Assembly: GCF_001277215.2 (NCBI RefSeq)
Contig: NZ_CP013940.1
Coordinates: 3,348,001-3,412,000, forward strand
Reading direction: 5' to 3'
From: Cronobacter malonaticus LMG 23826
GTDB taxonomy: Bacteria > Pseudomonadota > Gammaproteobacteria > Enterobacterales > Enterobacteriaceae
DNA length: 64,000 nucleotides
Shown: piece by piece, positions 1 through 64,000 of the stretch
How the letters are laid out: each line of letters begins with the position of its first letter
How positions within the stretch are numbered: position 1 is the stretch's first letter
The notes under the pieces: model-generated
What the model saw: the letters and a program-made list of their open reading frames with translations, nothing else
Database searches by the model: none
What the model was told of the DNA's origin: nothing
Program-made: the position numbers and the translations under genes

Positions 1-533
1 ATACGCTTCGGCACTTCTTTCAGTTCCAGTGCGTCGGTGGAATCCCATACGCGCGGATCTTCATGCGGAATAAACGGCAGCTGAATCGGACGGGAACCCG
101 CCGCGATGATCGCGTTGTCGAAGTTAATCACGGTTTTGCCGTTCTCGCCTTCCACTTCCAGGGTGTTCGCGCCGGTGAATTTACCCAGGCCGTTCACCAC
201 TTTCACTTTACGGCCTTTGGCCATACCAGACAGACCGCCGGTCAGCTGATTGATGACTTTTTCTTTCCAGGTGCGGATTTTATCGATGTCGGTTTTCGGC
301 TCGCCGAAAACGATGCCGTGCTCGGCAAGCGCTTTGGCTTCTTCGATAACTTTCGCTACGTGCAGCAGCGCTTTAGAAGGGATACAGCCTACGTTCAGGC
401 AAACACCGCCCAGGGTGCTGTAACGCTCGACGATTACGGTTTCCAGACCTAAGTCAGCGCAACGGAAGGCCGCAGAGTAACCTGCCGGGCCTGCCCCAAG
501 TACCACGACCTGAGTTTTGATTTCAGTACTCAT
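1..533 (-). CDS. lpd: Dihydrolipoyl dehydrogenase (E3), N-terminal part, cut by window edge
   Basis: This is the first 177 codons of the FAD enzyme that reoxidises dihydrolipoamide in the pyruvate and 2-oxoglutarate dehydrogenase complexes and in glycine cleavage. The N-terminus reads MSTEIKTQVVVLGAGPAGYS, with the FAD-binding GAGPAG loop followed by the redox disulfide motif GGVCLNVGCIPS. Two ATGs stand in tandem (536 and 533); the AGAGG ribosome site fits the second one better. The gene lies downstream of aceF on the same strand, separated by a terminator and its own leader, as in E. coli, where lpd is transcribed both from the pdhR promoter and alone. The rest of the roughly 474-residue protein lies left of the window. 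Confidence 0.97.
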   Translation of the reverse strand, partial: MSTEIKTQVVVLGAGPAGYSAAFRCADLGLETVIVERYSTLGGVCLNVGCIPSKALLHVAKVIEEAKALAEHGIVFGEPKTDIDKIRTWKEKVINQLTGGLSGMAKGRKVKVVNGLGKFTGANTLEVEGENGKTVINFDNAIIAAGSRPIQLPFIPHEDPRVWDSTDALELKEVPKR

Positions 534-615
534 CATGACCTCTTTGTAATTTTCCGGCGGGTCTGACGCTTAAGTTTTAACGCCCATCATCCACCGGGAC
601 GTTCTATCCGCTCGC

Positions 616-645
616 ATTTTACAAAACTGTTAACAATTTTGAAAC
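616..645 (-). promoter_or_regulatory. Candidate lpd promoter (extended -10)
   Basis: Read on the minus strand, TGTAAAAT (616-623) is an extended -10 element some 80 bases upstream of the lpd start. An AT-rich TTGTTAAC stretch lies before it, but no good -35 hexamer stands at the usual distance. Placement agrees with the separate lpd promoter known in E. coli. This is inference from motif and position. Confidence 0.45.
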
Positions 646-708
646 AACAAACGGCAGACGAATCTTTTTGGCACCTGATAATTTCGCACAGTCAGGCGGA
701 ATTACCAG

Positions 709-736
709 AAAAAAGCCGGCCGTCAGGCCGGCTTTT
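709..736 (-). terminator. Rho-independent terminator after aceF
   Basis: GCCGGCC and GGCCGGC (715-721 and 726-732) form a perfect 7-bp stem with a 4-base loop. On the minus strand it is followed by six U. It begins just after the aceF stop codon, so it can end the pdhR-aceE-aceF transcript before lpd. Confidence 0.85.
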
Positions 737-739
737 CGC

Positions 740-2638
740 TTACATCACCAGGCGGCGAATGTCCGACAGGGTGTTGTTGATGATGGTGATGAAACGCGCA
801 CCATCAGCACCGTCGATCACGCGGTGGTCGAAGGACAGGGAGATCGGCAGCATCAGGCGCGGCACGAACTCTTTACCATTCCACACCGGCTCCATCGCAG
901 ACTTGGAGACGCCGAGGATAGCCACTTCCGGCGCGTTCACGATCGGCGCGAAGTGGGTGGTGCCCAGGCCGCCGATGCTGGAGATGGTGAAGCAGCCGCC
1001 CTGCATTTCGCCAGCGGTCAGCTTGCCATCACGCGCTTTTTTGGAGATGGTCATCAGCTCGCGAGAAAGCTCAATGATGCCTTTCTTGTTCACATCTTTG
1101 AACACCGGTACAACCAGGCCGTTCGGGGTATCTACCGCCACGCCGATGTTGATGTATTTTTTCAGCGTCAGGCGCTGGCCATCTTCAGACAGCGAGCTGT
1201 TGAAGCGCGGCATCTGCTCAAGGGCAGCGGCAACGGCTTTCATGATGAAGACAACCGGGGTGATCTTCACATCCAGCTTACGCTTCTCAGCTTCGGCATT
1301 CTGCTGCTTACGGAACGCTTCCAGATCGGTGATATCAGTTTTGTCGAAGTGCGTAACGTGCGGGATCATCACCCAGTTACGGCTCAGGTTCGCGCCAGAG
1401 ATTTTCTGGATGCGGCCCAGTTCCACTTCTTCCACTTCACCAAACTTGCTGAAGTCCACTTTCGGCCACGGCAGCAGACCCGGCAGAGAACCACCGGTCG
1501 CGCCAGCGGCAGGAGCGGATTCTGCACGTTTAACAGCGTCTTTCACGTAAGCCTGAACGTCTTCGCGCAGGATGCGGCCTTTGCGACCGGTGCCTTTCAC
1601 TTTCGCCAGGTTCACGCCGAATTCGCGCGCCAGGCGGCGGATCAGCGGCGTCGCGTGGACGTAAGCGTCGTTTTCAGCAAACTCAGATTTGCCTTCGGCT
1701 TTCGCCGGAGCCGCAGCCGGTTTGTCAGCTTTCGCCGCCGGAGCCGGAGCTGCCGCTTCCTGTTTCGCAGCCGGAGCCGCCGCAGGCGCTGCGCCTTCCA
1801 CTTCGAAGACCATGATAAGAGAGCCGGTGGAGACTTTATCGCCCACGTTCACTTTCAGCTCTTTCACGGTACCTGCGAACGGTGCCGGCACTTCCATAGA
1901 AGCTTTGTCGCCTTCTACAGTGATCAGAGACTGTTCAGCGGTGACTTTGTCGCCCACTTTCACCAGCACTTCGGTCACTTCGACTTCATCGCCACCGATA
2001 TCCGGCACGTTGACGTCTTTCGCGCCAGCGGCTGCCGCCGGCGCAGATGCCGCCTGCTCGGTGACCTGCGGTTTGGCTTCAGCCGCAGGCGCAGCGCCCG
2101 CCACTTCGAAGACCATGATCAGAGAGCCGGTGGAGACTTTGTCGCCGGTGTTGATTTTGATCTCTTTCACGGTGCCCGCGAACGGTGCCGGCACTTCCAT
2201 AGAGGCTTTGTCGCCTTCTACGGTGATAAGAGACTGCTCGGCTTCAACTTTGTCGCCGACTTTCACCAGGATCTCGGTGACTTCGACTTCGTCGCCGCCG
2301 ATGTCCGGTACATTAACGTCTTTTGCTGCCGCGGCTGCAGGTGCTGCTGTCGGAGCGGCTTCTTTCTTCTCTTCAGCCTTCGCAGGTGCAGCGGCTGCTG
2401 CACCTTCGGCGGAATCGAAAATCATGATCAGTTTGCCGGTTTCGACTTTGTCGCCCACGGACACTTTGATCTCTTTGACCACGCCTGCCTGCGGAGACGG
2501 GACTTCCATAGAGGCTTTGTCGCCTTCTACGGTGATAAGCGACTGTTCAGCTTCAACCTTGTCGCCCACTTTGACCAGGATCTCGGTGACTTCAACTTCG
2601 TCCGCCCCGATGTCCGGTACATTGATTTCGATAGCCAT
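740..2638 (-). CDS. aceF: Dihydrolipoyl acetyltransferase (E2) of pyruvate dehydrogenase
   Basis: This is the structural core of the pyruvate dehydrogenase complex and transfers acetyl groups from lipoamide to CoA. The 632 residues hold three tandem lipoyl domains, each with the lipoylated lysine in [10 protein letters not shown] (K41, K144, K245), joined by long Ala/Pro linkers. A peripheral subunit-binding domain follows near 325-360 ([12 protein letters not shown]), then the catalytic domain ending in [13 protein letters not shown] with catalytic H605 and D609. E. coli AceF has 630 residues. The start sits 14 bases after aceE behind AGAGG, indicating one operon. The three lipoyl modules are nearly identical also in DNA. 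Confidence 0.98.
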
Positions 2639-2652
2639 TCTTTCTTTACCTC

Positions 2653-5316
2653 TTATGCCAGACGCGGGTTGACTTTCTCTGCATCGATATTGAATTTGGT
2701 GATAGCGTCAGCCACCACTTTCTTATCGATTTCACCACGTTTAGCCAGTTCGCCCAGCGCAGCGACAACCACGTAAGAAGCGTCAACTTCGAAGTGGTGG
2801 CGCAGGTTTTCGCGGCTGTCAGAGCGGCCAAAGCCGTCAGTGCCCAGTACGCGATAATCATCAGCCGGTACATAAGTACGAACCTGCTCGGCGAACAGTT
2901 TCATATAGTCGGTGGAAGCGACTGCCGGAGCGTCGTTCATCACCTGAGCGATGTACGGTACGCGCGGAGTTTCCAGCGGGTGCAGCATGTTCCAGCGCTC
3001 GCAGTCCTGGCCGTCGCGCGCCAGTTCGGTGAAGGAGGTCACGCTGTAGACATCGGAGCCTACGCCGTACTCTTTCGCCAGAATCTCTGCCGCTTCACGA
3101 ACGTGACGCAGGATAGAGCCGGAGCCCAGCAGCTGAACTTTACCTTTGCTACCTTCGAGGGTTTCGAGTTTGTAGATACCTTTACGGATACCTTCCTCGG
3201 CACCTTCCGGCATCGCCGGCATGTGGTAGTTTTCGTTCAGCGTGGTGATGTAGTAGTACACGTTTTCCTGCGCTTCGCCGTACATACGCTGCAGACCGTC
3301 ATGCATGATGACAGCGACTTCGTAAGCGTAAGCCGGATCGTAGGAGATACAGTTCGGGATAGTCAGCGACTGAATGTGGCTGTGGCCATCTTCGTGCTGC
3401 AGACCTTCGCCGTTAAGCGTGGTACGACCGGAAGTACCGCCGATCAGGAAGCCGCGCGCCTGCTGGTCACCTGCTGCCCAGCACAGGTCGCCGATACGCT
3501 GGAACCCGAACATGGAGTAGTAGATGTAGAACGGGATCATCGGCAGGTTGTTGGTGCTGTAAGAGGTCGCAGCGGCAAGCCAGGAAGAACCTGCGCCCAG
3601 CTCGTTGATCCCTTCCTGCAGAATCTGGCCTTTCTCGTCTTCTTTGTAGTACGCCACCTGCTCACGGTCCTGCGGGGTGTACTGCTGGCCGTTCGGGCTG
3701 TAGATACCGATCTGACGGAACAGACCTTCCATACCGAAGGTACGGGCTTCGTCCGCGATGATAGGAACCAGACGGTCTTTGATAGACGGGTTCTTCAGCA
3801 TCACGTTCAGGGCGCGTACGAAAGCGATGGTGGTGGAGATCTCTTTGCTCTGCTCATCCAGCAGGGAGCGGAAATCTTCCAGCGCCGGCAGCTCCAGCTT
3901 CTCGGTGAAGTTCGGCTGACGAGACGGCAGGTAGCCGTGCAGCGCCTGACGGCGTTCATGCAGGTACTTGTACTCTTCAGAGCCTTCCGGGAAGGTGATG
4001 TACGGCAGTTTTTCCAGGTCTTCGTCGGCCACCGGCACGCTGAAACGATCGCGGACGTAGCGAACGCCGTCCATGTTCATTTTCTTCACCTGGTGAGCGA
4101 TGTTCTTACCTTCGGCGGTGTCGCCCATGCCGTAACCTTTAATGGTGTGAGCAAGGATAACGGTCGCTTTGCCTTTGGTTTCTTTCGCTTTTTTGAATGC
4201 AGCGTAGATTTTCTTCGGATCGTGGCCGCCACGGTTCAGCGCCCAAATCTCATCGTCAGACCAGTCTGCAACCAGCGCTGCGGTCTCCGGGTATTTACCG
4301 AAGAAGTGCTCACGCACGTACGCGCCGTTTTTGGATTTGAAGGTCTGGTAGTCGCCGTCAACGGTTTCGTTCATCAGCTGAACCAGTTTGCCGCTGGTGT
4401 CTTTACGCAGCAGCTCGTCCCAACGGGAACCCCACATAACCTTGATAACGTTCCAGCCGGCGCCTTCGAAGATGCCTTCCAGTTCGTTGATGATTTTGCC
4501 GTTACCGGTGACCGGGCCGTCCAGACGCTGCAGGTTGCAGTTGATAACGAAGACTAGGTTGTCCAGTTTTTCGCGGGTCGCGATGGTGATGGCGCCTTTA
4601 GATTCCGGCTCATCCATCTCACCGTCGCCGAGGAACGCGTAAACGGTCTGTTCAGAGGTATCTTTCAGGCCGCGGTGTTCCAGATATTTCAGGAATTTCG
4701 CCTGGTAGATAGCGCCGATCGGGCCAAGGCCCATGGATACGGTCGGGAACTGCCAGAATTCCGGCATCAGTTTCGGGTGCGGGTAAGAGGACAGACCGTT
4801 GCCGTGAACTTCCTGACGGAAGTTATTCATCTGCTCTTCGGTCAGGCGGCCTTCAAGGAACGCACGCGCGTAAACGCCCGGAGAGATGTGGCCCTGGAAG
4901 TACACCAGGTCGCCGCCGTCTTTTTCGTTGCGCGCACGGAAGAAGTGGTTAAAGCACACTTCGTAGACGGTCGCGGAAGACTGGAAGGACGCCATGTGGC
5001 CGCCAAGCTCGAGGTCTTTTTTGGACGCACGCAGCACGGTCATAATGGCGTTCCAGCGGATAGCAGAACGAATACGGCGCTCCAGTTCCAGATTACCCGG
5101 GTATTCCGGCTCTTCTTCAACGGGGATGGTATTGATGTACTGACGGGCGGCACTGCCCGCCGCTACGTTCACGCCGCCTTTACGGGCTTCGGAAAGCAAC
5201 TGATCGATCAGATACTGAGCACGCTCAACACCTTCTTCACGGATTACCGATTCGATCGCCTGTAGCCAGTCGCGAGTTTCGATCGGATCCACGTCATTTT
5301 GTAAACGTTCTGACAT
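2653..5316 (-). CDS. aceE: Pyruvate dehydrogenase E1 component
   Basis: Thiamine-diphosphate enzyme that decarboxylates pyruvate and acetylates the lipoyl groups of AceF. The chosen start gives [17 protein letters not shown] and 887 residues, the length of the E. coli homodimeric E1; a longer frame begins 18 bases upstream but has no ribosome site, while AAGGAA stands properly before 5316. The ThDP motif begins at [10 protein letters not shown] near residue 230. It is the second gene of pdhR-aceE-aceF, with 254 bases between pdhR and aceE. Nothing looks broken. Confidence 0.98.
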
Positions 5317-5570
5317 GGGGGTATTCCTTATCATCTATCTAATACGTTGATTTATCTGGAACCTGTCCCATTGCACTCTGTGCTCTTACAGCGTCCGGCT
5401 GCGTCTGTAGCGGCTGTGCGCCCCCTTTCTTTTAAGGGCTTCATCTTGCCGCCGCGATGCAACCTGAACTACGGGCACTTAACAAAGCGCAATAAGACAG
5501 GTTCTGGGTTTAGTTGCCGCGCTTCAATGGCGCTTTTGGTACAAATCTTCCGACAAAAGCCGGAAAAACA

Positions 5571-6335
5571 TTAATTCTTACGTTGCTCCAGACGACGCAG
5601 CGAGCGGTCACGACGGCTCTGCTCACGGCTGCGGTCCAGCAAAATTTCTTCAATGAACGCCAGGTGACGATGCGAGGCTTCCCGCGCCTGCTCCGGCTCC
5701 CGCGCCATAATCGCCTCGTAAATCCGGGTGCGATGGCCGCTCACCAGCGGCAGCATTTCACGTCGCGCGTAGAGCAATTCGAAGTTCTGACGGACGTTTT
5801 GCGCCAGCATCGGCTCCATGCAGCGTAGCAGATGAAGCAGCACGACATTATGCGCGGCTTCCGTGACCGCTATCTGATACTGCACCACCGCGTTTGATTC
5901 TGCGTCCAGATCGCCGGACTCCTGAGCGCGCTCAATGGCCTGATGACATTCGCTCATCCGGGCTCTGTCTTCGTCGGTGCTGCGCAGCGCCGCGTAATAG
6001 GCGGCGATACCTTCCAGCGCGTGACGCGTCTCAAGAAGATCAAACTGGGATTCGGGGTGGTCAGAGAGGAGTTCTACCAGCGGGTCGCTGAAGCTTTGCC
6101 AGAGCGTACTCTGAACAAAAGTACCGCCGCCCTGGCGACGAAGCAGCAGGCCCTTCGCTTCGAGACGCTGAATCGCCTCTCGCAGGGAGGGTCGGGAAAC
6201 GTCGAACTGTTTAGCCAGCTCGCGCTCAGGAGGCAGTTTTTCGCCGGGACGCAGCGTCCCTTCGAGGATCAAAAACTCCAGTTGCTGCTCAATCACATCG
6301 GAAAGTTTTGGTTGGCGGATTTTGCTGTAGGCCAT
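5571..6335 (-). CDS. pdhR: Pyruvate-sensing transcriptional repressor PdhR
   Basis: GntR-family (FadR subfamily) regulator that represses its own operon and other respiratory genes until pyruvate releases it. The start [20 protein letters not shown] gives 254 residues, as in E. coli; an upstream in-frame ATG at 6368 would run into the operator. The N-terminal winged helix ([20 protein letters not shown], residues about 40-60) is followed by an all-helical FCD effector domain with ligand-site residues in [11 protein letters not shown] and [10 protein letters not shown]. First gene of the pdh operon, divergent from aroP. Confidence 0.97.
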
Positions 6336-6366
6336 TATTCCCTGTCTCTGCCATTCGCCCGGAGTC

Positions 6367-6409
6367 AATTGGTATGACCAATTTAACGTTCGTGTTGGTA
6401 AAGTAACAA
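6367..6409 (-). promoter_or_regulatory. pdhR promoter with PdhR operator
   Basis: A perfect palindrome AATTGGTATGACCAATT (6367-6383) matches the known PdhR box. It overlaps a minus-strand -10 element TTAAAT (6381-6386), which stands 17 bases from a -35 element TTGTTA (6404-6409). The overlap implies autorepression by blocking RNA polymerase. The box is seen directly; binding is inferred from the family. Confidence 0.88.
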
Positions 6410-6874
6410 AGTATTCACCTTCTGTCCATCCTGGTTTTGATTGAAATCAGGAAAGCCCGCATATTTTAACAATGATAAAGAAATAACGTTTCAGAAATGT
6501 AACTCCGCACAAATGAACCCGTTACCTCAAAAGCAGTAGATTTAACTCAAATGAAACGTAAAGGCGTGCAACCTGAACCGATTCATTAGTTTAAAATATG
6601 AATATCTATTCAATATTTGCGTTTAAGATGAATAAGCGCGTCCGTCCGTGAAATAACCGCAGCGATTTACAAATGGTTTCTTTTTATTCACTCCGCGAGC
6701 GCCCCCTGAGAAAGCAGGTGCATTTGGCAGCGCTTATCACTATTCTTGGCGCTGCGGTAGTCGTTATTAGAAATTTCATCCTTATTGGCTGTAAAGAAAA
6801 GACTACACACAGCGACATAACAACATTACAGCAGCGCCACGCTGCGGATTAAAAATAACCATAAACGAGGTTTT
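6410..6874. promoter_or_regulatory. pdhR-aroP divergent intergenic region with a possible TyrR box
   Basis: About 465 AT-rich bases without a convincing gene, carrying the leader and promoter of aroP. TGTAAA-N6-ACTACA (6790-6807) matches one half of the TyrR consensus TGTAAA-N6-TTTACA fully and the other in four of six bases; E. coli aroP is TyrR-repressed. A second half-like TTTACA lies near 6667. This is suggestive only. Confidence 0.4.
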
Positions 6875-8248
6875 ATGATGGAAGGTCAACAGCACGGCGA
6901 CACGCTGAAGCGCGGCCTCAAAAACCGCCATATTCAGCTTATCGCGCTGGGTGGTGCTATTGGTACGGGCCTGTTTCTGGGCAGCGCCTCCGTAATCCAG
7001 TCCGCAGGGCCGGGGATTATTCTCGGTTACGCCATCGCGGGGTTTATTGCCTTTCTGATCATGCGCCAGCTTGGCGAAATGGTCGTGGAAGAACCGGTGG
7101 CAGGCTCTTTTAGCCATTTTGCCTATAAATACTGGGGCGGTTTCGCAGGCTTCGCGTCCGGCTGGAACTACTGGGTGCTGTATGTGCTGGTGGCGATGGC
7201 GGAGCTGACCGCGGTCGGTAAATACATCCAGTTCTGGTGGCCCGAGATTCCTACCTGGGCCTCTGCCGCCGTCTTCTTTGTGGTTATCAACGCCATCAAC
7301 CTGACCAACGTAAAAGTCTTCGGCGAGATGGAGTTCTGGTTCGCCATTATTAAAGTTATCGCGGTCGTCGCGATGATCCTGTTCGGCGCCTGGCTGCTCT
7401 TTAGCGGCACCGCAGGCCCGCAGGCCACGGTGAGCAACCTGTGGGAGCATGGCGGCTTCCTGCCGCATGGCGTCTCAGGGCTGGTCATGATGATGGCGAT
7501 TATCATGTTCTCGTTCGGCGGTCTGGAGCTGGTCGGCATTACGGCGGCGGAAGCCGACGAGCCGGAAAAAAGCATTCCGAAAGCCACCAACCAGGTTATC
7601 TACCGCATTCTGATTTTCTATGTGGGTTCGCTGGCAGTACTGCTTTCACTGCTGCCGTGGACGCGTATCACGGCCGATACCAGTCCGTTTGTCCTGATTT
7701 TCCATGAGCTGGGCGACTCTCTCGTGGCAAACGCGCTCAACATCGTGGTGCTGACTGCCGCGCTCTCCGTTTATAACAGCTGCGTTTACTGCAACAGCCG
7801 TATGCTGTTCGGTCTCGCCAGACAAGGCAACGCCCCGAAAGCGCTGCAGAAAGTCGATAAACGCGGCGTGCCGGTCAACACCATTCTGGTCTCCGCCGCC
7901 TTTACCGCGCTGTGCGTGCTGATTAACTACCTGGCACCGCAGGAAGCCTTTGGCCTGCTGATGGCGCTGGTGGTCTCCGCGCTGGTGATTAACTGGGCGA
8001 TGATTAGCCTTGCCCATATGCGTTTTCGCCGCGCCAAACAGCAGCAGGGTGTGACGCCGCGCTTCCCGGCGCTTTTCTACCCGCTCGGCAACTGGCTGTG
8101 CCTGCTCTTTATGGCTGCGGTGCTGGTCATTATGCTGATGACGCCGGGTATGGCGATCTCCGTGTGGCTGATCCCGGTATGGTTGCTTATCCTGGCAATT
8201 GGTTATTTCGTCAAAGAGAAAAAAGCGAAAGCGGCGCACGCCCGCTAA
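6875..8248 (+). CDS. aroP: Aromatic amino acid:proton symporter AroP
   Basis: Inner-membrane permease for phenylalanine, tyrosine and tryptophan, of the amino acid-polyamine-organocation superfamily. The 457 residues start MMEGQQHGDTLKRGLKNRHI and carry the family signature IALGGAIGTGLFLGSA in the first membrane helix; about twelve hydrophobic segments follow. The sequence is nearly collinear with E. coli AroP. In E. coli aroP is followed directly by ampE; here two sugar genes intervene. The ribosome site AACGAGG lies just before the double ATG. Confidence 0.96.
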   Translation: MMEGQQHGDTLKRGLKNRHIQLIALGGAIGTGLFLGSASVIQSAGPGIILGYAIAGFIAFLIMRQLGEMVVEEPVAGSFSHFAYKYWGGFAGFASGWNYWVLYVLVAMAELTAVGKYIQFWWPEIPTWASAAVFFVVINAINLTNVKVFGEMEFWFAIIKVIAVVAMILFGAWLLFSGTAGPQATVSNLWEHGGFLPHGVSGLVMMMAIIMFSFGGLELVGITAAEADEPEKSIPKATNQVIYRILIFYVGSLAVLLSLLPWTRITADTSPFVLIFHELGDSLVANALNIVVLTAALSVYNSCVYCNSRMLFGLARQGNAPKALQKVDKRGVPVNTILVSAAFTALCVLINYLAPQEAFGLLMALVVSALVINWAMISLAHMRFRRAKQQQGVTPRFPALFYPLGNWLCLLFMAAVLVIMLMTPGMAISVWLIPVWLLILAIGYFVKEKKAKAAHAR

Positions 8249-8255
8249 GCTATCA

Positions 8256-8281
8256 AACCCTCACCCGGCCGGGTGAGGGTT
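8256..8281 (+). terminator. Hairpin after aroP
   Basis: A perfect palindrome with arms AACCCTCACCCG and CGGGTGAGGGTT begins eight bases after the aroP stop. The T-run is short (TTGTTACC), so termination strength is uncertain. Confidence 0.7.
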
Positions 8282-8363
8282 GTTACCTTCCTCACAAATT
8301 CCTTCGCACAACACGATTATCCATCTCTGCGACTTATTACTGCTGCGCAGTTTTGCTTAGGCC

Positions 8364-8389
8364 GAATGATACTTCCGTCCATATCATTC
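8364..8389. repeat. Inverted repeat before the arabinoside cassette
   Basis: GAATGATA (8364-8371) and TATCATTC (8382-8389) are perfect arms around a 10-base spacer, ending four bases before the ribosome site of the transporter gene. It may be an operator or an RNA hairpin acting on translation. The regulator is unknown and none is encoded next to it. Confidence 0.5.
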
Positions 8390-8404
8390 ACCGGAGATGT
8401 GTCG

Positions 8405-9805
8405 ATGGAAAACAGCAGACTCTCTGTCAAAGAAAAAATCGGCTACGGAATGGGTGACGCCGGCTGCAATATTATCTTTGGCGCCATCATGTTGTTTGTT
8501 AATTACTTCTATACCGATATTTTTGGCCTGGCCCCGGCGCTGGTTGGCGTATTGCTTCTGTCGATTCGCGTGATTGACGCAGTGACCGACCCGATTATGG
8601 GTGCCATCGCCGACCGCACCCGCAGCCGCTTCGGGCGTTTTCGTCCATGGCTGCTGTGGATAGCGTTCCCCTACGCGTTATTCAGCGTGCTGATGTTTAC
8701 CACGCCGGACTGGAGCTACAGCAGCAAAGTTGTCTATGCCTTTGTGACCTACTTCCTGCTTTCCATTACCTACACCGCCATCAACATTCCCTACTGTTCG
8801 CTTGGCAGCGTGATAACCAATGACCCGAAAGAGCGCGTCGCCTGTCAGTCTTATCGCTTTGTGATGGTGGGTATCGCCACGCTGCTGCTCTCCCTGACGC
8901 TGCTGCCGATGGTGGATTACTTTGGCGGCGGGGACAAAGCCAAAGGTTATCAAATCGCCATGACCATTCTGGCGTTGATCGGCATGTGCATGTTCCTGTT
9001 TAGTTTCGCTACGGTTCGCGAGCGCATCCGCCCGGCGGTGCCGACCAATGACGACTTAAAAGCCGATCTGAAAGATGTCTGGAAAAACGACCAGTGGGTA
9101 CGCATTCTGCTGCTGACCATCTGCAACGTCTGCCCGGGCTTTATCCGCATGGCGGCGACCATGTATTACGTCACCTGGGTTATGCAGCAGAGCACCAGTT
9201 TCGCCACGATGTTTATCAGCCTCGGCGTGATCGGCATGATGATTGGCAGCACGCTTGCCAAAGTGCTGACCGACCGCTGGTGTAAGCTGAAAGTTTTCTT
9301 CTGGACCAACATCGTGCTGGCGATTTTCTCCAGCGGTTTCTACTTCCTGAATCCGCACGCCACCGTACTGATTGTGGTGATGTATTTCCTGCTGAACGTG
9401 CTGCATCAGATCCCATCGCCGCTGCACTGGTCGCTGATGGCGGACGTGGATGATTATGGCGAATGGAAAACCGGCAAGCGTATTACCGGCATTAGCTTCT
9501 CCGGCAACCTCTTTTTCCTGAAACTAGGGCTGGCGATTGCCGGCGCGCTGGTGGGCTTTCTGCTCTCCTGGTATGGCTACGACGCGGGAGCCAAAGCCCA
9601 GAGCGCCACGGCACTTAACGGCATCGTCATGCTCTTTACCGTAATCCCGGGCGTCGGGTATCTGATTACCGCGGGCGTTGTGCGCCTGCTGAAAGTGGAT
9701 CGTGAACTGATGGCGCGTATTCAGAGCGACCTCGAAAAACGCCGCGAAAACTACCGCGAGCTTTCTGAATACCCGCAGACCAAACCTGTGGAAGTTAAAC
9801 CTTAA
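8405..9805 (+). CDS. GPH-family glycoside:cation symporter
   Basis: A 466-residue membrane carrier of the glycoside-pentoside-hexuronide family (MelB/XynT/YagG type). The start MENSRLSVKEKIGYGMGD follows GGAG at a good distance; the frame is open further upstream but lacks a ribosome site. Signature regions are DPIMGAIADRTRSRFGRFRP (N-terminal half, cation and sugar site) and LMADVDDYGEWKTGKR in the second half. About twelve membrane helices are visible. It precedes a GH43 glycosidase by nine bases, so it probably imports the short arabinoside or xyloside which that enzyme cleaves. The exact substrate cannot be read from the sequence. Confidence 0.87.
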   Translation: MENSRLSVKEKIGYGMGDAGCNIIFGAIMLFVNYFYTDIFGLAPALVGVLLLSIRVIDAVTDPIMGAIADRTRSRFGRFRPWLLWIAFPYALFSVLMFTTPDWSYSSKVVYAFVTYFLLSITYTAINIPYCSLGSVITNDPKERVACQSYRFVMVGIATLLLSLTLLPMVDYFGGGDKAKGYQIAMTILALIGMCMFLFSFATVRERIRPAVPTNDDLKADLKDVWKNDQWVRILLLTICNVCPGFIRMAATMYYVTWVMQQSTSFATMFISLGVIGMMIGSTLAKVLTDRWCKLKVFFWTNIVLAIFSSGFYFLNPHATVLIVVMYFLLNVLHQIPSPLHWSLMADVDDYGEWKTGKRITGISFSGNLFFLKLGLAIAGALVGFLLSWYGYDAGAKAQSATALNGIVMLFTVIPGVGYLITAGVVRLLKVDRELMARIQSDLEKRRENYRELSEYPQTKPVEVKP

Positions 9806-9814
9806 GGAGCGATG

Positions 9815-10768
9815 ATGAATACTTCTCCCTGGCCGAACCCGCTGATTGAGCAGCGCGCCGACCCGTTTATCCTGCGTCATCAGGGCCAGTACTATTTTAT
9901 CGCCTCTGTACCGGAGTATGACCGGCTGGAAATTCGCCGCGCGCCCTCGATTGAATCGCTGCGCCAGGCGCAACCGGTCGTGGTCTGGCGTAAGCCGGAG
10001 TCCGGGCCGATGAGCGAGCTTATCTGGGCACCAGAGCTGCATCATATTAACAACAAATGGTACATCTACTTTGCCGCAGCCCCGACGCGCGCGCTGAAAG
10101 ACAACATGTTTCAGCACCGGATGTATGTACTGGAGTGTGCAGACAGCGACCCGCTGACCGGCACCTGGACGGATAAAGGCCAGATTCAGACGCCTTACGA
10201 TACCTTCTCACTGGACGCTACGACCTTCGAACATCAGGGCAAGCTCTGGTATCTGTGGGCGCAAAAAGCGCCGGATATTCCGGGTAATTCCAATCTGTAC
10301 CTGTGCGAAATGGAAAACCCGTGGACGCTGAAAGGCGAGCCGGTGATGCTGAGCAAGCCTGAGCTCGAGTGGGAGTGCCGCGGCTTTTTAGTCAATGAAG
10401 GCCCGGCAGTGGTAAAGCACGGCGAACGCCTGTTCGTGACTTACTCTGCGAGTGCAACCGATGAAAACTACTGCATGGGGCTGCTCTGGATAGATCAGGC
10501 GGCGGATTTGTGCGACCCGCGTAACTGGCATAAATCCCCACAGCCGGTTTTCACCACCAGCTATGAAAACCGGCAGTACGGCCCAGGTCACAACAGCTTC
10601 ACGACTACCCCGGATGGTCAGGATGTGCTGGTGTACCATGCGCGCAACTATACGGAAATCGAAGGCGATCCGCTTTGGGACCCGAACCGCCATACCCGCG
10701 TGAAGCTGATTACGTGGGATGATGACGGCATGCCCCAGTTTGGCACTCCACTCGCCGATCATCCCTAA
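9815..10768 (+). CDS. Glycoside hydrolase family 43, probable cytoplasmic arabinofuranosidase
   Basis: The 317-residue protein has the five-bladed propeller signatures of GH43: the general base in ADPF (D16), the pKa-modulating aspartate in SLDATTF (D134) and the general acid in NEGPAVV (E195). The SVPEYDRLEI motif recalls exo-1,5-alpha-L-arabinofuranosidases; a beta-xylosidase activity is the alternative. No signal peptide is present, so it should act in the cytoplasm on sugars brought in by the preceding symporter. Two ATGs occur (9812, 9815); the AAGGAG site favours the second. The pair forms one operon. Confidence 0.83.
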   Translation: MNTSPWPNPLIEQRADPFILRHQGQYYFIASVPEYDRLEIRRAPSIESLRQAQPVVVWRKPESGPMSELIWAPELHHINNKWYIYFAAAPTRALKDNMFQHRMYVLECADSDPLTGTWTDKGQIQTPYDTFSLDATTFEHQGKLWYLWAQKAPDIPGNSNLYLCEMENPWTLKGEPVMLSKPELEWECRGFLVNEGPAVVKHGERLFVTYSASATDENYCMGLLWIDQAADLCDPRNWHKSPQPVFTTSYENRQYGPGHNSFTTTPDGQDVLVYHARNYTEIEGDPLWDPNRHTRVKLITWDDDGMPQFGTPLADHP

Positions 10769-10779
10769 GGTACTTTCAG

Positions 10780-10803
10780 CGGCACGCTCACATGAGCGTG
10801 CCG
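10780..10803. terminator. Convergent hairpin between GH43 gene and ampE
   Basis: CGGCACGCTCA and TGAGCGTGCCG form an 11-bp stem around a 2-base centre. It overlaps the ampE stop codon and lies twelve bases after the GH43 stop, so it can serve both converging transcripts. No strong T-run is present. Confidence 0.6.
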
Positions 10804-11642
10804 TAAATCGTTAACAACGCCACCACCACCACAATTACCAGCGTCGCTTTCTTCGCCATCGACACCGCCGCCTTCGGCGTTGCCACCTTATCCACGTGCG
10901 GTTCACGCGCCAGCGCAAACTGCGCCAGGCCCGTCAGCACCTGATACTGCGAGGTATAGCGATCAAGCAGTGAGGCAAACCACGCGGGCAGCGCTTTTTC
11001 CCCATGTCCAACGAGCGCATACACCACGCCTGCCAGGCGCACCGGCACCCAGTCCAGCACATGCAGTATTGCATCAATGCCCGACAGCAATCGCTGGTGC
11101 GGGGTGTGATGACGGGCAACCCAGCTCTGCCAGGCGCGTAAAAAGGCATAGCCTGTCAGCGTCACCGGTCCCCACATACCGCCCACCACAAACCAGAACA
11201 TCGGTGCCAGATAAAAGCGGTAGTTAATCCATAACAGGCCGTTTTGCAGTTCGCGCAAATATTCACGCTCATCGCAACCCGGCGGCACGCCGTGGATGAG
11301 CGTCAGTTCATACGCCATGTTTTCGCGTGCGTGGCTGTCATCATGGCTCGCCGCTTTAAGATAAGCGTGATAGTGCCTGCGTACTCCGCCTGCCCCGATA
11401 CACAGCACGCCGATTAGGATCCAGAAAATCAGCAGCGGTACATTAAAGAACCAGCCTTCCAGCGCGTTCAGGCAAAGGAAGACCACCAGCATTGCCAGCA
11501 CCGCCATACCGAGCGTAAAGAACAGTGAAAAGTGGCGTACGCGGCGAAACAGCGGCTCAAGGCGATGATCCAGTTGCCAGTGTTCGCCCAGTTTGAAAAG
11601 CCGTTCGGCGATAAGCACCAGCAGCAGGGTGAAAAGCGTCAT
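10788..11642 (-). CDS. ampE: Inner-membrane protein AmpE
   Basis: Polytopic inner-membrane protein of 284 residues, the same length as in E. coli. The N-terminus [20 protein letters not shown] is typical of the family, and several hydrophobic stretches are visible (near 40-90, 145-165 and the C-terminal 265-284). It is co-encoded with AmpD and linked to sensing of peptidoglycan turnover and beta-lactamase induction; its biochemical role is unclear. The start overlaps the ampD stop by four bases (ATGA), so the two are translationally coupled. Confidence 0.95.
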
Positions 11643-12208
11643 CTCATCTCCTTATCAGACGGGTCGGCCACCAGCGCGCGAAAGCGCGTCCAGTCAAAAG
11701 CCGGACCGGGATCGGTTTTACGTTCAGGCGCGATATCGCTGTGTCCGGTCATATGATTTTTCATCGCCGGGTAAAGGCTTATCAGCGTGCGCGTCACGGC
11801 GGCCAGTTGCCGGTACTGCGCATCGGTGTATGGCTGTACATCCGTTCCTTCAAGCTCAATGCCAATAGAAAAGTCGTTGCAGCGCTCGCGCCCTTGATAG
11901 CAGGATACGCCAGCGTGCCAGGCGCGTTTATTAAAAGGCACATACTGCACAATTTCACCGTCGCGGCGAATCAGGCAGTGAGCCGACACACGCAGATGGG
12001 CGATGCCCGCGAAATAAGGGTGCGCCTGCGAGTCAAGCGTACCGGCGAACAGGGCGTCGATCCACGGACCACCAAACTCGCCCGGCGGCAGGCTGATGTT
12101 ATGCACCACCAGCAACGAAGGCGCTTCATCCTCTGGCCGACAGTCGTGATGCGGCGAGGGTGCGTGCCGGGCATCCACCAGCCAGCCATCTTTCACCTGC
12201 ATGTGCAA
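11639..12208 (-). CDS. ampD: 1,6-anhydro-N-acetylmuramyl-L-alanine amidase AmpD
   Basis: Cytoplasmic zinc amidase that removes peptides from anhydro-muropeptides in cell-wall recycling; its loss derepresses AmpC in species that have it. The 189 residues contain the zinc ligands H36 (VVHNISL), H156 (MTGHSDIAP) and D166 ([10 protein letters not shown]), with catalytic E120 in GIELEG. The N-terminus is a few residues longer than the 183-residue E. coli protein; M3 is an alternative start. First gene of ampDE, divergent from nadC. No ampC or ampR lies in the window. Confidence 0.96.
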
Positions 12209-12268
12209 TTCTCCTTTCTGTGGTACTCAAACTCGCTTCAGAGTAGCATGATTCATTCTTTTGATTAG

Positions 12269-13180
<912 letters not shown>

Positions 13181-13188
13181 CTCACCGC

Positions 13189-13218
13189 AGGGCAGGGTTT
13201 CGCCTGCCCTCTCCTTTT
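13189..13218 (+). terminator. Terminator after nadC
   Basis: AGGGCAGG (13189-13196) and CCTGCCCT (13203-13210) form an 8-bp stem with a 6-base loop followed by CTCCTTTTC. It separates nadC from the pilus operon. Confidence 0.72.
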
Positions 13219-13291
13219 CTTGCCGTAATCTTCCTGTTTCCTCGCTTTCTTGTCTCGGTATTTTTTTAACACTCTGTTGTTTATTAAAGAA

Positions 13292-13323
13292 TTTGCGAGA
13301 CTTTACGCAACTGCGTCGCAGTT
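13292..13323 (+). promoter_or_regulatory. CRP-S (Sxy-dependent) site before ppdD
   Basis: TTTGCGA-GACTTT-ACGCAA (13292-13310) matches the CRP-S type site TGCGA-N6-TCGCA in all but one core base. This class needs the competence activator Sxy together with CRP and controls ppdD in E. coli. A second dyad, AACTGCG-T-CGCAGTT (13309-13323), abuts it. A plausible -10 AATAAT lies at 13335-13340, placing the site close to -45. Motif seen; regulation inferred from the family. Confidence 0.65.
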
Positions 13324-13433
13324 TCGTGCAACACAATAATTCTCTTCTGAAGACAGATTCCTGAATCGGTTTCTTTGTCTGGAGACGCTTTTCACGGCCT
13401 GACAGAGTGGCGTCACCCAAACAAGGAGGAACC

Positions 13434-13868
13434 ATGAACAGACAGAGCGGCTTCACACTAATCGAACTAATGGTGGTGATAGGCATCATCGCCATTCTTA
13501 GCGCCATCGGCGTACCTGCATACCAGAACTACCTGCGCAAAGCGGCGCTGACGGACATGCTGCAAACGGTTATCCCTTATCGCACCGCGATTGAGCTTTG
13601 CGTTATCGATCGCGGCGGGCTTAGCAGTTGCGATGCGGGCACAAATGGCATTCCGGCACCGAAAACGACGCGTTATGTGAGTGAAATGACCGTTGCACAG
13701 GGCGTAATAAGCGCCACCGGGCAGGACAGCCTTAACGGTCTGTCGGTCATGCTCACGCCGCAGTGGAACAGCGCTAATGGCATGGAAGGCTGGAAGCGAA
13801 CCTGCGCAACCAGCGATACCGCGATGCAACAGGCCTGTGAAGATGTCTTCCGCAGTTCGTTACCTTAA
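13434..13868 (+). CDS. ppdD: Major type IV prepilin PpdD
   Basis: Pilin subunit of the competence-type type IV pilus. The start follows AAGGAGGA; the leader MNRQSG is cut before F7, giving the usual FTLIELMVVIGIIAILSAIG hydrophobic spine with Glu5 of the mature chain. Two cysteine pairs (CVIDRGGLSSC and the C-terminal CATSD...QQAC) fit the disulfides of PpdD. The protein has 144 residues (146 in E. coli). It leads the ppdD-hofB-hofC operon; hofB begins 14 bases downstream but is interrupted. Confidence 0.95.
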   Translation: MNRQSGFTLIELMVVIGIIAILSAIGVPAYQNYLRKAALTDMLQTVIPYRTAIELCVIDRGGLSSCDAGTNGIPAPKTTRYVSEMTVAQGVISATGQDSLNGLSVMLTPQWNSANGMEGWKRTCATSDTAMQQACEDVFRSSLP

Positions 13869-13882
13869 ATGAGGACGCTGCG

Positions 13883-14836
13883 ATGCCACTCGATTATTTA
13901 CATACGTTATGCCAGCGTCATAACGCGCTGGTCCTGAATATCGACGACGCCACGGTGCACATCGCCGTGGCGGGTGAGCCAAGTAATGAATTGATGGATG
14001 CGCTACGGTTTTCCACGCACCGGCATATTGATATCGAGTGCTGGAGCGCCGAACGGCTGGAAAAAGAGCGGCAGTTGGCGGCTGAGCCGTTACGTCCGGC
14101 CGCGCAGGATGAAAGTGCTTCTGTGGTGGGGCTGATTGACCAGACGCTGCAACAGGCGCTACAGCGGCGCGCATCCGATATCCACTTTGAACCCGCCGAA
14201 GCGCACTACCAGATAAGATTCCGAATAGATGGCGTTTTGCATCCCTTGCCGCCGCTGCCTGCGGCACTTGCCAGCGCGCTGACGGCGCGTCTCAAAGTGC
14301 TGGGCAATCTTGATATTGCGGAACGCAGGCTTCCGCAGGATGGACAGTTCAGCATCGAACTTGGTGGGCGAACGGTCTCTTTTCGCATCTCTACCCTGCT
14401 CTGCCGCTGCGGCGAGAAAGTGGTTTTACGTCTGTTACAGCAAACGGAGCAGCCGCTGGAAGTGCAGGCCCTGGGGCTATCGCCAGCGCAGCAAACGCTC
14501 TTTTGCCAGGCGTTACAGCGCCCGCAGGGACTGATACTGGTTACCGGCCCCACGGGGAGCGGCAAAACCGTCACGCTGTATACTGCGCTTAGTACGCTGA
14601 ATGAACCGCAGGTAAATATCTGCAGCGTAGAAGATCCGGTCGAGATCCCTGTGACAGGTCTTAACCAGACGCCGGTGCTGCCTAAAGCGGGGCTGACGTT
14701 CCAGGCGGTGCTGCGCGCGCTGCTCAGGCAGGATCCGGACGTTATTATGATTGGTGAGATTCGCGATCTCGAAACTGCGGAAATCGCCGTAAAAGCGGCT
14801 CAGACCGGGCATCTGGTGCTAATTACAACTCTCTAA
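13883..14836 (+). pseudogene. hofB: hofB 5' part (pilus assembly ATPase), interrupted by element
   Basis: This part encodes residues 1-312 of the GspE/PilB-type ATPase that powers pilus polymerisation. It keeps the N2 domain, Walker A (GPTGSGKT), the Asp box and Walker B (DPDVIMIGEIRDLETAEI), but stops in the His box: AQTGHLVL is followed by ITTL and a stop coded by the inserted DNA. Missing are the catalytic His-box STLHTNS and the C-terminal Cys4 zinc motif, so the truncated 317-residue product should be inactive. The missing part lies at 22450-22896 in the same frame; together they give 460 residues (461 in E. coli). Confidence 0.95.
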
Positions 14837-14844
14837 TAACTAAC
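14801..14844. other. attL, left junction of the hofB element
   Basis: Host DNA reads CATCTGGTG to 14818; element DNA begins AATTACAACTCTC at 14821. The dinucleotide CT at 14819-14820 can belong to either side and recurs at 22450-22451, as expected for the 2-base crossover of a serine recombinase. The junction was found by comparing the two hofB parts with the known HofB protein. The element-side half-site (14821-14844) is an imperfect inverted copy of 22426-22449. Confidence 0.8.
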
Positions 14845-14976
14845 TTCGATTTGTATAGATGTTAAGCGACTTCAAGGATATGGCTTAGAGCTTTGCCAGA
14901 CAGTTCCAATTGATTCCTACGCTGGTTTTATTTACAGTGAATCGTGATAAAGCAAGTAGCATTCAGGAGATTACTT

Positions 14977-15198
14977 ATGTCCTCTTATGATTCGCGGGTT
15001 CAGTTGACGTCAAAAAGCAGCGTTATCTATAAGTTTCTGGTTCATGCGGCTACCCCACAGGGGGCAAGAGTTAAAGTCCAAAACCATCTGAGAAAGCTGG
15101 GAGATTTTGATTTCAGTGAAATTTGCATTTCGTCTATGGAGGTGAGGGGTGATGTCTTGCTTCTAAACCCTGACGGTACAAAGTGCCTGATTCTTTAA
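14977..15198 (+). CDS. Small unknown protein near the left end of the element
   Basis: The 73-residue product begins MSSYDSRVQLTSKSS; AGGAGA (14965-14970) six bases upstream decides this start over an in-frame ATG at 14944. It is the only element gene reading toward the right. No membrane segment, signal or metal-binding cysteine pattern is visible (C48 and C70 are isolated), and I do not recognise a family. Its place beside attL would suit a recombination directionality factor or a regulator, but nothing in the sequence proves that. Confidence 0.6.
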   Translation: MSSYDSRVQLTSKSSVIYKFLVHAATPQGARVKVQNHLRKLGDFDFSEICISSMEVRGDVLLLNPDGTKCLIL

Positions 15199-15209
15199 GG
15201 TACAAGTCA

Positions 15210-15431
15210 TCATCGAAATGTATGTTTTTCAAGCAGATGAACAATAACGATGTGATGTCGCTGCTTATCACTACACCCTGCAATACCGTATCGCTTAACC
15301 AGTTCATAGCCGACCTTATCCAGCCTTTTAAGTAGCTGCTCAGGTAGCGATAAGACCAAATTAAAGGCTACGGGGGTAAGCACCTCTTGCTTATCATTTT
15401 GTTTCAGTGGGTTGAATGCGTAAAGGTTCAT
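15210..15431 (-). CDS. Small unknown protein, last gene of the left operon
   Basis: The 73-residue product begins MNLYAFNPLKQNDKQEVLTP and has a central LSLPEQLLKRLDKVGYELVK segment that may form an amphipathic helix and resembles short DNA-binding or antitoxin-like proteins only in general character. Its ATG overlaps the stop of the preceding gene by four bases (ATGA), which supports real translation and coupling. Family not recognised. Confidence 0.55.
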   Translation of the reverse strand: MNLYAFNPLKQNDKQEVLTPVAFNLVLSLPEQLLKRLDKVGYELVKRYGIAGCSDKQRHHIVIVHLLEKHTFR

Positions 15432-15613
15432 TGTTCAGTCTCCACGTTTCGTAGCATCTCACCAATTGCCAGTATTAGACGCTGTTCTTCTGACTTAATT
15501 CCGTCACCGATTCGGTTTGCCAGCCTTTCCAGTTTCCCCAAATAAAAAGAGTGAAGGTTCAGAGCTATGTTTGCTCGTACTTGCTGACCATAAGCATTGA
15601 AGAGTTGATTCAT
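15428..15613 (-). CDS. Small unknown helical protein
   Basis: The 61-residue product begins MNQLFNAYGQQVRANIALNL and looks wholly helical and charged. It starts directly after the stop of the previous gene (TAAATG) and ends in a four-base overlap with the next, so it is part of a tightly coupled four-gene operon. No family recognised; no signal or membrane segment. Confidence 0.55.
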   Translation of the reverse strand: MNQLFNAYGQQVRANIALNLHSFYLGKLERLANRIGDGIKSEEQRLILAIGEMLRNVETEQ

Positions 15614-15874
15614 TTACAGCCCTCCTGTCATTTTCCTGATTGCATCTTTGAGAGCTGTATCTCTTTGCTGTTCAATTGTTGGCTTTGGCTTAACCTTGTA
15701 AGTGGTGACTGCTTTCGATGGTTTCACAGTTGGTTTAGGCTTACTGCCTGAAGAGAGTGATTTATAAGTTGCTTCACTGATTTCTTTTTGACCGTTGAAA
15801 TATTTGAATTCCATTGAGTCAGTATTAGGGTTATAGCTGCCACGTTTGGACAGCCCTTTCATTGGAGTAATCAT
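15614..15874 (-). CDS. Small unknown basic protein
   Basis: The 86-residue product begins MITPMKGLSKRGSYNPNTDS. It has a Lys/Pro/Ser-rich middle (KPKPTVKPSKAVTTYKVKPK) suggesting a flexible linker or nucleic-acid contact, and a short helical end. Its start overlaps the upstream stop by one base (TAATG). No family recognised. Position in a coupled operon is the main evidence that it is a gene. Confidence 0.55.
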   Translation of the reverse strand: MITPMKGLSKRGSYNPNTDSMEFKYFNGQKEISEATYKSLSSGSKPKPTVKPSKAVTTYKVKPKPTIEQQRDTALKDAIRKMTGGL

Positions 15875-16449
15875 TATTCTGTTACCTCTTCAGAGTCAGT
15901 TACAATCACGTTTAAATAGCTTTCAAATAATTTAATCGAATCCAGAGCTTTACGGGCTTCGATTACGATTTTATTTCGCTGATGGACAGCTTCAGAGGCT
16001 TTTACCTTCAGACGTTCAATCATCTTATCAATAGTTGACTCAGCCTCTGCTGTAGCCTTATCAGTTATGTCCTGAAGAGGATTATCTTTAGCGTTCTTTG
16101 GCACACGAATGAAACTAATTACACCGATACCCATGCGGTGAACCATGTAGCCAGAATAAGCCATTGACTCAATAATCTGCTGTTGGTTCGTTGGGTAAAC
16201 CTGCTTCACAATGAAACCGTGACGTTCTGAAGGATTAGCCAGATATTCGGCAGTTTTCCGGTTAATCAATTGCTGGCGTGATTCTACTGCATCCCGATAT
16301 TCAGATTCTGCTTTAGACATCTTGTCAGTGGCCTGTTGAACCTTCGGGAAATAGAGCTTCTCAATATGCTGACGTTGTTCAAAAGGTAGCAGATGGTTAA
16401 TACTTGCGATGGGTTGGTTAATTGATACGGCTTTATTCAAGGTTGTCAT
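15874..16449 (-). CDS. Unknown 191-residue helical protein, first gene of the left operon
   Basis: The start MTTLNKAVSINQPIASINHL behind a GAGAG site is preferred over an in-frame ATG 30 bases upstream. Two long charged helical stretches (about 35-75 and 135-180) suggest coiled coils, separated by a compact segment containing HGFIVKQVYP and MGIGVISFIRVP. No catalytic motif, signal peptide or membrane helix is visible. It heads the run of four coupled small genes. I do not recognise a family; a structural or DNA-organising role would be a guess. Confidence 0.6.
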   Translation of the reverse strand: MTTLNKAVSINQPIASINHLLPFEQRQHIEKLYFPKVQQATDKMSKAESEYRDAVESRQQLINRKTAEYLANPSERHGFIVKQVYPTNQQQIIESMAYSGYMVHRMGIGVISFIRVPKNAKDNPLQDITDKATAEAESTIDKMIERLKVKASEAVHQRNKIVIEARKALDSIKLFESYLNVIVTDSEEVTE

Positions 16450-16483
16450 TAGTAACTCTCTCGTGAAATTCAGATACAAAAAT

Positions 16484-16523
16484 ACACCACACAGGCCGTC
16501 TTTTTACGTAACCCGTGTAGTGT
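16484..16523. repeat. Inverted repeat before the left operon
   Basis: ACACCACAC (16484-16492) and GTGTAGTGT (16515-16523) are complementary except for one pair and lie 35-75 bases upstream of the 191-residue gene. They could form an operator or a leader hairpin. Function not known. Confidence 0.4.
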
Positions 16524-16631
16524 AATCTGGAATATGTAAGGGGTTGGCTAACCTGTCTCCGAGGAAGGATGCCACAGGAAAGCCATTAATCTGTCAGAAA
16601 ATCAATTCAATACACAAATGTTAACGTATTG

Positions 16632-16823
16632 TTAAATTCCGTCAAGAGGTTTCAGCTTCTGACAGATAGCCTTAATGATTTCGTACCGTCTGGTTTTAGT
16701 CATCATACGAGGCGGGGTGTAATTGGAGGAAGATGTAATTCCTGTTAATTCGGAAAGTCTCTTGAATTGCATATAGAAAAGATGTGTCTTCTCAGCTACA
16801 ACGATAAAGTATTTCTTTTTCAT
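16632..16823 (-). CDS. Small basic unknown protein
   Basis: The 63-residue product begins MKKKYFIVVAEKTHLFYMQF and is rich in Lys and Arg (MMTKTRRYEIIKAICQKLKP). No clear helix-turn-helix or zinc motif can be assigned. No good ribosome site is seen, and the gene stands alone between two inverted repeats, so it is the least certain gene call in the element. It might be a small DNA-binding regulator. Confidence 0.4.
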   Translation of the reverse strand: MKKKYFIVVAEKTHLFYMQFKRLSELTGITSSSNYTPPRMMTKTRRYEIIKAICQKLKPLDGI

Positions 16824-16847
16824 TCATATTAATAGTCCCTAAACAGA

Positions 16848-16888
16848 AAAGGTCACTCCCCATGATAAAACCTGAGAAAGTGACCTTT
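16848..16888. repeat. Perfect 10-bp inverted repeat upstream of the small basic protein
   Basis: AAAGGTCACT (16848-16857) and AGTGACCTTT (16879-16888) pair perfectly around 21 bases. It lies 25-65 bases upstream of the 63-residue gene and could be an operator or leader hairpin. No T-run follows on either strand. Confidence 0.5.
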
Positions 16889-17635
16889 CAATGATTCTCA
16901 CCTATCTAAGACCCTGTTGACCAATTTTGATAAATGAGTTTACTGTATTATTATCATACGAATATGTGTTTTTGTCCAGTGGTTTATTGTTATTACAGAC
17001 TTTGATGAGTAATTATTATGGGCGGGGTGAATGGGATGGCACAAATACATATTTAGCACTTTTTGTTAATAAAAATTCATGAAAATATGATATAAATAGA
17101 GTTATCTGTTAAGTTAACTGATTGAGTCTTTTTGTTTCACTTCAATAAACATGGCTAACGCAAAAGCCATGAAATTTGATTGATTCACTTACAAAGGATA
17201 TCAATAAAACTTAACAGAAAGTTAAATTCCCGAATCACCAATCATATAAATCTCACCTAGCTTCGCTTATCGGTGATTCTGGTTTCCACCTTGTAGCCTT
17301 GACAGTAAATCATATCGGGATCCGTGAAAGAGGCTTTGAAGCTGGTGGATGAATTTTCACAAATATTATCTTTCTAAAAAATTTCCAGACCTATTTTTAT
17401 TTCAGCTTCACCGGAAACTTTCAGCATATCTAGAGCACCTTTGAAGATTTTGGATAGTCTGAATCTCTCTACTTAGTAGCGCCCTTTTCAAAGGTTCCGT
17501 ACCAATGGCAAAAAATGAACATATCTGAGCCTGTACAGCGTTCTAAGCGATTGTTTAATGATGGCAACCTAGCCCACAGGATAATATAAAGACTGCTTAG
17601 AATGCGTTACAGGGATCCTGATAAATGTCAGACAT
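16889..17635. other. Structured non-coding stretch of the element
   Basis: About 750 AT-rich bases without a supported gene. Three dyads are visible: CATGGCT/AGCCATG (17150-17171, 8-base loop), GAATCACC/GGTGATTC (17232-17279) and TTCTAAGC/GCTTAGAA (17541-17602). The stretch may hold an origin, a transfer or packaging site, a small RNA or promoters. No direct-repeat iteron series, tRNA or riboswitch was recognised. Confidence 0.45.
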
Positions 17636-17660
17636 AAAAAAGCCCCGCACAAAGCAGGGC
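17636..17660 (-). terminator. Terminator after the small serine recombinase
   Basis: On the minus strand GCCCTGC and GCGGGGC (one G-U pair) form a 7-bp stem with a 5-base loop followed by six U. It starts 20 bases after the recombinase stop codon. Confidence 0.8.
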
Positions 17661-17680
17661 GTAAATCTTCAACAATTCGA

Positions 17681-18304
17681 TTAAACCACCTCTTTGAGGC
17701 TCTTACTGACCTTTGCCACCGTTGCCCTTGAACAATTCACCGTTTCCATTACGTCACTGTAAGACATCCCAGCCTGTAACAGCTTGGCTATTCTCTCATT
17801 GCGCTGTGTGTCCTCTGGACGGCCTTTATATTTTCCGTCTGATTTGGCCTTAACAATCCCCTGAGCCTGTCTTCTCTTACGGTCTGTGTAATCCTTTCTG
17901 GCAATAGCGGCGAGCATGTCCAGCATCATCCCGTTTAACGCCTCAAGCATCCTGCTGGTGAACTCATCCCCTGACTGAATAAGCTGGTGGCTTGTTGGCA
18001 GGTCTAAGGCAACGACTCTCACACCTTTCTCATTAATCAGTGACCGTAACTTGTTCCAGTCTTCACCGCTCAAACGTGACAGGCGGTCTACCTGCTCCAC
18101 TAAGAGAACATCTCCCTTCTGCGCAATATCCAGCAATCTGAACAACTCAGGACGCTTTAGAGATGCACCAGATTCATTCTCTGTGAAGTAGCTTGAAATA
18201 GTCATACCGTTGGCTGTAGCGAACTCACCCAACTGACCTTTGGCGCGTGTTGCGTCTTGCTGAGTGGTGGAAGCTCTGAGGTAAGCGTAGACACGTGAAG
18301 TCAT
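17681..18304 (-). CDS. Small serine recombinase (resolvase/invertase family)
   Basis: The 207 residues show the N-terminal catalytic domain with nucleophile S12 in AYLRAST, the EQVDRLSRLSGEDW region near 70-85 and the long E-helix region, then a C-terminal helix-turn-helix (AGMSYSDVMETVNCSRATVA, about 174-193). This is the size and layout of Tn3-type resolvases and Hin/Gin invertases, distinct from the large recombinase of the same element. It might resolve multimers or invert or regulate DNA; no hix-like inverted pair was found. A repeat array lies directly upstream. No good ribosome site precedes the ATG. Confidence 0.88.
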   Translation of the reverse strand: MTSRVYAYLRASTTQQDATRAKGQLGEFATANGMTISSYFTENESGASLKRPELFRLLDIAQKGDVLLVEQVDRLSRLSGEDWNKLRSLINEKGVRVVALDLPTSHQLIQSGDEFTSRMLEALNGMMLDMLAAIARKDYTDRKRRQAQGIVKAKSDGKYKGRPEDTQRNERIAKLLQAGMSYSDVMETVNCSRATVAKVSKSLKEVV

Positions 18305-18308
18305 GATA

Positions 18309-18398
18309 GTGAACCGTAGCAGTCTGTTTAAGATGGTTCAATTATATCAGTCTGTTTTACGTGGTTCAATAAACCATTTTTGAGGTGAACTGGTTCAC
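18309..18398. repeat. Repeat array upstream of the small recombinase (possible res/operator)
   Basis: Two direct copies of a 25-base unit with matching CAGTCTGTTT and TGGTTCAAT parts start at 18320 and 18348 (28-base period). A perfect dyad GTGAAC-TG-GTTCAC follows at 18385-18398, and a further GTGAACC lies at 18310-18316. All share the GGTTCA word. Several spaced recombinase-length sites right before a resolvase gene are typical of res sites, which double as its operator. Binding is inferred. Confidence 0.55.
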
Positions 18399-18638
18399 TA
18401 AATCGGTGCTTGTTGAGGTATACCTTAACCAGACCGGAAGCAGCGTGTAAATTACCAGTAAGTTCACTGTAATCACCACAAAACAGAAAAGTGGCCTGAG
18501 GTCAGGGCTGGCAAGCCATCGAAGAAGAAAACATGGAGTGTAAGAAAACTGTTAATCACTGTTAAAACAATGAATAACCATTCAAATTGGTCAGTATTTG
18601 CGGGTTCTTAATGTATAACTATGCATTTTTTTGAAATG

Positions 18639-18666
18639 AAAAAGAAAGGCCGTCTAGTCTGACGGC
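18639..18666 (-). terminator. Terminator after the membrane/coiled-coil gene
   Basis: GCCGTC (18649-18654) and GACGGC (18661-18666) form a 6-bp stem, followed on the minus strand by CTTTCTTTTT. It lies eight bases after the stop codon and would close the AbiTii cassette transcript. Confidence 0.7.
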
Positions 18667-18674
18667 AACCTTAA

Positions 18675-19718
18675 TCATCCGGCTGTTGTCCCTGAAATTA
18701 CAGCCCTGTTTTTGATATTGTTAATTATGTTCTTGTTTTTCTTTGAGTTATTCATATAGACATTTTTGTTGATAATTTTCAGTGTCGATGAAAGCTCATT
18801 GATAAGCAAATCCATTTCTTTGTGTCTGCTGATATTCGTGGTAACGCCATAATCAAGTTCTTGGTTATACGACTCACGGATGTCCTTAATAAGGGATAAG
18901 GCATTTGATATGGTTTCCATGAGGATTTTATTTCGCTCTTCCTGATACTCTACGACATAGCCAGCAATCTCTAACTCTTCATCACTGAATAGGCTGGAAA
19001 GCTCGTCTTTGATACTGTTCAGTGAGCGGCTGTCTGAAACATTATTGAAGCCATTAACTAATTTGATAACTTTGAACACCCTGTTTCTCCAGAAATCAGT
19101 CTCTTTCTGGACTTTCTCTCCTTGCTCCTCTAGTTTTTTTATTGAGGATTCAATCTCATATCTTCTGTTTTCCCCCTGCTCTTCTAGTTTTTTTATTGCG
19201 GATTCAATTTCGTATTTTCTTTTTTCCAATTGCTTGAGGTTTTCTTCTAGTGCATTTGTGTCGAGAACTGCTCTTTTTTGTTTTTCTTGCTCCTGAACAA
19301 CCTTTGTATGCTCTTTTTCCTCAGCAAGTTCTTGAGCTTTATTTGCTTCAACTTTCTTTCCAGCTATATCAATATCATCATCATATTTATCAATTATTTT
19401 TTGTTTCAGGTCTGCTCGTTGATTTTTTTCTGCACGCTTATGGGCTGCTGAAAGCCATTGCTGAAGATAGGGGGAAACGGCAGCCAGAGCAGCACCAACA
19501 ATCACTGGTAATACGATGTAGTGAACAAAAAACCACTCCTGAGAGGTTATTTCCGAAATCCTTACTTCAACCTCTCTTTTGCTCATAAATAACTTAGCAA
19601 TATTTTGCCAATTGAAACCAAGCCATGAGAAAAAAACATAACCCCACAAAGGGCTTGAAATCCTGTCTTTAAAGGCTTGTTTGACCTGCTCAACTGGTTC
19701 TTTAGTAACTTCGCCCAT
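18675..19718 (-). CDS. Two-helix membrane protein with long coiled coil, AbiTii partner candidate
   Basis: The 347-residue product has a first hydrophobic segment with RISSPLWGYVFFSWLGFNWQ (19-38) and a second at about 61-89 (HYIVLPVIVGAALAAVSPYL), then a charged coiled coil from about 95 to 210 and a helical C-terminal part ending in a basic Asn/Lys tail. An 18-residue unit (YEIESAIKKLEEQGE) is repeated in tandem. The N-terminal pattern occurs in many small membrane proteins of unknown role. It follows the AbiTii gene by 83 bases on the same strand with its own GAGGG ribosome site and ends at a terminator, suggesting a two-gene cassette. Function unknown; a membrane effector or sensor in phage defence is an inference. 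Confidence 0.7.
   Translation of the reverse strand: MGEVTKEPVEQVKQAFKDRISSPLWGYVFFSWLGFNWQNIAKLFMSKREVEVRISEITSQEWFFVHYIVLPVIVGAALAAVSPYLQQWLSAAHKRAEKNQRADLKQKIIDKYDDDIDIAGKKVEANKAQELAEEKEHTKVVQEQEKQKRAVLDTNALEENLKQLEKRKYEIESAIKKLEEQGENRRYEIESSIKKLEEQGEKVQKETDFWRNRVFKVIKLVNGFNNVSDSRSLNSIKDELSSLFSDEELEIAGYVVEYQEERNKILMETISNALSLIKDIRESYNQELDYGVTTNISRHKEMDLLINELSSTLKIINKNVYMNNSKKNKNIINNIKNRAVISGTTAG
19107..19214 (-). repeat. 54-bp tandem duplication inside the coiled coil
   Basis: Two adjacent 54-base copies encode the repeated 18-residue units starting at Y169 and Y187. They keep the frame and differ at few positions, so coiled-coil length could vary by slippage or recombination. Confidence 0.8.
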
Positions 19719-19801
19719 AGCACCCTCGCTTTAAAAAATTGCCATATATAAATAGACCTACCTTAAATATACAAGTCCATATTCCATCATTATTTATGTA
19801 T

Positions 19802-20698
19802 TCAAACAGGTATGTTAAAGAAATGGCATATTGCATTTGTGAGTATTGCCGGAGCCGCAGCACCAGCTATGTTTAAGCCACCAGCATAAGCCTTGCCAAT
19901 CATATTACCCACCCAACCACCAATTCCAGCGCCTAAATTTTCAGATGATTCGGGAACAGGTGAATCAGATATAATTCCCTCAAGCTCCCTGATGTCGGAC
20001 TTTTCAACACCCAACTTTTCGAGATAATCAGCCAGAGATGAGAAATCACCTGATGTTATATTATTCTGCTGGTTTACGTCACCCTCAACTTGATGAGCAA
20101 ACACACCATTATTAGTAAACACATCGTTGAAAATATATTTAACCGTCACAGGAGCCACCTCTTTTTCTTGCTGATTGAAACGCAGGTCTTCACCAAATAT
20201 GTTTTGCTTCTCTAACTCCAGAGACCAATCAAGAATTTTATTTCTCACAGTGGTGACAATATGCTCTAGTTTATTAGAGCTAAAAAACCAGCATAATTCC
20301 ATGCCACCTTTCCCCGCCCCTAATAGTATTTCAACCTGACGCGGATTAAGAGGCAGCCTAATCATCTCACCTTTATTATCCCGATTATCCATTGATGATA
20401 TTGATTCATAAAGAGTATAGGTAGTTATCTTGTCTATCATCTCTGCTGTCATACCGTTTAAATCGAGAGGCAAATATCTACCCTGGACATAATTAAACCC
20501 CTTAACAATTCCATGCCCTGTACGATAATCAGGAACATCAGATTTATTGGGATAGCCATTGATTTCATGCTCAACCCACGTAATTAAATCAAGCAGATTC
20601 AATTTTACAGCGATAGATTTCGCCTTAAGCAATACAGCTAGAATTTCTGTTTTTGGGTCTTCAGCTAGTGCTTGCAATTGTAAAACGGGGGAGTTCAT
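19802..20698 (-). CDS. AbiTii-domain protein, candidate abortive-infection defence
   Basis: The 298-residue product begins MNSPVLQLQALAEDPKTEIL; residues about 4-185 follow the AbiTii pattern, with the family hallmark LITWVEHEINGYP (38-50) and a following VPDYRTGHGIVKGF. A linker with VEGDVNQQNNITSGDFSSLA leads to a Gly/Ala-rich hydrophobic C-terminus (255-298, LGAGIGGWVGNMIGKAYAGG) that could enter a membrane. AbiTii proteins were named for phage resistance in Lactococcus; the mechanism is not established. The GAGAGG site supports this start. It lies 70 bases downstream of the integrase and upstream of the membrane/coiled-coil gene. Family assignment is from memory of the motif. Confidence 0.72.
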   Translation of the reverse strand: MNSPVLQLQALAEDPKTEILAVLLKAKSIAVKLNLLDLITWVEHEINGYPNKSDVPDYRTGHGIVKGFNYVQGRYLPLDLNGMTAEMIDKITTYTLYESISSMDNRDNKGEMIRLPLNPRQVEILLGAGKGGMELCWFFSSNKLEHIVTTVRNKILDWSLELEKQNIFGEDLRFNQQEKEVAPVTVKYIFNDVFTNNGVFAHQVEGDVNQQNNITSGDFSSLADYLEKLGVEKSDIRELEGIISDSPVPESSENLGAGIGGWVGNMIGKAYAGGLNIAGAAAPAILTNAICHFFNIPV

Positions 20699-20768
20699 AG
20701 CCAGCCTCTCGCTTAGTCAGTTACTGACATTTTAGCCGTTACAAACCTGAATGTAAGCAAACTTTTCA

Positions 20769-22391
20769 CTATGGCTGATTAGATTGCTCTTCCATCTCTT
20801 TCACCCAATTTGGAGCCTCTTCTAAGGCTATGTAACGGGGCTTAGTCGTGAACCCTTCAAAGTCGAATTCATCACCGTCAATCAGCGGCAAAACTTCCAG
20901 CCATTGAGCACCGTCTACCACCCTATCCAATGGGAAATTCAGCAGCTTTAAGCCGTTATGTAAGAAGACATCACATTTCTTTCCAGCCGTGTTAAGTCGG
21001 ATTTCTTTCACTATCCGCTTAATGATAATTTGAGCCTCTATACGGTCTTTCTTCACGGTTAAATCCAGATGGCTGATTGTCTCAAGCTGGGTTGATTGCT
21101 CTCGCTGGTGAACATCAGAAATAGCCTTTTCAGCGTCCTTAATTTGACTATTCAGGGCTTTCAAATCCTTAGCCATTGATTCGGTATCATCTGCCAGCAT
21201 CGCCAGCTTAATGAGCCTCTCACGCTGTTTCTGAAGCTGTTCTAACTCACTCTGAAGAGAACCAATAGCAGACCCGTTATCACGATTGAGGGAAAGACGG
21301 TTAGTGTTATACAGAAGCCCCTGAACAAGGGCTTTATCAGCCAATCGACGGTTGATACTTTTGGCATGACATCGCCCCTCATATCTCATTGAGCATCTAT
21401 AGACCCCATGCCATTTTTCAGTTGCACAGTTAACAATGGTCACAAAGCCACATTCAGCACAACGCATTACACCTTTGAAGAGGTTAGTAAGTAAGGGCTT
21501 TTCTGATGATGGTCTACGGCCTGCGCCCTGTTTTAACTGCTGTACAGCATAGAAATGTTCTTCACTAATGACGGCAGGGTAATAATTGGGTATCTCCTTT
21601 ACCCCTTTCGTAACTGTACAATTAGACGGCACTTTGAAACCAATCACAGAGCGGTTATCCAAGAGTGCTTTAACAGTAGTGTGAGACCATGCACCTTTAA
21701 CCGGGTTGCGCTGGTTCAGAGTATAGAAGCCCTCTTCATTCATCTGTCTGGCGATTCGTACAAAAGGCAAGCCCTCTAAACGTAGCTGAAAGACACGCTG
21801 AACCGCTTTCACATTATCGGGTATTAGCTCAAAGTGAGACATATCATCAGACACTCTGAGCCACGCCACACAGCGCCGTGACATTATCTTACCCTTAGCC
21901 GCTTCTTCTCGTTTTGCATCCCATGCAGACCTTAACCGCTTTGATTTCGTAGCGGATTCTTCATTAGCTCGTTGCATGATAAGTACAGCTTTAATCAAGC
22001 TGAGAGGGTCATTAAGACTTTCCTTCTTGTACCATGAGTTATCAGCCAATGTGACCACATCAACACCAGCTAATAAAATCTTTCGCAGACGCTCTCTTGC
22101 AGTGTCAATGTCTTGACGGCTTACCCTATCCAGTGATTCAACTAACAACACTGAACCTGCCTCAATAACCCCTGATTCAACAGCGGCTAAGAATTCACCA
22201 AATGCACCTGATTTAGCGTTAGCACCAGAGTAACCACTTATGCCGAGGTCTTGGAACCTGAGCGATTCATCCAAATGATAGTCTGGATTATTCTTGAGCC
22301 ATTCATTTATGTACTTGTTCTGGCGTTTGGTTGAGTCTCCAGATGCCTGAATTCTTGAGGAAAATCGAATGTATGAGATTGCTTTTGGCAT
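20769..22391 (-). CDS. Large serine recombinase (integrase) of the hofB element
   Basis: The 540 residues show the full large-serine-recombinase layout: catalytic domain 1-150 with nucleophile S11 in YIRFSS and the LVESLDRVSRQDIDTAR region; recombinase domain about 165-285 (AWLRVSDDMSHFELIPDNVK, ALLDNRSVIGF); zinc ribbon about 300-345 with MRCAECGF and YRCSMRYEGRCHAK; and a coiled-coil arm near 375-430 (SELEQLQKQRERLIKLAMLA). Such enzymes integrate at attB with a 2-base crossover, which fits the CT at both ends. The gene lies only 58 bases from attR and reads away from it. Serine integrases are unusual in Enterobacteriaceae. Confidence 0.95.
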   Translation of the reverse strand: MPKAISYIRFSSRIQASGDSTKRQNKYINEWLKNNPDYHLDESLRFQDLGISGYSGANAKSGAFGEFLAAVESGVIEAGSVLLVESLDRVSRQDIDTARERLRKILLAGVDVVTLADNSWYKKESLNDPLSLIKAVLIMQRANEESATKSKRLRSAWDAKREEAAKGKIMSRRCVAWLRVSDDMSHFELIPDNVKAVQRVFQLRLEGLPFVRIARQMNEEGFYTLNQRNPVKGAWSHTTVKALLDNRSVIGFKVPSNCTVTKGVKEIPNYYPAVISEEHFYAVQQLKQGAGRRPSSEKPLLTNLFKGVMRCAECGFVTIVNCATEKWHGVYRCSMRYEGRCHAKSINRRLADKALVQGLLYNTNRLSLNRDNGSAIGSLQSELEQLQKQRERLIKLAMLADDTESMAKDLKALNSQIKDAEKAISDVHQREQSTQLETISHLDLTVKKDRIEAQIIIKRIVKEIRLNTAGKKCDVFLHNGLKLLNFPLDRVVDGAQWLEVLPLIDGDEFDFEGFTTKPRYIALEEAPNWVKEMEEQSNQP

Positions 22392-22425
22392 GAGCTAGTA
22401 AGTTACCATGATAGACTTAACAGGA

Positions 22426-22470
22426 GTTTATCATAAGAGATTCGTAGTCCTCTCAACGCTTCACACTAAT
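22426..22470. other. attR, right junction of the hofB element
   Basis: Element DNA ends GATTCGTAGTC at 22449; CT (22450-22451) is the shared crossover dinucleotide and host DNA continues CTCAACGCTTCACAC. Joining 14818 to 22450 gives CATCTGGTG-CTCTCAACG, coding HLVLSTL, exactly the conserved GspE sequence. Confidence 0.8.
22430..22456 (-). promoter_or_regulatory. Possible integrase promoter spanning attR
   Basis: A -10-like TATGAT (22430-22435, minus strand) lies upstream of the integrase start; the nearest -35-like TTGAGA (22451-22456) is host-derived and only 15 bases away. In the excised circle the same -10 would instead have TTGTAA at 18 bases from the other element end. Motif-level evidence only. 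Confidence 0.3.
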
Positions 22471-22896
22471 TCCACAACCGAAACCCTGGTGCGCCTCGAA
22501 CAGATGGGGTTACCGCGCTGGATGCTGGCCTCTGCGCTGGAGCTGGTTGTTGCACAGCGGCTGGTCAGGAAGCTCTGCCCTTACTGCCGGGTCTTTTCAC
22601 AGGAGCCGGTGACGCTCCCGGCCTCGCTCTGGCCACGCCCGATTCACCCCTATAAGGCCTGCGGATGTGAACGATGCTATGGCGGTTATTACGGGCGCAT
22701 CGCGCTTTTCGAGCTGCTCAGCATTAATACGGCGCTGCGCCAGACGATTGCCAGCGGTGCGCCGCCTGAAGAAATCGCTTCACAAGCGCGTGCACAAGGC
22801 ATGACCACACTTTTTGAACATGGGTTACAGGCCATAGAAGCGGGGCTTACTACACCTGAAGAGCTTTACCGCGTATCGGGTGTGCCGCATGGATAA
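22450..22896 (+). pseudogene. hofB: hofB 3' part, separated from its 5' part by the element
   Basis: This stretch encodes the last 148 residues of the pilus ATPase from the His box STLHTNSTTETLVRLEQM through the zinc motif CPYC...CGCERC and the C-terminal domain ending GVPHG. The frame extends left into element DNA to an ATG at 22408 without a good ribosome site, so independent translation is unlikely. The last codons overlap the start of hofC. The frame is intact and in phase with the 5' part, so the gene is interrupted rather than decayed. Confidence 0.93.
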
Positions 22897-24088
22897 CTTA
22901 TTGTGGCGCTGGCGCGGGGTAAATAAAGAAGGCGCAAGTTGCGAAGGCATGGTCTGGGCGTCAGATAAAATCAGCGCGTCGCTGCAACTAATGGATGACG
23001 AGGTGCATCCGCTAATGCTTAAGCGCGCCAGCGTAAACAAGCGGTACTGGAGCAGCGAACATAAAATTCTGGCGATCCGCCAGCTAGCGGCGCTGCTACA
23101 GGCGGGTGTCAGCCTGACGCAGGGCCTGACGATGCTTGCAAGCCAGCATCCTGTCACGCAGTGGCGCGCTTTGCTTGGGCAGCTTGCAAAGCAGCTCGGG
23201 CGCGGCATCGCCTTTTCCGAAACACTGCGCCAGTGGCCGAAAGTTTTTCCGCCACTCTATATTTTGCTCATGCGAACCGGTGAACTGACCGGGAAGCTGG
23301 ACGTATGCTGCCAGCAACTGGCGCAACAGCAGGAAGATCAGCAAAAACTGCGTAAACAGGTCATTAAAGCGCTGCGCTATCCGGCCTTTATTTTTACCGT
23401 CGCGCTGCTGTTGACGCTGGGAATGACCTGCTTTGTCCTCCCGCAGTTTACGGCAATCTACCGCTCATTTAATACGCCGTTGCCGCTGGTAACGCGCGCC
23501 GTTATTGGACTATCTGAAGCTTTGATACAGCACGCCACATGGTGGCTCAGCGTGCTGGTTATCACGCCTCTGGTCATTGTCAGGCTTCGCCGCAGTTCGC
23601 AGTGGCAGTTACATGAAGCCGCGTGGCTTTTAAAACTTCCGCTCTTTGGCCCGCTGATTCGCGGCCAGCAGCTCAGCCAAATCTATACGGTGCTGTCACT
23701 CATGCAGCGCGCCGGTATTCCGTTACTTCAGAGCCTGGGAAGTGTGGAGGGTACGCTGGCATCGCCGCTGTGGCGTCAGGCTGTCGGACGCGTAAAGGAA
23801 AGCATCGCTGGCGGGCTGCCGTTCTGGAAAGCGCTGGAACAAGAAACTGTTTTTACGGCTCTGTGCATCCAACTGGTTCGCACCGGTGAAGAAACCGGTT
23901 CGCTGGATCTGATGCTAGAGAAACTTGCAGAATGGCATCTCGGTCAAACGTCTGAACGCGCGCAGACGCTGGCCGCCACGCTGGAGCCGCTCATGATGAT
24001 GGTTATTGGGTTAATTGTCGGTACGCTGGTGGTGGCAATGTATCTGCCGATATTCCGGCTGGGGGATGCGATGAGCGGTATGAATTAA
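22889..24088 (+). CDS. hofC: Type IV pilus inner-membrane platform protein HofC
   Basis: GspF/PilC-family polytopic protein that anchors the assembly ATPase at the inner membrane. The start MDNLLWRWRGVNKEG overlaps the hofB end and gives 399 residues (400 in E. coli). Two GspF domains are visible: KILAIRQLAALLQAGVSLTQ near residue 50 and LSQIYTVLSLMQRAGIPLLQ near 265, each followed by TGE motifs (MRTGELTGKLD, VRTGEETGSLD), with three hydrophobic segments. The gene is intact although its partner hofB is split, and it is now cut off from the ppdD promoter by the element. Confidence 0.93.
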   Translation: MDNLLWRWRGVNKEGASCEGMVWASDKISASLQLMDDEVHPLMLKRASVNKRYWSSEHKILAIRQLAALLQAGVSLTQGLTMLASQHPVTQWRALLGQLAKQLGRGIAFSETLRQWPKVFPPLYILLMRTGELTGKLDVCCQQLAQQQEDQQKLRKQVIKALRYPAFIFTVALLLTLGMTCFVLPQFTAIYRSFNTPLPLVTRAVIGLSEALIQHATWWLSVLVITPLVIVRLRRSSQWQLHEAAWLLKLPLFGPLIRGQQLSQIYTVLSLMQRAGIPLLQSLGSVEGTLASPLWRQAVGRVKESIAGGLPFWKALEQETVFTALCIQLVRTGEETGSLDLMLEKLAEWHLGQTSERAQTLAATLEPLMMMVIGLIVGTLVVAMYLPIFRLGDAMSGMN

Positions 24089-24114
24089 TGCTGGCGCAAG
24101 GGGCGCGCCAGCAT
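24088..24114. terminator. Convergent hairpin between hofC and guaC
   Basis: ATGCTGGCGC (24088-24097) and GCGCCAGCAT (24105-24114) form a perfect 10-bp stem with a 7-base loop immediately after hofC. It lies between converging genes; no strong T-run. Confidence 0.6.
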
Positions 24115-24127
24115 GATGCTAATCGGT

Positions 24128-25171
24128 TCAGAGGCTGTTGAACACCCGGTTTTCCTGTTCCTGCACACGAATAAAAGTGGTGCGCTTAGTCAGTTCTTTC
24201 AGACGAGAAGCCCCGACATAGGTACAGGCAGAACGCAGGCCGCCCAGAATGTCACGCGCCGTATCATCCACCGGGCCACGCAGCGGCAGTTTAACCGTTT
24301 TGCCTTCAGCGGCACGGTACTGCGCCACGCCGCCGACGTGACGGTTCATGGCGGATTCAGAGCTCATGCCGTAAAAGAGCATGAATTTTTCGCCATTCTG
24401 CTCAACAACGGTGCCGCCGCTTTCGTCATGGCCTGCCAGCATACCGCCCAGCATGACAAAATCCGCGCCGCCGCCAAAGGCTTTCGCCACATCGCCTGGT
24501 ACGGTGCAGCCGCCATCACTGATGATCTGACCGCCAAGGCCGTGCGCGGCATCGGCGCACTCGATAACCGCAGAAAGCTGCGGATAACCCACACCGGTTT
24601 TTACGCGTGTGGTGCAGACGGAGCCAGGACCGATACCGACTTTGACGATATCGGCGCCCGCAAGGATCAACTCTTCACACATTTCACCGGTAACGACGTT
24701 GCCAGCAATGATCGCTTTATCAGGCCATGCGGCACGTGCCTTAGCAACGAACTGCACGAAATGCTCTGAATAGCCGTTCGCCACGTCGATACAGATAAAC
24801 TGCAAGGACGCAGAAAGCGCGAGAATTTCTTTGGTTTTGGCAAAGTCAGCGTCGGAAGTGCCGGTCGACACCATGACGTGCTTCAGCACATCCGGAGAGA
24901 CTGAATCAATGAACCCGGTCCAGTCCTGCACGCTGTAATGTTTATGCACCGCCGTCAGGATATCGAAAGCGGCCAGCGCCTGCGCCATCGCGAAAGTGCC
25001 GACGGTATCCATATTGGCAGCGATGATCGGAACACCAGACCATTGAACGCGGGAATGTTTAAAAGTGAACTGGCGCTCAAGTTCAACATCAGAGCGGCTT
25101 TTCAGGGTAGAGCGTTTCGGGCGGATAAGAACGTCTTTAAAACCTAACTTCAAATCTTCTTCAATACGCAT
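24128..25171 (-). CDS. guaC: GMP reductase
   Basis: Converts GMP to IMP with NADPH, returning guanine nucleotides to the purine pool. The start [20 protein letters not shown] gives 347 residues as in E. coli; the longer open frame upstream has no matching residues. The IMPDH/GMPR barrel carries the nucleophile C186 in [20 protein letters not shown] and the ligand loops [13 protein letters not shown] and [20 protein letters not shown]. Single gene, convergent with hofC and divergent from coaE. Confidence 0.97.
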
Positions 25172-25436
25172 TTGCGATTCCTGGTTAATGGCGATGAGCA
25201 CGGAACATGTGCGGCGGGACAACTGCCAACTCCAGTGACGTTATCATACGCACTAATAATGGCGCCGCAAGACTGCGAAAGCGCGCTTTTTTACGCTACA
25301 ATCCTATAAATTTACCTTGTGCGCAGGGTCGATAAACGAGCCGGCTGGCGTTGTTTTTTCAGCACCCTCAACGGTATGAAAAATAATCACTTTCATACTA
25401 ATCATGCGTATTTCAACGATTCGGGACGATGGCTTT

Positions 25437-26057
25437 ATGGTTTATACGGTAGCACTGACGGGCGGTATCGGAAGCGGCAAAAGCACAGTCGCTGACGCCT
25501 TTGCCCGTCTTGGCGTTACCGTCGTTGATGCCGATATCATCGCACGCCAGGTTGTGGAGCCAGGAACCCCAGGATTAAACGCCATTATCACGCGTTTTGG
25601 GCAGGCTATTTGCGCTCCCGACGGCACGCTTAATCGCCGCGCGCTGCGCGAAATCATCTTCTCAAGCCCGCAGGAAAAAGCCTGGCTGAATGGCCTCCTG
25701 CACCCGCTTATTCATCAGCAAACCCAGAGTGAAATCGCACGCGCCGCGTCGGCCTATGTGCTTTGGGTCGTTCCGCTGCTGATTGAAAACCAATTACACA
25801 GTAAAGCTAACCGTGTGCTGGTGGTGGATGTCACACCCGAAACGCAGATACAGCGCACCATGCAGCGCGATGGGGTTTCTCGTGAGCATGCTGAGCTTAT
25901 CCTTAACGCGCAGGCCACCCGCGAGGCCCGGTTAGCGATTGCTGATGACGTCATAGATAATAACGGCTCGCCGGAAACGATAGCCGGGGATGTGGCGCGC
26001 CTGCATCAACGCTATCTGCAACTGGCGGCGCAGGCCGTACCACAGGAAAATAAGTAA
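25437..26057 (+). CDS. coaE: Dephospho-CoA kinase
   Basis: Last step of coenzyme A synthesis: phosphorylates dephospho-CoA at the 3' hydroxyl. The start [20 protein letters not shown] gives 206 residues (E. coli 206); the ORF continues upstream without homology. P-loop GGIGSGKST at residues 9-17, the [13 protein letters not shown] lid region, and [14 protein letters not shown] follow. Its stop overlaps the zapD start (TAATG), so coaE-zapD-yacG form one operon. Confidence 0.97.
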
Positions 26058-26800
26058 TGCAGACTCACGTTCTTTTTGAACATCCCCTGAATGAAAAAAT
26101 GCGCACCTGGCTGCGTATCGAATTTCTCATCCAGCAAATGAAAGCGCTGCTGCCTGTCAGCGATCATGCCTCTGCGCTGCACTTCTTTCGCAACGTCGGC
26201 GATTTGCTGGACGTCTTTGAGCGCGGCGATACCCGCACGGAACTCTTAAAAGAGCTGGAACGTCAGCAGCGCAAGCTGCAAAGCTGGGCTGAAGTGCCGG
26301 GTGTTGATAACGAGCGTATTGAATCGCTGCGCCGGGAGTTGAAAGCACGCAGCAGCATGCTGATGGCCGCGCCTCGCCTCGGGCAAACGCTGCGTGAAGA
26401 TCGCCTTATCGCCCTGGTGCGCCAGCGCCTGAGTATTCCTGGCGGCTGTTGCAGCTTCGATTTACCGCTGTTGCACGTCTGGCTCTGCTCACCGCAGGAA
26501 GAGCGTGACGTTCAGGTCAACAGCTGGCTTGCCACGCTGCAACCGCTGACGCATACGCTGGATATGATCCTCGATCTCATTCGGCAGTCAGCGCCGTTTC
26601 GCAAGCAAACCAGCCTGAACGGGTTTTATCAGGATAACGGCGACGATGCCGACCTGCTGCGCCTGCAACTGCCACTTCAGGAAGCGCTTTACCCACAGAT
26701 TTCCGGCCACAAAAGCCGTTTTGCCATCCGCTTTATGCCGCTCGACAGCGAGCACGGGCGCGTACCGGAACGGTTTGATTTTGAACTGGCCTGTTGTTGA
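26057..26800 (+). CDS. zapD: FtsZ-associated cell division protein ZapD
   Basis: Cytoplasmic protein that binds the FtsZ C-terminal tail and bundles filaments at the Z ring. The 247 residues equal the E. coli length; the N-terminus [20 protein letters not shown] and the helical first half followed by a beta-rich second half ([20 protein letters not shown]) are characteristic. It overlaps coaE by one base and is followed by yacG after six bases. Confidence 0.96.
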
Positions 26801-26806
26801 GGAATT

Positions 26807-27010
26807 ATGATGTCAGACGCCACCATCGTTAACTGCCCGACCTGCGGCAAAGAAGTCATCTGGGGCGACAACAGCCCGTTTCGCCCGTTCTGTTCAAAAC
26901 GCTGCCAGCTTATCGATCTGGGAGAGTGGGCCGCTGAAGAGAAACGTATTCCCAGCAGCGGCGATCGCTCCGACACCGATGGCTGGAGCGAGGAAGAAAA
27001 CCTGCCTTAA
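26807..27010 (+). CDS. yacG: DNA gyrase inhibitor YacG (zinc protein)
   Basis: A 67-residue zinc protein known to bind GyrB and inhibit gyrase. The single zinc finger is CPTCGKEV...[14 protein letters not shown], with the acidic, disordered tail [13 protein letters not shown] that completes the family pattern. Two ATGs in tandem (26807, 26810) are possible starts. Its last bases overlap the end of the convergent mutT by four. Confidence 0.95.
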
Positions 27011-27399
27011 GGCTGCGCGCGAAGCTTTGCAATCACAGGCTCGTTGGCAGGCGGAAACGCCTGCGCATCCAGAGCCTGTTGATGTACCCAGTGCCCCGGT
27101 TGACCTTCTTTGCCCCACGGCTCCCCTTCCCAGCTCTCCACCAGATAGAACCACAGGCTGATGTGGCGATCCGGAAATTCGTAGTCCAGCGTCTCAAACA
27201 GGGTGGCGGAGGTTACGGTTATGCCGGTCTCTTCCTGAAGCTCGCGGCGAAGCGCCGATTCGGGTGTTTCACCCGCTTCAATCTTACCGCCAGGGAATTC
27301 CCATTTATTCCCCATATGCGCATCAGCGGCACGCTGCGTAATAAAGATTTCGCCCTTCGCGTTACGCACGATACCCACCGCAATCTGTAATTTTTTCAT
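27007..27399 (-). CDS. mutT: 8-oxo-dGTP diphosphatase MutT
   Basis: Nudix hydrolase that removes 8-oxo-dGTP and so prevents A:T to C:G changes. The 130 residues (129 in E. coli) contain the Nudix box [20 protein letters not shown] followed by ETGI, and the C-terminal [11 protein letters not shown]. It lies downstream of secA on the same strand after a palindromic terminator, and converges on yacG. Confidence 0.97.
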
Positions 27400-27415
27400 G
27401 CATTTCTTCCTGTAA

Positions 27416-27441
27416 AAAAGGCGCAGATATCTGCGCCTTTT
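27416..27441. terminator. Bidirectional terminator between secA and mutT
   Basis: A perfect palindrome: AAAAGGCGCAGAT (27416-27428) and its complement ATCTGCGCCTTTT (27429-27441). On the minus strand the stem is followed by six U, ending the secM-secA transcript. Confidence 0.88.
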
Positions 27442-27459
27442 ATGTCAGTTAACTACCGG

Positions 27460-30165
27460 TTAGCTTAAGCGGCCGTGGCACTGCTTATACTTTTTACCAG
27501 AGCCACACGGACAAGGATCGTTGCGGCCGACTTTACGATCACCGGTCTGCTCGGCAAGCGCTGCGGCTGCAGCAGTTTCGTCGTCCTGATGGCTGAGCTG
27601 TTGCATCTGCACCAGGCGCTCCGCCTCTTCGCGGCGCTGCTGTTCCATCGCTTCCACTTCTTCCGGCATACGCACCTGTACTTTGCTGATGGTGCTAATC
27701 ACTTCATATTTCAGTGACTCCAGCATGGCAGCAAACATGGCGAACGATTCGCGCTTATATTCCTGCTTCGGATCTTTCTGCGCATAGCCGCGCAGATGGA
27801 TACCCTGACGCAGGTAATCCATCGCCGCCAGGTGCTCTTTCCACAGGGAGTCCAGAGTCTGCAGCATCACGCCTTTTTCGAAGTGACGCATCATCTCTGC
27901 GCCCACGACTTCTTCCTTACGCGCATACACTTCTTTCGCGCTTTCCAGAATACGCTCACGCAGCGTTTCTTCGTGCAGATCCGGCTCTTTATCCAGCCAC
28001 TGCGCAATCGGCAGCTCCAGATCGAAGTCGTTTTTCAGACGCTCTTCCAGGCCCGGAATATCCCACATCTCTTCCAGCGACTGCGGCGGGATATGGGCAT
28101 CAATGGTCGCTTTGAAAACGTCTTCACGGATGCTGTTGATGGTTTCGCTGATGTCCGCCACGTCCAGCAGTTCGTTACGCTGGGTGTAGATCGCACGACG
28201 CTGGTCGTTGGCTACGTCATCATATTCCAGCAGCTGTTTACGGATATCGAAGTTGCGGCTTTCCACTTTACGCTGCGCGTTGGCAATCGCTTTGGTCACC
28301 CACGGGTGCTCAATCGCTTCGCCCGGTTTCATACCCAGTTTACGCATCATGTTGGCGACACGATCCGAGGCGAAAATACGCATCAGCGCATCTTCCATCG
28401 AGAGATAGAAACGAGAAGAGCCCGGATCGCCCTGACGACCAGAACGGCCACGCAGCTGGTTATCGATACGACGTGATTCGTGGCGTTCGGTACCAATAAT
28501 ATGCAGACCGCCAGAGGCCAGCACCGCGTCGTGGCGTTTCTGCCAGTCGGCTTTGATCTGCGCAATCTGTTCTTCACTCGGCGCTTCCAGTTCGGCAACT
28601 TCCGCCTGCCAGCTACCGCCCAGCATGATGTCGGTACCACGGCCTGCCATGTTGGTCGCGATGGTAACCGCGCCCGGATAACCTGCCTGCGCGACGATAT
28701 CCGCTTCGCGGGCGTGGAATTTAGCGTTCAGGACGTTGTGTTCGATGCCTGCTTTAGTAAGCGCCTGAGAGATCACTTCAGATTTCTCGATGGAGATAGT
28801 CCCCACCAGCACCGGCTGGCCTTTCGCGGTACGCTCTTTGATGTCTTCAATGATCGCATCGATCTTCTCGGCTTCGGTCATATAGACCAGATCCGGCAGA
28901 TCTTTACGAATCATCGGACGGTTGGTCGGCACCACGACGGTATCGAGCTTATAGATAGAGCTGAACTCAAACGCTTCGGTATCTGCGGTACCGGTCATCC
29001 CCGCCAGTTTTTCGTAGAGACGGAAATAGTTCTGGAAGGTGATCGAAGCCAGCGTCTGGTTTTCATTCTGGATTTCCACACCTTCTTTGGCTTCTACCGC
29101 CTGATGCAGACCATCAGACCAGCGGCGGCCCTGCATGGTACGGCCGGTGTGTTCATCGACGATGATAACTTCGCCATCTTTGACGATGTAGTCAACGTCG
29201 CGGGTAAAGAGCACGTGGGCGCGCAGCGCGGCGGTGACGTGGTGCATCAACATGATGTTGCCCGGCGAGTAGAGCGATTCGCCTTCATCCATGATGCCTT
29301 CTTTCACCAGCAGCTCTTCCACCAGCACCAGACCGCGCTCGGTCAGGTTAACCTGGCGCGCTTTTTCGTCTACCGAGAAGTGGCCTTCGCCCTGGAACGT
29401 GTCGGAGTCTTCTTTCTCCTGACGCACCAGATGCGGGATGATTTTGTTCACTTTCTTGTAAAGCTCGGAGCTGTCTTCGGCCGGGCCGGAAATAATCAGC
29501 GGCGTACGCGCTTCATCGATAAGAATGGAGTCCACCTCATCCACCAGCGCATAGTGAAGCTTCCGCTGCACACGGTCTTCCGGGCTGAACGCCATGTTGT
29601 CGCGAAGATAGTCGAAACCATATTCGTTGTTGGTGCCGTAGGTGATATCCGCGGCGTAAGCTTCACGCTTGGCAGGTGCCGGCATGCCGGACATGTTAAC
29701 CGCAACGCTCATCCCTAAGAATTCAAACAGCGGACGGTTATTTTCGGCGTCACGCTGCGCCAGATAGTCGTTAACTGTCACTACGTGAACGCCTTTGCCG
29801 GTCAGCGCGTTCAGATAGGCTGGCAGCGTCGCAGTCAGGGTTTTACCTTCACCGGTACGCATCTCTGCGATGCAGCGATCGTTAAGCACCATACCGCCCA
29901 GCAGCTGCACGTCGAAGTGGCGCATGCCGAAAACACGCTTGCTCGCTTCACGCACCACCGCGAACGCTTCCGGCAGCAGGTTTTCCAGCGTTTCGCCTTT
30001 TTCCAGACGCGCACGGAACTCTGCGGTTTTCGCTTTCAGCTCTTCATCGGAGAGCTTCTCCAGCGCTGGTTCCATGCCGTTAATAAGCGCAACGACTTTA
30101 CGCATACGACGTAAAGTACGATCGTTACGGCTACCAAATACCTTGGTTAACATTTTGATCAACAT
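27460..30165 (-). CDS. secA: Preprotein translocase ATPase SecA
   Basis: Motor that pushes preproteins through SecYEG. The start [20 protein letters not shown] gives 901 residues, as in E. coli; an upstream in-frame ATG lacks homology. DEAD-like motor motifs are present: Walker A MRTGEGKT near 102-109, Walker [16 protein letters not shown], and the second motor domain with [13 protein letters not shown]. The C-terminal zinc SecB-binding tail [16 protein letters not shown] is intact. It follows secM with a 57-base spacer, in which the ribosome site is exposed on SecM stalling. Confidence 0.98.
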
Positions 30166-30222
30166 AATAAATTCTCTGAAGCCTCGCACAGGCAAAAATT
30201 AAGTGAATAAGAATGAAAATAC

Positions 30223-30726
30223 TCAGGCGAGGTGACGAGGACCGGCGCGGATACCGTGCACCTGGCGAATCCAGGCGGAGACCGTAAAGGAAAGATGAGG
30301 GAGCAAACGCGGTGCGGGCTGCACCTGCGCGGCGGCAGGCTGCAAATCCTGCGTCAGCATCGCGCTAAGGGTATCCAGCAGCGCCAGATGATGCGCGTTT
30401 AGCGGCAGGCTTTCTTCCATCGCCATCGGCAGCGCCTGAGGCGCCATGGCGAAAGAGAGATGACGGATAACGGTGCGGATGGCGTGCTGCTGCCAGTAAT
30501 CGACACCAAACGCCGCAGAGCGTCTGGATGTTTCACTGATAAGCGCCAGTGAATCAAAACTGCGCAGCGTACCGGTATGGCTGGTGCTGGCCTCTGCAGG
30601 CGCGGCGGGTTCAGCGTTGTTATTGAGCGCAGGCAGGCCAAGACTGGCCGCGACCATCCCCAGAAGGAGATGCGGCCAGAAATAGCGTCTTCCAAACTGT
30701 CGCCAACGCATGAATATACCAGGCAC
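30223..30726 (-). CDS. secM: Secretion monitor SecM
   Basis: Leader protein whose ribosome stalls when export is slow, opening the secA ribosome site. The arrest motif [17 protein letters not shown] near the C-terminus keeps every critical residue (F, WI, GIRAGP). The signal sequence ([20 protein letters not shown]) is conserved, while the middle differs much from E. coli. A GTG at 30726 aligns with the GTG start of E. coli secM and gives 167 residues; the ATG at 30711 is the alternative. Confidence 0.93.
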
Positions 30727-30932
30727 TGTAACCCACCAGATAACGCCGGCCTTTGCCCACGTTATATTGTCTGTTAATAAGGGGATAAATATTACCATCA
30801 TTCCCACGAGGCGGCAGTAGTATCGCTGCGATACCTTACGCAATCCGCACAAGAAACCAGCAGTTAATCATCAGCAGGGAGATGGTAAAGCAGGGTAAAA
30901 GGCGAAGAGAAAAAATGGCTGTTTAAGAGCAA

Positions 30933-30985
30933 TAAAAAACGACTGGTGAACACAGGCCGGAGAGAGTACCTGGTCTACCAGTCGT
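30933..30985 (-). terminator. Terminator after lpxC
   Basis: ACGACTGGT (30939-30947) and ACCAGTCGT (30977-30985) form a 9-bp stem with a 29-base loop; on the minus strand a run of T follows (TTTTTTATT). It closes the long mraZ-to-lpxC array. Confidence 0.78.
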
Positions 30986-31004
30986 CTTTAGTCAGACTAT
31001 GCTG

Positions 31005-31943
<939 letters not shown>

Positions 31944-32023
31944 TCACCTTACCGATAGTGTACATCACAACCGGTGGGGCATTTTAGCACAAAGAGCGAA
32001 TATGCCCAACTTCCGGCTTATTC

Positions 32024-33175
32024 TTAATCAGCCTGCTTACGCAGAAACGCCGGAATATCCAGATAATCTGGCTCTTTTGCCGTCTGCGGCGTCGGGTCGT
32101 TAACCACTTTAGAAGCCGGTTTCTGCTCCTGGGTCAGCGGCGCCATACCGTGCTGCTGATAACGATCCATGGCTGGCTGCTGCGTCTGTTTGTTAGTGAC
32201 CAGCGTGATTTCCGGACGCTTATCCATGCCGATACCGGTCGCAACCACAGTCACGCGCAGTTCGTCGTTCATATCCGGGTCGAGAGACGTACCGATAACC
32301 ACGGTCGCGTTATCCGATGCGAAGGCACGGATGGTGTTACCCACGGTTTCGAACTCATCAAGACGCAGGTCGAAGCCCGCCGTGATGTTGACCAGAACGC
32401 CACGCGCGCCAGACAGATCGATATCTTCCAGCAGCGGGCTGGAGATCGCCATTTCGGCCGCTTCTTCCGCACGGTCTTCGCCGCTTGCAACGCCCGAACC
32501 CATCATAGCGTAGCCCATTTCAGACATCACGGTGCGCACGTCTGCAAAGTCGACGTTCATCAGGCCCGGACGCGTAATCAGCTCGGCGATACCCTGCACC
32601 GCGCCTTTCAGCACGTCGTTAGCCGCGCCGAACGCGTCCAGCAGGGAAATCCCGCGACCCAGCACTTTCAGCAGCTTGTCGTTAGGGATGGTGATCAGGG
32701 AGTCGACATGGCGGGAGAGCTCGGCAATACCCTGTTCGGCAAAAGCCATACGCTTTTTGCCTTCAAAGTTAAACGGCTTGGTCACGACAGCCACGGTCAG
32801 AATGCCGAGGTCTTTCGCCACTTCAGCGACAACTGGCGCAGCACCGGTGCCTGTACCGCCGCCCATACCGGCTGCGATAAACACCATGTCAGCGCCATCT
32901 AACGCGGCACGCAGCGCTTCGCGGTCTTCTTCCGCAGCGTTACGACCCACTTCCGGGTTTGCGCCCGCACCCAGACCTTTAGTGATGCCGCTACCAATCT
33001 GGATGGTCTGGCCGACTGCGGTTTTACGCAGTGCCTGGGCATCGGTGTTGACTGCGAAGAACTCAACACCTTCGATGCGCTCGCGCACCATATGTTCTAC
33101 GGCATTACCGCCGCCGCCACCGACGCCGATGACTTTAATCACCGCGTCGTTGGTCAGTTCCATAGGTTCAAACAT
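32024..33175 (-). CDS. ftsZ: Cell division tubulin homologue FtsZ
   Basis: GTPase that forms the Z ring. The 383 residues equal the E. coli length. The tubulin signature GGGTGTGAAP, the T7 loop NVDFADVRTVMSEMG and the C-terminal conserved peptide DYLDIPAFLRKQAD (binding FtsA, ZipA, ZapD) are all intact. It follows ftsA after 63 bases in the ftsQAZ order. Confidence 0.99.
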   Translation of the reverse strand: MFEPMELTNDAVIKVIGVGGGGGNAVEHMVRERIEGVEFFAVNTDAQALRKTAVGQTIQIGSGITKGLGAGANPEVGRNAAEEDREALRAALDGADMVFIAAGMGGGTGTGAAPVVAEVAKDLGILTVAVVTKPFNFEGKKRMAFAEQGIAELSRHVDSLITIPNDKLLKVLGRGISLLDAFGAANDVLKGAVQGIAELITRPGLMNVDFADVRTVMSEMGYAMMGSGVASGEDRAEEAAEMAISSPLLEDIDLSGARGVLVNITAGFDLRLDEFETVGNTIRAFASDNATVVIGTSLDPDMNDELRVTVVATGIGMDKRPEITLVTNKQTQQPAMDRYQQHGMAPLTQEQKPASKVVNDPTPQTAKEPDYLDIPAFLRKQAD

Positions 33176-33238
33176 AATGTCTCTCCGTTTTGTGCCTTTC
33201 GCCTGAGACCGCTAATTTTGTCCGGTCTCTGAAAAAAA

Positions 33239-34495
33239 TTAAAACTCTTTTCGCAGCCAGCTGTTGATCCGTTTGATCCACGAGCCGACTGAAGTCCGTT
33301 TTTCCACTTCCGCCTCACCGCTTAAATGCGATTCTTTACCATAGTGAAGTAAACCCACCGCCGTGGAGTAATAAGGCTCCTGGGCGTAATCGGTAAGGCC
33401 AGTAATATTTAAGGGTTGCCCGATACGCACCTGCGTATGGAACACCCGCTGCGCGCACGCCGCCAGACCTTCAATTTGCGCCGCGCCGCCGGTTAATACA
33501 ATCCCTGCCGCAAGATGATGTTTCACACCCTGCTGGCGAAGCTGCTCCTGCAACTGCAAAATTTCTTCGTTGACCAGATTAAGCAGCTCGGTATAACGCG
33601 GCTCAATCACTTCTGCCAGCGTCTGGCGCTGCAGACTGCGCGGCGGACGGCCACCCACGCTCGGCACTTCAACGCTCTCGTCTTTACCGACCAGCGACCC
33701 AAGCGCACAGCCATGGCGCACTTTAATCGCCTCGGCATCGCTCGGCGGCGTGCCGAAAGCATATGCGATATCGCTGGTCACCACGTTACCGGCATACGGA
33801 ATCACTTTAGTGTGACGCAGCGCACCGCCGGTGTAGACCGCGATATCCATTGTACCACCGCCGATATCCACCACGCAGACGCCCAGTTCACGCTCGTCTT
33901 CCGTTAAAACGGAGTAGCTGGATGCTAGGCCCGCGAAAATAAGTTGGTCAACTTTCAGACCGCAACGTTCCACTGCCTTGACGATGTTTTTCGCCATGTC
34001 ATTGTGGCAGGTGATTAAATGTACTTTCGCCTGCATGCGAACGCCGGATAAGCCAACCGGGTTTTTAATCCCTTCCTGGTAATCAATAGCGTATTCCTGA
34101 GGAATCACATGCAATACGCGATGTTCATCGCGTACGCGTACTGATTTTGCGGTATGGACAACATTTTCAACATCTTCCTGCGTCACTTCCTCTTCGGAGA
34201 TCGGCACCATCCCGATTTCGTTCTGGCAGCTAATATGCTTGCCGGAAAGCGCCAGGTAGACGGAAGAGATCTGGCAATCCGCCATCAGTTCGGCCTGGTC
34301 AATCGCGCGCTGAACGCATTTCACCACCGATTCCAGATCGTTAACGCCGCCTTTGTCCATCCCGCGGGACGGACAGCTTCCCACGCCAATGATATTGATC
34401 ATACCGTCGGGCAGAACTTCCCCTACCAAAGCGGCGACCTTCGCAGTGCCAATCTCCAGTCCAACTACCAGTTTTCTGTCCGTCGCCTTAATCAT
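33239..34495 (-). CDS. ftsA: Cell division actin homologue FtsA
   Basis: Anchors FtsZ to the membrane and recruits later division proteins. The 418 residues (420 in E. coli) show the actin-fold phosphate motifs [14 protein letters not shown] and [17 protein letters not shown] and the C-terminal amphipathic membrane helix [15 protein letters not shown]. Two residues are missing near ERVTASVGSW relative to E. coli. The start overlaps the ftsQ stop by four bases. Confidence 0.98.
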
Positions 34496-35322
34496 TGTTG
34501 CTCTGCCTGTGCCTGATTCTGTTGCTGATTAATTTCCTCAGTGGGGGCCGGCTCCCAGCCGACCGCCGCGCCGGAGTCGTAGCGCAAATCGACATAGCTT
34601 ATCTGCTTATGGTCAGTTTGCGCTTGCTGTTGCAGAACCGGGTACAGCTCTACAAAGCGTTCCAGGCGTTTCATTGTGTCATCCCGGCCAAGATTGAGCT
34701 TGATATTATTGCTCAACGTCACCTGCCAGGAGCGACGCGCGGTCATCGCCGCTTCCTTCAGTGTAAATTTATCTTTCGCCAGCACCTGCCCCATCGCGCG
34801 AAAACCCTGCAGCACTTCGTTCTCGCTACCTTCGGGGCCATACAGTAGCGGTAAGGTTTGCTTACTGGCGCGATCGGACGGCACGCTGAAGGCCGTACCG
34901 TCGGTGTCGATCATGTGCTGGTCATTCCAGCGTGCTATCGGCACATATTCAACCAGATGAATCTTCAATTCGTCCGGCCATTGCTTTCTTACGCTCGCCT
35001 GCTTAATCCACGGCAAACGTTCTATCTGATTCTGGATGATATTCACGTCCTGCGTCATAAACGTACCCGGCGCGCCCAGCGCCAGGATGGACTGGCGAAT
35101 ATCATCATTGCGGGTGTAATGGCGCTCGCCCGTTACCACCAGCTTTGAAAGCGGCAGGCGCTGGGCATCTTCCATCCACCCCAGCACCATCCAGCCGCCG
35201 AATATCACGGTTAACACGACCGCCAGCAGAAAGACGATGCCTGCGAGACGGGTCCCATTATTACGGCGCGAAACCGTATTTTCTTCAGGACGATTTTTCG
35301 TGTTCAGCGCAGCCTGCGACAT
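34492..35322 (-). CDS. ftsQ: Cell division protein FtsQ
   Basis: Bitopic protein of 276 residues that links early and late divisome parts and binds FtsB-FtsL. A short cytoplasmic tail precedes one membrane helix ([20 protein letters not shown], about 25-45), followed by the POTRA domain ([20 protein letters not shown]) and the beta domain. Length equals E. coli. It begins one base after the ddlB stop. Confidence 0.97.
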
Positions 35323-35323
35323 A

Positions 35324-36244
35324 TCAGTTCGCCAGCTCCAGAATACGCACCACCAGCTGCGAGAAGCTCATGCCCGCCTGACGCGCCGCCATCGGCACCA
35401 GACTATGGCTGGTCATGCCAGGCGCCGTATTTACCTCAAGCAGATAAAACTCACCGTCGCTGTCCTGCATCACGTCCACGCGGCCCCAGCCCCGGCAGCC
35501 CAGCACACGCCAGGCGTCCATCACCAGCGCCTGTAACGCCTGCTCGCGTTCAGCGTCAATGCCCGCCGGGCAAAAATATTGTGTCTCATCCGAGAGATAC
35601 TTCGCCTCGTAGTCATAAAACACGCCGGCAGGCTGGATGCGAATCGAAGGCAGGATCTCATCGCCGAGAATGGCGACGGTAAATTCCGGGCCGCTCAGCC
35701 ATTTCTCTACCAGCACTTCGCTGTCGTGTTCAAACGCCAGTTCGAGCGCGGGCAGTAACGCTTCCGCGCTGTCGACTTTCGACATGCCGACGCTTGAACC
35801 TTCGCGGCTCGGCTTCACGATAACCGGCAGGCCCAGCGCCGCGATACGCGCGCTTAATGCCTCGCTAAGGCCGCCAGTGATGTCCTGACGCTCCAGCGCC
35901 ACCCACGGCGCTACCGGCAACCCTGCGCCCTGCCAGAGCAGTTTGGTGCGCAGTTTATCCATGGTGATGGCCGACGCCATCACACCGCTACCGGTATAAG
36001 ACAGGCCGAGATACTCCAGCATCCCCTGCAGCGTGCCGTCTTCGCCGCCGCGACCATGCAGCGCGATAAAAACTTTATCGAACCCTTCTTCTTTCAGCGT
36101 CGTCACACATACGTCGCGCGGATCGACAGCGTACGCGTCCACGCCCGCCTCTTTCAGGCCCGCAAGCACCGCGCTGCCGGATTGCAGGGAGACGTCACGT
36201 TCCGCCGAATTACCGCCCAGCAGTACAGCGATTTTCTCAACCAT
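35324..36244 (-). CDS. ddlB: D-alanine--D-alanine ligase B
   Basis: Makes the D-Ala-D-Ala end of the peptidoglycan stem. The 306 residues of the ATP-grasp fold contain [16 protein letters not shown], the loop [14 protein letters not shown] and the metal-binding [15 protein letters not shown]. Length equals E. coli DdlB. The start overlaps the end of murC by eight bases. Confidence 0.98.
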
Positions 36245-37703
36245 GCGCGTTCTCCTCGGGTTGCAGCTTCGCTTCCGCCAGCTGGCGCGCGATTTTACCG
36301 ATATTGCCCGCGCCCTGAACCAGAATCAAATCGTTGCCCGACAACACCGGTGCCAGCATCGCGGCGACCTGTGCCGGATCGGAAACCAGAATCGGGTCTA
36401 CTTTGCCGCGCGCGCGGATCGTGCGGCACAGCGAGCGGCTGTCGGCACCCGGGATCGGCGCTTCACCCGCCGGATAGACATCCAGCATCAGCAGTACATC
36501 GACCTGCGACAGCACGTTAGCGAAATCGTCATACAGATCGCGCGTGCGGGTGTAGCGGTGCGGCTGGAAAATCATCACCAGGTTTTTCTCCGGCCAGCCT
36601 GCGCGGGCAGCGCGCACGGTTGCATCCACTTCCGTCGGATGATGACCGTAGTCATCCACCAGCATCGCCGTGCCGGATTTACCGTTCACGTTCGAAAGCG
36701 GGAACTCGCCGAGGAAGTCAAAGCGACGCCCGGTGCCCTGGAAGCTCTCCAGCGCGCGCAAAATGGCCTCGTCTTCAATCCCCTCTTCCGTCGCCACAGA
36801 CACCGCCGCCGCCGCGTTCAGCGCGTTATGACGGCCCGGCGCGTTCAGCGTCACGTGCAGTTCCGGCTTGTCCTGACGCACCAGCGTGAAGTGCCCCTGC
36901 GCGCCAGTCTGGCGATAATTTTCCACACGTACATCGGCATCTTCACTGAAACCATAAGTGGTAATTTGACGCCCGACGCGCGGCAGCAGCTCGCGGATCA
37001 CCGGGTCGTCAACACACATCACCGCACGGCCGTAAAACGGCAGGTTATGCAGGAAGTTAATAAACGTCTGCTTCAGGTTCTCAAAGTCGCCATGGTAAGT
37101 GTCCATGTGGTCGGCTTCGATATTGGTCACAATCGCGACCATCGGCTGCAAATGCAGGAATGACGCGTCGCTTTCGTCGGCTTCGGCAATCAAATAACGG
37201 CTGTTGCCTAGGCGCGCATGCGTGCCCGCCGCTTTCACCAGACCGCCGTTGACGAACGTCGGGTCGAGGCCCGCTTCGGCGTAAATGCTCGACACCATCG
37301 CAGTGGTCGTCGTTTTGCCATGCGTGCCGGCAACGGCGATACCGTGACGAAAACGCATCAGCTCCGCCAGCATCTCGGCGCGGCGGATAACGGGAATACG
37401 CGCCTCATGCGCCGCCACGATCTCCGGGTTATCCGCAGAGATAGCGCTCGACACCACCACCACGCTCGCATCGAGCACGTTTTCCGGGCGATGGTTGAAA
37501 TAAATGGTGGCGCCCAGCGCCGTCAACTGCTGCGTGACAGCGTTCGGCGCCAGATCGGACCCGCTGATCTGGTAGCCTTCATTCGCCAGCACTTCCGCAA
37601 TGCCGCCCATACCGGCGCCGCCGATGCCAACGAAGTGAATGTGCCGGACACGACGCATCTCGGGCACGATAGAACGCAGTTTCGCCAGTTGTTGTGTATT
37701 CAT
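36237..37703 (-). CDS. murC: UDP-N-acetylmuramate--L-alanine ligase
   Basis: Adds the first amino acid to UDP-MurNAc. The 488 residues (491 in E. coli) begin with the Rossmann motif [20 protein letters not shown], then the Mur ligase P-loop [11 protein letters not shown] and [14 protein letters not shown]. It lies 67 bases after murG and overlaps ddlB by eight bases. Confidence 0.98.
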
Positions 37704-37770
37704 TCTTTAAAAGCCTTTGGCAAACGCCATAACATCATCAATCACGCGGAACAAACATTATCCGCAATCG

Positions 37771-38838
37771 TCACGCGCGGGCGACCGCGCGTACTTCATC
37801 AGCGACCTTTTCGGTCGCGTCGGGAATGGCGGCCGCTCTTGCCCGCTCAGCCATTTCAAGCAGCGTGGCGCGATCCCATCCCTTCAGCGTCTCGCTCACC
37901 GCCTCAACGGTAAACTGCGGCTGCTCGAGAATCTTCGCCGCGCCCGCTTTCTCAAGCGGCAGCGCATTCCAGTATTGCTGCCGGTCTTTATGCTGGAATG
38001 GCACAAACAGCGCCGGCAGCCCGGCGGCGGCGATTTCGCTCACCGTCAGCGCGCCGGAGCGGCATACCACCACATCCGCCCACGCGTAGGCTGCCGCCAT
38101 GTCATCGATAAATTCGGTCACTTTATGCTGCGGCTGGCCCGCAGCGGCATACGCCTGCTGGACATCTTCCTGCGCGCCTTTACCGCTCTGATGCCAGATA
38201 GTCACGGCATCGTCCAGGCGCGCCGCCACCTGCGGCATCGTCTGGTTCAGGATGCGCGCGCCCTGCGAACCACCGACCACCAGCACGCGCACCGGGCCTT
38301 CACGGCCCGCGAGACGCGCCTGCGGCAGCGGCAGCGCCAGTACGTCGGTACGCACCGGGTTGCCTACGACCTCCGCGTTCGGGAACGCGCCGGGGAATGC
38401 CTGCATCACGCGGCTCGCGATTTTCGCAAGCCATTTGTTGGTCAGTCCCGCGATGCCGTTCTGCTCATGCAGGACGACAGGAATACCGAGCGACCACGCC
38501 GCCAGCCCGCCAGGGCCAGATACATAGCCGCCCATACCCAGTACGACATCGGGCTTAAAACGCTTCATGATCGCCCGCGCCTGCCGCCAGGCGTTAAAAA
38601 TACGCACCGGCGCCAGCGCCAGTGCTTTCAGGCCCTTACCACGCAGGCCGGAGATCCGAATAAAATCGATCTCAATGCCGTGTTTCGGCACCAGGTCTGC
38701 TTCCATGCGATCGGCGGTCCCCAGCCAGCGAACCTGCCATCCCTGCGCCATCAGATGGTGCGCTACGGCGAGCCCTGGAAAGACGTGTCCGCCCGTTCCG
38801 CCCGCCATCACCATCAGCCGCTTTGGTTGACCACTCAT
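37771..38838 (-). CDS. murG: UDP-GlcNAc:lipid I N-acetylglucosaminyltransferase
   Basis: Peripheral GT-B enzyme at the inner face of the membrane that makes lipid II. The 355 residues contain the G loops [16 protein letters not shown] and [12 protein letters not shown] and the UDP-GlcNAc site [20 protein letters not shown]. Length equals E. coli. Start overlaps ftsW by four bases. Confidence 0.98.
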
Positions 38839-40079
38839 CGTGAACCTCGTGTAAACGCCTGGGCTTTCTCCAGACGCGTTTCATAATCTATGCGCAACAA
38901 CAACATAATCGCCGTCGACATAATCAGCAGGCTCGAACCGCCGTAACTGATAAGCGGCAGCGTCAGGCCTTTGGTCGGCAGCATACCCGCCGCCGCGCCG
39001 ACGTTAACCAGCGCCTGGAAACTAAACCAGATACCGATAGAACAGGCCAAAAAGCCCGCGAAACGCTGATCGGTTTCCAGCGCGCGACGCCCTATCGACA
39101 TGGCGCGAAAAGCCACGAAGAATACCATCAAAAGCGCCAGTACCACACCGATATATCCCAGTTCTTCCCCAATAATGGAGAAGATGAAGTCGGTATGCGC
39201 TTCGGGTAAATACTCCAGTTTCTGCACCGAATTCCCAAGCCCCTGCCCCCACAACTCGCCGCGGCCAAACGCCATCAGCGACTGGGTCAACTGGTAGCCG
39301 CTGCCGAACGGATCTTCCCACGGGTTCCAGAACGAAGTAACGCGGCGAATACGGTAAGGCTCGGCGAGGATCAGCAGCACGACCGCCGAAATGCCCATGC
39401 CGATAATCGCGATGAACTGCCAGAGCTTGGCGCCGGCGAGAAAGAGCATCGCAAGCGTCGTCACGAACAGCACCACCACCGTACCGAGGTCAGGCTGCGC
39501 CAGCAGCAGCACCGCCATCACCAGAATAACGCCCATCGGTTTTAAGAAGCCGCGCAGGTTGTTGCGCACTTCATCGACCTTACGCACCAGGTAGTTCGAC
39601 AGATAACAAAAGAGCGACAGTTTGGAGAACTCCGCCGGCTGAATACGCAGCGGGCCGAGCGCAATCCAGCGCGACGCGCCGTTAACCGAACTGCCCACTA
39701 CAAGCACGATCAGCAGCATCACAATCGAGGCGATAAGCATCGCCGCACTGTGGCGCTGCCAGAACTCCATCGGCAGGCGCAGCGTCACCATCGCCAGGCC
39801 AAACGCCAGCAGCAGATACAGGCCGTCACGCTTGGCGAACAGGAAAGGATCGTTCGCCAGACGCTGGCCAACCGGCATTGACGCCGACGTCACCATGATA
39901 AAACCAATCGCCGCAAGCCCGAGCGTCAGCCAGAGCAGCGTACGGTCGTACATGACGAGGCTGGTGGTGTCCTTCTCGCGCGAACCCATCACCCAGCCGC
40001 GAAGCGCCCGGAAAATCCAGGCAAGAATGCCCATTCCAGGGAACCGCGGCAGGCGAAGGCGAGGAAGCGATAAGCGCAT
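38835..40079 (-). CDS. ftsW: Septal peptidoglycan polymerase FtsW
   Basis: SEDS-family glycosyltransferase acting with FtsI at the septum. The 414 residues have about ten membrane helices; signature parts are [20 protein letters not shown] and the C-terminal [20 protein letters not shown]. Length equals E. coli. It overlaps murD by one base and murG by four. Confidence 0.98.
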
Positions 40080-41395
40080 CAGCCAAGCTCCTTCGCAAGA
40101 CGCGTAAAGACGTCGCCGCGCTGTTCGAAGTTTTTAAACTGATCGAGGCTCGCGCAGGCAGGCGAGAGCAAGACCATATCACCGGGCTTCACGCGTCCGG
40201 CGATGACTTTCATCGCCTCTTCCATCGTTTCCATGCGCTCGGAAACGTCAGGGCGCAGCGCCGCCAGCGCGTCGCCATCGCGGCCAAAGCAATACAGACG
40301 CACGCGATCGCCCGTCAGGTAATGCGCGAGCGGAGAGAAATCAGCGGATTTGCCGTCGCCGCCCAGCAGCAAATGCAGCGTGCCGTCGAGATGCAGGCCA
40401 TTGAGCGCCGCCTCAGTGCTGCCGACGTTGGTGGCTTTGGAATCGTTAATCCAGCGTACGCCGTTATGCTCATAAGCGAGCTGGAAACGGTGCGCCAGAC
40501 CGCCAAACGTCGTGAGCGCTTTCAGGCTGCTGGCGCGCGGCAAGCCCGCGACATCCGCCAGCGCCAGCGCCGCCAGGGCGTTGGTGTAGTTATGCTGGCC
40601 TACGAGCTTCATCTCTTTCACGTTGAGGACTTTCTCGCCCCGCACGCGCAGCCAGATTTCGCCCTGTTGACGGTTAAGGTGATAATCCCCGACATCAATA
40701 CCGAAGCTCACGCAGCGCTCGTCGGCGCCGCGAACCGGCATAGTCAGCGCGTCGTCGGCGTTCACCACGCACACCGTCGCGTTTTCATAAATCCGTAACT
40801 TCGCCGCACGATACTGCTGCAACCCGAGCGGATAACGATCCATATGATCTTCGGTGACGTTAAGAATGGTCGCAGCGGCGGCCTTCAGGCTAAAGGTGGT
40901 TTCGAGCTGGAAGCTTGAAAGCTCAAGCACATACAGCTCGCGCCCCTCTTCCAGCAGCATCAGCGCGGGCAGGCCGATATTGCCGCCGACGCCGACATTA
41001 ACACCCGCCGCTTTCGCCATTTCACCGACCAGCGTCGTCACGGTGCTTTTACCGTTCGATCCGGTAATGGCGACGATCGGTGCCTGCGCTTCGCGGCAAA
41101 ACAGTTCGATATCGCCGACAATCTCAACGCCCGCTTCCGCCGCCGCACTCAGCGCCGGATGCGCGAGCGCAATGCCTGGGCTTGCGACAATCAGATCGGC
41201 GTTCATTAGCCAGTTTTCGTTGAGCGAGCCGAGATGGCGCTCCACCTCTTCCGGCAGCTTATCCAGCCCCGGCGGGGAGATTCGGGTATCCATCACACGC
41301 GGCGTCACGCCGCGCGCCAGGAAAAAGTCCACGCAGGAAAGGCCGGTTAACCCAAGCCCGATGATGACGACTTTTTTACCCTGATAATCTGCCAT
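40079..41395 (-). CDS. murD: UDP-N-acetylmuramoyl-L-alanine--D-glutamate ligase
   Basis: Adds D-glutamate in the cytoplasmic steps of peptidoglycan synthesis. The 438 residues show the N-terminal [20 protein letters not shown], the P-loop [23 protein letters not shown] and [13 protein letters not shown], in the order of the Mur ligase family. It starts two bases after mraY. Confidence 0.98.
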
Positions 41396-41397
41396 GT

Positions 41398-42480
41398 TTA
41401 ACGTACCTTAAGCGTAGCCAGGCCAATCAGCACCAGCATCAGCGAAATCACCCAGAAGCGCACGATCACGCGCGGCTCCGGCCAGCCTTTCAGTTCATAG
41501 TGGTGATGGATAGGCGCCATGCGGAAAATGCGCTGTCCGCGCAGCTTAAAGGAGCCGACCTGCAGGATGACCGACAGGGTTTCCACAACAAAGACGCCGC
41601 CCATAATGACCAGCAGGAATTCCTGACGCAGCAGTACGGCGATAATGCCGAGCGCACCGCCTAAAGCCAGCGAGCCGACATCACCCATAAAGACCTGCGC
41701 CGGATAGGTGTTGAACCACAGGAAGCCCAGGCCCGCGCCGACAATCGCGGTGCAGACAATCACCAGTTCACCCGCGTGACGCAGATACGGGATATGCAGA
41801 TAGCTTGCGAAATTCATGTTACCTGTCGCCCACGCCACCAGCGCGAAACCGCCTGCCACCAGTACGGTAGGCATAATGGCGAGGCCGTCCAGACCGTCCG
41901 TCAGGTTTACCGCGTTGCCGGTGCCGACAATCACGAAATAAGCGAGCAGCACATAGAAAATGCCGAGCTGCGGCATCACATCTTTGAAGAACGGCACTAC
42001 CAGTTCGGTCGCCGGTGTGCCTTTGCCGGTGATGTAAAGCGCAAACGCCACGGTCAGGGCAATCAACGACATCCAGAAATATTTCCAGCGGGCGATCAGA
42101 CCTTTGGTGTCTTTACGCACCACCTTGCGGTAATCATCAACGAAGCCCACCGCGCCGTAACCGACCAGCACAAACAGCACGCACCAGACATACGGGTTGG
42201 AAGGGTAAGCCCACAGCAGCACCGACACCACAATAGAGGTGAGGATCATAATGCCGCCCATGGTCGGCGTACCGCGTTTGCTGAAATGCGATTCCGGGCC
42301 GTCGTTACGCACAACCTGCCCGAAGGAAAGCTTCTGTAAATGCGCGATCAGGCGCGGCCCCATCCATAAGGAGATAAACAGCGCGGTCAGCAGGCTGACG
42401 ATGGCGCGAAACGTCAGATATGAAAAGACGTTAAAGCCGGAATAATATTTGACCAGATGCTCGGCCAGCCACACTAACAT
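41398..42480 (-). CDS. mraY: Phospho-N-acetylmuramoyl-pentapeptide transferase
   Basis: Integral membrane enzyme that makes lipid I from UDP-MurNAc-pentapeptide and undecaprenyl phosphate. The 360 residues have about ten membrane helices and the catalytic aspartates in [10 protein letters not shown] and [11 protein letters not shown], plus the loop [14 protein letters not shown]. Length equals E. coli. Start overlaps the murF end by seven bases. Confidence 0.98.
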
Positions 42481-43832
42481 GTCCTGTTCTCCTGTAATGC
42501 GCGCACCACCTCTTCCATGGCAGCACTACGTGAACCTTTCACTAAAAGGGTAATGATGGAATGCTCGTTGATAAGCGTCTTCAGGCGTGCAATCACGGCC
42601 TGCTTATCGCGGAAATGTTCGCCCACGCCGCTGGCGCGGCTGATGCCTTCGCTGAGCGTACCGACGCTCAGGACTTTATCGATGCCCGCGGCTTTCGCCG
42701 CTTCGCCCACCTGCTGATGGCAGGCTTCGGCTTCATCGCCAAGCTCCGCCATGTCGCCCACCACCATTACGCGATAGCCGGGCATTTCAGAGAGCACCTG
42801 CGCGGCGGCGGTCATAGAGCCAACGTTGGCGTTGTAGCTGTCATCCAGCAGTAACTGATTTTCAGCGAGATGCACCGGGAACAGACGCCCTGGCACTGCT
42901 TTAAGCTTCGCAAGCCCGGCTTTAATCGCCTGAAGCGGCGCGCCGACGGCCATCGCCAGTGCAGAGGCCGCGAGCGCGTTAGCGATGTTGTGACGCCCTG
43001 GTAGCGGCAGCAGAACGTCCACGTTGCCCGTTGGCGTACGCAGCGTAAATTCGGTGCCATGGCTGGTGATATGAATATTGGTGGCGCTGAAATCGCTGGT
43101 GTCGAGGTTCGGCGAGAAGCGCCAGACCTTGCGATCACCAATGACGCTCTGCCAGTTCAGCCAGTCATTATTATCAGCGTTCAGAATCGCGATGCCGTTT
43201 GCCGGCAAGCCAGTGAAGATTTCACCTTTGGCTTTTGCCACGCCCGCGAGCGAGCCGAAGCCTTCCAGATGTGCCGCCGCCAGGTTATTGACCAGCGCGG
43301 CTTCCGGGCGCGTCAGGCTCACGGTCCAGGCGATTTCGCCCTGATGGTTCGCGCCAAGCTCAATTACCGCGTACTCATGCTCCGGCGTGAGGCGCAGCAG
43401 CGTCATCGGTACGCCGATGTCATTATTCAGGTTGCCTGCGGTGTAGAGCGTGTTGCCGCATTCGCCAAGAATGGCGGCGGTCATCTCTTTCACCGAGGTT
43501 TTGCCGGAAGATCCCGTCAGCGCGACCACGCGCGCGGGCACCTGTTGTCTGACCCACGCCGCCAGTTCGCCAAACGCCAGACGCGTGTCGGCGACCACCA
43601 GTTGCGGCAGGTCGATATCCAGCTTGCGGCTCACCAGCAGCGCGCCCGCGCCGCCCGCCTGCGCCTGGTCGGCAAAATCGTGCGCGTCGAAACGCTCGCC
43701 TTTCAGCGCTACAAACAGGCAGCCTGGCGTCAGTTTGCGGGTGTCGGTCGTTACCGCGTCGATGTCAGCATCGGCGCCGTGCAGCTCGCCATTCAGAATG
43801 GCGGCAAGCTGGCTCAGAGATACGCGAATCAT
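42474..43832 (-). CDS. murF: UDP-MurNAc-tripeptide--D-alanyl-D-alanine ligase
   Basis: Adds D-Ala-D-Ala to the UDP-MurNAc-tripeptide. The 452 residues have the Mur ligase P-loop [28 protein letters not shown] and the C-terminal [15 protein letters not shown]. Length equals E. coli. It overlaps murE by four bases and mraY by seven. Confidence 0.98.
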
Positions 43833-45316
43833 GCCACTGCTCCCAGCAGACGCGCCGCGGTGACGCGATCGGAATAATCAAGTCGGCGGGTGCCGACAAT
43901 CTGGTAATCCTCATGGCCTTTGCCCGCCAGCAGCACGACGTCGTTTTCCGCCGCCTGCATAATGGCGTTGGTTACGGCTTCGGCGCGGCCTTCAACGACC
44001 CGCGCGCGGCCCGCATCCAGCATACCGGTCAGGATATCGGCGATGATCGCCTTCGGATCTTCGGTGCGCGGGTTGTCATCTGTGACCACCACGACATCGG
44101 CGAATTGCTCGGCAATCGCGCCCATCAGCGGGCGTTTGCCTTTATCGCGATCGCCGCCGCAACCGAATACGCACCACAGCTTGCCCGCACAGTGCAGACG
44201 CGCGGCCTGCAACGCTTTTTCAAGCGCGTCCGGCGTGTGGGCGTAATCGACCACCACGGTCGGTTTGCCCGGCGCGCTGAACACTTCCATGCGGCCATTG
44301 ACCGGCTGGAGGCGCGGCGCGCTTTCGAGCAGCGCGGCGAGCGGATAACCGAGCGCCAGCAGCGTGCCGAGCGCCAGCAACAGATTGCTGACGTTAAAGG
44401 CACCCATCAGGCGGCTTTCGATTTCGCCATCGCCCCAGGAGGAGCTAAAGCGCAGCGTCGCGCCGCGGTCGTGATACTCCACCGCATCCGCGCGCAGCCA
44501 GCGGCCATGACAATCCGGATTAATGTTGTTTTCCATCGACACCGCGACGGCATCCGGCAGTTTCGCCAGCCACCGGCGGCCCACTTCATCATCGGCGTTG
44601 ATCACCGCCTGCCCGTAATGGTGCGCGGAAAACAGCAGCCATTTCGCCGCTTCGTAATGTTCCATATCGCCGTGATAGTCGAGATGATCGCGGCTTAAAT
44701 TGGTAAATACCGTGGCGGCGAATTTCAGTGCCGCCACGCGATGCTGTACCAGACCGTGGGAAGAGACTTCCATCGCGGCCACGGTCGCGCCCTGCGCGGC
44801 AAGACCTGACAGCACATGCTGAACATCCACCGCAGAGCCGGTGGTGTTTTCCGTCGGGATCACTTTGCCAAGCAGCCCGTTGCCTACTGTGCCCATCACG
44901 GCGCTGGTTTCGCCCAGCCGCTGGCACCACTGCGCGATAAGCTGCGTGGTGGTGGTTTTACCGTTGGTGCCCGTCACGCCAATCAGGCGCAGACGCTCGG
45001 ATGGCTCATCATAAAAACGCCCCGCCAGCGCCGAGAGACGCTCGTTAAGCTGGCTTAAATAGATAACCGGCACGCCGTGGATCTCACGGACTTCGCCGTC
45101 CGTCGCCTCGCCTTTCGCTTCAGCGACGATGGCAGCTACACCTTGCGCTATCGCCTGCGGGATATACCGACGCCCGTCCGCCTGATGACCGACCACCGCC
45201 ACAAAGAGATCCCCCGCCGCCGCCACGCGGCTGTCCAGGGTCATCTCCCGCAGAGCTCGCGCAGGCAGACCAGCTACCCACGGAGCGAGAAGGTCGCGCA
45301 AATTACGATCTGCCAC
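43829..45316 (-). CDS. murE: UDP-MurNAc-L-Ala-D-Glu--meso-diaminopimelate ligase
   Basis: Adds meso-diaminopimelate to the stem peptide. The 495 residues contain the P-loop [30 protein letters not shown], and the diaminopimelate-specific [11 protein letters not shown] motif, which excludes a lysine-adding enzyme. The first codons overlap the end of ftsI by 14 bases. Confidence 0.98.
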
Positions 45317-47069
45317 CTGTTCCCTCTTCTCGATTAATTACGAATTCACTTTTTTCGCCCGTTGTCAGCGCGTCCGGCTCGATGTTCATGGTGCGCAACA
45401 CGCCGCCCATAATGGCACCGAAAACCGGCGCGGAAACGGCGCCGCCGTAGTATTTGCCCGCCTGCGGATCGTTAATCACCACCACCAGCGCGAAACGCGG
45501 ATTGCTGGCAGGTGCAACGCCTGCGGTGTAAGCAATGTATTTGTTGATATAACGCCCGTCCGGCCCGACTTTTTTCGCCGTACCGGTTTTAATCGCAATG
45601 CGGTAGCCCTTGATGGCCGCTTTCACACCGCCGCCGCCCGGCAGCGCCACGCTTTCCATCATATGCACAACGGTGCGCACGATAGACTCCGGAAAAATAC
45701 GCTCGCCCGGCACAGGCGGATCGACCTTGGTAATCGACAGCGGGCGGTAGACGCCATAGCTGCCGATGGTCGCGTAGACTCGCGCTAACTGTAACGGCGT
45801 TACCATTAGCCCGTAGCCGAATGAGAAGGTGGCCCTCTCTATGTCAGACCACCGTTGTTTTTGTGGGAATAAGCCACTGCGTTCTCCGACCAGCCCCAGA
45901 TTGGTCGACTTTCCGAGTCCAAAGCGTGAGTAAGTATCTACTAACGCTGAGGAGGGCATCGCTAACGCCAGTTTGGAAACCCCGACGTTACTCGACTTCT
46001 GTAACACACCGGTGAGCGTCAGCTCGCTGTAGCGGGCGACGTCTTTGATTTCGTGACCGTTAATCCGGTATGGAACGGTGTTGAGCACCGTGTTTTCCTG
46101 CACCACACCGCGCTGCAGTGCCGTCATCACCACCATCGGTTTCACCGTGGAGCCCGGCTCGAAGACGTCAGTAATGGTGCGGTTACGCATCACGTCTTTC
46201 GGCGTACCGGTAATATTGTTCGGGTTATAAGAGGGGCTGTTGGCCATTGCCAGCACTTCACCGGTGTTTACATCCACCAGCACGGCGCTGCCGGATTCCG
46301 CCTTGTTGAACGCGACGGCGTTGTTAAGCTCGCGGTAAACCAGCGCCTGGAGGCGTTCATCGATGCTGAGCGCCAGGTTGTGCGCCGCCTGGCTGTCGGT
46401 CGAGGAGATGTCCTCAATAACGCGGCCATAGCGGTCTTTACGCACGATACGCTCGCCGGGCTGGCCGGTGAGCCATTTATCGAAGCTTTTTTCGACGCCC
46501 TCAATCCCCTGGCTGTCGACGTTGGTAAAGCCGATGAGGTGAGCGGTCACTGCGCCGGAAGGATAGTAACGGCGCGACTCTTCGCGCAGGTGAATGCCAG
46601 GGAGCTTAAGCTTTTTGATGTAGTCGCCGATATCGGGGTTGACCTGGCGCGCGAGATAGATGAAGCGGCCTTTCGGGTTGGCATTCACGCGCGCAGCCAG
46701 TTGATCGAGCGGAATTTTCAGCGCGTCGGAGAGCGCTTTCCAGCGGTTGTCGAGCGTAATGCCGCCCGCGTCGTGCAGTTCTTTCGGGTCAGCCCAGATA
46801 GCTTTTACCGGCACGCTGACTGCGAGCGGTCGGCCGGAGCGGTCGGTTATCATGCCGCGCGCGGTGGAGACTTCCTGCACGCGCAGCGAGCGCATATCGC
46901 CCTGACGCACCAGCATGTCCGGGTCGATAATCTGCAACCAGGCGACGCGCGCCAGCAGAAACGCCAGAGCCAGCAAAATGCAGCCGCAAAGCAACGCAAA
47001 ACGCCAACTGATAAAGTTGGCCTGTTCTTCCTGACGTTTTGGTTTAAGCGTCTTTGCTGCTGCTTTCAT
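45303..47069 (-). CDS. ftsI: Septal transpeptidase FtsI (PBP3)
   Basis: Class B penicillin-binding protein that cross-links septal peptidoglycan with FtsW. The 588 residues equal the E. coli length, with the active serine S307 in GSTVKP, the SSN motif in [12 protein letters not shown] and KTGTAKKV. One N-terminal membrane helix ([20 protein letters not shown], about 24-43) precedes the pedestal domain. The C-terminal FtsN/processing tail ends EEGTGGRS. Confidence 0.98.
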
Positions 47070-47084
47070 TCGCCTGGTCGGTCC

Positions 47085-47450
47085 TTATTTCTGCACCACA
47101 ATATTTTCCTGCGAGGGATCGACATGCTGCATTTGCAGCTTTTCCGTTGCGATCCGTTCTACCCGGCTGTGATCGCCGAGCGCGTTTTCTTCAAGGATCA
47201 GGTTGCGCCATTCGATATCCAGCGCATCGCGTTCCAGCACCAGTTGCTCGCGCTGCGCGGTCAGCAGGCGAGTATGGTGCGCGGTGGTGACCACGAAAAT
47301 CGCGGTCACGATAATGGCGATAAACAGACAGAGCGGCAGTTTCCCGTAGCGCAGAAGATCGCCGCCGATCACGGCAGGCAGCGCATGGCGTTCCGTGCTG
47401 CTAAGCGATCCGGTTACTTTGCTTAAGGTCTCTGTCACCCTGCTTATCAT
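47085..47450 (-). CDS. ftsL: Cell division protein FtsL
   Basis: Bitopic protein of 121 residues that forms the FtsQLB complex. A cytoplasmic tail (residues 1-37) precedes one membrane helix ([20 protein letters not shown]) and a periplasmic leucine-rich coiled coil. Length equals E. coli. It overlaps rsmH by four bases and is followed by ftsI after 15. Confidence 0.96.
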
Positions 47451-48388
47451 GCGCCTGTCCTCTCGGCGACACGCAGTACGGAGCTGCGCGCGCGCGGGTT
47501 CTCAGCCACTTCCGCCTCGCCCGGCATCAGCTTGCCGAGCGCACGCAGTTCGCGGCCGCCGAGCTTTTGCAGTTGCGCTTCGGTCATCGGCAAACCAGCA
47601 GGTACCTGCGGGCCGCGGCTCTGCTCGCGCATAAAGCGTTTCACCAGACGGTCTTCCAGCGAGTGGAAGCTGATAACAGAAAGGCGTCCGCCCGGCGCCA
47701 GCACCTCGACCGCGCCTTTCAGCGCCTGCTCAATCTCTTCAAGTTCGCTGTTCACCCAGATGCGTACCGCCTGGAAGGTGCGGGTGGCCGGGTGTTTGAA
47801 CTTGTCTTTGACCGGCGTCGCGGCGGCCACGACTTCCGCCAGCTCTTTGGTACGGGTCATGGGCAGTTCGCGGTTGCGCTCGACAATGGCGCGCGCGATA
47901 CGTTTCGCGAAGCGCTCTTCGCCGAAGGTCTTCAGCACCCAGGCGATATCCGCTTCTTCCGCGTTGCGCAGCCATTCGGCGGCAGATTGTCCACGGGTAG
48001 GGTCCATGCGCATATCCAGCGGTCCGTCGCGCATAAAGGAGAAGCCGCGCTCAGGGTCGTCAAGCTGCGGCGATGAAACGCCGAGATCGAGAAGAATACC
48101 GTCGATTTTGCCCTGTAACTCGCGTTCGCGAACGTAATCGCCAAGCGCCGAGAAAGGGCCATGAATGATGGAGAAGCGCGGATCGTCAATGGCGGCAGCC
48201 GCCGCGATCGCCTGCGGATCGCGATCGATCGCCAGTAAACGGCCTTGTTCGCCCAGTTGAGAGAGGATAAGACGCGAGTGTCCGCCGCGGCCAAAGGTGC
48301 CGTCAATGTAAATGCCGTCTGGACGTATATTCAGGCCGTTAACGGCCTCGTCCAGGAGCACCGTCGTATGTTTATAATTTTCCATCAT
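47447..48388 (-). CDS. rsmH: 16S rRNA (cytosine-1402-N4)-methyltransferase
   Basis: Methylates C1402 of 16S rRNA in the decoding centre. The 313 residues begin [20 protein letters not shown] and include the SAM site [22 protein letters not shown] and the family motif [15 protein letters not shown]. Same length as in E. coli. Starts three bases after mraZ. Confidence 0.98.
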
Positions 48389-48391
48389 ATT

Positions 48392-48850
48392 TTATAAAGA
48401 CAAATCCTGCAGCCGCTCCGACAACACTTCAGAAGATGACTGCTCAGCGTCGATGTCTTCCCTGACCTGTTGATGCCAGGTCACTTCGTCCCACAGCTCA
48501 AATTTATTGAACTGCCCGACCAGCATCACTTGTTTGGTCAATCCGGCGTGTTGCCGTAAAACGGGTGCTAATAAAAGACGGCCCGCGCTGTCCATCTGGC
48601 ATTCGCTGGCATGGCCCAGCAGCAGGCGCTGCACGCGACGTTCTGCGGGGTTCATGCTCGACAGACGCGACAATTTTTGTTCGATAATGACCCATTCGGG
48701 CAGGGTATAAAGCAACAGGCAGGGATGGTGAATATCGATGGTGCAAACCATCTGGCCGGACGAGGCGTCGTTCAGCAAATCGCGATAGCGCGTCGGAACG
48801 GATAACCGCCCTTTGCTGTCGAGATTCACCAACGTTGCGCCACGAAACAT
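48392..48850 (-). CDS. mraZ: Transcriptional regulator MraZ
   Basis: First gene of the dcw cluster. The 152-residue protein has two AbrB/SpoVT-like halves with the repeated DxxGR motifs [13 protein letters not shown] and [13 protein letters not shown]; it forms rings that bind repeats in its own promoter and repress the cluster. Length equals E. coli. The operator lies 24-57 bases upstream. Confidence 0.98.
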
Positions 48851-48873
48851 TAAAGCCTCACTGAGCTCTGCCC

Positions 48874-48907
48874 TTTTTCACCACTTTATCCCACAAAATC
48901 CCACCCA
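48874..48907 (-). promoter_or_regulatory. MraZ operator (10-base spaced TGGG repeats)
   Basis: On the minus strand TGGGATTTTG (48894-48903) and TGGGATAAAG (48884-48893) are followed by TGGTGAAAAA, giving three direct repeats with 10-base spacing as in E. coli, plus one overlapping TGGG upstream. They lie between the promoter and the mraZ start. Confidence 0.85.
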
Positions 48908-48911
48908 CCGG

Positions 48912-48941
48912 AGTTTACGGAGCGGAGGAAAAGCTTGTCAA
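48912..48941 (-). promoter_or_regulatory. Pmra promoter of the dcw cluster
   Basis: TTGACA (48936-48941, minus strand) and TAAACT (48912-48917) are 18 bases apart, and the spacer AGCTTTTCCTCCGCTCCG is almost the one remembered for E. coli Pmra. It drives mraZ and the cell-wall and division genes downstream. Confidence 0.88.
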
Positions 48942-49386
48942 GCCAGCACCGGGGCAGCCTTCAACAAAAGATTCGGCGCTGACAAAGAGAAAGCGGCAAA
49001 TAAAATCCCTGCCATCCTGACGAGGCAAAATTAACGCTATGAATATTTGTAAGAAAAATGACGAATACACACAGGACCGTTAAAAACCACTTAATACGAT
49101 CGATGAAGAGGACTAAGTGTTGAGTTTGCGACGCGAGCGGCATTTTAAGGGAAAAGCCCTGGAGTTAACAGCGTCAGCTGTGGTTTAGCGCGCTTTTCTC
49201 AACCGTTCGGGAAACGGCTGAAATTAAAAACCTTCCGTCTGCGGTTTGATGAATTGTGATGGTTACAAATTTACACATAAGAAATGATTAGTTACCACTA
49301 ATACGGTACGCCACACCTTCTCTTCATAGTGAGCAGCCGGAGTGTCAGAATGTGTAAAAACGCGCAGGAATTATCCGAATCAAAAG
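48942..49386. other. Intergenic region between Pmra and cra
   Basis: About 445 bases with stop codons in all frames over most of the length. A 60-codon frame at 48961-49143 has no homology that I recognise. E. coli has a similar gap here. No further feature seen. Confidence 0.6.
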
Positions 49387-49411
49387 AAAAGGCAGCCGGA
49401 GCTGCCTTTTT
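49387..49411 (-). terminator. Terminator after cra
   Basis: GGCAGC and GCTGCC (49391-49396, 49401-49406) with a 4-base loop, flanked by A and T runs on both sides. On the minus strand the stem is followed by TTTTCTTTT, 18 bases after the cra stop. Confidence 0.82.
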
Positions 49412-49429
49412 GTCATTTTTCTCTGCGCA

Positions 49430-50434
49430 TTACCGGCGGCTTAAGCTGCCGCGACGATAAAGATTACGGCGAATACGCGTGAGGCCAGGCCGCGGTTTGC
49501 GTGGCTCGTCGAGGCTTGCCAGCACCAGCTCCAGCACGCGTTCCGCGACATCGCGATGGCGCTGCGCCACGGCAAGTACCGGACATTGCAGGAAATCGAG
49601 CAGTTCGTTATCGCCAAACGTCGCAATCGCGAGTTCCGACGGCAAGCGCCCTTCACGCTTCAGCGTTACGTCCATCACGCCCTGCAACAAGGCGAAAGAG
49701 GTGGTGAACAGCGCCTGCGGCATCGGGTGCGTTTCCAGCCATTTCTCAAACAGTGCTGCGGCGGCTTCACGCTCGTAACTGTTGGCATAAAGGAAGTGCA
49801 CGTCACGCGGGTCGTCTTTCCACGCGGTGCGAAAGCCCTGCTCGCGCAGAAAACTTACCGAGAGCTCCGGCAGCGCGCCAAGATAAAGTACGGTTTCGGC
49901 CGGGAACGTGCGCAGCTCACTTGCCAGCATCTCTGCGTCATCCTGATCGGCACCGACGACGCTGGTGAAGTGTTCGCGATCTAATGCACGGTCAAGTGCG
50001 ACAATCGGAAACGCGTCGTTCGCCCAGCGCTGGTAAAAGGGATGTTCAGGCGGTAAAGAGGTGGAAACAATAATGGCATCAACCTGGCGTTGCAGCAGAT
50101 GCTCAATGCAGCGCATTTCGTTATCCGGCTGATCTTCGGAACAGGCGATAAGCAGCTGGTATCCGCGCTGGCGCGCCTGGCGTTCAAGATAGTTGGCGAT
50201 GCGGGTATAGCTGGTGTTTTCAAGATCGGGGATCACCAGACCAATGGAGCGCGTTCTTCCCGCGCGCAGGCCCGCGGCGACGGCGTTCGGGTGGTAGTTA
50301 TGCTCACGTACCACCGCCATCACTTTCTCAACGGTTTTATCACTCACACGGTACTGCCGGGCTTTTCCATTAATGACATAGCTCGCCGTGGTGCGCGACA
50401 CGCCAGCCAGCCGCGCGATTTCATCCAGTTTCAC
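49430..50434 (-). CDS. cra: Catabolite repressor/activator Cra (FruR)
   Basis: LacI-family regulator of carbon flow that responds to fructose phosphates. The 334 residues start [20 protein letters not shown], a typical LacI helix-turn-helix with hinge [20 protein letters not shown], then a periplasmic-binding-like core. Length equals E. coli. Single gene between ilvH and the dcw cluster. Confidence 0.97.
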
Positions 50435-50559
50435 GTTTACCCCTTAACAAGAGTGTTACTCCATAACCTTTCAAGGGTTATAAGTTAAAATCCTTAACAT
50501 CTAAGCGCAGAATAGTACCCTGAGCAACTGCTTTTGCGCGCGCCTGTCGCGCCCGCTGC

Positions 50560-50585
50560 AAAAAAAAGCCCGGCAGGCGCCGGGC
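50560..50585 (-). terminator. Terminator after ilvH
   Basis: GCCCGGC (50568-50574) and GCCGGGC (50579-50585) form a 7-bp stem with a 4-base loop; eight U follow on the minus strand. Confidence 0.9.
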
Positions 50586-50611
50586 GGATGCATAACAAGA
50601 CGGTAATACGG

Positions 50612-51103
50612 TTAACGCATGATCTTTTCGCCGCGGGAGAGGCCCACCACGCCGGAGCGCGCCACTTCCACAATTTTCGCCACGTCGCGAATGCTCGCGA
50701 GAAACGCGTCGAGCTTTTCGCTGGTGCCCGCCAGCTGCACGGTATAAAGCGACGGGGTGACGTCGATAATCTGCCCGCGGAAAATCTCCGCGCTGCGTTT
50801 GACCTCTTCACGTCCGTAACCGCTCGCCTGGATTTTCACCAGCATGATCTCACGCTCGACATGCGCGCCCTGCCCCAGCTCGCTGACGCGCAGCACGTCC
50901 ACCAGCTTATGCAGCTGCTTTTCGATCTGCTCAAGGACTTTTTCATCGCCGACCGTCTGGATGGTCATCCTGGAGAGCGTCGGATCGTCGGTCGGCGCCA
51001 CGGTCAGGCTTTCAATGTTATAGCCGCGCTGTGCGAAAAGCCCAATCACACGAGACAACGAGCCCGATTCGTTTTCCAGCAATATTGATAATATCCGGCG
51101 CAT
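50612..51103 (-). CDS. ilvH: Acetolactate synthase III regulatory subunit
   Basis: ACT-domain subunit that gives valine sensitivity to acetohydroxyacid synthase III. The start [20 protein letters not shown] gives 163 residues as in E. coli; the open frame upstream lies in the end of ilvI. The effector region [20 protein letters not shown] is intact. It starts two bases after the ilvI stop, so the pair is co-translated. Confidence 0.97.
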
Positions 51104-51105
51104 AA

Positions 51106-52830
51106 TCAGGTTCTCTCCGTTTTGCTTAACCACATTTCATCCATTCCACCGCCGCGAACCTGCATCGGATAAACGTGCTCGGTGCCGTCCACGGTGACAT
51201 CGACAAACACCAGCCGGTTATTGTGCACATGCTCCAGCGCCTCGCTGAGTTTGCTTTCCAGCTCTTCCGGGCGGGTGATGGAAATCCCGATATGCCCGTA
51301 AGCCTCCGCCAGTTTGACGAAATCCGGCAGTGATTCCATATAGGACTGCGAGTGGCGGCCAGAGTAAATCATGTCCTGCCACTGCTTCACCATGCCCAGA
51401 TAGCGGTTGTTGAGGTTAAGCACCAGCACCGGCAACTCATATTGCAGCGCGGTGGAAAGCTCCTGAATGTTCATCTGGATACTGCCGTCGCCGGTGACGC
51501 ACACCACGGTCTCTTCCGGTAACGCCAGCTTGACACCCAGCGCCGCCGGCAGACCGAAGCCCATCGTCCCAAGCCCGCCGGAGTTTATCCAGCGACGCGG
51601 TTTATCAAAGGTGTAATGCAGCGCGGCGAACATCTGATGCTGGCCAACATCAGACGTCACGTAGGCGTCGCCTTTGGTCAGGCGATACAGCGTTTCGATG
51701 GCCGCCTGCGGTTTAATGCTGCCGCTTTCGCGGTCGTAATTCAGGCACTGGCGGGCGCGCCACTGTTCAATCTGCTGCCACCAGTCGCGAATGTCATCCA
51801 GCGGCTGCTGACTCTCTTCCTGACCCAGCAGCTCCAGCATCTGGCTCAGCACCTGGCGCGCATCGCCAACAATCGGCACATCCGCCGCCACGGTTTTAGA
51901 AATCGACGTCGGGTCGATATCAATATGGAGCACAGTGGCGTTCGGGCAGTATTTCGCGAGATTGTTGGTCGTGCGATCGTCAAAGCGCACGCCGACTGCG
52001 AAAATAACGTCCGCATTGTGCATCGTCATGTTCGCTTCAAAGGTACCGTGCATCCCGAGCATCCCCAGCGCCTGGCGGTGCGTGCCCGGAAACGCGCCCA
52101 GCCCCATTAATGAAGAGACCACCGGCACGTTGAGTTTTTCCGCCACGGCGCGCAGTTCATTTTCACAGGCCGCGGTAATCGCGCCGCCGCCGACATACAT
52201 GACCGGCTTTTTCGCGGCGATAAGCGTTTGCAGGGCGCGTTTGATCTGCCCTTTATGCCCCTGCGTCGTCGGGTTATAGGAGCGCATGCTGACGGTTTCC
52301 GGCCAGACATACGGCAGTTTTTTCGCCGGGTTGAGAATATCTTTTGGCAAATCGACCACTACCGGGCCAGGCCTGCCGCTGGCGGCGAGCCAGAATGCCT
52401 TTTTCAGCACCGTCGGAATATCTTCGGTTTGCTTCACCAGGAAACTGTGTTTGACCACCGGGCGGGAGATCCCCACCATGTCGCACTCCTGGAAAGCGTC
52501 GTAGCCAATCAGCGAGGTCGCCACCTGGCCTGACAGCACCACCAGCGGAATGGAGTCCATGTAAGCCGTCGCGATACCGGTAATCGCGTTGGTGGCGCCA
52601 GGGCCGGAAGTCACCAGCACCACGCCCACCTCACCGGTCGCGCGCGCCAGACCATCCGCCATATGCACCGCGGCTTGCTCATGGCGCACCAGCACATGAT
52701 CAATCCCGCCAACGGTATGTAGCGCGTCATAAATATCAAGCACCGCGCCACCGGGGTAACCGAATACTTGCTTCACGCCCTGATCGATAAGCGATCGGAC
52801 GACCATCTCGGCTCCAGACAACATCTCCAT
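51106..52830 (-). CDS. ilvI: Acetolactate synthase III catalytic subunit
   Basis: ThDP-, FAD- and Mg-dependent enzyme of valine, leucine and isoleucine synthesis. The 574 residues equal the E. coli length. Visible are the ThDP glutamate in [16 protein letters not shown]...[13 protein letters not shown] and the Mg-ThDP motif [20 protein letters not shown]. It forms an operon with ilvH, controlled in E. coli by Lrp. Confidence 0.98.
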
Positions 52831-53188
52831 GGTTTGCCTCCAGGCTTTTGTTTACGGACTGACGGCAGAAGTCATTTTCCGCACGGTCACTGGTACAGGT
52901 GTGATGTCCTGTCGTTAATTATCGTTATGGATTCCTCCCTAACATAACCGCTGAAAATGAGGCAGGCAATTAGCAATCAGGCATCGCCGGACATGCGAAA
53001 TAGCGGTACGCCCCTGAAGAAAAGCGTTTAAACGGAGAGATATGCTGAATATAAGCGGCGCTTATGACCGTTAATTTCGCGACGCCCATTTCTGACAGTG
53101 ATAAATCAAAAAACAGAGAGAGAACGCGGTGTGCCGGAAGACGGATGTTGCTGACAGAATAAAATAGCAGAAAAAGGGCTATACACAG
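52831..53188 (-). promoter_or_regulatory. ilvI upstream region
   Basis: About 360 bases between ilvI and leuO without a gene. A -10-like GATAAT lies near 52919-52924 on the minus strand, with a weak TTATGT 18 bases before it. In E. coli this interval holds several Lrp sites; I cannot point to individual sites here. Confidence 0.4.
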
Positions 53189-53215
53189 AAAAAACGGGCG
53201 GTTAATACCGCCCGT
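53189..53215 (-). terminator. Terminator after leuO
   Basis: ACGGGCGGT (53194-53202) and ACCGCCCGT (53207-53215) form a 9-bp stem with loop TAAT; six U follow on the minus strand. Confidence 0.88.
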
Positions 53216-53230
53216 CTGTTTGATTACCGG

Positions 53231-54175
53231 TTAACGCCGACAGACGTTCGATAACAGCTCCTCCATCCATTGATGTCCCTTATCGCGCCCGGCCGCTTCA
53301 TGCCAGGAGAGATAACAGGTGCGGCTGTTTAATTTAAACGGCAGCGGCATGATTTGCAGTTGCAGCGCGTGTTCATAATCCTGCGCCAGCCAGCGCGGCG
53401 CGATGGTAATGAGATTTGTGCGCGATACCACATTTAAAACGCTCGTCAGCGCCATACCCTGATAAGCGATAGCGGACTGTTTTTCCGCCGTGTCGTACCA
53501 CGGCAAACTAAAAGAACTAAAACGATCTAACGCCACCACGGCATGTTGTTCTTTAAAGACTTCACTTTCGCGTAACAAATTATCTTTACGCGGATGGCTT
53601 TTACTGCTCACCAGCACCATTTCATCTTTAAATAGCGGAACGCAGGTAAACTCCGGGCGACGGAATTCATCGTAACCAATGACGAACTCTGTCTCCTGGT
53701 AGCGTAACTGATGTTCGATATTCTGATTCAGTGAAGATTTAAATACCAAATGAATATTAGGCGCGATATTCATTACGCTGTTGTAAATAATAGAGGTCAG
53801 CAGATTATCCAGCGGGCTACACACGCAGAGATTAAACAGCCTTTCGCTGCTGAGCGGCTCGAAGCCAGAGCCGGGCAGCTCATTTTGCACCAGCTGAAGC
53901 GCCTGACGAATCGAACCGAATAGCTGGCACGCCCGGACCGTGGGCTGAATGCCGCGCCCGTAGCGCACAAATAGCTCATCATTAAACATCACTTTAAGGC
54001 GTGCTACGGCGTTACTGACGGCGGGCTGAGACATTCCCAGCATATGCGCGGCGCGGGTGATGTTTTGCTCCTGCATAACCGCATCAAAAACCGTCAATAA
54101 ATTCAGGTCGACCGTGCGTAATTGAGGTTTCAGCCCTTCGGGCGCGGGTAAGTGTTCAATATGATCACCAGACAT
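53231..54175 (-). CDS. leuO: LysR-type regulator LeuO
   Basis: Global regulator that counters H-NS silencing and controls stress, CRISPR and virulence genes in enterics. The 314 residues have an N-terminal extension, a winged helix ([20 protein letters not shown], about 37-56) and the LysR effector domain. Length equals E. coli. It lies in an AT-rich interval between ilvIH and leuABCD, the usual relay region for its activation. Confidence 0.96.
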
Positions 54176-54720
54176 AATCTACTCCACTGATACATTATTC
54201 CCTTTGCATGCATTACCCAGAACATTCCGTTTATCATGTAGCAATTTCAGGCAAAAGAGGAGGTTCAAAAAATCATAAAAAGCTGCTGTTTTGAATTAAA
54301 AGTTCATTAATAGACAATAAAATGAAATCTCCTGATATTTTAGGACTTTGTTTATCATGTTACTTTTCTTACAGCCCGATCAAATCATAAAAAACACGAA
54401 TAAACAATAATTCACTTTATGAATTATCAATTCAGTTTTCGTAAATACTTCACTTTTTTCATAAATACGCCAACAGCCTTCCGGAAAGTCTGAATTAAAT
54501 GCCATCACGCCCCATTTAGTCGCATCAATTAATTGATACGGCGAATAATTTAGCGCAATAAACCCCATAAAAAGAAGCCAAAAATGCGCATCCTTCCGGT
54601 GGTAAAACTTATACTTCGCTTAACGTATACGGATATTTTATATAAAAGTGATTAATCAGCATAATCCACTAAATCAGCATTTGGTGCGACTCCGTTACGT
54701 TAACTGTAGAATTACAGACA
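54176..54720. promoter_or_regulatory. AT-rich leuO-leuL divergent region
   Basis: About 545 very AT-rich bases with many A/T runs between divergent leuO and the leu operon. Such DNA fits H-NS silencing and LeuO self-activation known for this locus. A 62-codon frame on the minus strand (54380-54568) is not supported by a ribosome site or family. Confidence 0.5.
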
Positions 54721-54724
54721 AGGG

Positions 54725-54753
54725 TTGACACGGTCTGTCGGATCAAGTACCAC
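54725..54753 (+). promoter_or_regulatory. leuLABCD promoter
   Basis: TTGACA (54725-54730) stands 17 bases from TACCAC (54748-54753); the following CTAAAAGC recalls the E. coli leu promoter. It lies about 38 bases before the leuL start. Confidence 0.65.
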
Positions 54754-54790
54754 TAAAAGCCTGTTAACGCATTTATTCGGGACATGATTC

Positions 54791-54877
54791 ATGATTCGCA
54801 TCGTTCGTTTCGCTGGTCTACTACTACTAAACGCATCCTCAGTGCGCGGTAGACTGGTGCGCGACGTTCAGCGGTAA
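54791..54877 (+). CDS. leuL: leu operon leader peptide
   Basis: The 28-residue peptide begins MIRIVRFAGLLLLNASSVRG and has four consecutive leucine codons, all CTA, a rare codon in enterics. E. coli LeuL is also 28 residues with four Leu codons in the same place. Stalling at these codons when charged tRNA-Leu is scarce prevents formation of the terminator downstream. An overlapping ATG at 54784 is out of frame. Confidence 0.95.
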   Translation: MIRIVRFAGLLLLNASSVRGRLVRDVQR

Positions 54878-54904
54878 CGCTTGAGTCAGGTCATCAGAAA
54901 TACG

Positions 54905-54933
54905 AAAACCCGCGCCGCTGCGCGGGTTTTTTT
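54905..54933 (+). terminator. leu attenuator terminator
   Basis: AAAACCCGCG (54905-54914) and CGCGGGTTTT (54921-54930) form a 10-bp stem with a 6-base loop followed by further T. It lies between leuL and leuA, 43 bases before the leuA start. Confidence 0.93.
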
Positions 54934-54975
54934 ATGCTCACGCAAGGCGCCCCATGACAAATAAGGACACCAACC

Positions 54976-57638
<2,663 letters not shown>

Positions 57639-57640
57639 CC

Positions 57641-59657
<2,017 letters not shown>

Positions 59658-59683
59658 GTTTTTGCGGTTTCCCCAGTGTTTAC

Positions 59684-59815
59684 GGCGGGTGCGCGTTGCT
59701 TACCCGCCCTACAGAAATACGTTTAAGAGTTTGTAGGGCGGGTAAGCCCCGCGCACCCGCCATATCATGCCCTTGCCCTGTTTGCCACAGGGCGGGTAAA
59801 CACAGCGCACCCGCC
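59684..59815. repeat. Three copies of a GGCGGGTAAGC-type palindromic repeat
   Basis: Three units of 27-29 bases share the ends GGGCGGGTAA and GCGCACCCGCC. The first (59684-59712) is inverted relative to the second (59733-59761) and third (59789-59815), so copies one and two can form a long hairpin. They sit between the convergent leuD and setA, a common place for such enteric repeats, and may stabilise or end transcripts. Confidence 0.85.
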
Positions 59816-59834
59816 ATCAGACAATCACCACGCC

Positions 59835-61016
59835 TTAAACGTCCTTCACCCGGCTCGTCAGCCACAATGCCACCAGCGCCACCCCGGTCATCACAGGGTA
59901 CACCGCGTAATGCCCGAAGCTCTCCACCAGCGCGCCCTGCACCACACCCGCCAGGATCACACCCGTCGAAATACTGTTACTGAAAAGCGTGGTGGCAGAC
60001 CCCGCGCGCCCCGGCATTAAATCCTGAAACCAGACCATGCCAATCCCGGCGACAATCCCGATAAACACCGCGTTAAAGAGCTGCAACCCCAGCAGCGCCT
60101 CGCGGCTGTGAAAGAGATTAAGCCCGGCGTAAAACAGCACGCCAGCAGCCACCGCCACCAGCATCATCGGCTTTTTACCGAACCGCTTCACGTAAAACCC
60201 GGCCAGCAGCATCGCCGGGATCTCAAGCCCCGCCGCGGTGCCCATCAACACGCCCGCGAGACTCTCCGGCAGCGCCAACTCCTGGCTCACCCATAGCGGC
60301 ATATCGATGATATACATCGTATTGCAGGTCCACATCAGCACAGAGGCGATAAACAGCATCCGCACATTTTTGTCCTTCCAGCCGCTGACCTGCGTGATGG
60401 CCACATCGGCAGGCTGCTCGATACGCGCCACCGACGGTAGCGCGAAAAAGACAATCGCCAGGCTCAGGATAAAAATCCCGGCGGCGATTAAAAACATGGT
60501 GGTAAAGCCAAAGCTCAGCGCCAGCATAAACGACAGCGGCGGCCCAATAACCCACGCAAGCGAGAGCTGGGCGCGCATCACCGAACTGAACATCACCGCC
60601 TCGCGGGCGGAGTTATCGGCATACTCGCGCGCCAGCGCGAAAAGCTGCGGCATGGCGGTATTCGCAAGCGACGCCAGCAGCACGCCTGCGGTAATCAGCG
60701 TCAGGTAATGGCGGTTAAAGGCGAACAATACGCAGTTGCCGACCGCCATCAGGCAGCAAAAAAGGATCAGCTTGCGCCGGTCGCCCCGGTTGTCGGAGCG
60801 CTTCGCCAGCAACAGGCTAACGGCAATCCCGGCAATCGCGTTCACCGTATAAAAGAGCCCGACCCAGAACGGCGGCGCGCCCACTTCACGGCTTAAAAAC
60901 AGGCTCAGCGTCGGCGCCTGTAGCGCGCCCGCCACGCCCATCATGAAGGCGACGACCATAAAAGCGAGATAGACGACATTGAGCCGTCGGACAAACGTAA
61001 GAAACCACAGCATCGG
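59835..61016 (-). CDS. setA: Sugar efflux transporter SetA
   Basis: Major-facilitator sugar exporter linked with glucose-phosphate stress. The start MLWFLTFVRRLNVVYLAFMV gives 393 residues (392 in E. coli) behind AAAGGA; the frame is open for 69 bases upstream without homology. Conserved stretches include VAGALQAPTLSLFLSREVGA, LMWTCNTMYIIDMPLWVSQE and MVWFQDLMPGRAGSATTLFS. About twelve membrane helices. It lies downstream of sgrS on the same strand, as in E. coli, where the two are co-transcribed. Confidence 0.95.
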   Translation of the reverse strand, partial: PMLWFLTFVRRLNVVYLAFMVVAFMMGVAGALQAPTLSLFLSREVGAPPFWVGLFYTVNAIAGIAVSLLLAKRSDNRGDRRKLILFCCLMAVGNCVLFAFNRHYLTLITAGVLLASLANTAMPQLFALAREYADNSAREAVMFSSVMRAQLSLAWVIGPPLSFMLALSFGFTTMFLIAAGIFILSLAIVFFALPSVARIEQPADVAITQVSGWKDKNVRMLFIASVLMWTCNTMYIIDMPLWVSQELALPESLAGVLMGTAAGLEIPAMLLAGFYVKRFGKKPMMLVAVAAGVLFYAGLNLFHSREALLGLQLFNAVFIGIVAGIGMVWFQDLMPGRAGSATTLFSNSISTGVILAGVVQGALVESFGHYAVYPVMTGVALVALWLTSRVKDV

Positions 61017-61062
61017 GCGCATCCTTTCAGTTGAGGCGGGCGAAATCGTGCTCATGATAGAC

Positions 61063-61316
61063 GAAAAAAGCCAGCAGTAGCACACTGCTGGCGGGTGAAA
61101 AGCACCAATACTCAGTTACACGTGATGTCCGCTTAGCGGCGCTTAAACGTCACCGGGAATGTCACCTCCCACTGCATGATCTCATCGAGCATTCGTTGCG
61201 GCGTTTTACCGTTCAGGCGGGCCAGCCATGAGCCGTAAAGACGTTGCGTTGCACTGAAATACTGCTGATAAAACCTGCATGTTGACGACGTTTTCATAAG
61301 CCCCTCCGCTTTCATC
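61063..61316 (-). ncRNA. sgrS: SgrS, glucose-phosphate stress small RNA
   Basis: About 254 bases divergent from sgrR. The 3' part is conserved: the ptsG-pairing seed reads GTGTAACTGAGTATTGG (61105-61121, minus strand), one base different from E. coli (GTGTGACTGAG), followed by the terminator stem GCCAGCAGT/ACTGCTGGC (61070-61092) and six U that form the Hfq-binding end. The 5' end GATGAAA matches the E. coli start. The RNA blocks ptsG translation on sugar-phosphate stress and also encodes SgrT. Confidence 0.92.
61133..61297 (-). CDS. sgrT: Inhibitor of glucose uptake SgrT, encoded in SgrS
   Basis: The 54-residue peptide begins MKTSSTCRFYQQYFSATQRL and keeps the RFYQxYFxAT core and the MxxxIMQWE end of E. 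coli SgrT (43 residues); the rest is divergent and longer at both ends. GGAGGGG stands directly before this ATG and decides the start over one 18 bases upstream. SgrT binds the PtsG permease and blocks glucose uptake. The stop lies 12 bases before the pairing seed. Confidence 0.88.
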   Translation of the reverse strand: MKTSSTCRFYQQYFSATQRLYGSWLARLNGKTPQRMLDEIMQWEVTFPVTFKRR

Positions 61317-61383
61317 GAAGAGAAGTATTGCCGTAATATAGGGAATATTAAATTGATGAGTTTCGAGCCGGAGTTCCTCTTTT

Positions 61384-63048
61384 ATGCCTTCAGGTCGTCT
61401 GCAACAACAATTCATTCGTTTGTGGCAATGCTGTGATGGCAAGCCGCAGGAAACGACGCTCAACGAACTGGCCGAGCTGCTGAGTTGCTCGCGCCGCCAC
61501 ATGCGCACACTGCTGAACGCCATGCAGGCGCGCGGCTGGCTGACATGGGAAGCCGAGGCCGGACGCGGCAAACGCTCCAGGCTGCAGTTCCTCTATACCG
61601 GACTCGCGCTGCAGCAACAGCGGGCGGAAGATCTGCTGGAGCAGGACAGAATCGATCAGCTGGTGCAGATCGTCGGTGACAAATCCACGGTGCGTCAGAT
61701 GTTACTTTCACACCTGGGCCGCAGCTTCCGTCAGGGACGCCATATTCTGCGCGTGCTCTATTACCGCCCACTGCAAAACCTGCTGCCCGGCAGCGCCTTG
61801 CGCCGTTCAGAAACCCATATCGCCCGGCAGATTTTCAACGGTCTGACGCGCATAAACGAGGAAAACGGGGAACTGGAAGCCGATATTGCGCACCACTGGC
61901 AGCGTATTTCCCCTTTTCACTGGCGCTTTTTCTTACGCCCCGGCATCCATTTTCATCACGGCCGCGAGCTGGACATGCTCGATGTCATCAGCTCGCTCCA
62001 GCGCATCTGCGCCCTGCCGCTTTACGCGCATATCCGCCAGGTCGTTTCTCCCACGGCCTGGACACTCGATATTCACCTGAGCGAGCCGGACGACTGGCTG
62101 CCGTGGCTGATGGGCAGCGTGCCGGCGATGATCCTGCCGCGGGAGTGGCCGGAAATGCCGAAATTCGCGAGCCAGCCCGTCGGCACTGGCCCTTACGCGG
62201 TGGTACGCAATAACAGCAACCAGCTAAAAATCCACGCCTTTGATGACTATTTTGGCTACCGCGCGCTGATTGATGAGGTGAACTTCTGGGTGCTGCCGGA
62301 GATAGGCGAGGAGCTGAGCTGCGCCGTTCAGCTTGAAGGCCCGACACGCGACGTCGACGAAAAAGCCGTGGAGAGCCGCCTCGAAGAAGGCTGCTACTAC
62401 CTGCTGTTTGATTCCCGCTCGCGCGTCGGCGCGATGCCGGAGGTGCGCCGCTGGATAAGCTCGCGCTTTACGCCCGCCCGCCTGTTGCACCGCGCCGCGC
62501 CGCACTATCAGCGCATCTGGTTTCCGGCTTACGGCCTGCTGCCGCGCTGGCACCACGCGCCGCAAATTCCTGAGGCGCAGAAGCCCGCCGGGCTGGAGCG
62601 TCTTACGCTCACCTTCTATGGCGACCACAATGAAAACCGCATTATCGGCGCGCTGCTGCGCGATATCCTGGCGCAGGAGCAGGTGGAGCTGGAACTGCGA
62701 GAGGTGAGCTATGAGGAGTGGTATCAGGGCGACATTACCAGCGATCTATGGCTTAACAGCGCCAACTTTACGCTGCCGCTCGATTTCTCGCTGTTCGCGC
62801 ACCTGTGCGAAGTGCCGCTCATTCAGCGCTGCATCCCGCTCGACTGGCAGGGCGACGCCCAGCGCTGGCGCACCGGCGCGCTGAACCTGCCGCAGTGGTG
62901 CCGCACGATGCTCGAGCGTCAGGATATTCTGCCGCTCATTCACCACTGGCTGATGCTACAGGGCCAGCGCAGTATGCGCGGCGTGCGCATGAACACGCTC
63001 GGCTGGTTTGATTTTAAATCCGCCTGGTTTGCACCGCCGGAGCCGTAA
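61384..63048 (+). CDS. sgrR: Glucose-phosphate stress regulator SgrR
   Basis: Activator of sgrS. The 554 residues (551 in E. coli) have an N-terminal winged helix ([40 protein letters not shown]) and a large C-terminal solute-binding domain related to periplasmic peptide-binding proteins, ending [20 protein letters not shown]. Divergent from sgrS with about 67 bases of shared promoter region. Confidence 0.97.
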
Positions 63049-63089
63049 CCCTTTCGCAACATTACGCAAATCATTACAATGAGCCGTTC

Positions 63090-63196
63090 TCAACGGGGTG
63101 CTGCCGACTGACCGGTGCGCTGAGATAATACCCGTCGAACCTGATCCGGATAACGCCGGCGAAGGGATTTGAGGCTACCGCTCAAAATCCTTTGCC
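63090..63196 (+). promoter_or_regulatory. TPP riboswitch of thiB
   Basis: The THI element core is present: CGGGGTGC (63093-63100), the conserved GCTGAGATAATACCCG and AACCTGATCCGGATAACGCC, and GCGAAGGGA (63160-63168). A hairpin GGATTTGAG/CTCAAAATCC (63165-63190) right after the aptamer may be the expression platform. Binding thiamine diphosphate should lower expression of the thiamine uptake genes. Confidence 0.95.
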
Positions 63197-63217
63197 CCCA
63201 TTTGATAAAGGTGCAAA

Positions 63218-64000
63218 GTGTTAAAAAAACTGCTTCCTCTGCTGGCGCTCGCCGCCGCTCCGGCTTTCGCCAAACCTGTCCTGACCGTCTACACCTACGA
63301 CTCTTTCTCCTCGGAGTGGGGCCCTGGCCCGAAAATTAAAACCGCCTTTGAAGCCGACTGCGGCTGCGAGCTGAAATTCGTGGCGCTGGAAGATGGCGTC
63401 TCGCTGCTTAACCGCCTGCGCATGGAAGGCAAAAACAGCAAAGCCGATGTGGTGCTGGGCCTGGATAACAATCTGCTTCAGGCCGCGACCGCGACCGGGC
63501 TGTTCGCCAAAAGCGGCGTTCCGGCGGGTGAAGTTAACGTGCCGGGCGGCTGGAATAACGACACCTTTGTGCCGTTCGACTACGGCTGGTTCGCCTTCGT
63601 CTATGATAAAAACAAACTGAAAAACCCGCCGAAAAGCCTGAAAGAGCTGGTTGAGAGCGACCAGAAATGGCGCATCATCTATGAAGATCCGCGCACCAGC
63701 ACGCCAGGGCTGGGCCTGCTGCTGTGGATGCAAAAAGTCTATGGCGATAAAGCGCCGGACGCCTGGCAGAAGCTCGCCGCGAAAACCGTTACGGTCACCA
63801 AAGGCTGGAGCGAAGCCTACGGCCTGTTCCTGAAAGGCGAAGGCGATCTGGTGCTGAGCTACACCACCTCGCCCGCCTACCACATTATTGAAGAGAAAAA
63901 AGAGAACTACGCAGCGGCGAATTTCAGCGAAGGCCACTATCTGCAGGTGGAAGTCGCCGCACGCACCGCCGCCAGCAAGCAGCCCGCACTGGCGGAGAAA
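63218..64000 (+). CDS. thiB: Thiamine-binding periplasmic protein, N-terminal part, cut by window edge
   Basis: Solute-binding protein of the ThiBPQ thiamine/TPP importer. The start is GTG behind AAAGG, as in E. coli. A signal peptide ([17 protein letters not shown]) is followed by [20 protein letters not shown]. The 261 codons shown are collinear with E. coli ThiB, including [20 protein letters not shown] and [20 protein letters not shown]. The gene continues beyond the right edge. Confidence 0.95.

What the first reader, a model, noticed from the sequence alone, without database searches (positions are those of the whole stretch)
14819..22451. A serine-recombinase element splits the pilus ATPase gene hofB exactly and reversibly
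Host frames at 13883-14818 and 22450-22896 join without gain or loss of a base: codon 312 is followed directly by CTC TCA ACG, restoring GHLVLSTLHTNS and 460 residues. The junctions share only CT, the crossover size of large serine recombinases, and such an enzyme is encoded next to the right end. Neither host half shows decay. This resembles phage in Listeria comK or skin in sigK, where excision reactivates the gene. That HofB is switched this way is an inference.
Basis: partly seen in the sequence, partly recalled or inferred. Interest (0 to 1): 0.92.

Follow-up and report, generated by a model that had tools for sequence, protein, structure and literature searches.

The report
Mobile defence element splits pilus motor
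A small mobile DNA element has inserted itself cleanly into the gene for a pilus motor in a Cronobacter genome; a near-identical integrase sits at the same spot in a sister secretion-motor gene of another bacterium, so it looks like an element that aims at a shared motor motif rather than a switch built for this one gene.

Summary
A 7,631-bp, AT-rich element (14819-22449) splits hofB of a Cronobacter genome. The halves join in frame to 460 codons, the junctions share only CT, and 6 of 6 other genomes held for the genus have the unbroken site. A full-length large serine recombinase (LSR) lies at the right end. The element ends form an imperfect palindrome centred on CT, as expected of attP (3 of 100,000 shuffles). 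Site-specific LSR insertion is well supported, and exact excision is geometrically possible.

The "hofB switch" is not supported. An element with a 98%-identical LSR sits in Mixta tenebrionis at the same motif, GHLVL-STLHTNS, but in gspE of a type II secretion operon, while hofB in that genome is intact. A 78%-identical LSR sits in yecE of Klebsiella michiganensis, where hofB and gspE are intact. The integrase thus appears to read DNA encoding the conserved motif of the GspE/PilB motor family. The cargo includes AbiTii (a predicted phage-defence protein) and differs between copies. No excision factor or regulation was recognised; excision could not be tested. Undecayed hofB halves also fit a recent insertion.

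Best reading: a rare defence-carrying integrative element that knocks out a motor ATPase.

The parts
13883..14818 (+). hofB 5' part, 312 codons (the frame runs 5 codons further, from the CT core into the element, to a stop at 14834-14836)
   Evidence: best NCBIfam match NF007755 (below its cut-off because only half the protein; NCBI's own name for it is GspE; called hofB here from the ppdD-hofB-hofC order); 6 of 6 congeners intact
22450..22896 (+). hofB 3' part; joins 14818 in frame
14819..22449 (.). integrated element, 7,631 bp, GC 0.409
14819..14820 (.). left copy of the CT crossover dinucleotide (attL)
22450..22451 (.). right copy of the CT crossover dinucleotide (attR)
14821..14845 (.). 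left attP arm; palindromic with the right arm (17 of 25 positions)
22425..22449 (.). right attP arm
20769..22391 (-). large serine recombinase, 540 aa
   Evidence: Pfam PF00239, PF07508, PF13408 above cut-off; PHROG integrase; 98% in Mixta, 78% in K. michiganensis
19802..20698 (-). AbiTii-domain protein, 298 aa: candidate phage-defence cargo
   Evidence: PF18864 E 3.5e-35; PADLOC AbiTii E 2e-39
18675..19718 (-). 347-aa protein of no assigned family; apparent hydrophobic and coiled-coil stretches by eye; its N-terminal part recurs in L048 (with AbiTii) and in L049
   Evidence: (weak matches only to named families)
17681..18304 (-). small serine resolvase, 207 aa
   Evidence: PF00239 and PF02796
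17249..17646 (.). about 400-bp block without an annotated ORF here, 96% identical in K. michiganensis, 91% in L048, 88% over 331 bp in Mixta; role unknown
   Evidence: no Rfam match at E <= 0.1
15874..16479 (-). 201-aa conserved backbone protein, function unknown
14944..15874 (.). backbone module of small ORFs (84 aa on +; 73, 61 and 86 aa on -)
22408..22896 (+). ATG inside the element in frame with the hofB 3' part (162-aa ORF); the same arrangement occurs in the Mixta gspE copy

Best explanation
This is a small integrative element with an AbiTii gene as predicted defence cargo. Its LSR recombined attP with an attB inside hofB, in the DNA encoding the conserved motif GHLVL-STLHTN of the GspE/PilB motor ATPases, crossing over at CT in the Leu codon. 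The insertion ends HofB after 312 codons plus five more to a stop, so the pilus/DNA-uptake motor is presumably lost while the element is resident. The site is likely used because that coding motif is conserved across hosts and paralogous motors, not because hofB is to be regulated. Shown by sequence: the insertion, CT core, empty sites, LSR domains, palindromic attP, and use of the homologous site in a paralogue. Inferred: LSR activity, loss of HofB function, defence function of the cargo, and low-rate or helper-dependent excision.
For: In-frame join and empty sites in 6 of 6 congeners. LSR domains. Same element ends (93-95% nt) with a 98%-identical LSR at the homologous codon of gspE in Mixta, whose neighbours match gspD (its end only), gspF and gspG. 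Mixta hofB intact. attP palindrome 17 of 25 (3 of 100,000 shuffles), the single top score in the element circle; 20 of 25 (0 of 100,000) in the K. michiganensis copy, also centred on CT; 12 of 20 (0.5% of 20,000 shuffles) in Mixta. AbiTii cargo here, two AbiTii in Mixta, a Shedu-family protein in K. michiganensis. Rarity fits a sporadic mobile element: backbone gene in 1 of 392 family genomes, this one; LSR at E <= 1e-90 in 2 of 394 order genomes, this one and a 40%-identical one.
Against: Only two insertions by this near-identical LSR are known, so 'motif-aimed' rests on n = 2. In 45 bp around the core the two occupied attB sites share 31 of 45 bases, and the empty Mixta hofB shares 34 of 45 with the occupied Cronobacter site and 36 of 45 with the occupied Mixta gspE site, so sequence does not explain why gspE was used in Mixta. 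Two centres elsewhere in the window (of 63,948) also score 17 of 25, and 4 of 3,482 CT centres reach the 20-bp score of 13, so the palindrome persuades by its place, not its score alone. The attB sites themselves show no symmetry. Defence activity and integrase activity are untested.
Confidence: 0.8

Rival explanations
1. Regulated reversible switch: the element is excised under competence-inducing conditions and HofB is made, as with the Listeria comK prophage or the skin element.
For: Exact in-frame join; full-length LSR; no decay of either half.
Against: The nearest relative interrupts gspE, not hofB, and a sister LSR uses yecE. hofB is unbroken in 6 of 6 other genus members. In E. coli all 5374 genomes with a match (of 5426) have one place covering at least 80% of hofB, where pieces up to about 1.2 kb apart are joined. 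So there is no sign of a switch kept across a lineage. No excision factor or regulatory signal was recognised.
Confidence: 0.06
2. Selected anti-uptake insertion: the element gains by disabling the DNA-uptake pilus, so that transformation cannot delete it.
For: Elements insert in comK, comYC, comFA and comM (Croucher 2016, PMC4774983, passages). LSR targets are reported as strongly enriched in DNA competence genes (Durrant 2022, PMC10083194, passages). hofB belongs to the pilus operon with ppdD and hofC.
Against: The near-identical LSR sits in gspE, a protein-secretion motor, and left hofB intact in Mixta. A sister uses yecE. I tested nothing about DNA uptake in Cronobacter.
Confidence: 0.12
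3. Dead remnant: the element is stuck, and hofB is simply a pseudogene at the start of decay.
For: No known RDF and no transfer genes recognised in the 10 element ORFs scanned with Pfam and PHROGs.
Against: LSR ORF full-length and 98% identical to the Mixta copy; ends intact; hofB halves undecayed; a separate insertion in Mixta shows recent mobility of the lineage.
Confidence: 0.12

Closest known systems
Listeria A118-type comK prophages (LSR insertion in a competence gene)
   Same: LSR that splits a competence-linked gene; the A118 integrase is the only protein with a solved structure matched by sequence at E <= 0.001 (4kis, E 7e-5, and 6dnw). That A118 itself sits in comK is recalled.
   Different: No phage structural gene was recognised among the 10 element proteins scanned; relatives use gspE or yecE; no excision shown.
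Site-specific LSRs catalogued by Durrant et al. 2022 (PMC10083194)
   Same: LSRs with attB inside a conserved coding sequence, and target enrichment in competence genes (passages).
   Different: Here one LSR type uses the homologous codon of two paralogous motor genes. 'ATPase', 'pilus', 'secretion' and 'T2SSE' have 0 occurrences in the main text; I did not see whether their tables list it (supplements not available).
Vibrio PLE islands and staphylococcal SCC cassettes (start of abstracts in the listing; mechanism otherwise recalled)
   Same: LSR-mobilised islands that can carry anti-phage functions.
   Different: No sequence relationship was tested; target genes recalled as different.
MGE insertions in comM, comYC, comFA, comK (Croucher 2016, PMC4774983)
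   Same: Mobile elements that disrupt DNA-uptake genes (passages).
   Different: 'hofB' and 'pilB' have 0 occurrences in that main text; the Mixta target is a secretion gene.

Membership tests
Large serine integrase element | LSR with Resolvase, Recombinase and zinc-ribbon domains | tested here: met
   all three above Pfam cut-offs
Large serine integrase element | two-base crossover shared by attL and attR | tested here: met
   exactly CT in this window; CT lies within a longer shared CTAT in Mixta and ATCCTG in K. michiganensis
Large serine integrase element | attP arms form an imperfect inverted repeat about the core | tested here: met
   17 of 25 here, 20 of 25 in K. michiganensis
Large serine integrase element | recombinase activity | not testable with these tools
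   needs a plasmid assay
Gene-splitting developmental or regulatory switch (comK prophage, skin) | exact restoration of the host frame on excision | tested here: met
   (geometry only)
Gene-splitting developmental or regulatory switch (comK prophage, skin) | regulated excision with an excision factor | not testable with these tools
   no RDF recognised among the 10 ORFs scanned; no reads held
Gene-splitting developmental or regulatory switch (comK prophage, skin) | element lineage tied to the same gene | tested here: not met
   gspE in Mixta with hofB intact; yecE in K. michiganensis
MGE disabling natural transformation | disrupts a gene of the uptake pilus | tested here: met
   hofB between ppdD and hofC
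MGE disabling natural transformation | host takes up DNA by this pilus and the insertion stops it | not testable with these tools
   no phenotype data
Prophage | phage structural and lysis genes | tested here: not met
   none recognised among 10 ORFs in PHROGs or Pfam; one weak match (terminase small subunit, E 0.009) in the coiled-coil-like 347-aa protein; no similar phage record
Phage satellite or defence island | anti-phage cargo | tested here: inconclusive
   AbiTii by profile only; no packaging or helper link recognised

The most novel reading that the evidence does not exclude
A family of small defence-carrying integrative elements whose LSR reads the DNA of the motif shared by type IV pilus, type II secretion and perhaps retraction motors, so that most hosts with such a machine offer a landing site. 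The lineage changes target by mosaic exchange within the LSR: catalytic and DNA-binding parts differ between the motor-aimed and yecE-aimed enzymes (57% aa in the zinc-domain region) while the presumed coiled-coil stretch stays 96% identical.
Probability: 0.35. Interest if true: 0.6.

Novelty: new member of a known kind. Interest (0 to 1): 0.42.

Why it matters
It shows one integrase type inserted at the homologous codon of two paralogous motor genes in two genera. This suggests that mobile elements can secure landing sites by reading a conserved protein motif at DNA level, with loss of a pilus or secretion motor as the price to the host. The comparison also removes a tempting but unsupported switch story for hofB. 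The hofB/gspE-aimed and yecE-aimed LSR pair offers a natural comparison for how LSRs change target.

Tried and rejected
Regulatory switch: rejected as the main reading because the nearest relative uses gspE while its hofB is intact.

Prophage: rejected, as no structural genes were recognised in the 10 ORFs scanned and no similar phage record was found.

84-aa ORF as excision factor: dropped. It occurs with a different LSR (30% identical) in E. coli HL15 and was not found in the K. michiganensis yecE copy.

E. coli hofB as a further target: the K-12 site reads TT at the core where 13 of 13 motor-gene sites printed read CT, and no E. coli hofB with a match is broken by a large insert.

No RNA family in the element at E <= 0.1. 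LSR in IMG/VR: no relative confirmed. More distant LSRs exist but were not followed: 39-42% identical in 9 plasmid-collection records, 42% in 1 of 60 relatives' genomes as the best match, partial 65% nt matches in 30 of 5426 E. coli genomes.

Family scan: 131 of 198 genomes had a match; the output was cut, and 9 of the 131 had no printed best row. By my reading, 121 of the 122 printed best rows run across the site and only this genome is split. In genomes without a close hofB the best row may be a paralogue, so a split hofB there could have been missed.

Palindrome test with a wrong centre for K. michiganensis (one base off) gave no symmetry (5 of 20); it was redone centred on CT.

Literature: no paper on hofB or gspE as an LSR site was seen in the listings (20 of 828 shown, off-topic; 8 of 8; 25 of 76; 1; 7; none found). 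These were listings only and cover open-licence papers only.
Full report
What is there. The window lies in a Cronobacter genome: the first 8 kb of each of its two smaller contigs find Cronobacter plasmids as the best-covered records shown. In the operon ppdD-hofB-hofC (order as in E. coli K-12), hofB is split. The 5' part is 13883-14818 and the 3' part is 22450-22896; together they give 460 codons in frame. Between them lies an element of 7,631 bp with GC 0.409, against 0.568 for the rest of the window. Only the dinucleotide CT is common to both junctions. In 6 of 6 other genomes held for the genus the site is unbroken.

What the element carries. Reading from the right end: a 540-aa LSR, an AbiTii protein, a 347-aa protein of no assigned family, a 207-aa small resolvase, a conserved 201-aa protein and several small ORFs. 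AbiTii was first named for a Lactococcus abortive-infection protein (PMC3710099, passages). Among the 10 ORFs scanned, apart from the LSR and the resolvase, no transfer, replication or phage structural gene was recognised. The two element ends, read as the circle, form an imperfect palindrome about CT: 17 of 25 positions, reached by 3 of 100,000 shuffles, and the single best score in the circle. In the window itself, where the two ends are apart, two unrelated centres of 63,948 also score 17, so the score alone is not unique; its place exactly at the junction is what tells. The attB sites show no such symmetry.

Relatives. A scan of genome contigs for close LSR relatives found 2 loci. In Mixta tenebrionis (LSR 98%; element 10,242 bp) the ends match at 93-95%, but the host gene is gspE. 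Both halves match TIGR02533 best, GspF and GspG follow above their cut-offs, and a fragment matching the end of GspD precedes. The crossover is at the homologous codon of GHLVL-STLHTNS, with CT inside a shared CTAT. hofB and gspE are paralogues, so these are separate insertions. The Mixta genome also holds an intact hofB, whose core is CT and whose site is at least as similar to the occupied sites (34 and 36 of 45) as they are to each other (31 of 45). In Klebsiella michiganensis (LSR 78%; 11.0 kb) the element splits yecE, with CT inside a shared ATCCTG, and both hofB and gspE are intact. Two IMG/VR contigs carry the backbone gene next to the 5' part of yecE with the same left junction. This Cronobacter genome shows no gspE at E <= 1e-8; its only other match is a pilT-like gene.

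What this says about mechanism. Use of a homologous codon in a paralogue, by a near-identical LSR, is best explained by recognition of the DNA that encodes the conserved motor motif. This rests on two insertions. The LSRs of the motor-aimed and yecE-aimed elements are mosaics: identity is 80% in the catalytic part, 71% in residues 165-300, 57% in the zinc-domain region 301-360, but 96% in 361-495, with nucleotide identity rising from 60-78% to 89-96% over residues 361-480 (borders chosen by me, guided by the Pfam matches, and the coiled coil is presumed). That pattern suggests exchange within the gene and a change of target with the DNA-binding parts; the link to target is inference.

The switch reading. 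Exact restoration on excision is true of any LSR insertion and is no evidence of regulation. LSRs alone are described as unidirectional and able to excise with a directionality factor (Durrant 2022, PMC10083194, passages); none could be identified. The hofB halves are under the same constraint as in congeners (dN/dS 0.021-0.045 against 0.017-0.062; 14 synonymous and 1 non-synonymous private changes), which a recent insertion predicts too. No broader use of such a split is seen. In the family scan 131 of 198 genomes had matches; of the 122 whose best row was printed, 121 run across the site (count by reading the rows, and some best rows may be paralogues). In E. coli all 5374 genomes with a match, of 5426, cover at least 80% of hofB in one place.

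The anti-uptake reading. Elements that disrupt competence genes are well documented (PMC4774983 and PMC11472951, passages), and LSR targets are reported as enriched in such genes (PMC10083194, passages). hofB fits this, gspE and yecE do not, so I hold it as a possible benefit rather than the reason for the site.

Modularity. Parts of the left backbone and the resolvase (27-28% of the element, in 3 pieces, about 92% identical) recur with other integrases: in E. coli HL15 between yciI and tonB with an LSR 30% identical and annotated with an internal stop, and on plasmid pKp5-1 with a tyrosine integrase; the 201-aa slot there holds a relative only 34-35% identical. Cargo differs among copies: AbiTii, two AbiTii, a Shedu-family protein (L048 by tblastn and by eye). 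The element is therefore a modular defence carrier by sequence; its defence activity is untested.

Verdict.

Noticed in passing
19802-20698 and 18675-19718; L048:1-2745: AbiTii next to a protein starting with a shared segment (61% over 148 aa) occurs here and, with two AbiTii genes, in L048; a candidate two-part defence cassette.
   Followed up: partly
17249-17646: A block of about 400 bp is 96% conserved with K. michiganensis although its neighbours differ; in 5 of 5 relatives with an alignment there (L003, L004, L048 end; L017, L049 start) the break lies at element position 2821-2828, beside the resolvase gene. It may be a resolvase site or an origin.
   Followed up: partly
22408-22450; L003:9943-9984: The element brings an ATG in frame with the host 3' part in both the hofB and the gspE insertion, giving an ORF for the C-terminal half; whether it is translated is unknown.
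   Followed up: no
L003:15367-16296; L004:12014-12937: A 307-309-aa protein, similar by eye in the Mixta and K. michiganensis cargo, has no Pfam or PADLOC match in the Mixta copy and is not among the ORFs here.
   Followed up: no
L004:16219-17229 and L048:5585-6589: A Shedu-family gene (profile match in L004) is one 334-aa frame in L048 but two frames in the K. michiganensis element, by eye.
   Followed up: no
L049: On plasmid pKp5-1 parts of the same backbone and the resolvase sit beside a tyrosine integrase, so the backbone has been combined with another integrase class.
   Followed up: partly
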